A stretch of 38,241 bases of DNA, taken from NCBI RefSeq assembly GCF_900142465.1, contig NZ_FRAX01000026.1, positions 1 through 38,241 of the forward strand, in the 5' to 3' direction. Source of the stretch: Fibrobacter sp. UWH6 (GTDB lineage: Bacteria; Fibrobacterota; Fibrobacteria; Fibrobacterales; Fibrobacteraceae). The notes beneath the pieces are model-generated. The model was not told the origin of the DNA. It worked only from the letters and a program-made list of their open reading frames with translations, and did no database searches. Numbering within the stretch: position 1 is the stretch's first letter; each line of letters begins with the position of its first letter. The position numbers and the translations under genes were made by a program. Below, piece by piece: positions 1 through 38,241 of this stretch.

Positions 1-59
1 TGGCCGATGAATTCTGCCGGGATGGCAACCTTGCGAATATTTCTTTTCGTTTTATTCAT
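1..59 (-). CDS. 5' end of an unidentified gene running off the left edge
   Basis: The minus strand reads MNKTKRNIRKVAIPAEFIG and stays open to the window edge. The ATG at 59 is preceded by AAGGA about eight bases upstream, a good ribosome binding site. Only 19 residues are visible, with a basic N-terminus, so no family can be named. The gene is divergent from the Rpn fragment to its right. Confidence 0.5.
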   Translation of the reverse strand, partial: MNKTKRNIRKVAIPAEFIG

Positions 60-262
60 AGAATTCCTTTTTAGGGTTCTATGGCTAACACGTAAGTTTG
101 AGAAATTGGAACGCGGTTTTTCGAAAAATTTTACAAAAGTGCAGATAAATTTACAAAACCATCGATGAAGAAAAGGCAAATAGCCTTCTTGACAAGGACT
201 TCGCAAATGATGTATCTTTTGAAGGGTATACCGACGAAATCTTGCTCCTGGAGGCTAACAAC

Positions 263-469
263 ATGACAAATATCCTTTACGAAAAACAAGGATCCTACCT
301 GCAGGGAATTGCAGAAGGGCTTGAGAAAGGTCGGGCAGAAACACGGGGCGAAGAAAAGGTGGCTGTCGCGCGTAGGATGCTTGCTAAGGGAATGTCCATT
401 GCGGAAATCGTTGAATTAGCCGCCATTTCCGAAGCAGAAGTTCTTAAACTGCAGAAAGAAATGCAGTGA
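263..469 (+). CDS. Stand-alone C-terminal domain of a decayed Rpn nuclease (RpnS-like)
   Basis: This 68-residue protein matches the last ~50 residues of the two full Rpn genes downstream, from EKGRAETRGEEK to LQKEMQ. Its first ~17 residues differ from theirs, so it comes from a third, different Rpn gene. The frame is open upstream to 149, just after a TAA at 146-148, and that stretch reads like the end of a long Rpn protein. The nuclease core is missing. The ATG at 263 has a perfect GGAGG (250-254) eight bases ahead, much better than any start of the full genes; a TTG at 242 is a weaker alternative. In E. coli, Rpn C-terminal domains (RpnS) are translated separately and inhibit the full-length toxic nuclease. 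That this fragment does so is inference. It could simply be a relic. Confidence 0.5.
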   Translation: MTNILYEKQGSYLQGIAEGLEKGRAETRGEEKVAVARRMLAKGMSIAEIVELAAISEAEVLKLQKEMQ

Positions 470-481
470 TTTTGACATCTA

Positions 482-519
482 GATCCTTCAACTCCGCCTA
501 CGGCTGCGTTCAGGATGCC
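482..519. repeat. REP-like hairpin repeat, copy 1
   Basis: An imperfect inverted repeat with ATCCT and AGGAT outer arms and a CCG/CGG inner stem, just after the stop of the Rpn fragment. The same element follows both full Rpn genes (1677-1714, 2870-2907), and a relative lies between proA and hisI. It resembles the dispersed ATCCTTC...CAGGATGAC repeats common in bacterial genomes. Confidence 0.6.
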
Positions 520-525
520 ACCCTG

Positions 526-562
526 AAAAAAGCTGGTGGTTTTTGAACCATCAGCTTTTATT
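526..562 (+). terminator. Rho-independent terminator after the Rpn fragment
   Basis: AGCTGGTGGTT and AACCATCAGCT form a stem around a short TTTG loop (one G-T pair), followed by TTTTATTATA. Copies of the same terminator end both full Rpn genes. Confidence 0.75.
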
Positions 563-600
563 ATATAGTTAGCGCTTGTTGTTAACAAATTGTGAAATCG

Positions 601-618
601 TGCAAACAACTGTTTGCA
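601..618. promoter_or_regulatory. Palindrome upstream of the Rpn promoter, possible operator
   Basis: TGCAAACA and TGTTTGCA form an 8+8 inverted repeat with a 2-bp centre, 27 bp upstream of the -35 box. An identical copy is at 1795-1812. A regulator binding site is plausible but not shown. Confidence 0.4.
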
Positions 619-644
619 TAATGAACAGCCCTAAGTTACAGCCC

Positions 645-676
645 TTGACTGCAAGAAATGCCTTAGTTTATATTTG
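645..676 (+). promoter_or_regulatory. Promoter of Rpn gene copy 1
   Basis: TTGACT (645-650), an 18-bp spacer and TATATT (669-674), the latter extended to TATATTTG, which fits the TAnnTTTG element of Bacteroidetes promoters. Transcription would begin near 681 and give a leader of about 175 bases before the ATG at 857. Confidence 0.6.
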
Positions 677-782
677 TCTTCGCAAGAAAAAATCCTTTCG
701 ACGGCGTTGCAGGTTTGCGTGTGGGAAACGCAGGCTAGTCGGCTCACGAGGGCCGATGTCGCAGAACGGGAAGGAAAATAAT

Positions 783-835
783 TCTTGCGGGACCTGGCAG
801 GAGCGAGGGGATATAACCGCCTGACACCCGCAAGA
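783..835 (+). promoter_or_regulatory. Hairpin in the Rpn mRNA leader
   Basis: TCTTGCGGG (783-791) pairs perfectly with CCCGCAAGA (827-835). The hairpin contains a TTG at 785 that has a good AAGGA ahead of it and is in frame with the Rpn gene, so it could control initiation. An identical copy is at 1977-2029. A riboswitch-like role is speculation. Confidence 0.4.
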
Positions 836-856
836 GCAAGTCCCGAAAAACAACAT

Positions 857-1663
857 ATGAAGAAATACGAGGAATTGACGATTTGCGACAACTTCATGTT
901 CGCAAAGGTGTTTAGCAATGCGGATATCGCGCAGGATTTCCTGCAGGACATCCTGAAAATTGACATCGAAAAGATCAGCGTGGTTTCCGAGGCCACCCTC
1001 CAGGAGGATCCCTTCCACAAGAGTGTGCGCCTGGATGTGCAGGCAAGGGAGGGTGATTCCGGAAACGGCCGCTCTTTCGATATCGAGTTGCAGATGATCG
1101 ACACCAGTGAACTGCCCAAGCGCGCCAGGTATTACCAGGGGATGCTTGATTTGGATGCTTTGGGCAAGGGAGTCAATTACGATGAACTCAAGGAACAGTA
1201 CATCTTGTTCCTCTGCCCCGAGGATATTTTCAAGGCGGGCAAGCCGGTGTATCAGTTCCAGAATCGCGAGGAAACCGACCCCAACATTTTGCTGGGTGAC
1301 CTTTGCTACAAGAATTTTTATATCTTTAGTAAGTACCGCGAAGTCACGGATGAGGTTACTCGCGAGTACATGCAGTATTTCGCAACGCAGAAGTACGAAT
1401 CCGAAAGGATCAAGCGGATTCACGCGTTTGTGGAGCGGTATCGCAAGGACCCAGTCGCAAAGAAGGCTTATATGACTCTCGAACAGGAACTGAACATTCG
1501 CTACAAGAAGGGACTTGAGAAGGGTCGAGCAGAAACACGGGGCGAAGAAAAAGCGATTATCGCACGCAATCTTCTCAAAATGAAAATGTCAGTTAAGGAC
1601 GTATCCATTGCAACAGGCCTTTCCGAAGCAGAAGTTCTTGAACTGCAGAAAGAAATGCAGTGA
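857..1663 (+). CDS. Rpn family recombination-promoting nuclease / PD-(D/E)XK transposase-like protein, copy 1
   Basis: A 268-residue member of the Rpn/PDDEXK_2 family: Mg-dependent DNA nucleases related to transposase-31 proteins, linked to recA-independent recombination and, in E. coli, to phage defence. The core shows D60 (SVRLDV) and the E-x-Q motif F-D-I-E77-L-Q79. The ATG at 857 was chosen because family members begin near YEELTICDNFMF; it has no clear Shine-Dalgarno, whereas an in-frame TTG at 785 does. An internal ATG at 1472 (Met206) has AAGG five bases upstream and could give a separate 63-residue C-terminal protein. Residues 233-255 differ completely from copy 2, although the rest of the protein differs at only two sites outside the tail (D141, K197). 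It has its own promoter, structured leader and terminator. The family call is confident; defence function is inference. Confidence 0.85.
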   Translation: MKKYEELTICDNFMFAKVFSNADIAQDFLQDILKIDIEKISVVSEATLQEDPFHKSVRLDVQAREGDSGNGRSFDIELQMIDTSELPKRARYYQGMLDLDALGKGVNYDELKEQYILFLCPEDIFKAGKPVYQFQNREETDPNILLGDLCYKNFYIFSKYREVTDEVTREYMQYFATQKYESERIKRIHAFVERYRKDPVAKKAYMTLEQELNIRYKKGLEKGRAETRGEEKAIIARNLLKMKMSVKDVSIATGLSEAEVLELQKEMQ

Positions 1664-1676
1664 TTTTGACATCTAA

Positions 1677-1714
1677 ATCCTTCAACTCCGCCTACGGCTG
1701 CGTTCAGGATGACA
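1677..1714. repeat. REP-like hairpin repeat, copy 2
   Basis: The same ATCCT...AGGAT imperfect inverted repeat as at 482-519, between the stop codon and terminator of Rpn copy 1. Confidence 0.6.
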
Positions 1715-1718
1715 CCCT

Positions 1719-1757
1719 GAAAAAAGCTGGTGGTTTTTGAACCATCAGCCTTTATTA
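1719..1757 (+). terminator. Terminator of Rpn gene copy 1
   Basis: GCTGGTGGTT pairs with AACCATCAGC around a TTTG loop, followed by CTTTATTATA. Same element as at 526-562 with one changed base at the stem foot. Confidence 0.7.
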
Positions 1758-1838
1758 TATAGTTAGCGCTTGTTGTTAACAAATTGTGAAATCGTGCAAA
1801 CAACTGTTTGCATAATGAACAGCCCTAAGTTACAGCCC

Positions 1839-1870
1839 TTGACTGCAAGAAATGCCTTAGTTTATATTTG
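1839..1870 (+). promoter_or_regulatory. Promoter of Rpn gene copy 2
   Basis: Duplicate of the copy 1 promoter: TTGACT, 18-bp spacer, TATATTTG. It lies after the terminator of copy 1, so each gene appears to be a separate transcription unit. Confidence 0.6.
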
Positions 1871-2050
1871 TCTTCGCAAGAAAAAATCCTTTCGACGGCG
1901 TTGCAGGTTTGCGTGTGGGAAACGCAGGCTAGTCGGCTCACGAGGGCCGATGTCGCAGAACGGGAAGGAAAATAATTCTTGCGGGACCTGGCAGGAGCGA
2001 GGGGATATAACCGCCTGACACCCGCAAGAGCAAGTCCCGAAAAACAACAT

Positions 2051-2857
2051 ATGAAGAAATACGAGGAATTGACGATTTGCGACAACTTCATGTTCGCAAA
2101 GGTGTTTAGCAATGCGGATATCGCGCAGGATTTCCTGCAGGACATCCTGAAAATTGACATCGAAAAGATCAGCGTGGTTTCCGAGGCCACCCTCCAGGAG
2201 GATCCCTTCCACAAGAGTGTGCGCCTGGATGTGCAGGCAAGGGAGGGTGATTCCGGAAACGGCCGCTCTTTCGATATCGAGTTGCAGATGATCGACACCA
2301 GTGAACTGCCCAAGCGCGCCAGGTATTACCAGGGGATGCTTGATTTGGATGCTTTGGGCAAGGGAGTCAATTACGATGAACTCAAGGAACAGTACATCTT
2401 GTTCCTCTGCCCCGAGGATATTTTCAAGGCGGGCAAGCCGGTGTATCAGTTCCAGAATCGCGAGGAAACCGCCCCCAACATTTTGCTGGGTGACCTTTGC
2501 TACAAGAATTTTTATATCTTTAGTAAGTACCGCGAAGTCACGGATGAGGTTACTCGCGAGTACATGCAGTATTTCGCAACGCAGAAGTACGAATCCGAAA
2601 GGATCAAGCGGATTCACGCGTTTGTGGAGCGGTATCGCAATGACCCAGTCGCAAAGAAGGCTTATATGACTCTCGAACAGGAACTGAACATTCGCTACAA
2701 GAAGGGACTTGAGAAGGGTCGAGCAGAAACACGGGGCGAAGAAAAGGTGGCTGTCGCGCGTAGGATGCTTGCTAAGGGAATGTCCATTGCGGAAATCGTT
2801 GAATTAGTCGCAATTTCCGAAGCAGAAGTTCTTGGACTGCAGAAAGAAATGCAGTGA
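2051..2857 (+). CDS. Rpn family recombination-promoting nuclease / PD-(D/E)XK transposase-like protein, copy 2
   Basis: A 268-residue duplicate of the gene at 857-1663 with the same D60 and E77-L-Q79 catalytic residues. Compared with copy 1 it has D141A, K197N and a wholly different segment at residues 233-255. That segment instead matches the fragment at 263-469 (VAVARRMLAKGMSIAEIVEL), apart from a few substitutions in the tail. A possible internal start is the ATG at 2666, which would give a 63-residue RpnS-like protein. Promoter, leader hairpin and terminator are duplicated with the gene. The pattern points to recent duplication followed or accompanied by exchange of the tail; the duplication is seen directly, the exchange is inferred. 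Confidence 0.85.
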   Translation: MKKYEELTICDNFMFAKVFSNADIAQDFLQDILKIDIEKISVVSEATLQEDPFHKSVRLDVQAREGDSGNGRSFDIELQMIDTSELPKRARYYQGMLDLDALGKGVNYDELKEQYILFLCPEDIFKAGKPVYQFQNREETAPNILLGDLCYKNFYIFSKYREVTDEVTREYMQYFATQKYESERIKRIHAFVERYRNDPVAKKAYMTLEQELNIRYKKGLEKGRAETRGEEKVAVARRMLAKGMSIAEIVELVAISEAEVLGLQKEMQ

Positions 2858-2869
2858 TTTTGACATCTA

Positions 2870-2907
2870 GATCCTTCAACTCCGCCTACGGCTGCGTTCA
2901 GGATGAC
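2870..2907. repeat. REP-like hairpin repeat, copy 3
   Basis: Third local copy of the ATCCT...AGGAT imperfect inverted repeat, after Rpn copy 2. Confidence 0.6.
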
Positions 2908-2913
2908 ACTCTG

Positions 2914-2951
2914 AAAAAGGCTGGTGGTTTTTGAACCATCAGCTTTTATTA
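2914..2951 (+). terminator. Terminator of Rpn gene copy 2
   Basis: GGCTGGTGGTT pairs with AACCATCAGCT around TTTG, followed by TTTATTATA. Confidence 0.7.
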
Positions 2952-2990
2952 TATAGTTAGCGCTTGTTGTCCTGCTTTAAACCATTTTTT

Positions 2991-3005
2991 AGGGGTTATA
3001 CCCCT
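2991..3005. repeat. Palindrome at the left of the 43-bp array
   Basis: AGGGGT-TAT-ACCCCT, perfect 6-bp arms with a 3-bp centre. It resembles the GGGATACCCC blocks inside units 1 and 4 of the adjacent array. Confidence 0.5.
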
Positions 3006-3047
3006 CCGTCTACATAATTTGGCAGCCCAAAAGTGTGATTTGCCATA

Positions 3048-3240
3048 GGATTTAATCCAATGCACTATCCCGCGCAAGGGATACCCCTTGGGATGCAATC
3101 CTACGCACCATCCCGTGCGATGAATTCGCCTTCGGATTCAATCCCACGCACTATCCCGTGCAATGAATTTGCCTTGGGACGCAATCCTACGCACTTTCCG
3201 CTTTTGGGGATACCCCTTCGGATGCAATCCGGTGCCCTTC
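3048..3240. repeat. Array of 43-bp repeats with phased GGAT-NNN-ATCC sites
   Basis: About 4.3 degenerate copies of a 43-bp unit in a stretch with no gene. Each boundary carries an 11-bp inverted repeat GGAT-NNN-ATCC at 3048, 3091, 3134, 3177 (GGAC arm) and 3220, spaced exactly 43 bp. Inside the units lies GCAC-N6-GTGC (clear in units 2 and 3, decayed elsewhere). Units 1 and 4 share a GGGATACCCC block, while units 2 and 3 share TGAATT. 43 is not a multiple of 3, so the 83-codon open frame across it is unlikely to be a gene. No unique spacers are present, so this is not CRISPR. The rest of 2971-3388 shows nothing else recognisable. Confidence 0.75.
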
Positions 3241-3388
3241 CCCACTTTTTAGCTACCAATTTGTACAGCAAACGCCTCAAATTTTACTCATTTGTTCAGC
3301 TACAAGCGTAAAAATCATAAAAAAAAGCCTAATTTGCGGCCATTGACTGCGATTTAAGATCCAGGTTATTTTTCACCGTGGAAGTTAA

Positions 3389-4079
3389 AATTATGCCATT
3401 TATAAATACAGGAAACAGAACAACCTCCCGACTTACGAGGAAGAACGGCGGATACGCAAGGTCTCCATCGAAGAACTTGCCGCCAAGAACAAGGAACTAG
3501 AGCGGAAACTCAAGCAAAAAGAGAAGGAACTGGCAGACGAGAAGGAGACCGTTGAAATTCTAAAAAAAATCTATGTGCCGAATATCGCGGCGATTGCAAG
3601 CTAGCTTGCAAATCGACATGATTGAGGCGATTGGATTTCTGGAAATCCCTGCACATCTTGACGCCTGCGGCGGCAGCGTGAAGCAGACCTCGTGCAAACT
3701 GTCCGCAGCGTATTTGAGGAGTACTTCTGCATCTACGGCTGCACAAAGCTCCTGAGGGAACTTAACGACCGTTCCGTAGATATCAACGAGTACAAACTAC
3801 GCCGTATCATGCGCGAGACCGGGCAAGAGCGACGGGATGTATGCGGAGAACTTGCTACAACGTAATTTCGCACCGTTCGGCCTGAACCAGTACTGGTGTG
3901 GCGATATCACGTATATCCGCACGAACCTTGGCTGGGTCTATCTGGCCGTAGTTAATCGCGGCACGCAGTACAGCAGTCGCGGGTATCGTAATTTGCTTAA
4001 TGACTTTGGCATAGAGCCTTCTATGAGCGCGCCGGGCTGCCCGTCGGTTGCATATCGCTTGCAGAAACTTTGTGCTTAA
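3389..4079 (+). pseudogene. Decayed IS3-family transposase (orfA and orfB remnants)
   Basis: An open frame from 3389 to a TAG at 3602 reads a coiled-coil of OrfA type (ELAAKNKELERKLKQKEKEL...VEILKK). From about 3668 an OrfB N-terminal part follows in another frame ([28 protein letters not shown]). A further frame from 3837 holds the first part of the DDE core, with [21 protein letters not shown] joined directly to [19 protein letters not shown]. Intact enzymes have roughly 60-100 residues between these motifs and an HSDRG motif with the second Asp, so the core carries an internal deletion and lacks its second and third catalytic residues. Terminal inverted repeats were not found. The element is dead. 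Confidence 0.75.
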
Positions 4080-4224
4080 GATGTAACTGTCGATACGAAA
4101 AAAAATGTATATTTATATCTTCAACTAATGAATATGGTTTATGAGAAACCCTCTATTAAAAAATCAACAAGTCCAGTTTATCGGTGGTATTGGTCTTTCT
4201 GTTCTGTACAATATTTTCTAGTGA

Positions 4225-4941
4225 ATGTGTATGAATAACCTACTTAGAACGATTATCTTAACGTTTCTGATTCCCTGCGCGTTGTTTGCGCAGGTGTTAC
4301 CTGGTGAACAAGAGGAACTGGCAGAAGAAACAATACAGGACGAACCATCGCATCGCATTGATTATTTTAGCCCGAATGCGTGGGTGCTTTTAGGTTTTGG
4401 CTGGAGATATACGCTAGACGGCGATACGGTCTCGACGACAAAAGAAATAAATAATATTTTAGAGCAAAATGAATATTCCAGCGGGTATTTGACTAAATCC
4501 AAAATAATGGGGTATTCTGCCGCGACTTTAGCTATTGGCGGACTTGCTTTTTTGCTTTCTGTTGCCTTGACTGCACCTCTTTGGATTGATACAGATAGGG
4601 AATCGACTCCTGAATGGGTGACGAAAACTGGAAACGCGATTATCGCGTCTATCCCTCTAGATTGGTTGCTGCTGTATGAATCTAATCGGTATTATCAGAT
4701 GTCTATAGATAGCTACACGCTTGGTGGCGATGTAATGGTGGGGAATGAAACAAACCAGAAATCGATAAGAACTTCCAAGATAATGAATTATGTTGGTATC
4801 GCAATGACTTTGGGTACGGTTTTGCTTTTGGATGTGGGTTTGAATAAAAAATCTAATGATGATTCTAGCGCTAATCTGTATTTTGCAGGAGCGGCGTTTT
4901 TGATACCGCTGGATTGGTTTGTCCTCGCACTTTCTCATTAG
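4225..4941 (+). CDS. Unrecognised membrane protein with signal peptide
   Basis: 238 residues from the ATG at 4225; a second ATG at 4231 fits a signal peptide equally well (MNNLLRTIILTFLIPCALFA, cleavage before Q). An acidic stretch follows, then hydrophobic segments near residues 92-115, 130-150, 186-205 and 215-237. No family is recognised. No clear Shine-Dalgarno is present. A 36-codon open frame at 4128-4238 overlaps the start and is probably chance. The gene is AT-richer than its neighbours and sits between an IS relic and a glycan gene pair, which suggests acquisition, but this is inference. Confidence 0.6.
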   Translation: MCMNNLLRTIILTFLIPCALFAQVLPGEQEELAEETIQDEPSHRIDYFSPNAWVLLGFGWRYTLDGDTVSTTKEINNILEQNEYSSGYLTKSKIMGYSAATLAIGGLAFLLSVALTAPLWIDTDRESTPEWVTKTGNAIIASIPLDWLLLYESNRYYQMSIDSYTLGGDVMVGNETNQKSIRTSKIMNYVGIAMTLGTVLLLDVGLNKKSNDDSSANLYFAGAAFLIPLDWFVLALSH

Positions 4942-4951
4942 TTATAAAGTT

Positions 4952-4987
4952 CGCCCGGCACATCACGAAGATGGCCGGGCATTTTTA
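4952..4987 (+). terminator. Terminator after the membrane protein gene
   Basis: GCCCGGC (4953-4959) pairs with GCCGGGC (4974-4980), followed by ATTTTTAG. It lies between convergent genes and has a proper T-run only for the plus strand. Confidence 0.75.
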
Positions 4988-4992
4988 GTTTA

Positions 4993-5676
4993 CTACATCT
5001 CGGCGATGAGTTTTTTGGCTAGGGCCTGGCCTTCGTCGTATTGGGCTTGAGTCAGGCGGCCACTTGCCAGCAGGTAATCGCCCAGGTCGGTGGCGGTGTC
5101 GCAGTTTTCTTCGGTAATGTCGCTACGCTTGATGAAGGCCTTGTTGAGAGTGGTCAAGATAATCTTGACATCCCCCATAAAGGTGATTTTCTTGATGTAT
5201 TCAAGGTCGTAATCGATTTTAGCTTCCCAGGTAATGGCATTGCGGCCGCTAATCTGGGCCAGGCCGCTAAGGCCCTGGCGCACGGTGTGGCGTTTGCGCT
5301 GTTCCGGAGTCATAAAGACCATGTCGCGAACCAGCTGGGGCCTGGGGCCGATTACAGCCATGTCACCCTTGAGAATGTTGAAGAGTTCCGGCAATTCATC
5401 GAGGCTGGTACTGCGCAAGAACTTGCCGTACTTGGTCAGGCGAACGTCATCGGGGAGCAGTTTTCCATCCTTGTCCTTGGCATTGGTCATGGTGCGGAAC
5501 TTGACCAGCTTAAAGATGCGTTCGTCCTTACCCGGGCGGGGCTGGGTAAAGAAGGGATTGCCCCCCATCTTGATCGCACCGAGGATCGTAAGAGCCACAA
5601 GCACCGGGCTCAGGCAGATGATGGCAGCCAGGGCACAGAAGAAGTCGATTAGACGTTTGAAACAGTTAGCGTACAT
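4993..5676 (-). CDS. Bacterial sugar transferase (PglC/WbaP-type phosphoglycosyl transferase)
   Basis: About 227 residues, the usual size of single-domain PglC-like enzymes, which transfer a sugar 1-phosphate from a UDP-sugar to undecaprenyl phosphate at the inner membrane face. An N-terminal re-entrant membrane segment (CFKRLIDFFCALAAIICLSPVL) precedes PGKDERIFKLVKFRTM and the catalytic Asp-Glu region TSLDELPELFNILKGDMAVIGPRP. About 40 extra residues at the C-terminus lie beyond the family core. The ATG at 5676 was chosen because AGGG lies upstream and it overlaps the aminotransferase stop by 11 bases; an in-frame ATG at 5709 would overlap by 44. It is cotranscribed with the upstream aminotransferase, a pairing typical of diacetamido-sugar glycan synthesis. 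Confidence 0.88.
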   Translation of the reverse strand: MYANCFKRLIDFFCALAAIICLSPVLVALTILGAIKMGGNPFFTQPRPGKDERIFKLVKFRTMTNAKDKDGKLLPDDVRLTKYGKFLRSTSLDELPELFNILKGDMAVIGPRPQLVRDMVFMTPEQRKRHTVRQGLSGLAQISGRNAITWEAKIDYDLEYIKKITFMGDVKIILTTLNKAFIKRSDITEENCDTATDLGDYLLASGRLTQAQYDEGQALAKKLIAEM

Positions 5677-6931
5677 CAAAGCAATCCCTGATAGTTGCGA
5701 TGATGGCATCCTGCTGTTCGGGGGTCATCTTGTTGTCGCTGGGCAGGCACAGGCCACGTTCAAAGATGTCGGCACCCACGTCTTCGATGCTACCGGCAAT
5801 GTAGGCATTGGTGCGAGCGCGACCGTTCCCCTGGGCGGTAATGAAGGCATGGCTGCGGTAGATGGGCTGCATGTGCATGGGTTTCCAGATGGGGCGGCCT
5901 TCTGCATTCATGGCGGCAATCTTTTCAAGGATTTCGGTGGGGCAACTCTTGCCCGCTTCATGAACATACAGGGCGTCGGTTTCACCGCGGACCTGCTTGC
6001 TCATGGCTTCCTTATCGATAATCATGCAGCTGAGCCAGAAGTTGGGTTCGCTACAGGATTCGTAGGGGTTCATCTGAACGGGCAATCCCTTGAAACCTTC
6101 CTTGTAGCGCATGTATATGGCCTTTTTCTGGGCGATGTGTTCTTCAAGGTAAGGCATCTGTCCACGGACAACACCTGCAATCACATTGCTCATGCGATAG
6201 TTGAAGCCCACTTCTTCGTGCTGATACCAGCTGGCAGCTTCGCGGCTCTGGGTACTCCACTTGCGGACCTTGTCAGCGTCTTCCTTGCTGTTGGTCAGGA
6301 ACATACCGCCAGCACTTCCGGTAATGATCTTGTTTCCGTTAAAACTGATAGCGTTAAAGTCACCAAAATTACCGGTTTGCGTTCCCTTATAGCTGGCCCC
6401 AAAACTTTCGGCAGCATCTTCGATCATCAGCGCACCGTGTTTTGCGCAGATGGCGCGGATTTCATCTACCTTGGCCGGGGTTCCGTACAGGTGAACCAAG
6501 ACAACCAGGCGGACTTCGGGATAAATTTCAAAGGCCTTTTCCAGGGCCACCGGATCCATGTTCCAGGTATCCCGTTCGGTATCGATAAACACGGCTTCGC
6601 CATTTTCGTAGGCGATGGGGTTCACGGTAGCGTCGAAAGTCATGTCGCTACAGAATACCTTGCGACCTTTCAGGGAGCCCTCGCCCACCTTGGGCATTCC
6701 GTAAAGGGCTTCGCCGGCCAGCTTTGCACAAAGGTGAAGGGCGGCGGTACCGGCACTCAGGGCAACGGCATACTTGCAGCCAACCTTTTCGGCTACAAGG
6801 CGTTCCACCTCGTTAATGTTTGCGCCAACGGTACTCATCCAGTTGGTTTCGTAAGCTTCCTGAACAAACTTGATTTCATCACCATGCATGGTGGGGCTAG
6901 ACAGCCAGACTTTCTTTTCGAACTTTGTCAT
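5666..6931 (-). CDS. DegT/DnrJ/EryC1/StrS family PLP aminotransferase
   Basis: A 421-residue sugar aminotransferase of the PglE/PseC kind, converting a 4-keto (or 3-keto) nucleotide sugar to an amino sugar with PLP. The PLP lysine is K201 in SFNGNKIITGSAGG. SAGTAALHL (59-67) and IEDAAESFGA (170-179) are the usual phosphate- and ring-binding motifs. The sequence fits enzymes making 4-amino-4,6-dideoxy sugars for bacillosamine-like glycans, in keeping with the sugar transferase it overlaps; the exact substrate is not decidable. The dehydratase and acetyltransferase of such a pathway are not in this window. No clear Shine-Dalgarno precedes the ATG at 6931, and TAGATTTG (6939-6946) is so close that a leaderless message is possible. 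Confidence 0.88.
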   Translation of the reverse strand: MTKFEKKVWLSSPTMHGDEIKFVQEAYETNWMSTVGANINEVERLVAEKVGCKYAVALSAGTAALHLCAKLAGEALYGMPKVGEGSLKGRKVFCSDMTFDATVNPIAYENGEAVFIDTERDTWNMDPVALEKAFEIYPEVRLVVLVHLYGTPAKVDEIRAICAKHGALMIEDAAESFGASYKGTQTGNFGDFNAISFNGNKIITGSAGGMFLTNSKEDADKVRKWSTQSREAASWYQHEEVGFNYRMSNVIAGVVRGQMPYLEEHIAQKKAIYMRYKEGFKGLPVQMNPYESCSEPNFWLSCMIIDKEAMSKQVRGETDALYVHEAGKSCPTEILEKIAAMNAEGRPIWKPMHMQPIYRSHAFITAQGNGRARTNAYIAGSIEDVGADIFERGLCLPSDNKMTPEQQDAIIATIRDCFDVR

Positions 6932-6938
6932 AGTGCGC

Positions 6939-6946
6939 CAAATCTA
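6939..6946 (-). promoter_or_regulatory. Possible TAnnTTTG promoter element of the aminotransferase gene
   Basis: TAGATTTG on the minus strand, 7 bases from the ATG. The corresponding -35 region falls inside the tRNA terminator and is poor, so this is weak. Confidence 0.25.
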
Positions 6947-6950
6947 GCAT

Positions 6951-6975
6951 AAAAAAGGACCCCATAAAGGGGTCC
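6951..6975 (-). terminator. Second terminator downstream of the tRNA genes
   Basis: On the minus strand GGACCCC-TTTAT-GGGGTCC followed by TTTTTT. Confidence 0.8.
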
Positions 6976-6977
6976 AT

Positions 6978-6997
6978 TTGTATCGGAGTAGCCAGAT
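6978..6997 (-). repeat. Copy of the tRNA-Pro 3' end
   Basis: A 20-bp stretch identical at 19 positions to 7102-7121, which spans the 3' end of tRNA-Pro and its downstream flank. It is also followed on the minus strand by a terminator hairpin. It may be the remnant of a lost tRNA copy or of an integration site. Confidence 0.5.
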
Positions 6998-7072
6998 GGC
7001 CAAAATGTTCGCTTCGCTCTCGACAATTTCAATCGAACTGATTCGTCCGTCTCTTACTGACTGCACAAATAC

Positions 7073-7103
7073 AAGAAAGGCACCCCTAGGGGGTGCCTTT
7101 CTT
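7073..7103 (-). terminator. Hairpin terminator directly after tRNA-Pro
   Basis: A nearly perfect inverted repeat, AAGAAAGGCACCCC against GGGGTGCCTTTCTT, four bases downstream of the tRNA-Pro gene. The tail reads TTTCTTGTATTT. Confidence 0.7.
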
Positions 7104-7106
7104 GTA

Positions 7107-7180
7107 TCGGGGTAGCCAGATTCGAACTGACGACATTCTGCTCCCAAAGCAGACGCTCTACCAGGCTGAGCTACACCCCG
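7107..7180 (-). tRNA. tRNA-Pro (anticodon TGG)
   Basis: The minus strand folds as a cloverleaf: acceptor CGGGGTG with TACCCCG, discriminator A, D-arm TAGCTCAGCCTGGTAGAGC, anticodon stem TCTGC/GCAGA with loop TTTGGGA (anticodon TGG), and T-arm loop TTCGAAT. CCA is not encoded. It lies 49 bases downstream of tRNA-Lys, in the same transcript. Confidence 0.93.
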
Positions 7181-7229
7181 ATTATTTAAAAGAAAAGACC
7201 GATTCCGATTACTCGAAACCGGCCTTTCC

Positions 7230-7302
7230 TGAGCTACGAAGGGCTCGAACCTTCGACCCACGCCTTAAAAGGGCGTTGCTCTACCAACTGAGCTAGTAGC
7301 CC
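7230..7302 (-). tRNA. tRNA-Lys (anticodon TTT)
   Basis: Minus-strand cloverleaf: acceptor GGGCTAC with GTAGCTC (one G-T pair), discriminator A, D-arm with AGTTGGTAGAGC, anticodon stem ACGCC/GGCGT with loop CTTTTAA (anticodon TTT), and T-loop TTCGAGC. CCA is not encoded. It is the first gene of the two-tRNA transcript. Confidence 0.94.
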
Positions 7303-7311
7303 GAGTGAGAC

Positions 7312-7342
7312 CAAATATATTAAAGGTTTCCCGTTTTGTAAA
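7312..7342 (-). promoter_or_regulatory. tRNA operon promoter
   Basis: TTTACA (7342-7337), a 17-bp spacer and TATATT (7319-7314), extended to TATATTTG. The predicted start lies about five bases before the tRNA-Lys 5' end. Confidence 0.75.
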
Positions 7343-7364
7343 GACAGACCTTGGAATTTATTTA
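7336..7364 (+). promoter_or_regulatory. Possible divergent promoter of the outer-membrane protein gene
   Basis: TTGTAA (7336-7341), 17 bp, TATTTA (7359-7364). Its -35 box overlaps that of the tRNA promoter. The start would be about six bases before the ATG at 7377. Confidence 0.3.
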
Positions 7365-7376
7365 TAAATTTAGACC

Positions 7377-8387
7377 ATGACTTCCAGATTCTCTTTACCC
7401 GTACTGGCATTGGCCGTTGCAATTCCGTCTAGTAGCTTCGCCTATTTTACCCAGGGCGACGCGGGTCAAGAGGTCTTCTCCTTCATAAACACCTTCGACA
7501 GCCCCCGCAATGCGGCTCTCGAAAAGTCGGCGGGCGCCCTGCCCTCTACCGACCCTTCTATCGTACAGATCAACCCGGCTTCGGTCAGGCTCCCAGAGGG
7601 CAAGAACCACGTTGTGGCCGCCCATTGGCAAACAGGCGACCTGGCCGAAAATCAGGGTAGCCTTTATTATACAGGGCATTACGACAAGTATATTTTCCAG
7701 GTTTCCTACAACTGGCTGGATTACGGCACCATCGACGGTTACGACGAACTGGGCGAAGCCACCCATATAGAATACAAGCCTTTTAGCCAGTTGATTACCG
7801 CCTCTATTTCGTTCCCCCTCAAGCATTTTAGCTTCGGCGCAACGGCGAAGGTGGCCACCGACAAGCTGGCCGAAGAGGCTGGCGACCGTATGGCTGTCGG
7901 TGCGGCATTCGACTGGGGTGTTACCTGGCAATCCGACTCCAAGCGCTGGGGGTTTGCCGTTATGGCCAGGGACTTCGGCTCCCTGCTCCGCGACTATGTC
8001 GATGACGGCGAGAACGAATACTACCCCATGTCCCAGACTTTTGCCGTGTCCACCTACTTTAGGCCCAAGTCACTCCCCCGCCTTACGGTTTTTGCCGACA
8101 GCGACTTCCCCCGCTATCAAGAAGCGTTCCTGAGTCTGGGTGGCGAATACGCCCTGGGCCAGAGTTTCGCAGTCCGCGTGGGTTTTGAACGCGCCTGGCT
8201 AGACCTGATCCGCGACGCCAAGGAACTGATGGCATCCGAGAGCCGCCCCGACGAAACACAGAATGCCCACATGGTTAGCGCAGGTCTGGGCTACAACGCC
8301 AACCTGTTCTCCCTGGACTACAGCTTCTCTTACCTGGCCGAGAGCCTTGGCATCGAACACCGCCTTGGCCTCCGCGTGAATTTCTAG
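7377..8387 (+). CDS. Putative outer-membrane beta-barrel protein (PorV/UPF0164-like)
   Basis: 336 residues with a signal peptide (cleavage after SSSFA). The stretch PSIVQINPASVRLPEG resembles the N-P-A-G/S motif near the start of PorV/UPF0164-type barrels. Repeated amphipathic strands (SLYYTGHYDKYIFQVSYNW, AVRVGFERAW, LGYNANLFSLDYSFSY) end in the aromatic R-V-N-F, a typical outer-membrane insertion signal. PorV-type proteins in other FCB bacteria serve as shuttle proteins of type IX secretion, but this one may have another role. The gene starts close to a bidirectional promoter shared with the tRNAs and has no clear Shine-Dalgarno. The next gene follows after 25 bases. Confidence 0.65.
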   Translation: MTSRFSLPVLALAVAIPSSSFAYFTQGDAGQEVFSFINTFDSPRNAALEKSAGALPSTDPSIVQINPASVRLPEGKNHVVAAHWQTGDLAENQGSLYYTGHYDKYIFQVSYNWLDYGTIDGYDELGEATHIEYKPFSQLITASISFPLKHFSFGATAKVATDKLAEEAGDRMAVGAAFDWGVTWQSDSKRWGFAVMARDFGSLLRDYVDDGENEYYPMSQTFAVSTYFRPKSLPRLTVFADSDFPRYQEAFLSLGGEYALGQSFAVRVGFERAWLDLIRDAKELMASESRPDETQNAHMVSAGLGYNANLFSLDYSFSYLAESLGIEHRLGLRVNF

Positions 8388-8412
8388 CCCCGCATTTTTC
8401 AGCAGTTGACCC

Positions 8413-9198
8413 ATGCGACAGTTCGACGTTTTTGTCTTTGATGAACCTGGCGAAGGTTTCGACCGTTGGGCTCCCCCTTTTACAGACCCGGCCCTGGGCT
8501 GGTTCCATACCGACCGCTGGAACGGCGACCTAGAAAAGCTGGAAGCCGAGTGGATCGTATTCGCCCACCCTTCCATCAAGATCGACCGAGACTTCTTGAA
8601 CGAGTTGGCCATCGAAACCGACAGCTTCCCCATGGTAGACGCCTTCGCCCCCCGCGTAAAGGCCCGTGACCATTTCTTTGGCGGACTGGCCGTAGATGGC
8701 GGCCGCGGGTTCAGCCCCATCGGCGAAGAAGAGGAACTGCGCTACGTGGCGGCCCCCATCCCCCTGATCGGCGTTTTCTCTAGGCGCATTATCCAGCGTA
8801 CCGGACTTTTCGACTTGACATTGCCCAAGGAATTCAGGCTCATGGATTATAGTTTGCGCATGGCCCATGCCGGAGGCAAGATGTTCAGCGTCCCCTATCT
8901 GGTGGCCCACGCCAACGAAAATGATTTGGGAGAAGCAACAGGTACGTCTAACGATTTATTCAAGGTTATAGACGGGGAATTCTTAAAGGCAGAGTCCAGC
9001 GTTCATCCGCTGTGGAACGTGCTTTACACGACGCTCCCCGTAAGCAACTTGATGAAGTTTACCGCATGCCACCCCACCACGGTTCTGGACTTTTTCAAGA
9101 CCCGCGAACTGAAGATCAAGCGAGACAAGGCCACAGCCCTGAGCAAGCTGACCGAAAAGCATTTAAGGGATATTTCAGCTAAAAGAAAATCCAAATAG
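8413..9198 (+). CDS. Possible glycosyltransferase-like protein of unknown substrate
   Basis: 261 residues without signal peptide or membrane segment. AEWIVFAHPSIKIDRDFLNEL, then PLIGVFSRRIIQRTGLFDLTLPKEFRLMDYSLRMAHAGGKMF, resembles the second half of GT-A family 2 enzymes, where an acidic residue and a D-Y/D-L-R-x-A pattern occur. The canonical N-terminal nucleotide-binding part is short or absent, so the family call is tentative. It may be cotranscribed with the outer-membrane protein upstream. Its last 20 bases overlap the convergent gene at 9179-9628. Confidence 0.5.
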   Translation: MRQFDVFVFDEPGEGFDRWAPPFTDPALGWFHTDRWNGDLEKLEAEWIVFAHPSIKIDRDFLNELAIETDSFPMVDAFAPRVKARDHFFGGLAVDGGRGFSPIGEEEELRYVAAPIPLIGVFSRRIIQRTGLFDLTLPKEFRLMDYSLRMAHAGGKMFSVPYLVAHANENDLGEATGTSNDLFKVIDGEFLKAESSVHPLWNVLYTTLPVSNLMKFTACHPTTVLDFFKTRELKIKRDKATALSKLTEKHLRDISAKRKSK

Positions 9199-9628
9199 CG
9201 ATCCAGAAGACCATCAGGCAGAATTCCATTTCTCTAGAGATTCTAGAGAGCAGGGTGCTGCAGAAGGTCATCCCAACAAGCGCCATAATACGGGTCCAGG
9301 CCACATCCATCCCGCGGTAGTACAGCGAGATTCCACCGAACAGTTCGATCCAGCACCACAGCCCTTGAGCCAGCACCAGATAGCGGCGGCGGTACTTGGG
9401 CAGCGACGTTGTAGAAAAGCAGAGGCACAGGCCCATCATGCGGAAGGGGTACATTTCTCCGGCCGGGCCCAGGCTTCCGTCAAAGGCGAAGAAGGAGAAC
9501 AGACAGAACAGCAAGAGGGCGAAGGCCAGCAGCAGGCCGTTCTTGTAGAATCCGGAATTCTTGCGCCAGAGGAAAGTGGCGCAGCCCAGAATAAAGACGC
9601 AAGCCAAGGCATTGGGCAAGGTTGTCAT
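9179..9628 (-). CDS. Small integral membrane protein, last gene of the redox operon
   Basis: 149 residues with about five hydrophobic segments and no recognised family or cofactor motif. The ATG overlaps the stop of the NrfD-cytochrome fusion by four bases (ATGA), so translation is probably coupled. It may be an accessory membrane subunit of the complex, by position only. Confidence 0.65.
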   Translation of the reverse strand: MTTLPNALACVFILGCATFLWRKNSGFYKNGLLLAFALLLFCLFSFFAFDGSLGPAGEMYPFRMMGLCLCFSTTSLPKYRRRYLVLAQGLWCWIELFGGISLYYRGMDVAWTRIMALVGMTFCSTLLSRISREMEFCLMVFWIAIWIFF

Positions 9629-11430
9629 GGAGCCTCCTTGTCCGAGGGTTCAACGGCGGCCTTTTGTTCCGCGGATTTTTGTTCCGCGGATTTTTGCTCT
9701 GCGGATTTTTGTTCCGCCAGCTGTTTCATGTAGGCGGCCAGGGCGTGGGCGTCAGCCTGGGTCATACGATTTCCAAAGGCGTTCATGTTGTTGCGCCCGT
9801 TCATGATAACCGCGGTCAGGGAATCCAGGCCCAGGGAATCGATGCGGGCCAGGTCCAGCTTTTGAGGCACGGGGTAATATTCACGAACAAACTTCTGGTT
9901 GAAATTTCCATCGGCGCCGTGGCATGTGGCGCAGCGGGAATTCCACAGCAGCACAGGGTTGTGGCTGTCGGCAGAAACGCTTAAGGGTTTGTCGGCAGAA
10001 ACGCTTGCCGCCGTAGAGGAGCCGCCTCCATAAAGCATTCCCCCTAGGAGCGCCACAATCATGATCATCAAGGTTAGCAGTACCTTCCCGCGAACCCCAA
10101 AATTCGGGAAAACCCGGTTTTCACGTACAAACTTAAGGCAGAGCAAAAAGGTGGTCACCAGGGCCACGATGGGGTACAGCACAGGGATCACGTTTACAAA
10201 GCCTGCCCCGGCGCTTACGAAGACTTCCTGGTCAAAGCTCCAGACGCAGAACAGGACCGCCGACAGGATGCCCACCAGCAGCGGCATCCGGAGCATCTTG
10301 AATTCCACGGTTGTCCAGGGGACTTTGTAGCTGTTGTCTTCTTCGATTTCGGGCGTTTCGTTCTGGGCCAGCTCGCTGCCGTCCACTTCGCCAAAGTAGG
10401 CGCTGTCTACAGCAATGTAGGAGTCCAGCTTTTTACGCAGGCGGAAGAACATCAAGATGAACAGCCCCACAGAGAACGACATGAGGCCGTAATCGGCCCA
10501 GTGCAGAATTCCATCCCGGGTGTTCATGGAGGGGATCACCAGGTAGAGGCGTTCCGCAAACAGTCCAAAGAGAATGCAGAAGTTCACCAGGGCTCGCAAG
10601 GTCCTGTTATCGCGAATGGCTTCCACCCAAAGCAGCTGGGGAATCACGCCGGCAAGGATTACAGCGGGCAGGCAGATTTCACCCTTCTGCAAGAAATCCC
10701 AGAACCAGATGACGATCAAGGTCCAGGAACAGCAGAGCATCAGGCGTTCCAGCAGACGCACGCGATAGCCTTCGGCCCAGAGCAGCGCATTCACAAGAGC
10801 CAGCCCCGAGTAGATGGCCCCCGCAATAAAGTACATGGGGAAGAACGCCCCCTGCCACTGGGGAACGAAGGTGGTGGCAAAGTCTAGGCTTACGATGGTA
10901 TGCACCCACAGCACCAGGGGGAACAGCAGCCAGGCCAGAGGGCGGCGGAGTTTCGCCAGGGCGGGAACCACGTTGCTTTTTAAATGGGTAAAGAAGAAGA
11001 CCAGCGACAGGGTGCCGTAAACGGCGATGCAGCAGAAATCCCAGACCAGGGGCGAACGCAGGTTGGCAAAGTTTCCGCGGGCATCGGCAAAGGGGGCCAC
11101 CATATAAAAGTTTTCCATAACGCCCAGGTGCATCAGGGGGAACAGCGCCGCAATCACCAGGCTGCAGAGTGTCGAAAGCTCCGCAATCACTGCGGTGCGG
11201 CGGTCCATGCGCACGCCCAGCGCCAAGAAGATGGCAGAGATCAGCGTACCCGCGTGGGCAAGGCCGATCCAGAAAACGAACAACGCGATGGGCGTTCCCC
11301 AGAAGGTGTTGCCATCGGTGGCCCACGCTGCGGGGCCTTCGTAAAGGGTATAGCCCAAGGCGGCAAGCCCAGGCAAGAACAGCACCAGGCCCACGTAGAA
11401 CAAGATTTTCTGGATAGTCCAACCCTGCAC
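9625..11430 (-). CDS. NrfD/PsrC-like quinol-binding membrane subunit fused to a c-type cytochrome domain
   Basis: 601 residues. The first ~340 form a multi-span NrfD/PsrC-type membrane domain, the module that exchanges electrons with menaquinol in Nrf, Qrc and alternative complex III. Further membrane segments follow near residues 385-480. A C-terminal monoheme cytochrome c domain then has C-A-T-C-H at 500-504 and a candidate Met ligand in GRNNMNAFGNRM. The C-terminus has four EQKSA/EQKAA repeats coded by a 15-bp tandem repeat (9662-9718). The start is GTG, overlapping the stop of the Fe-S gene by one base (TAGTG). A fused cytochrome is unusual for NrfD itself; in alternative complex III the equivalent hemes are on separate subunits. 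Confidence 0.82.
   Translation of the reverse strand: MQGWTIQKILFYVGLVLFLPGLAALGYTLYEGPAAWATDGNTFWGTPIALFVFWIGLAHAGTLISAIFLALGVRMDRRTAVIAELSTLCSLVIAALFPLMHLGVMENFYMVAPFADARGNFANLRSPLVWDFCCIAVYGTLSLVFFFTHLKSNVVPALAKLRRPLAWLLFPLVLWVHTIVSLDFATTFVPQWQGAFFPMYFIAGAIYSGLALVNALLWAEGYRVRLLERLMLCCSWTLIVIWFWDFLQKGEICLPAVILAGVIPQLLWVEAIRDNRTLRALVNFCILFGLFAERLYLVIPSMNTRDGILHWADYGLMSFSVGLFILMFFRLRKKLDSYIAVDSAYFGEVDGSELAQNETPEIEEDNSYKVPWTTVEFKMLRMPLLVGILSAVLFCVWSFDQEVFVSAGAGFVNVIPVLYPIVALVTTFLLCLKFVRENRVFPNFGVRGKVLLTLMIMIVALLGGMLYGGGSSTAASVSADKPLSVSADSHNPVLLWNSRCATCHGADGNFNQKFVREYYPVPQKLDLARIDSLGLDSLTAVIMNGRNNMNAFGNRMTQADAHALAAYMKQLAEQKSAEQKSAEQKSAEQKAAVEPSDKEAP
9662..9718 (-). repeat. 15-bp tandem repeat coding EQKSA
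   Basis: Nearly four copies of a 15-bp unit containing TTTGTTCCGCGGA on the plus strand, in frame with the NrfD-cytochrome C-terminus. Being a multiple of three, it can change length without frameshift. Confidence 0.8.
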
Positions 11431-12311
11431 TAGCGCTTCCCCATCATGTAGACAACAGACGGACCAAAGGCAGCCAGTTCCTTGGGCGCATACAGTTGAC
11501 GGTTTCGGGTGGCCTCAACCAGGGGCGACTTTTCGTCTAGCCAGTTTCCGAAAACGATCGCCCCCTTGGGGCAGGCTTCGGCACAGGCGGTCTTTACACC
11601 GCGACCAAGCCATTCACCGCCATTGGGCAAAAGGGCGGCCTCGGTCTTGAAGCGGGCGCGGTCATCTTGAAGGCGATGGAGGCAAAGGCTGCATTTTTCC
11701 ATGACGCCTTTTTCGCGGAGGGGAACCTGAGAATTGAACTGGTGAGCCAGTCCCATTTTCTGAGCATCGTTAAAGTTGAACTTGCGGGCATGCATGGGGC
11801 AGTTGGCTCCGCAAAAACGGGAGCCGGCGCAACGCTTGTACATCATGGCGCTAACGCCGTCGGGTGTGTGGTTGGCGGCTCCTGTGGGGCAAACTTTTTC
11901 GCAGGGTGCGTCCTCGCAGTGGGCGCACATAAAGGGGGCGGCTCCGTGTGGTTCGATCCAATGCATAAAGCGACCGTCGGCGGCGGCTTCGTCGGTTACC
12001 AGCGGCACATTATTCTCTAGGTTGCAAGCCAGAATGCATTTGCCGCAACCGTCGCAGGCATCCAGGTCGATGGCCATGCCAAAGCGGTTGACGTGAGAGG
12101 CTCCGGCGACCTTCAAGGGGCCGGGCGCATTGACTCGCACCAGGTTCAAACTTTCCTTGGCCTTCGAAAGGGCCAGCTTGACTTCGTCCTGGAATCGCTT
12201 TAGGCTGGGGGCCGAAGGGGTCTCCCCCACAAAGGGAATCTTGCGGCAGCCAAACAGCAGGCCGGCCGCAGCCATCAGAGAACATGCCTTAATGAATTCA
12301 CGACGGTTCAT
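11430..12311 (-). CDS. Fe-S cluster subunit (NrfC/HybA-type ferredoxin), Tat-like lipoprotein signal
   Basis: 293 residues. The N-terminus MNRREFIKAC...GLLFGC combines a twin-arginine-like RREFIK and a lipobox with Cys22, so export of a folded Fe-S protein followed by lipidation is likely. Cysteine clusters CDGCGKC...C, CAHCEDAPCEKVCP, CAGSRFCGANCP and CSLC...CAEACP are the usual four [4Fe-4S] sets of NrfC-type electron transfer subunits. In Nrf, Qrc and Psr complexes this subunit passes electrons between the NrfD quinol site and hemes or a molybdenum subunit. It lies between the pentaheme gene (4-base gap) and the NrfD-type gene (1-base overlap). Confidence 0.88.
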   Translation of the reverse strand: MNRREFIKACSLMAAAGLLFGCRKIPFVGETPSAPSLKRFQDEVKLALSKAKESLNLVRVNAPGPLKVAGASHVNRFGMAIDLDACDGCGKCILACNLENNVPLVTDEAAADGRFMHWIEPHGAAPFMCAHCEDAPCEKVCPTGAANHTPDGVSAMMYKRCAGSRFCGANCPMHARKFNFNDAQKMGLAHQFNSQVPLREKGVMEKCSLCLHRLQDDRARFKTEAALLPNGGEWLGRGVKTACAEACPKGAIVFGNWLDEKSPLVEATRNRQLYAPKELAAFGPSVVYMMGKR

Positions 12312-12315
12312 AAAA

Positions 12316-12849
12316 TTACCTATGGCATGCGGCGCAGTAAGTGGCCGCCTTCTTGAATTGGCGATCCTGGAATGTTTCGCCCCGATGGCACTGCAGGCAA
12401 GACTTCATGTCGAACTTTTCGCCGCCGTAGTTGTTGCGGGCGACACCCCCATGGCAATCGGCACATTTTACGCCGGCGGCATTATGAACGCCGTGATGGA
12501 ACACCACATGTTCCGGCAGCTTGGGGACCACCTTCCAGGGTTCTTCGGGAGCCTTGGCCAAAACTTCATCCAGCTTTTCGATGCCTTCGCTTTCGGTTAA
12601 AGGCAGGCGGTGGCAATCCATGCAGTCCCTCTTAGAAGGCAGCAGGGCCCGCCCACCGGAACGGGATCCGCTATGGCAGGCGGCACAGTCCATGCCGATG
12701 GAGTCACCATGAAGCTGATGATCGAAGGGAATTGCGTTGTCTTTAAAGTTTGCGTTTCCTACCCGAGAATCCACAGGGCTCTGGCTCCAAAGGAAATCCC
12801 CAAGCAAGAAGGCACAGACAATGGCAAATGCCAAGCCCAGAAACTTCAT
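12316..12849 (-). CDS. Pentaheme c-type cytochrome (ActA/NrfB/cytochrome c3-like)
   Basis: 177 residues with an N-terminal signal or anchor (MKFLGLAFAIVCAFLLGDFL) and five CxxCH heme motifs at 55-59, 76-80, 129-133, 151-155 and 172-176. Spaced histidines in FDHQLHGDSIGMDCAACH and VVFHHGVHNAAGVKCADCH are the distal ligands typical of the c3/c7 type and of the multiheme subunit of alternative complex III and Qrc. Length and heme number also fit NrfB. Its ATG overlaps the monoheme cytochrome stop (ATGA). It probably passes electrons on the periplasmic side between the Fe-S/NrfD subunits and a soluble partner. Confidence 0.88.
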   Translation of the reverse strand: MKFLGLAFAIVCAFLLGDFLWSQSPVDSRVGNANFKDNAIPFDHQLHGDSIGMDCAACHSGSRSGGRALLPSKRDCMDCHRLPLTESEGIEKLDEVLAKAPEEPWKVVPKLPEHVVFHHGVHNAAGVKCADCHGGVARNNYGGEKFDMKSCLQCHRGETFQDRQFKKAATYCAACHR

Positions 12850-13214
12850 TTGGGCCTCGTCTGGTCATCGGGATTCTTTAGCAGGTACAGAAGCCAGGCC
12901 GTCATCATCTTGGCCTGGGGCTCGGTCAGGGGCGTAATGTCCATGGCGGGCCATTCTTCGGGGTGCTTGGGCGTGGGGTGCATCAAGTACTGCACCAGTT
13001 CCTGGGGGTTAGACTCGTATTGGGCGGCGTTGTCGTGCATGGGAGGGGCGGCAAACTTTCGGGCCCAACGATGACAGCCCTTGCACTCGTCATCGAAAAA
13101 CTCACGGGCGTTGGTCTTAAGTTCCGGGGTTACCTCGGGCAAGGCAAAATCAAGAGCGAACAGGCCGCTCACCAGCACAAACACACCGACTAAAAACTTA
13201 AAACGAACATCCAT
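12846..13214 (-). CDS. Monoheme c-type cytochrome, first gene of the redox operon
   Basis: 122 residues with an N-terminal hydrophobic anchor (FLVGVFVLVSGLFALDFAL) and a single heme site C-K-G-C-H in DDECKGCHRW. Methionines later in the chain (PPMH, YLMH, PAMD) are candidate sixth ligands. No Shine-Dalgarno precedes the ATG at 13214. A TATATT box starts 11 bases upstream of the ATG, so the message may be nearly leaderless. It may be the periplasmic electron carrier or acceptor of the complex encoded downstream. Confidence 0.78.
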   Translation of the reverse strand: MDVRFKFLVGVFVLVSGLFALDFALPEVTPELKTNAREFFDDECKGCHRWARKFAAPPMHDNAAQYESNPQELVQYLMHPTPKHPEEWPAMDITPLTEPQAKMMTAWLLYLLKNPDDQTRPK

Positions 13215-13224
13215 CGTAAAGTGA

Positions 13225-13252
13225 AATATACCATTTTTCTATTTTTTGTCTT
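13225..13252 (-). promoter_or_regulatory. Possible promoter of the redox operon
   Basis: AAGACA (13252-13247), 16-bp spacer, TATATT (13230-13225) on the minus strand, in the 38-base gap to the divergent mntP gene. Confidence 0.35.
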
Positions 13253-13807
13253 ATGGGTATTATCGAAATCATCGTTATCGCCATTGTAGAAGCCATGGAT
13301 TGCTTCGCGGTTTCCATCGCTACGGGTTTAAGCAAGACAGGGATCCCCTATTCCAGGGCATTACTTCAATCTATTTCCTTTGGAGTTTTCCAGGGCGGCA
13401 TGACCTTGCTGGGGTATTTCCTGGGCAACTTTGCAGAACGTTGGTTCAGCTCCATCGGCACCCCCATCGCCTGCACCATCCTCTGCATTCTGGGCGGACG
13501 CATGATCTGGGGCGCAGTCCGTGGTAGCGACGAGGCGGCAGAGGCCAGCGCCAAGAACCTGAGCGTCGCCAACATTTTGCTCATGTCCGTCGCCACAAGC
13601 ATCGACGCCTTTGCCGTGGGAATTTCATTCGCCTTTATTAACGCCAACATGGTGTTCGCCACTTCGGCAATCGCCGTGGCCAGTTTTATGATGGGAGTTA
13701 TCGGTTACGAAATCGGCCGCCGTGCCGCAAAGCAGTTCAAGACCAAGATTCCCGAGATTATTGCAGGAATCATCCTCATTGGCATCGGCGTAAAAATGTT
13801 ATTCTAA
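13253..13807 (+). CDS. mntP: Manganese exporter MntP
   Basis: 184 residues with six predicted membrane spans, the size of the MntP (DUF204) family, which pumps Mn(II) out of the cell. The two halves carry the paired acidic motifs EAMDCFAVSIATGL and SIDAFAVGISF, as in E. coli MntP. The gene stands alone; the 38 bases upstream are too short for the yybP-ykoY manganese riboswitch that often controls mntP, and no Shine-Dalgarno is seen. Confidence 0.88.
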   Translation: MGIIEIIVIAIVEAMDCFAVSIATGLSKTGIPYSRALLQSISFGVFQGGMTLLGYFLGNFAERWFSSIGTPIACTILCILGGRMIWGAVRGSDEAAEASAKNLSVANILLMSVATSIDAFAVGISFAFINANMVFATSAIAVASFMMGVIGYEIGRRAAKQFKTKIPEIIAGIILIGIGVKMLF

Positions 13808-16039
<2,232 letters not shown>

Positions 16040-16047
16040 AACATCAA

Positions 16048-18132
16048 TTAGGGAGCTGCGGTTGCTGCAGGGGCAGCGGCCTTTGTCAGCTTGTTCTTGA
16101 CGCACCTCAGGGAGAATGCTGCATTGTCGAAATCTTCGGCACTGGTAAAGTCATCCCTGTTGTTCACTAGGTACCAGTAGACGGCACCGAGGCCATCGCC
16201 ACCGGCAGCGGTCCAGAAGTAAGTGCTGGATCCAAGCTCCATGTATTCGCCGTCAGACATACGGCTACCCGAAGGCAAGGCGTTAAAACCAGATGCAGCA
16301 GAAATCGGAGCGCCACCACGGGCCCAGAATTCCCTGTTCTTCAAGGCGGCTCCTACGCCACCCTTACGCTTGCTCAAGGCAAACTGCCCCAGTTCAATCC
16401 ATTCTTCGTTGGTGGGAATATGCCAGCCATCGGGGCAGATACCCTGGTGTTCCTGGGTGATTCCGCCAGACATGGAATTGTCCACATAGTCAGCAGGCAA
16501 GCGCATGGCCACAGACCAGGGGTAAAGTCTGCCATAGGAACGGCAGCGAGAATCCTTGTCTTCGTAGCAGTAGCTGCCCGGAGCGGCAAACCTCAGGTTT
16601 TCGGACATCCAGATTGTACTTCCAACGGCAACGGTCCTGTACTTGTTTTCGTCGCGCTTATCCACAAAGGCGGTGCTGTCGTAAAGTTCGTCATCGTCAG
16701 GCGGATCCATAATGCAACGCAGGTAGTAAGCCTCATCCTTGCGGGCCGTATCCAGAATGAAGTCGTCATCGTCAAAGCTCAGCTTGCGGACTTCCGCCCT
16801 CAAGGAATCCACTTCGGTTCCGCTCCAGAAGCCAGTCAAAGTACCGTTACCCTCAAAGGCCAGCGACGGAACCCAGGTCGGATCCACCACGCAGGAATCG
16901 GCGTAGACGGTATCGGCCGGAGACTTCTTGGTGGGGTCAGGCAAAATGGCCTTGATAACGCTGACGCAAGTTTCCTTAGGCTTGGTGTACTTGCACACGC
17001 CAAAGGCTTCGCCATTAAAGCCAAATCCATTTTCGCCCATCAGCGCATCTTCACTTTCGTCCCAACCAGTTCTAGAACGGAGGTTGGTACCCACGCCAAC
17101 AGCTTCGTCGATATCCTTCAGGTAGGTGTTCAGTCGGGCAAAATCCAGAGACGTGGGGACGTGCCAGCCATTGGGGCAGATACCCTTGGGCTTACGCTTC
17201 GAAATAGAATCCTTACCCACAGACTGATTGAACTTCTGGTCCAGCTTTACCACACCGGCCCATGTATAGAGACGTCCATACTTCTGGCAATTTTCTTCCT
17301 TGTTGGCATAGCAATAGCTACCCGGAACCTTCACGTCCAAATTGTTAGCCATCCACACCTGATCACCAATATGAACGGTCTGGGTCTTGCGTCCCTGAAT
17401 TTCCACCACCTTGGGTTCAACCTTAGGCACAGGAGGAGGCGGTTCCTTAATTTCATAGAGGCGGTCTTCTACGCAACGCACAGAGGCACCCGTTTCCTTG
17501 GTATCATAATTGCCTTCCATGGATCGGGAGTCATAGTAGATCCACCAGTTTCGCGCACCGCCGTCATCATATTCAGAAGAAGTCCAGAATACAGCGGAAC
17601 GGCCCAGGTCAAAAAAGCGGCCTTCAAAATCACGTTCACCACCGGGCAGTGCATTAAAGCCAAACTCATCGGTTCCGCCAGGAATACGCAATTCCTTTTC
17701 CCAACTTTCGGTAGACTTGAGGCTCAAGGCCACACCATCGCTCACGCCCTTCTTGGCCACGAAGAACTTCAGCTTTTTCCATTCCTTGTTAGAAGGAAGG
17801 TGCCAGCCCGTGGGGCAAATGTCGTGGATCTTGCCCTTCTTGTACTTGCCCACGAGTTTCTGGATGGAATGGGAGTTGTAATAATCCACCAGCATCATGG
17901 CCATGGCCCAGTTATAAAGGCGGCCATACTTTTCACAATTGAAGTCCTTCTTTTCGTAGCAGACGCTTCCTCTTACGTTATAACGCAGATTCTCGGCCAT
18001 CCAGCGCTGTTCGCCAATCTGGACCGTCTTATAGACACGTCCATCGCGATTATCCTGAACGTCAGGCATCTTTTCAACATGGGCAAAAGCCACGGAACAC
18101 AAAAAAAGAACAAATACAACAAATAAATTCAT
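16048..18132 (-). CDS. Secreted protein with three FISUMP domains
   Basis: 694 residues with a signal peptide (cleavage after CSVAFA). Three repeats of the Fibrobacter succinogenes major paralogous domain lie at about 24-222, 243-474 and 488-679. Each has a start like GRVYKTVQIGEQRWMAENL, a Cys-rich CYE...C..YGRLYNW segment, ICPTGWHLPSNKEW and a terminal V/L-R-C. A Pro-rich linker separates domains 1 and 2, and an Ala-rich tail ends the protein. The domain is abundant in Fibrobacter and related to FGE-sulfatase/C-type-lectin-like folds; its function is unknown, with surface or substrate binding often suggested. GAGGG precedes the ATG. The gene ends 8 bases from the convergent ligA stop, with no clear terminator. 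Confidence 0.9.
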   Translation of the reverse strand: MNLFVVFVLFLCSVAFAHVEKMPDVQDNRDGRVYKTVQIGEQRWMAENLRYNVRGSVCYEKKDFNCEKYGRLYNWAMAMMLVDYYNSHSIQKLVGKYKKGKIHDICPTGWHLPSNKEWKKLKFFVAKKGVSDGVALSLKSTESWEKELRIPGGTDEFGFNALPGGERDFEGRFFDLGRSAVFWTSSEYDDGGARNWWIYYDSRSMEGNYDTKETGASVRCVEDRLYEIKEPPPPVPKVEPKVVEIQGRKTQTVHIGDQVWMANNLDVKVPGSYCYANKEENCQKYGRLYTWAGVVKLDQKFNQSVGKDSISKRKPKGICPNGWHVPTSLDFARLNTYLKDIDEAVGVGTNLRSRTGWDESEDALMGENGFGFNGEAFGVCKYTKPKETCVSVIKAILPDPTKKSPADTVYADSCVVDPTWVPSLAFEGNGTLTGFWSGTEVDSLRAEVRKLSFDDDDFILDTARKDEAYYLRCIMDPPDDDELYDSTAFVDKRDENKYRTVAVGSTIWMSENLRFAAPGSYCYEDKDSRCRSYGRLYPWSVAMRLPADYVDNSMSGGITQEHQGICPDGWHIPTNEEWIELGQFALSKRKGGVGAALKNREFWARGGAPISAASGFNALPSGSRMSDGEYMELGSSTYFWTAAGGDGLGAVYWYLVNNRDDFTSAEDFDNAAFSLRCVKNKLTKAAAPAATAAP

Positions 18133-18220
18133 AACAAACCCTCATTCTCCAATATAATAACATAACCTCCAATCAAATTAACGAAATAAAGCAATAGCAT
18201 TGCCAATAAGTCCACAAGAC

Positions 18221-18252
18221 AAAGGCCCCTGATCGCTCAGGGACCTTTTTTA
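18221..18252 (-). terminator. Terminator of the GH5 gene
   Basis: AAAGGTCCCTGA-GCGA-TCAGGGGCCTTT on the minus strand, 20 bases after the stop. The T-run on this strand is short (TTTGTCTT); the plus strand has a better run but no gene to end. Confidence 0.65.
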
Positions 18253-18270
18253 TGGGAGAAATCCAGGAAC

Positions 18271-20241
18271 CTATTTCTTTATTCCGAAATCGCTGTCGCT
18301 CATGCCATAGAAGCGGATGTCGTCCAGCCAGATTTCCAGGTCTTCGTTAACCACTTCTCCGTAAGAGGAGCCGTTGCTAAACTGAAGGTTGAAAACGTCG
18401 TCGTTGTGGTCCAGCCATTCGGCACCGCTAATCTGCAAGTCAGACCATGCGCTTGCCACCCACTGGTCGAACCAGACCGTATACTGTTTCCATTCATCGG
18501 TCAAGTCGATTTCGGTACCGAAAGCACCCCAGGTATCGGCGCAGCAGGTATCGGCGTAATCGGTCTTCCAGTTGATCTTGAAGGAACCGGTACCCTTTGC
18601 CCAGAAGGTCATTGCCTTCAGATTCTTGAAGTCGAAGCGCTTTTTGTTATCGCTATCGAACTGAGTACCGAAACCAGCCCACGGGTAGGAATCGCCTTCC
18701 AGGTGGATCTTCACATAGAGACCGCGACCATCGTGACCATTCTTCGTGATCATCTGTTCGAAGTTGGTCTTTTCGTAGGAATTGGTGGTATCGGCAACCA
18801 TGATTCCGGTGATAATGGTATCGCCAGATTCAATGGTCATATTGCTGGTGGGAATGCAGTAGGCATACCAGCTGGGGGCATCGGAAAGTTCGTCGCCCTT
18901 GGACTTGGCAACCTTAGCGGCGAGAGCGCTAACATGAATGGAATCGCCATCGAAACCGTCAAAGTCGTCCAGCAGCACATAACCCAGAGTATCCAGATCC
19001 GGATAGACAGCGTCATCGAAAGTCATGGTGGGCTGCAGCAAGGCACGCATCAGGTAACTACGCCATTCGTCCTTGTTTTCGTCATACACGCCGAAGCCCG
19101 AGCTGAATTCCCAGTAGGCAGTTGCGAAGCCAAGGGAGTGAGCCAGGTAGGAGATGTAGGAAGTCCAGGTTTCGCGAGAGACAGAGTCTGCGGCTTCATA
19201 GGCGCCAAATTCACCCAGGTATACAGGAATATCATGCTTGTCAGACCAGTCCTTGATCTTGCTGAAAGCTGTCCTTACAGCTCTCTTCTGACCCGGAGTG
19301 GCACGCCATTCGGTACCCGTTTCGTACTTGGGATCCACAAAGTCTGCCCCCTGGTGAGTGAAGTTAAACGGATCGTAGTAATGGAAGGTCACGATGATAT
19401 TTTCAACGCCGGCAGGCAGAGAAAGAGCGGCTGCGGAGTTGTAGGAATTGTAGTTGTAGGTACCCACCATGATAACTCGGGCAGGATCAGCTTCGCGAAC
19501 CACATTGATAATGGAAGCCACGACACTGTTCCACTTATCGTTGGTCAGCTTGCCGCGAGGTTCGTTCAAGGTTTCCACGACCAGGGAGTCGGGAGAATAC
19601 TTGATCACGTTAGCCATCATCTGCTTGTACACGCTCAAGAGGCAAGGAGTTTCCTCGTCAGGATTCTCGTACATGGCATCCCAATGGTGGGTGTTGATTA
19701 CAGCGATCATACCATTCTTGATCGTATGGTCTACAGCCCAGAAGACCTGCTTCATCCAATCTTCATCTACGACGCATTCTGCGCCTTCGCCAGTCACATG
19801 TTCTTCCCAACTTACAGGAATACGGATGTTCTTGAAACCGGAATCGGCCAAGGCCTTGAAATCCTTGGGCTTGATCGTTTCGCTCCAGTTGCTCTTGAAC
19901 TGGGAATCGTCAAACCCCTTGAAGTTCGTATTGGGAGCTTCGAAAACGTTGCCCAGGTTAATACCTGCGCCCATGTCCTTGACCAGCTGATTTGCGCGGG
20001 CCTTCACTTCGTAAACGATGCTCGAAGAAGAAACTTCCTCATCCGTAGAATCCTTGACGCTAGAAGAAGACTCATCCTTGTCTTCATCCTTGGAATCAGA
20101 AGAAACCACCACATCGTCTTCGGAAGATGCAGAAGAAGAAGAATCGTCAGAGCAAGCGGACAGGCCGAATGCCAGAAGACCTGCAACCATACCGGTCATG
20201 CAAAACTTCATCTTGGATTCGAGATATTTTGAAATGTTCAT
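18271..20241 (-). CDS. GH5 endoglucanase lipoprotein with C-terminal carbohydrate-binding region
   Basis: 656 residues from the ATG at 20241, chosen because GAGG lies upstream and the signal sequence starts there; an upstream in-frame ATG at 20268 is less likely. The signal peptide ends in a lipobox (GLSAC, Cys30), followed by a Ser/Asp-rich linker to about residue 75. The GH5 catalytic domain (about 80-400) shows acid/base E227 in ETLNEPRG and nucleophile E344 in YLGEFGAYE. The C-terminal ~240 residues, starting at LLDDFDGFDGD, resemble CBM11-type beta-sandwich modules. It probably hydrolyses beta-1,4-glucan at the cell surface. Size and plan recall endoglucanase 3 (EG3) of F. succinogenes. 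A possible operator, ATTCC-N5-GGAAT, lies at 20274-20288. Confidence 0.92.
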   Translation of the reverse strand: MNISKYLESKMKFCMTGMVAGLLAFGLSACSDDSSSSASSEDDVVVSSDSKDEDKDESSSSVKDSTDEEVSSSSIVYEVKARANQLVKDMGAGINLGNVFEAPNTNFKGFDDSQFKSNWSETIKPKDFKALADSGFKNIRIPVSWEEHVTGEGAECVVDEDWMKQVFWAVDHTIKNGMIAVINTHHWDAMYENPDEETPCLLSVYKQMMANVIKYSPDSLVVETLNEPRGKLTNDKWNSVVASIINVVREADPARVIMVGTYNYNSYNSAAALSLPAGVENIIVTFHYYDPFNFTHQGADFVDPKYETGTEWRATPGQKRAVRTAFSKIKDWSDKHDIPVYLGEFGAYEAADSVSRETWTSYISYLAHSLGFATAYWEFSSGFGVYDENKDEWRSYLMRALLQPTMTFDDAVYPDLDTLGYVLLDDFDGFDGDSIHVSALAAKVAKSKGDELSDAPSWYAYCIPTSNMTIESGDTIITGIMVADTTNSYEKTNFEQMITKNGHDGRGLYVKIHLEGDSYPWAGFGTQFDSDNKKRFDFKNLKAMTFWAKGTGSFKINWKTDYADTCCADTWGAFGTEIDLTDEWKQYTVWFDQWVASAWSDLQISGAEWLDHNDDVFNLQFSNGSSYGEVVNEDLEIWLDDIRFYGMSDSDFGIKK

Positions 20242-20343
20242 ACCAACCTCTTTCTTATGTACACCCATAATCTATTCCAATTCGGAATACAAGAAATCAA
20301 CTAAGATGAAAAAATTGTTTTCTCTTGTACACACCTCCGAAAT

Positions 20344-20919
20344 GCAAAAAGGACTAGTCTTTTCGACTAGTCCCTTTTGTGAGAGCGAGCGCTTATCAGA
20401 GTATTTCTACCTGATTCTAGCGCGAGCGGTCTTGACGTGAGCAAAAAGGACTAGTCTTTTTCGACTAGTCCCTTTTGTGAGAGCGAGCGCTATCGGAGGT
20501 TCTTTACCTGCGATTTGCGCGAGCGGTCTTGATGAGAGCAAAAAGGACTGGTCTTTTCGACCAGTCCCTTTTGTGAGAGCGAGCGCTATCGGAGGTTCTT
20601 TACCTGCGATTTGCGCGAGCGGTCTTGACGTGAGCAAAAAGGACTAGTCTTTTTCGACCAGTCCTTTTTGTGAGAGCGAGCGCTATCGGAGGTTCTTTAC
20701 CTGCGATTTGCGCGAGCGGTCTTGACGTGAGCAAAAAGGACTAGTCTTTTTCGACTAGTCCCTTTTGTGAGAGCGAGCGCTATCGGAGGTTCTTTACCTG
20801 CGATTTGCGCGAGCGGTCTTGACGTGTGCAAAAAGGACTAGTCTTTTTCGACCAGTCCTTTTTGTGAGAGCGAGCGCTATCGGAGGTTCTTTACCTGCAA
20901 TTTGCGCGAGCGGTCTTGA
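20344..20919 (-). repeat. Six tandem ~97-bp units, each with a structured hairpin and a terminator
   Basis: The motif GAGAGCGAGC recurs at 20381, 20478, 20574, 20672, 20769 and 20866 (spacing 96-98). Read on the minus strand, the array starts at the gdhA stop codon. Each unit has hairpin A, closed by GCGC/GCGC with inner ATCG-AGGT pairing to ACCT-CGAT, then hairpin B, GGACTAGTC pairing to GACTAGTCC around GAAAAA, followed by CTTTTT. Hairpin B has a fully compensated variant in unit 3 (counting from the left) and, in units 4 and 6, changes that keep a G-U pair only on the minus-strand RNA. Unit 6 keeps hairpin A by a minus-strand U-G. Unit 1 is rewritten (ATCAG/CTGAT with a GAAA loop) but still pairs. 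The units therefore appear to act as minus-strand RNA. Spacing is not a multiple of three, so coding is unlikely. Confidence 0.9.
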
Positions 20920-22296
<1,377 letters not shown>

Positions 22297-22311
22297 TTAG
22301 ATAAAACTTTG

Positions 22312-22326
22312 TACCATCGAGTGGTA
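22312..22326. promoter_or_regulatory. Inverted repeat upstream of gdhA
   Basis: TACCA-TCGAG-TGGTA, 43 bases upstream of the gdhA ATG. It could be an operator or an mRNA leader hairpin; nothing decides between them. Confidence 0.3.
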
Positions 22327-22397
22327 TTTCTGTTACGGAAATAAAGATAACAAATAATGAAAAAAAACAAGTGGTACTGTACAAAAAACGTTCATTT

Positions 22398-22413
22398 CCT
22401 ACATTTTTGTAAG
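22398..22413. promoter_or_regulatory. 16-bp repeat with TACA-N4-TGTA palindrome, site 1
   Basis: CCTACATTTTTGTAAG, identical to 22480-22495, in the AT-rich region upstream of gdhA. The core TACA-TTTT-TGTA is a short palindrome of the kind bound by dimeric regulators. The binding factor is unknown. Confidence 0.4.
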
Positions 22414-22479
22414 TTAGTTTTTCAGCAGATTTTACAATTGCGTTTTTTGATTAAATTTAAAGGGTCATACTTCCAAAAA

Positions 22480-22495
22480 CCTACATTTTTGTAAG
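22480..22495. promoter_or_regulatory. 16-bp repeat with TACA-N4-TGTA palindrome, site 2
   Basis: Second identical copy, 82 bp from the first. The rest of the 22270-22646 gap is AT-rich with no recognisable gene. Confidence 0.4.
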
Positions 22496-22575
22496 CCCAC
22501 TATTTTCACTCTAATTTGTAAACATAGTTTTACACTTCATTTTACGAAAAACGTCATCCCAACCCCCTTAAACAG

Positions 22576-22604
22576 ACAAAAAGAGCCCCCTTTCGAGGGC
22601 TCTT
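22576..22604 (-). terminator. Terminator of the inositol-monophosphatase-like gene
   Basis: On the minus strand AGAGCCCTCGAAAGGGGGCTCT followed by TTTTGTC: stem AGAGCCC/GGGCTCT with a T-run, 43 bases after the stop. Confidence 0.8.
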
Positions 22605-22646
22605 CATTACAATTTTTGGAAAAAATCGGGCTCAGTCCGTCTAACT

Positions 22647-23435
22647 TTACTTGACCGTCTGAACAAGTACTTCGTGAAGCAGACCATTGCTGAAAATAAC
22701 CTGTTCCGCATCCACGAACTGCATTTCGGAACCGTCGATATGGGTAGAACGGCCACCGGCCTCTTCCACAAGAAGGGCGATAGCGGCAATATCCCAGGGA
22801 TAGCTCATGGTCATCACGAAGCAATCCAGGCGGCCGCAAGCGGTAAAGCAACCTTCGATAACCGCAGAACCGAGACACTTCACACGTTCAAAGGCAACCG
22901 CCTCCGCCGCAAAGTTCTTGGAATTCTGGGCATTAATCTTCTGAGGATCGCCCACGTTGAAGTCGCCGTTGCTAACGATGGCATGAGTGGGATTGTCTTC
23001 GCGGCTCACATGCACGGGCTTGCCGTTCATGAAAGTTCCCTGGCCCTTGATAGCGGTGAACATCTCGCCCAGCTTGGGCAGGTTGACGCAGGCCACAAGA
23101 GGCTTACCCTCAAAGTGGAGCGCAATGGAAATACCCCACAGGGGGATCCCGCGGCTAAAGTTCACGGTTCCGTCTACCGGGTCGATAATCCAGCGGTAAC
23201 GCGAATCGGAACCTTCAATAACACCCGCTTCCTCGGTACGGATAGAATGGGTGGGGAATGCGGCACGGAGGCCTTCCACAATAAGCTTTTCGCTAGTGAC
23301 ATCGGCAATAGTCACCACGTCCTTGGCCGACTTGTACTTGACGTCACCCAGATTGTTCTGCAGCTCCAGACAGACCTCCCCCGCCTTGCGGGCAAGTTCT
23401 TCGGCCACTTTCAAAAATTCAGAAACGTTTTCCAT
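22647..23435 (-). CDS. Inositol-monophosphatase family protein (SuhB/HisN-like)
   Basis: 262 residues, the usual size. Metal- and substrate-binding motifs are EE (68-69), DPVDGT (85-90, in WIIDPVDGTVNF) and YPWDIAAIALLVEEAGG (212-228), so a Li-sensitive Mg-dependent phosphomonoesterase fold is clear. The substrate may be inositol phosphate, histidinol phosphate or 3'-phosphoadenosine compounds and cannot be decided here. The ATG is preceded by TTGGAT. The gene lies 30 bases after the FGE-like lipoprotein gene and may be read from the same transcript; a terminator follows it. Confidence 0.88.
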   Translation of the reverse strand: MENVSEFLKVAEELARKAGEVCLELQNNLGDVKYKSAKDVVTIADVTSEKLIVEGLRAAFPTHSIRTEEAGVIEGSDSRYRWIIDPVDGTVNFSRGIPLWGISIALHFEGKPLVACVNLPKLGEMFTAIKGQGTFMNGKPVHVSREDNPTHAIVSNGDFNVGDPQKINAQNSKNFAAEAVAFERVKCLGSAVIEGCFTACGRLDCFVMTMSYPWDIAAIALLVEEAGGRSTHIDGSEMQFVDAEQVIFSNGLLHEVLVQTVK

Positions 23436-23465
23436 AGAAATCCAATGAATTATCCGGCCTACGGC

Positions 23466-25835
23466 TTACTCGGGGTAGGCACAGCAACGGAAACCAATCG
23501 ACGAAGACTTATAGAAAGCCGAAGCTTCGCGATACATGGTCTTCTTCCCCGTCAGGAATACCACCTCGATATGGTCAGGGACATACTTCAGACTGCCACC
23601 CAAAGTCTCCAGCCACTTCTCGCCGCCTTTCTTGTACTCGCCATAGGGAGCATAGTCCACACCCACGGAATTGCCGTTGGAATCCTGAACATCAAAGAAC
23701 TGCAAGGAATCCTTGAAGTCCTTCTTGGTCAGAATCTTGTACAGCGTCCTAGAAGTGTCAGCCGTATACACCGTATCCACTCGAGTACCTTCGCGATAAA
23801 GGAACACGGAATCCGTCGTATATTCAGGGCGGGTATAGTAGGGGAAGCTGCGGTTGGTACACAGGGCCTGGGATTCCAGGTCGACGCCACCCATCTTCTT
23901 ATAGCTGCTACCACGAACCACGACAGAGGTATCTTCGGAGCGGCCCAGCACCCATTCCTGATACTGGCCAGGAAGGTCGAACACGCCCATGGGATTCACG
24001 CATCTAGAACTGCGCGTAGCAATAGATGCCGCAGACAAGGAATCGTTGGTCGCCACATTGCAATAGGAATAGAGGTAATCCACGACTCCATCGGAAGCAT
24101 CTTCCACAACGCCGTAAGATAACGACCCACCAGAAAGGCAAACCAGTTCCCAGTCGCGTTCCTTGCACAGGCTCACCGTAAACCCGCTTGCAGAAATCGA
24201 ACTACAAGCCTCCAACGCTTCGGAATGCAGGACGTTCACCATGAATTCGCCGGAATCGTTACGGTGTTCATAACGTTCCATGCAGAAGACGCCGGTAGTG
24301 TCGGAAGCCTTCACCGCAATAAAGCCCTCGGGGCATTCCACCTGGCTAGCCAGTTCTCCCGGAGAGACCACAACTGTATCGACAAGGGCGATGGAACTGT
24401 AGCCAGACCTGTCCACAGCGCGGATTCGCAGGATCAACGTATCGCCGGGAGACACCCAGCGGATCGTATCGGTAACGAATGCGGAAACGCCCTTGGCGCT
24501 TACTTCGTCAGCCACGATCTGCACGCTGTCACCGTCTATCTGGTAAAGCTTGTTGTACTGGCAGGTGTCATCCGGGCATTCATGCCTTTCCCACTTGTTG
24601 GCACTCTTGTTGAAGGTTTCAATTTCGTAGGTTTCAACGGTATCGTAGCACAGCAACATCAGGCAGTCCTTGGGCAAGGTCAGGACTGAATCCACATCGA
24701 TATTATGATCTTCCTTCAGCGGGTCTACACTACGGCTCCAGAAAATACGCAGGCGGTTATTGCTATCAAGGCGGGCCATGTTGGGGAACAAGGTATCCTT
24801 GAGAGTAAAGATTTTTGTAGGCATCAAGGGTGCAATGGAATCGGTGGTCGAGAAGTCATGCCAGGAACTTTCGGACATGTAATCGTTACCCGCATACTGG
24901 GCGTTGGCATCAAAGGCGGTAGACGCAATCTTGTACTTGCTTTCGGCTTTCAGGCCTTCAATCACCAAACTGAAAATATTCGAATCGGGTTCGTCTGCAT
25001 TATACCCCTTGCCATCCTTGATCAAGAGGTGAAGACGGTTCTTGTTGGACTTTCGAACTTCCACAGATTCTTCCCACAGGGAATCACCATTGGAGAAAAA
25101 ATGGGCATTACGCTTGTAGATTTCCTTGCCGGTAGAATCAACGCCATCAGGAGACTTGACCGTCACCTTGATCTTGGAAAGATCTTCATCCTGGTTTTCG
25201 GCATAGATGATAATGTTGTAGCCGGCAATCACGCCGCTCAAGTCGTTGGGGTCGTAATAGTCCGTCTGGTCTGTGGGTCGGGTCCACTTAAATTCCGCGC
25301 CCGTAGTCCACTTCGTTTCAGGACGGTCCAGCACAGAAAACAGAGGGGCGATATCATCCCGGAAATGAATATACACATGCTGTACCGAACCGGGACCGCC
25401 GCTGGTATACTCGCAATAGATGGCCACCATCAGGCTTTCGCGCTTCGATTCCCTGACACTTTCCAGAATGTCGCTTCCGGTAAGATCCACCGTATCGTAG
25501 AGAGCCTTGGTCTTCTTATACTCGATAACGGTATCGGCCCTGTCCAGCTCCTTGCTTCCCACAGACCTGGTGGAGTCCTTCACAACCGTAGAATCGAACC
25601 ACAGGTAAATCTTGGAAAGATCATCCTTGTCGATGGGATATTGATAACGGACCTGATAGCAGAAAGCCCCGCTGTCGGCAGAAGAGGCGCACTCCCTAAG
25701 GACAGTCAGTTCGGAAACTTCCCTGTTAAAAAGGTATTCAACCTCGCTATCATCATCGGAGCAAGCGACAAAAACGGAGCCCAAACAAGCAACCAGCAAC
25801 GCAAAAACAGAAAAAGACAAAAATCTCTTGACCAT
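23466..25835 (-). CDS. Large lipoprotein with fibronectin-like region and C-terminal FGE/SUMF1-like domain
   Basis: 789 residues from the ATG at 25835. This start is preferred over the longer frame from 25934 because the extra 33 codons run through the rplU-rpmA terminator and because a lipobox follows (VFVAC, Cys25). A Ser/Asp-rich N-terminal region is followed by repeats that look like fibronectin type III or beta-sandwich modules (up to VRIRAVD-like segments near residue 510). The last ~260 residues resemble formylglycine-generating-enzyme/SUMF1 domains: CPEGFIAVKASD, CKERDWELVCLSGG, GVFDLPGQYQEWV, VVRGSSYKKMGG, and the end GFRCCAYPE. These domains in Fibrobacter are usually non-catalytic and surface-located; the role is unknown. 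Confidence 0.75.
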   Translation of the reverse strand: MVKRFLSFSVFALLVACLGSVFVACSDDDSEVEYLFNREVSELTVLRECASSADSGAFCYQVRYQYPIDKDDLSKIYLWFDSTVVKDSTRSVGSKELDRADTVIEYKKTKALYDTVDLTGSDILESVRESKRESLMVAIYCEYTSGGPGSVQHVYIHFRDDIAPLFSVLDRPETKWTTGAEFKWTRPTDQTDYYDPNDLSGVIAGYNIIIYAENQDEDLSKIKVTVKSPDGVDSTGKEIYKRNAHFFSNGDSLWEESVEVRKSNKNRLHLLIKDGKGYNADEPDSNIFSLVIEGLKAESKYKIASTAFDANAQYAGNDYMSESSWHDFSTTDSIAPLMPTKIFTLKDTLFPNMARLDSNNRLRIFWSRSVDPLKEDHNIDVDSVLTLPKDCLMLLCYDTVETYEIETFNKSANKWERHECPDDTCQYNKLYQIDGDSVQIVADEVSAKGVSAFVTDTIRWVSPGDTLILRIRAVDRSGYSSIALVDTVVVSPGELASQVECPEGFIAVKASDTTGVFCMERYEHRNDSGEFMVNVLHSEALEACSSISASGFTVSLCKERDWELVCLSGGSLSYGVVEDASDGVVDYLYSYCNVATNDSLSAASIATRSSRCVNPMGVFDLPGQYQEWVLGRSEDTSVVVRGSSYKKMGGVDLESQALCTNRSFPYYTRPEYTTDSVFLYREGTRVDTVYTADTSRTLYKILTKKDFKDSLQFFDVQDSNGNSVGVDYAPYGEYKKGGEKWLETLGGSLKYVPDHIEVVFLTGKKTMYREASAFYKSSSIGFRCCAYPE

Positions 25836-25849
25836 AGAAGAAAAATTAG

Positions 25850-25884
25850 CAAAAAAAATAAGGCCACCCTTGCGGATGACCTTA
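25850..25884 (-). terminator. Strong terminator downstream of rplU-rpmA
   Basis: On the minus strand AAGGTCATCC-GCAA-GGGTGGCCTT (ten pairs including two G-U) followed by ATTTTTTTT. It lies just before the start of the lipoprotein gene. Confidence 0.85.
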
Positions 25885-25932
25885 CTCAAAAGCATTTTAG
25901 CTTGTTTACTCAAAGATTCTAGGAAAGGCTCC

Positions 25933-25956
25933 AAGGGAAACCTTCGGGTTTCCCTT
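25933..25956. terminator. Hairpin between rpmA and the strong terminator
   Basis: AAGGGAAACC-TTCG-GGTTTCCCTT, a perfect 10-bp stem, 9 bases after the rpmA stop. The T-tail is poor on both strands, so it may be an mRNA 3'-end stabiliser. Confidence 0.5.
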
Positions 25957-25965
25957 GCGTCTTAA

Positions 25966-26226
25966 TTAGTTTTCTTCAGCGTAAACGGAAACCTTCTGAC
26001 GCTTTGCATCGACGTATTCGAACTTCACGACGCCATCAATGAGGGAGAACAAGGTGAAATCCTTGCCCATGCCGACATTCTTGCCGTTGTGGAAGTGAGA
26101 ACCGCGCTGACGGACAATGATGTTGCCAGCCTTGACAACTTCACCAGCATACTTCTTGACACCAAGATACTTGGCGTTAGAGTCGCGACCGTTACGAACA
26201 GAACCTTGACCTTTCTTATGTGCCAT
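25966..26226 (-). CDS. rpmA: Ribosomal protein bL27
   Basis: 86 residues, normal length. The N-terminus [25 protein letters not shown] is typical of bL27, whose tail reaches the peptidyl transferase centre. It starts with the tail directly, without the cleavable N-terminal extension of Firmicutes. The gene lies 3 bases after rplU, the conserved order. Confidence 0.97.
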
Positions 26227-26229
26227 GGA

Positions 26230-26715
26230 TTAAGCCTCCTTAGCCTTACGCAGAGAGTTCTTCTTGACCTTAGCAGGCTTCGGGAGACCCTGAGCGATCT
26301 TTTCCTTGCGAGTGAGGGGCTTGTTCTGAGCCTTCTGCTTAGCAAGGGCAGCCACGCGAGCGCGGTTGCGGGTAATAACTTGAGGTTCAACAGTTGCGGA
26401 TTCTGCGCCGGAGCGAATTTCCGTTACGAGCACCTCGGTATAGCCCTGACGATGACCGTTACGACGTTCGTAACGAGTACGACGCTTCTTCTTGAACACG
26501 ATAATGGTATCGTATTTGCCGTGGTCGAGAACTTCAACCTTGACGGAAGCATCATTCAGGACAGGGGTGCCGATTTGCACTTCTTTTCCTGCGAAAAGAA
26601 GAACGGACTTGAGCTCCAGTTCGGAACCAACAGCTGCGTCGAGGGTCGGAACCTTGTAGGTCTTGCCGAGTTCGACTTTATACTGGAAACCACCTGTTTC
26701 AACAATAGAATACAT
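26230..26715 (-). CDS. rplU: Ribosomal protein bL21 with a basic C-terminal extension
   Basis: 161 residues. The first ~102 are a complete bL21 (MYSIVETGGFQYKVELG, FKKKRRTRYERRNGHRQ, TEI). About 58 further residues are Lys/Ala/Arg-rich and not part of the usual ~103-residue protein. AAGGA is well placed before the ATG. First gene of the rplU-rpmA operon. Confidence 0.95.
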   Translation of the reverse strand: MYSIVETGGFQYKVELGKTYKVPTLDAAVGSELELKSVLLFAGKEVQIGTPVLNDASVKVEVLDHGKYDTIIVFKKKRRTRYERRNGHRQGYTEVLVTEIRSGAESATVEPQVITRNRARVAALAKQKAQNKPLTRKEKIAQGLPKPAKVKKNSLRKAKEA

Positions 26716-26748
26716 TTTGTAATCCTTTTTAAGTTGCTATTGGGACCA

Positions 26749-26779
26749 CAAATTTAGCAACGCCGTCAAAAAAATTAAA
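26749..26779 (-). promoter_or_regulatory. Possible rplU promoter
   Basis: TTTAAT (26779-26774), 17-bp spacer, TAAATT (26756-26751), extended to TAAATTTG, about 35 bases upstream of the ATG. The -35 match is weak. Confidence 0.4.
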
Positions 26780-26872
26780 GGGTTTATCCACAGAAAATGA
26801 ACATATTTTTAAAAATTTGCGGTACCATCCCGAAAATCCCCCCTTTTTAGCCCCTCCTTCGCCTAACAATCG

Positions 26873-26903
26873 TTGTTCGCCGCCCATTATTTTCCTAACT
26901 TTG
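26873..26903 (+). promoter_or_regulatory. Promoter of the GH2-like gene
   Basis: TTGTTC (26873-26878), 17-bp spacer and TAACTT (26896-26901), extended to TAACTTTG. The start would be near 26908, leaving a 24-base leader that carries AAAGGA. Confidence 0.55.
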
Positions 26904-26931
26904 CCCCCGTATAACTATAAAGGACCCTCAA

Positions 26932-29781
26932 ATGAGTAAGATAATGAGTCTAAATGGCGACTGGCAGATGCTCTGGGATACCGAAGACACCGGTATTTCC
27001 AACCGCTGGTACGCAACTTATCCGGCAAACACTGAAACTGTCCAGGTTCCCCACGTCTGGGAACGCGCATTCGACAAGTTTTTGATGTCCCAGGACTGCG
27101 CTTACTATTTCAAACGTTTCACCATCGAAGATGAAAAGCAGGTGACCAAGCGTATTTTCCTGCATTTCGACCGTATCGCAACTCATGCAACTGTCTGGCT
27201 GAACGGCAAGTTGCTGGGCACCCACTTCGGCGCCTACACTCCTTTCGAATTTGAAACACAGAAGGCCCTGAAGATCGGCGAAGAAAACGTGCTCTGCGTA
27301 CGCGTTGCCAACATGGGCGCCGCCAACAGCCGTATCGACTTCGGCCGCGAATCCAAGGAAGGCGCAGACGACCGTTTTGCCCATCCTAGCGAAATGCCCG
27401 TCGGCCTCCCCTGGAACCAGTACCCCTTTGGCGGTATCTATGGCGATGTAAGCCTGGTTCTCGGTACTGCAGCCTTCATTTCTGACGTTCACGTGGAACC
27501 GGACCTGGACCAGGACCGCATCGCCTGCGAAGTCAGCTTCAACAACCCCCGTGGCTTCCAGACCCGTCTCCGCGTTCTCATGAAGAATCCGGCAGGCGAA
27601 GTCTACGAACACTTCATCAATAACATCAAGCTGGACAAGGAAAACGCCACCCAGCGCTACGTGTTCGAAGTGAAGGAACTGAAGAGAGACAAGTTCCAGT
27701 GGAGCCCCGACCACCCCAACGTTTTCGCCATCGAATTCCAGATGGAAATCAAGGCCGCCAAGGAAAAGGACGGCAAGGAAATCAAGCGTCCCGAATATGC
27801 CTTCCCCGTCGTCCGCACCTTCGGCTTCCGCAAGTTCGACTGCCTTAAGGGCGACTATTACCTGAACGACCAGATTCTCAAGATCCAGGGCGTCAGCTAC
27901 AACCAGCAGTGGAGCGAAGGCGGTCTCTGGACCGACAACAACCCCAAGTTGGAAAAGGACCTGATGGCCGTCAAGGAAGCAGGCTTCAACGCCATCCGTT
28001 CTTGCGGCGCACCTCTGACCGAGGCAGCCCTGAACATCTGCGACAAGATCGGTTTGATCGTCTTCCAGGAATTCCCCATCCACACCATGCGTTCCACCCC
28101 CCAGGGTCTGGAAATCGCCAAGAAGCTGATTAACGACCTGATCAAGGAACAGCACAACCACCCCTGTATCGGTGTGTGGGTCCTGGGTTCCGAAAACGGC
28201 ACCTTCCTGCTGCAGAACGGCAACAAGATGCTGAACGCCATCGGCCCCGTAGACATGACCCGCCCGGTAATCAGCAACCTGAACAGTATCTACCTGGATA
28301 ACGAAGGCAACTTCCGCAAGGATACCGGCAAGCTCCTGCCCGTTACCGTAGACCGCATTTCTGCTTACGCAACGCTCCGCGTGAACCCCCGCATGAGCCC
28401 CAGCGCCACCTACACCCACTACCTGGCCCACAGCTTCGACCGCGACAACGAAGAGCTGATGGTTCCGGATGCAGGTCTTGGCGACGCTCACTTCCAGGAC
28501 GAAGAAGAAAACGTAGCACAGGATATCTCCAACAAGATGCTGGTGACCCTGAAGAACCACACCCTTCTTCCCAAGGATGCAACCACCATCAAGGGTCCCC
28601 GTTGCACCAAGAACCAGAAGGCCGTCAAGACTTTCGTCAAGTCCATCGAAAACTTTGTGGAAAGCGACCTTTCTGTATGGAAGTCTTACAGGGACTTCTG
28701 CAGCGACGTAAACGGCATTGGCCTCAAGAGCAAGCTGGACCAGGTCAGCGCCTTCCAGAGCAACCCCCAGATTTCCGGTTTCTTCCTGGATCAGTGGGCA
28801 GACTGCAGCACCGACTTCTGCGGTATCAATGACGAAAACCGCGTAAGCAAGGGCTTCGAAGATTTCACCAAGGAAATCACCACCCCCAGCCGCGCTCTTG
28901 TCAGCGAACTGGAACACGTGGTCGCCCCCCAGAGCGAAATCAGCTTCCAGATTACCCTCCTGAACAACAAGCGTCTCGAAGAAGTTTCTGTAGAAGTCAA
29001 GCTGCTGGACGCCAAGGGCAAGGAAATTTCTAGCCAGACTATGGAACCGGAAGAACCGGCCGGCAAGACCAGCTTGACTCAGCTGGGCATCTGCACCATG
29101 ATGGCCCCCCGCAATGAGGGCAAGTACCAGCTGCAGATTACCCTGCTGGACAACGGCAACACCATCCATACGTCTACAGAAGACTTGATCGTTATCGACC
29201 AGGCCGATGTACGTTCCGCCATGAAGAAGGTCTGCTTCCTGGACGAAAGCGAAGAATCCAGCGACGCACTGGCCGCACTCTCCGGCAAGGAACCCATCAT
29301 CTTTACCGCAAACCTCAGCTCCTGGCCCGATGAAATTCTGGACAAGCTAATCGACGTGGTCAAGAACGGCGGCAAGACCTTGCTGCTTTCTGACATGACC
29401 CAGGACGACATCGACTTCCTGAACCAGAGCCACCATTTCGACAGCAACATTGAATCTCACTGGAGCACCGGTGCCAACGAAATGAGCCTCCACTACCTGC
29501 CCAAGGGTTCCGCCCTGGCATCCGTATTTGGAGAAACCGCAGTTCTGGACCACAACGCCGCAGCGGTTATGCCCAGCATTTCCCTGAACGAACTGCCCGG
29601 CGCACAGGTGTTCGCACGTTCCGTCTCCCTGAAGGAAGGCGAAGTGAAGACCGGTTGCGACCTGCAGCTCTACCCCTTCGGTAAGGGTAAGATCATGTTC
29701 AACCAGTTCAACGTCTTCGAAGGTCTTGAAACCAACGCCCTCGCCGACGCACTGTTCACCAAGATCGTGGAACTGCTGTAA
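26932..29781 (+). CDS. Glycoside hydrolase family 2-like protein with atypical active site
   Basis: 949 residues with no signal peptide, so probably cytoplasmic. Domain order fits GH2: jelly-roll sugar-binding domain (1-180, NGDWQMLWD, HFDRIATHATVWLNGKLLGTHFGAYTPFEF), immunoglobulin-like domain (180-300), and a TIM barrel from about 300 (DYYLNDQILKIQGVSYNQQW, FNAIRSCGAP, NHPCIGVWVLGSEN). Known GH2 enzymes act on beta-galactosides, beta-glucuronides or beta-mannosides. Where GH2 has W-S-L-G-N-E, this protein has W-V-L-G-S-E421. Where the nucleophile E-F/Y-G is expected, about 90 residues on, it reads V-P-D513-A-G. A ~350-residue C-terminal region is unassigned. AAAGGA precedes the ATG; the gene is monocistronic and ends in a terminator. 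Activity is uncertain. Confidence 0.8.
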   Translation: MSKIMSLNGDWQMLWDTEDTGISNRWYATYPANTETVQVPHVWERAFDKFLMSQDCAYYFKRFTIEDEKQVTKRIFLHFDRIATHATVWLNGKLLGTHFGAYTPFEFETQKALKIGEENVLCVRVANMGAANSRIDFGRESKEGADDRFAHPSEMPVGLPWNQYPFGGIYGDVSLVLGTAAFISDVHVEPDLDQDRIACEVSFNNPRGFQTRLRVLMKNPAGEVYEHFINNIKLDKENATQRYVFEVKELKRDKFQWSPDHPNVFAIEFQMEIKAAKEKDGKEIKRPEYAFPVVRTFGFRKFDCLKGDYYLNDQILKIQGVSYNQQWSEGGLWTDNNPKLEKDLMAVKEAGFNAIRSCGAPLTEAALNICDKIGLIVFQEFPIHTMRSTPQGLEIAKKLINDLIKEQHNHPCIGVWVLGSENGTFLLQNGNKMLNAIGPVDMTRPVISNLNSIYLDNEGNFRKDTGKLLPVTVDRISAYATLRVNPRMSPSATYTHYLAHSFDRDNEELMVPDAGLGDAHFQDEEENVAQDISNKMLVTLKNHTLLPKDATTIKGPRCTKNQKAVKTFVKSIENFVESDLSVWKSYRDFCSDVNGIGLKSKLDQVSAFQSNPQISGFFLDQWADCSTDFCGINDENRVSKGFEDFTKEITTPSRALVSELEHVVAPQSEISFQITLLNNKRLEEVSVEVKLLDAKGKEISSQTMEPEEPAGKTSLTQLGICTMMAPRNEGKYQLQITLLDNGNTIHTSTEDLIVIDQADVRSAMKKVCFLDESEESSDALAALSGKEPIIFTANLSSWPDEILDKLIDVVKNGGKTLLLSDMTQDDIDFLNQSHHFDSNIESHWSTGANEMSLHYLPKGSALASVFGETAVLDHNAAAVMPSISLNELPGAQVFARSVSLKEGEVKTGCDLQLYPFGKGKIMFNQFNVFEGLETNALADALFTKIVELL

Positions 29782-29807
29782 TAGCGAAAAGCAAACAGGT
29801 TAAAGCT

Positions 29808-29842
29808 AAAAGGCCGCGGATACACTCCGCGGTCTTTTATTT
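29808..29842 (+). terminator. Terminator of the GH2-like gene
   Basis: GGCCGCGGA-TACAC-TCCGCGGTC followed by TTTTATTTTAT. Confidence 0.88.
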
Positions 29843-29881
29843 TATATAAAATTAGCGGGACCGACCCGCTTACCTATAAAT

Positions 29882-29994
29882 AAAAAAGACTCGGTGCCTT
29901 ATGAGAGAGAAGGCAAGCACCGAGTCTAAACACCCAAGTCCGATACCCTGGCGACTACCCGTTAATGTCGCGAGTAAAAACAAACCTGTATTGA
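29882..29994 (-). ncRNA. Candidate small RNA upstream of proA
   Basis: On the minus strand a TATACT box (30006-30001) would start an RNA of about 113 bases near 29994. It can form a GCGAC/GTCGC hairpin (29971-29951), a small CAGG/CTTG hairpin, and a 10-bp terminator stem GACTCGGTGC/GCACCGAGTC followed by TTTTTT (29926-29882). Flanking genes are both on the plus strand, so neither explains a minus-strand terminator here. No known RNA family was recognised. The -35 match (TTGCTT, 15-bp spacing) is poor, and a riboswitch role for proA would need the other strand. It has no convincing open frame. Confidence 0.5.
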
Positions 29995-30065
29995 TTTCAA
30001 AGTATACTTTTTTACTACAAAAAGCAAGCAGTTTTCCCAAAATTCCAAGCGAAGAATATTCCAAC

Positions 30066-30095
30066 TTGGACGATGGCCGTCGCGATAGCTATATT
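30066..30095 (+). promoter_or_regulatory. proA promoter, predicted to give a leaderless mRNA
   Basis: TTGGAC (30066-30071), 18-bp spacer, TATATT (30090-30095). The expected start falls on or within a base or two of the A of the proA ATG at 30102. Confidence 0.5.
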
Positions 30096-30101
30096 TACAG
30101 C

Positions 30102-31376
30102 ATGAACACTGTCGATTTAGAGAAATATTCCGACCTTCTGGCCCAAAACGCCCGCAAGGCAAGCAAGAAAATCCGCACCCTCAGCGCAGAGACCCGCAGT
30201 AAGGTTCTGGCCCGCGTGGCAGAACTGCTCCGCGCAAGCAAGCCGGAAATTCTCGCCGCAAACAAGCTGGACACCGACGCCGCCCAGGGTAAGATTAGCG
30301 ACTCCATGCTGGACCGTCTGACTTTGAATGACGCCCGCATCGAATCCATGGCCAAGGGTGCCGAAGAGATCGCCGCCTTCGCTGACCCGCTGAACAAGGT
30401 TCTGGAAGCCCGCGAACTGAAGAACGGAATCAAGATCAGCCGCGTGGCAGTGCCTATCGGCTCCGTGTTCTTTATTTTCGAAAGCCGCCCCAACGTGACC
30501 ATCGACGGGGCATGCCTCTGCTTTAAGGCGGGAAACGCCGTGATTCTCCGTGGCGGCAAGGAATCCATCAACAGCGCTAAGTGTCTGGCTGATATCTTCC
30601 GCAAGGCCCTCACCGAAAATGGCGTTGACGAAGATGCCGTCCAGCTGGTAACGGAATCCAGCCACGACTTGGTCAGCATGCTGTTGCAGCGCAACGACTG
30701 CATAGACCTGGTGATTCCCCGCGGTGGCGAACGCCTGATCCGCGCCGTTGTGGACCAGAGCAAGATTCCTGTCATCAAGCACTTTAACGGTATCTGCCAC
30801 GTTTATGTGGACAAGTCCGCCGACATCGCAAAGGCAGAGAACATCCTGATCAACGCCAAGACACAGCGCACCGGCGTATGCAACGCCATGGAATGCGTCC
30901 TGTTTGACAAGGCCCTCCCCTCCTCCGACGTGAAGCGTCTTGTGGAAGCCCTCACCAGCCGCGGCGTAGAACTGTTCGGTAACGCCGACGCCCAGAAGCG
31001 TCTGGAAGGCATCACCAACGTCACCGATATCGGCGACGAAGCCAACTACCACACCGAATACCTGGCATTGAAGGCCAGCGTCAAGTTCGTTGAAAATGTA
31101 GAAGAAGCCGCCGACCATATCGAAAAGTACAGCAGCCGCCACACCGAAGCCGTGGTTGCCGAAGACACAAGCGTGCAGGACTACTTTGTGGCCAACGTGG
31201 ATTCCAGCAGCGTCATGGTGAACGCCAGCACCCGTTTTGCAGACGGCGGCGAATACGGCCTTGGCGCCGAAGTGGGCATTTCCACCGACAAGCTCCACGC
31301 CCGTGGCCCCATGGGCGTTGAAAGCCTCTGCACCTACAAGTGGGTGCTCCGTGGCGAAGGCCAAGTCCGCGGTTAA
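30102..31376 (+). CDS. proA: Glutamate-5-semialdehyde dehydrogenase (gamma-glutamyl phosphate reductase)
   Basis: 424 residues, normal length; reduces gamma-glutamyl phosphate with NADPH in proline synthesis. GSVFFIFESRPNVTIDGACLCFKAGNAVILRGGKE is the typical cofactor-binding part, and the catalytic Cys lies in AKTQRTGVCNAMECVLFD. The C-terminal ARGPMGVESLCTYKW is also characteristic. The ATG at 30102 is chosen because family similarity begins at LEKYSDLLAQNARKASK; the frame is open further upstream (to 29901), but that stretch lies in the candidate RNA region. No Shine-Dalgarno is seen, which fits a leaderless transcript. proB is not in the window. Confidence 0.95.
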   Translation: MNTVDLEKYSDLLAQNARKASKKIRTLSAETRSKVLARVAELLRASKPEILAANKLDTDAAQGKISDSMLDRLTLNDARIESMAKGAEEIAAFADPLNKVLEARELKNGIKISRVAVPIGSVFFIFESRPNVTIDGACLCFKAGNAVILRGGKESINSAKCLADIFRKALTENGVDEDAVQLVTESSHDLVSMLLQRNDCIDLVIPRGGERLIRAVVDQSKIPVIKHFNGICHVYVDKSADIAKAENILINAKTQRTGVCNAMECVLFDKALPSSDVKRLVEALTSRGVELFGNADAQKRLEGITNVTDIGDEANYHTEYLALKASVKFVENVEEAADHIEKYSSRHTEAVVAEDTSVQDYFVANVDSSSVMVNASTRFADGGEYGLGAEVGISTDKLHARGPMGVESLCTYKWVLRGEGQVRG

Positions 31377-31384
31377 TAGCAAAC

Positions 31385-31427
31385 GTCATTCTGAGCGAAG
31401 ATGCAAAAGCATCGAAGCGAAGAATCC
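31385..31427. repeat. REP-like element between proA and hisI
   Basis: Begins GTCATTCTGAGCGAAG and ends GAAGAATCC with an inner GATGC-AAAA-GCATC hairpin. It is a relative, in the opposite orientation, of the elements after the Rpn genes. Confidence 0.5.
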
Positions 31428-31445
31428 AAAAAAAAAGGATTCAAA

Positions 31446-31796
31446 ATGAAATTTGAAGATATCATGAAAGAAGTGAAGTTCGAAGTGGAAGTAGACGGAG
31501 TGATGCTGGCCCCCGCTATCGTTCAGGATGCAGACAAGGGTGACGTTCTCATGATGGCATGGATGAACGAGGAAGCCCTCCGCCGCACACAGGAATGTGG
31601 CGAAATGGTATTCTGGAGCCGTAGCCGCAAGGAATACTGGCACAAGGGCGACACCAGCGGAAATGTCATGACCGTCGTGGAATGGGCCACCGACTGCGAT
31701 AGCGACGCCTTGCTGTTCAAGGTCCGTATGCAGGGGCCGCAAGTGGCTTGCCACACAGGAGCCCGCAGCTGCTTCTTCAAGGTCTGCGAAAAATAG
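31446..31796 (+). CDS. hisI: Phosphoribosyl-AMP cyclohydrolase
   Basis: 116 residues, matching the single-domain HisI, which opens the purine ring of PR-AMP (third step of histidine synthesis). Motifs: [30 protein letters not shown], the metal-binding D-C-D-x-D region and [10 protein letters not shown]. HisE is not fused. AAAAGG lies seven bases ahead of the ATG at 31446; an ATG at 31401 is rejected because it would read through the REP-like element. Zn and Mg cofactors are known for the family. Confidence 0.95.
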
Positions 31797-31834
31797 CGGA
31801 GAGTATAAAGGATAGAGGATAAAGGTTTTTTGTT

Positions 31835-32848
31835 TTGAGCAATCCCCCCCCATCATTCCTTGAATCCACTAGAAATAAAATCAAGCAAAACGGCTGGAAG
31901 CGATTGCTTCTTGCTGTTTCGGGCGGTCTGGACTCCATCTGCCTCGCCCACTTTTTTGTAACCCACAAAGCAGACCTCGGCATTGAATGGCTGGGAATTG
32001 CCCATGTGCATCATGGGCTGCGAGAAGGAACGGCAGATCGGGATGCTGAATTTGTTAAGGTTTTTGCCGCACAAAACCAGAGCCAATTTTTTTTAGGAAC
32101 GTTGGATGGAGAAGCGTTAAAAGCCGCAGAGGGTTCGTTAGAAAATAACGCACGGGATGCCCGCTATGATGCATTGCGGAAATTCGCCCACGAGAACCGC
32201 GCCGACGCCATCGTTACCGCCCACCACGCCGGAGACCAGGCGGAAACCGTGTACCTCAGGTTACGTCGCGGAGTAAGCCTGGCAGGATTGCAGGGCATCC
32301 AGAGCGTTCGCCTGCTAGCAACCGACACGGACCTCCCCCATGAAGCGGTTTTCCTTTACCGCCCCTTTCTTGACGTTTCCCGCAAGGAACTGCAGGAATA
32401 CGCCCGCGATAATAATCTGGACTGGTGTGAAGATGAAAGCAATTCCGACGTAAAGTTCACCCGCAACCAGATTCGGCACGAAGCACTCCCCACCCTAGAA
32501 AAATTGCATCCCGGGGCCACAAGTCAGCTGGTCCGGATTGCGTCAAAAACTGTTTCCGCCTACGAAAGGATCTTGACTATTGCAGACAAGCTATTCCTAC
32601 CGCTTGTCATTTCAAGGGATGACGGCCTTACCCTCGACACCAAAAAAGGAAAGATTTCCCTAAAGAATGGAATGGACGAAATTTTCCGTTTATGGCTGGA
32701 TCGTCAAGGCTACCGATTCCCCGTAGGAACCTTCAAGGGCAAGGCCCTGCTCAACGACATCAGGAACCTCTCTTACCGCACCCGATTCATCGAGAAAAAA
32801 CGCAATATTATCAGAATTTGCGAGAAGAAGGCCTCAGCAGACATTTAA
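31835..32848 (+). CDS. tilS: tRNA(Ile)-lysidine synthase TilS
   Basis: 337 residues, a short TilS with the ATP-pyrophosphatase domain and a reduced C-terminal part. The P-loop SGGLDS is at 29-34; H-V-H-H-G-L-R and ADAIVTAHHAGDQAETVYLRLRRG are the other signature motifs. The enzyme converts cytidine 34 of tRNA-Ile(CAU) to lysidine and is essential in most bacteria. The only usable start is TTG at 31835, as no ATG or GTG lies near the family start and a TAA precedes it. A run of eight C's follows four codons later. Confidence 0.93.
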   Translation: MSNPPPSFLESTRNKIKQNGWKRLLLAVSGGLDSICLAHFFVTHKADLGIEWLGIAHVHHGLREGTADRDAEFVKVFAAQNQSQFFLGTLDGEALKAAEGSLENNARDARYDALRKFAHENRADAIVTAHHAGDQAETVYLRLRRGVSLAGLQGIQSVRLLATDTDLPHEAVFLYRPFLDVSRKELQEYARDNNLDWCEDESNSDVKFTRNQIRHEALPTLEKLHPGATSQLVRIASKTVSAYERILTIADKLFLPLVISRDDGLTLDTKKGKISLKNGMDEIFRLWLDRQGYRFPVGTFKGKALLNDIRNLSYRTRFIEKKRNIIRICEKKASADI

Positions 32849-32902
32849 TAATTTGTATTTTGTCGGTGTACGAAATTTTTTGAACTATTCTAAAGGGAAA
32901 GT

Positions 32903-35098
32903 ATGAGTCAACGCCCCGGCAAAAGTGGAAAGCCCACGCCCCCATACAAGAACAAGAACTTTATCATCCTTATCGTGATGATCCTGTTGCTATTCATTAT
33001 GTTCCCCCTGGCAGGGAAAAATGAAGAAGCCAACATGACCCGCACGGAATTCCTGGCCATGATGGGAGATTCCACCAAGGTCATTACGGAACTGAGCCTG
33101 CAGAAGACCAAGGATGGCATCATCATCGAAGGCGCCCGCGAAATGACTGCCGAAGAGCAGGCCGCCGCGAAAAAGAGTCAGAGCGTGATCGCCCGCTTCG
33201 CCAAGAACGAAGATACAGGCAAGACCAAGCATTTCGTCAGCCACATGCTGGACGTCACCAACGAGCAGATTACCGCCTGGGAAGTTTTCAAGGGAGTCAA
33301 GGTCAAGGTCATCCACGAAGAATCCTCCTGGATGGATACCCTGGTGGCATTCATGCCGGCAATCCTCCTGATTGTGTTCTTCTACTTTATGATGAGCCGT
33401 CAGATGGGCGGTGGCGGCAAGAACCCCTTCGCCTTCGGCAAGAGCCAGGCCCGCCAGCTGGACGTAAAGAAGAAGACCTTGTTTACCGACGTCGCAGGCT
33501 GTGACGAAGCCAAGCAGGACTTGCAGGAACTTGTAGAATTCCTTAAGGATCCCAAAAAGTTTGACGCACTTGGTGGACGTATCCCCAAGGGTGCATTGTT
33601 GGTAGGCCCTCCGGGTACCGGTAAGACTTTGCTGGCCCGCGCCGTTGCCGGCGAAGCTGGAGTCCCCTTCTTTAGCATGAGTGGTTCCGACTTCGTGGAA
33701 ATGTTCGTGGGCGTGGGTGCTAGCCGAGTCCGTGATCTTTTTGAAAACGGAAAGAAGAATGCTCCCTGTATTTTGTTCATCGATGAAATTGATGCCGTCG
33801 GTCGTCAGCGTGGTGCAGGCCTTGGTGGCGGACACGACGAACGCGAACAGACCTTGAACCAGTTGCTGGTGGAAATGGATGGCTTTACCGCCAACGAAGG
33901 CGTGATCCTCATTGCAGCCACCAACCGCCCCGATGTTCTGGACAAGGCTTTGCTCCGTCCGGGTCGTTTCGACCGTCAGATCGTAGTGGGACTGCCTGAC
34001 CTGAAGGGTCGTGAAGAAATTCTTCGCGTCCACCTGAAGAAGCGCAAGGTGCCTCTGGCAGACGATGTGGATATCAAGGCTGTTGCAAAGGGCACTCCGG
34101 GACTTGCCGGTGCAGACCTGGAAAACCTGGTGAACGAAGCCGCCTTGATGGCCGCCCGCTTCAACAACAAGAAGGTGACCATGCTGGACTTCGAGGAAGC
34201 CCGCGACAAGCTTTCTATGGGAGCGGAACGCAGAACCCTCCTCATGACCGACGAGGAAAAGCGCCATACCGCCTACCACGAAGCAGGCCACGCCCTTATG
34301 ACCTTGCTGTGCAAGCATTCCGACCCGCTGCACAAGATTACCATTATCCCCCGCGGTCGCGCCCTTGGCGTAACCATGAGCCTGCCGGAACGAGACCAGG
34401 TTTCTTACAGCCGCGAATACGCCGAAGAACGCATCATGATCATGATGTCCGGCCGTCTGGCAGAACTGGTATTCTTCAACCATCAGAGCACCGGCGCCTC
34501 CAACGATATCCAGCGCGCCACGGAACTGGCCCGCAAGATGGTGACCGAATGGGGCTTCGACGATGAAATCGGTCCTGTTTGCTATAGCCGCGCCGATGGC
34601 GAAGTGTTCCTGGGTCGCGAAATCAGCAAGCCTAAGGAAATGTCCGAAATGATGGCCCAGAAGATCGACCAGGCTGTTAACGGACTGATCAAGCGTCTGG
34701 ATGCAGAAGCCAAGAAGCTGATTGAAGAAAACAAGGACAAGCTGATCGACCTGGCCGAAGCCCTCTTCGAATTCGAAGTTCTGGACCGCGAAGAAATCGA
34801 CCGCGTCATGGCTGGCGAAAAGCTGGAAGGCACCAAGAAGAGCCGCCAGTACAAGGCCATGGAAGAAATGGCTGCCAAGAAGAAGGCCGAAGACACTCCG
34901 CCTCCCGACCCCGGTGCACAGCCTCCTGTTGCTCCCGCAAGTGACGCTCCCGTTGAAGCAGTGAAGCCTGCCCCGGCTACCGGTTCCGAAACCGCCAGCG
35001 ACAGCAGCTCCCAGTCCGCTGAAGTTCCAGCCGAAGCAGCCAAAGCCTCCGCTGAAACCACAGCCAGTGCAACTGCCGAAGCAAAAGAAGAAAACTAA
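32903..35098 (+). CDS. ftsH: ATP-dependent zinc metalloprotease FtsH
   Basis: 731 residues. Two membrane segments (20-37 and 147-164) flank a periplasmic domain. The AAA+ module has Walker A GPPGTGKT (235-242), Walker B LFIDEID (291-297) and the arginine fingers in RPGRFDR. The M41 protease has HEAGH (459-463). It degrades misfolded membrane and regulatory proteins. The last ~75 residues are Pro/Ala/Glu-rich and disordered-looking, longer than in E. coli. AAAGGGAAAG precedes the ATG. It follows tilS by 54 bases, a common gene order. Confidence 0.97.
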
Positions 35099-35136
35099 AA
35101 ACTCTACCTCACACCTATCGACCACGAGAAGCATTT

Positions 35137-36027
35137 ATGTTCAAGTCCGTTCTTAGCAAGTCCCGCGCCTTACCTTGGAAAATCGGCGACCAGGTTCTCT
35201 CCTGCCAGCCCTCCCCTCTCATTATGGGAATCGTCAACGTAACGCCGGATAGTTTCTTTGACGGAGGACAGCATAACACTCTAGACGCCGCCTTCCAGCA
35301 TTCCATGAAGTTGCTCCAGGAAGGGGCTGTCATTCTGGACATCGGTGGCGAAAGCAGCCGTCCGGGAAGCGCTCCCGTAAGCGTACAGGAAGAACTGGAC
35401 CGAGTCTGCCCGCTGGTAGAACGTCTGGCCAAGTTCGCTAAAAACAGCGACGCCCCCACCTTCTACATGTCCGTCGATACGGTGAAGTCCAAGGTCGCCC
35501 AGGAGACCATGAATCTTGGCGCCCACATCATCAACGACATCAGCGCCTGCGCCATGGACAAGGACATGCCTGCAGTCGTTGCAAAGACTGGAGCCAGTGT
35601 GGTGCTGAACCACATGCGCGGAAACTTCGGAACCATGCAGCAGGACTTCAAGCCCTACGAGAACGTGGTACAGGAAGTCCGCGAAGAACTGCTGGCCCAG
35701 GCAAAGCTCCTTCTGGACTTGGGCGTCGAACCTCAGAAAATCTGTCTGGATCCGGGCATCGGATTCGGCAAAACGGTACAGGACAACATCGACCTGATGA
35801 AGTCCGTGGAAGACATGCTGGAAGACGGCTACCCCGTTCTGATCGGCACCTCCCGCAAATCCTACATCGGCAAGATGGCGGGGCTCGAAACCAGCGACCG
35901 ACTGATCCCCACCGTTACTGCAGGCATTGTGGCAGCCCTGGGCGGTGCAAGTATCATCCGCGTCCACGATGTAAAGGAAGCCAAGGAATCCATGCTCTAT
36001 CTGGAGGGCATGAATGGTTCTGTTTAA
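35137..36027 (+). CDS. folP: Dihydropteroate synthase
   Basis: 296 residues, normal length. Motifs: IMGIVNVTPDSFFDGG (29-44), DIGGESSRPGS, DISACAMD, HMRGN, DPGIGFGKT and GTSRKSYIG. It joins para-aminobenzoate to hydroxymethyl-dihydropterin pyrophosphate in folate synthesis and is the sulfonamide target. It lies 38 bases after ftsH and overlaps cdaA by 14 bases, so translation of the two is probably coupled. Confidence 0.96.
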   Translation: MFKSVLSKSRALPWKIGDQVLSCQPSPLIMGIVNVTPDSFFDGGQHNTLDAAFQHSMKLLQEGAVILDIGGESSRPGSAPVSVQEELDRVCPLVERLAKFAKNSDAPTFYMSVDTVKSKVAQETMNLGAHIINDISACAMDKDMPAVVAKTGASVVLNHMRGNFGTMQQDFKPYENVVQEVREELLAQAKLLLDLGVEPQKICLDPGIGFGKTVQDNIDLMKSVEDMLEDGYPVLIGTSRKSYIGKMAGLETSDRLIPTVTAGIVAALGGASIIRVHDVKEAKESMLYLEGMNGSV

Positions 36028-36853
36028 ACTGTTCGACATCATCGATGTCCGTATGGCGGACATCCTTGACGTCCTCTTGATTTCAATTATCCTCTACTAC
36101 ATCTTTTTGCTGTTCCGCGGAACCCGCGCAGCCCAGATGCTCTTTGGCGGATTGCTGTTGATCCTCGCCTGGATTATCGCCCAGTGGTGGGAACTGCACA
36201 CCGTCGTGTGGCTCATCAGTAACCTGGCCACCCTGGGAATTATCGCCGTGGTGATCTTGTTCCAGCCCGAAATCCGAAGCGCGCTGACCCGAATCGGTAT
36301 CGCAGCCAGTAAGCTGGACCTCCACAATTTCTTCTTCCACGCCAGCGGCCTGGATGACATTACCAAGACTATCGCCGCCGCAGTCCAGGACCTGGCAAAG
36401 ACCCGCACCGGTGCGTTGATCGTTCTCGAGAAGCGAGTGGGCCTCAGGAACTACGCCGACACCGGTGAAATTCTCGACGCACGCATTAGCGCCCGACTCC
36501 TCCGCGCCCTGTTCTTCCCCAACTCCGCCCTTCATGACGGTGCCGTTATCGTAAACAGCAAGCGCATTGTTGCAGCAGGCTGTATCCTCCCCATGCCCAC
36601 CGGCAACGCCGAAAAGGAAGCGGGCTACGGCATGCGCCACCGCGCCGCAAAAGCTCTGGCCGCCGAATGTGACGCCCTGGTCATCGTGGTCTCCGAAGAA
36701 ACGGGCTACATCTCCATCGCCTACAGAAACTCCCTGCGCCGAAACATCAGCGTCCAGGAACTGAAGCAGGAAATCATCCGCCACTGGGGCGAACTCTTTA
36801 ACGACGTTCGTGAAACCGGTAAGACGGAAGCCGCCGCAGAAAAAGCAGAATAA
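36014..36853 (+). CDS. cdaA: Diadenylate cyclase CdaA (c-di-AMP synthase)
   Basis: 279 residues. Three N-terminal membrane segments (about 18-35, 42-58, 62-84) precede the DAC domain, with the active-site motifs D-G-A (175-177, in NSALHDGAVIV) and R-H-R (208-210, in GMRHRAAKALA). It forms c-di-AMP from two ATP; this messenger controls potassium and osmotic balance and cell-wall stress. The start lies inside the folP end, the folP-cdaA order seen in many FCB bacteria. No CdaR/YbbR gene follows; instead an FGE-like gene comes 19 bases later. Confidence 0.95.
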   Translation: MVLFKLFDIIDVRMADILDVLLISIILYYIFLLFRGTRAAQMLFGGLLLILAWIIAQWWELHTVVWLISNLATLGIIAVVILFQPEIRSALTRIGIAASKLDLHNFFFHASGLDDITKTIAAAVQDLAKTRTGALIVLEKRVGLRNYADTGEILDARISARLLRALFFPNSALHDGAVIVNSKRIVAAGCILPMPTGNAEKEAGYGMRHRAAKALAAECDALVIVVSEETGYISIAYRNSLRRNISVQELKQEIIRHWGELFNDVRETGKTEAAAEKAE

Positions 36854-36872
36854 AGAAAGGAATTAAAGCATC

Positions 36873-38114
36873 ATGGCAGAGAATCAAGAAAACAAGGGCA
36901 CCGAAAGCAAATCTAGCCGCAAGAAAAGAAACGTTGTCGTACTCGTACTCATGTTCCTTTTGTTGGTCTGCCTTTTTATTGTGCAGTGCCACCTGGACCA
37001 GATGAAGCAGGAAGCCCTGGCCAAGGAACAGGAAACCGCCCTTGAAATGCAGCGTCGCCGCACCCTTGATAGCCTCCGTCAGCTGGAGCAGATGCGCGCA
37101 GACTCCATCCGCAGGGCCGATAGTCTCGCCGCCCTCGTAGTGGATACCGTTCCTGCCGACACTACCCCCGCCGTCGTGGAACCGGTAAAGCCCGCCCTGA
37201 ACCGCGACAGCATCCGCCATGTCCGCGACAGCATCAAGCATGTAAACGACAGCCTGGCCGCCATCGAAAAGGCCCGTCAGGACAGCCTGAAGGCCGTAGC
37301 AGACAGTCTCGCGGCCCTCGAAAAGATCCGCGCCGAAGAAGCCGAAAAGAAGCGTATCGCCGACTCCATCCGCGCCGCCGACCAGGTTCCGCCGGTTGCA
37401 GAAATCGCTCCCCCCGCAGGCCGTTACTACGATCCCATCAAGCTGAAGGTCAAGTGCGACGAAATCAAGTGCAAGACCTACCTCTCTGTTGGCGACACCA
37501 ACAATCCTGTGGAAGCAGGCAAGGCCATCGAATACAACAAGACCGGTTCTGTGTTCTATTACGCCGTAGACTCCGTGGGCAACCGTACCCCCTGGGAAGA
37601 AGCCAAGTATGACATGGCCAGCGACAACGTCTGCGGAAAGAACGCCTACCCCGTTCCTGTTGGCGGTAAGCAGGTCTGCGTAGACGCCTACGAATATCCC
37701 AACTCCCCCGACGAACTTCCCAAGGACATGGTCTCCCAGGAAGAAGCCGTGGCCCTCTGCGCCAAGGAAGGTAAGCACCTCTGCTCTATCGATGAATGGC
37801 AGGCCGCCTGCCGTGGCAAGGACAACACCAAGTATTCCTATGGTGACACCTACAAGCAGAACAAGTGCAACACCAACACCAAGGCTGCCAAGCGCGTAGG
37901 CCGCAAGGAACAGTGCCGTAGCTGGTGGGGCATGTACGACATGAACGGAAACCTCTGGGAATGGACTTCTACCACAAGCAAGGATCACCCCAATATGTAT
38001 CTGGTGGCCGGTGGTGCATGGAACACCAACAATGGAAGCAAGTGTACCGAAAGCAAGTTCAGCTTCTACCCCCAGAATCAGTACCCCTCCGTAGGCTTCC
38101 GCTGCTGCAAGTGA
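36873..38114 (+). CDS. Membrane-anchored protein with Asp-Ser coiled coil and FGE/SUMF1-like domain
   Basis: 413 residues. A short basic cytoplasmic tail is followed by one membrane segment (25-42), then about 130 residues of heptad-like helix rich in D-S pairs (DSIRHVRDSIKHVNDSLAAIEK). A small beta domain (PPAGRYYDPIKLKVKC...GSVFYYAVDSVGN) is like chitobiase C-terminal/YD-type modules. The C-terminal FGE/SUMF1-like domain is VCVDAYEYPNSP, GKHLCSIDEWQAACRG, WGMYDMNGNLWEWT, VAGGAWNT and GFRCCK. Active FGE needs two oxidase cysteines; whether they are present cannot be told by eye. AAGGAATT precedes the ATG 19 bases after cdaA, so it is likely cotranscribed with folP-cdaA. Confidence 0.8.
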   Translation: MAENQENKGTESKSSRKKRNVVVLVLMFLLLVCLFIVQCHLDQMKQEALAKEQETALEMQRRRTLDSLRQLEQMRADSIRRADSLAALVVDTVPADTTPAVVEPVKPALNRDSIRHVRDSIKHVNDSLAAIEKARQDSLKAVADSLAALEKIRAEEAEKKRIADSIRAADQVPPVAEIAPPAGRYYDPIKLKVKCDEIKCKTYLSVGDTNNPVEAGKAIEYNKTGSVFYYAVDSVGNRTPWEEAKYDMASDNVCGKNAYPVPVGGKQVCVDAYEYPNSPDELPKDMVSQEEAVALCAKEGKHLCSIDEWQAACRGKDNTKYSYGDTYKQNKCNTNTKAAKRVGRKEQCRSWWGMYDMNGNLWEWTSTTSKDHPNMYLVAGGAWNTNNGSKCTESKFSFYPQNQYPSVGFRCCK

Positions 38115-38195
38115 GTCATGAGTTTTCAGCTTTGAGCAACGAGTTTCCCGAATTCTATTTGCAAATGCATAATCCGAGCGGAATCTGAAGGATGC

Positions 38196-38219
38196 AAAAA
38201 AGGCCCCCAGATGGGAGCC
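38196..38219 (-). terminator. Terminator of a minus-strand gene beyond the right edge
   Basis: On the minus strand GGCTCCC-ATCT-GGGGGCC followed by TTTTTT. No minus-strand gene is complete in the last bases, so it probably ends one outside the window. 38115-38195 shows nothing else. Confidence 0.7.
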
Positions 38220-38241
38220 AGCTAGGATAACTAAATTGCAA

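Follow-up and report, generated by a model that had tools for sequence, protein, structure and literature searches.

What are the six tandem hairpin units behind the glutamate dehydrogenase gene gdhA of a Fibrobacter genome, and why do they begin exactly where the reading frame ends? The locus lies on contig C26 of genome G000; this contig, in its full length of 38,241 nucleotides, is called here the window. The units, each of 92-97 bp, occupy positions 20344-20919 of the minus strand, directly 3' of gdhA (20920..22269, minus strand; 449 aa ORF). The 5'-most unit begins at 20919 and adjoins the stop codon at 20920-20922. TRF reports 20344-20919 with period 97, 5.9 copies and 94% matches, and the array copies are spaced by 97, 97, 96, 97 and 97 nucleotides. 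These results and the ORF positions agree with the first-pass annotation, which had placed the array on the minus strand and fused it to the gdhA stop codon. A GH5-like gene, named from sequence alone, follows the array on the minus strand (18271..20268; 665 aa ORF). Other tandem repeats are present in the window at 3048-3230 (periods 43 and 86), 9662-9717 (period 15), 14220-14263 (period 21) and 37202-37253 (period 21).

All units are read from the minus strand. Unit 6 (20823..20919), the first in the order of transcription, consists of a TCAA spacer, hairpin A (GACCG...CTCTC; model match 20862-20917), hairpin B (approximately 20829-20864) and a GCACACG tail. It is followed by unit 5 (20726..20822; hairpin A match 20765-20820), unit 4 (20629..20725; 20668-20723), the 96-nt unit 3 (20533..20628; 20571-20626), unit 2 (20436..20532; 20475-20530) and, as the last, unit 1 (20344..20435; 20377-20433), which has only about 92 nt because the 3' TCACG spacer is missing. 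The base changes named earlier do exist: GGACTGGTC/GACCAGTCC in unit 3, whose hairpin B carries a compensatory A-T to G-C change, and minus-strand G-U pairs in units 4 and 6, that of unit 4 in hairpin B. Units 2-6 are near-identical to one another. Unit 1 had been taken for a rewritten unit 2. However, its hairpin A (AGAATCAGGTAGAAATACTCTGATA) belongs to a different subfamily, and the same sequence is found at the same place behind gdhA in genomes G032 and G030.

Orthologues of gdhA were found in 73 of 80 Fibrobacter genomes. The sister genomes G032 and G030 have one and two units behind the gene, respectively, and the close relatives G035 and G011 have no unit and only a plain terminator. Relatives that lack hairpin A and have just one ordinary terminator had been named beforehand as evidence against a conserved structure. 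Such relatives thus exist, but they indicate insertion and not a lack of structure.

Units of the family were collected with regular expressions and with a model derived from nine sequences, and the anatomy was derived from 128 units, picked by their conserved flanks only, with shuffle controls. The consensus is RACC - hairpin A - CTCTC - hairpin B - YTCACRG, about 95 bp in total. The outer stem of hairpin A comprises eight positions; 3 and 4 are usually unpaired (TC/TC), but in a minority of units all eight pair (GACCGAATCCGC...GCGGATTCTCTC). Position 2 of this stem is a Watson-Crick pair in 122 of the 128 units (CG 74, TA 37, AT 8, GC 3), the shuffle mean being 58 and the maximum 74, and position 6 in 116 (CG 67, GC 30, TA 17, AT 2; shuffle mean 50). 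Hairpin B has a core of 8-9 pairs, a loop that is often TNAN, for instance TAAT, and a covarying clamp GCNA/TNGC with variants GCAA/TTGC, GCGA/TCGC, GCCA/TGGC and AC../..GT; clamp position 3 is paired in 110/128 units (shuffle mean 55). The folding energy of unit 6 is -38.7 kcal/mol (z -6.65), 0 of 200 dinucleotide shuffles being as good, and every unit of the array folds far better than shuffles. The claim that pairing is kept by compensatory change, made from the window, holds in both hairpins across the family.

Some units contain further modules. A second, palindromic module of about 80 nt (AAGCGTGCAAAACGAGTGTCGC...ATGACCGAGTGAAGCCGCGGACGCC...GGCGTCAA) sits between CTCTCGCAA and hairpin B, with an identical insertion point in nine loci (L062, L070, L071, L072, L105, L114, L137, L175, L179) that differ in hairpins A and B. 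Its relatives also stand alone as dispersed intergenic repeats of Fibrobacter, as seen downstream of gdhA (L008, L010, L012, L033). In L081, L138, L158 and L179, a third module (ATAAACCTAAGCCGAGTACAGCAGAAACAAG...GTTTATGCGAT..ATCGCAA) interrupts the TTAA loop of hairpin B, each time at an identical position.

With a covariance model (R1) that covers only hairpin A, the element is found in 76 of 80 Fibrobacter species, with 0 to 42 copies per genome. Within the phylum, it is present in 2 of 41 genera, Fibrobacter and one sister genus, and in none of the others. In a pattern scan of 84,980 species, 79 of the 80 loci among the matches listed are from Fibrobacterales. The remaining one, from Brevibacillus, was taken as a chance match, since it lacks hairpin B and its reverse strand resembles a cobalamin riboswitch. 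There were no matches in 2.9 million viral contigs. Genome G000 itself contains two units behind smc, one behind fba and weaker copies, including two units behind fusA on contig C1; copies behind other genes throughout the genus rule out an RNA element specific to gdhA. An apparent cassette-like cluster on contig 4 of G043 turned out, over the 32 kb read, to be a run of ordinary genes, where the context of some copies is unclear. In the eight genomes searched for arrays, 2-6 units at 93-99 bp spacing were found at 18 loci, and the array of the window is the longest; most genomes are drafts or MAGs, where tandem arrays may collapse. Rfam gave no family match for the element at the gathering threshold and, at a permissive one, just two weak matches on the other strand, both at the level of chance, and no Fibrobacter repeat of this kind is described in the papers searched. 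This agrees with the earlier remark that no such element has been described; the repeat is probably novel, although the partial library of papers does not prove it.

Most copies are placed at stop codons and others directly after the T-tracts of terminators, in the sense of the upstream gene. With genes called by simple ORF rules, 77 first copies have an upstream ORF. In 56 of them its stop codon ends at -3..+2 relative to RACC (approximately three of these 56 stop-adjacent ORFs are probably miscalled antisense ORFs), and in none does it end at -62..-11. An independent sample gave 28/43 at -4..+3; among its exceptions, several are evident errors of gene calling, with the arrangement unchanged. 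For ordinary terminators, used as a control, the stop codon ends at -3..+2 in 2 of 131 cases. The fusion seen at gdhA is therefore a general feature of the family. The host stop codon may be TAA, TAG or TGA; its distance from the element varies little, though several phases occur. In some copies the element contributes a part of the stop codon (ATT TAG ACC, TTC TGA CCG, CGA TAA CCG). At stop-codon sites the orientation is always the sense of the host gene; a second class of copies begins directly at the end of the T-tract of an ordinary terminator. The host genes, identified by eye, include gdhA, fba, smc, fusA, pflB, pta, glyA, serA, purC, ilvH and argJ and the genes for transketolase, RNase PH, alanine racemase and an ABC-F ATPase. 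Unlike the stop-codon class, two copies in L166 (1472 and 1770) adjoin the reverse complement of an apparent tRNA T-arm. At smc, the C-terminal 39 residues of the protein are identical in nearly all Fibrobacter species (L244-L273), although neither the stop codon nor the downstream gene is constant.

Three pairs of orthologous sites, one empty and one filled, show clean insertion; since they compare different species, the empty sites might formally also have arisen by deletion. At gdhA, the empty site has TAAT directly followed by GCAATGCC (L021, L020; genomes G045, G054: TAATGCAATGCC), and the filled counterpart (L019; G005) has the element (AAGACC...CACGGAT) between TAAT and GCAATGCC. In the second gdhA pair, the empty site with TAA followed by TTCTTAAAAAG (L024; G074) corresponds to the filled L027 (G041). 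The third pair is at fba, empty in L233 (G076) and filled in L243 (G004). The downstream sequence is unmoved, including, where readable, the native terminator. Target duplications, of 0-2 nt, are short and differ between pairs; those of 2 nt (AT, TA) were seen in some pairs only.

At one and the same stop codon, the subfamily and the junction differ from species to species. There are at least five types of junction at gdhA (TAATACGACC, TAATATGACC, TAATAAGACC, TAATGACC, TAACAGACC; the window has TAATCAAGACC) and at least four at fba. Comparing elements behind one gene across genomes gives a similarity of 0.44, no greater than the 0.43 of random pairs, whereas elements within one genome give 0.49. 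Together with the clean insertion, this is best read as the behaviour of a dispersed element similar to REPs or MITEs.

The conserved pairing need not reflect selection on RNA. The base changes in the array had been presented as direct evidence for selection on the minus-strand RNA. However, on the sense strand of the family G-U pairs (23) do not exceed A-C pairs (21), both being rare (9:6 in hairpin A and 14:15 in hairpin B), whereas the ratio in ordinary terminators of the same loci and genomes is 78:30 (Fisher p 0.023). Thus the structure is conserved, yet not as expected were the sense RNA alone important. A constraint on single-stranded DNA or a cruciform, or palindrome repair, fits these data at least equally well, which is a moderate argument and not a decisive one.

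Each unit had also been described as a hairpin with an intrinsic terminator on the minus strand. The units of the window agree with this, as hairpin B has an uninterrupted A-tract/U-tract stem of the canonical terminator form. In the family as a whole, at least five of the 8 nt preceding the clamp are T in only 59 of 116 units, and thus termination is unlikely to be their general function elsewhere. A terminator pattern scan listed sites on the plus strand alone for the array. As the A/U tract is uninterrupted and no native terminator follows the array in G000, a terminator-like boundary function is likely at this gdhA, and the array now probably serves as a redundant 3' boundary of gdhA upstream of the GH5-like gene. 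It is not a terminator specific to gdhA: the element is dispersed and inserts upstream of a native terminator that relatives retain.

Tandem terminators are known in other bacteria, and a purely local origin, in which an ordinary gdhA terminator slipped into six copies without wider meaning, would agree with the near-identity of units 2-6. It is refuted by the family behind many genes of the genus, by hairpin A and the signatures RACC, CTCTC and TCAC, which are foreign to terminators, and by the recurrence of arrays, and is extremely improbable. Compared with intrinsic (Rho-independent) terminators generally, hairpin B of the window would terminate transcription in the same way, but hairpin A, the conserved clamp, copying from gene to gene and the T-tract in only about half of the units set the element apart. 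Another parallel is with the REP and BIME sequences of E. coli and Pseudomonas, which are likewise short, palindromic, intergenic, mostly 3' of genes and clustered or in tandem, keep their stems by complementary change and vary in copy number between species. REPs are found mainly downstream of coding regions and bear GTAG or CGTC tags, the GTAG REPs being tied to RAYTs (PMC3733652, PMC2817692). Mobilisation by a RAYT (Y1) transposase, or derivation as a miniature element from IS200/IS605, would also suit the missing strand preference, as expected of hairpins in single-stranded DNA. However, the Y1 transposase domain (PF01797) occurs in just 27 of the 80 genomes and is missing from G037 and G043, complete genomes that carry 31-33 copies, and none of 20 Y1 loci has the element. 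Moreover, in place of a single palindrome with a GTAG or CGTC tag, the element has two unlike hairpins, whose order and orientation are fixed, within about 95 bp; its ends are RACC and YTCACRG, and it is anchored precisely at stop codons. We rejected such an origin as very improbable. Integron attC sites and group II intron targets also lie after stop codons or terminators, and folded sites adjoining stops, with nested insertions at fixed positions, resemble them. Still, an integron integrase above the TIGR02249 cut-off was found in 0/80 genomes, no group II intron reverse transcriptase exceeded the cut-off in the 80 Fibrobacter genomes, and the hosts are core genes rather than cassettes; we give this origin practically no credence.

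A different reading is that the element is a cis-acting RNA of the 3' UTR, with hairpins A and B selected at the stop codon for mRNA 3'-end stability, termination or ribosome release. Copies would then spread by gene conversion and rare duplication, and their position would be set by function and not by an insertion enzyme. The invariable sense orientation at stop-codon sites, the strong covariation and the core metabolic and translation genes among the hosts speak in its favour, and the tight placement in several phases could equally result from selection for an RNA function at the stop. Against it stand the absence of an excess of G-U over A-C pairs, the empty sites with intact native terminators at the same genes of close relatives, the copies behind terminators or in unclear contexts, and the variation from 0 to 42 copies among species. 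On balance, we consider it unlikely.

Two further groups of mobile sequences share features with the element. The loci of mycobacterial interspersed repetitive units (MIRUs) carry tandem units. MIRUs are reported to use start codons as insertion sites and to contain a small coupled ORF (PMC12548453). Like them, the Fibrobacter element is intergenic and appears to move into sites set by translation signals, but it lies 3' of stop codons and is built on hairpins. MITEs such as Correia and ERIC are, like it, non-autonomous, dispersed and hairpin-forming, and insert cleanly, as the three empty and filled pairs do; it differs from them in its stop-codon anchoring, and neither terminal inverted repeats nor a parent element were found.

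The array thus probably results from the tandem multiplication of a dispersed, non-autonomous repeat that measures about 95 bp, resembles REPs and MITEs and is specific to Fibrobacter and one sister genus. Such a repeat would spread by copying or insertion through some enzyme, probably acting on folded single-stranded DNA; none of those sought in the 80 Fibrobacter genomes (Y1 transposase, integron integrase, group II intron reverse transcriptase) fits. Insertion may be targeted to stop codons and terminator ends, or may be least harmful there, and the tandem units could have arisen later by unequal recombination or slippage. At gdhA of this lineage, the native terminator would have been lost and hairpin B turned into a canonical A-tract/U-tract terminator. 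One may go further and tentatively suppose, although this is rather doubtful, a new type of mobile element whose machinery recognises gene 3' boundaries (the stop region or the terminator end) and so seeds safe sites, with tandem copies recruited as transcription boundaries of highly expressed genes.

Small dispersed repeats are common, yet the sources searched contain none that sits within about three nucleotides of the stop codon at dozens of core genes unrelated to each other, in a single orientation and with the same genes reached repeatedly and independently. This raises the question of how a DNA element finds the exact end of a reading frame, or why it is kept there. For Fibrobacter, the family provides a multilocus tandem repeat suited to strain typing, and the loci with one to six terminator-like units form a natural series for testing transcription boundaries.
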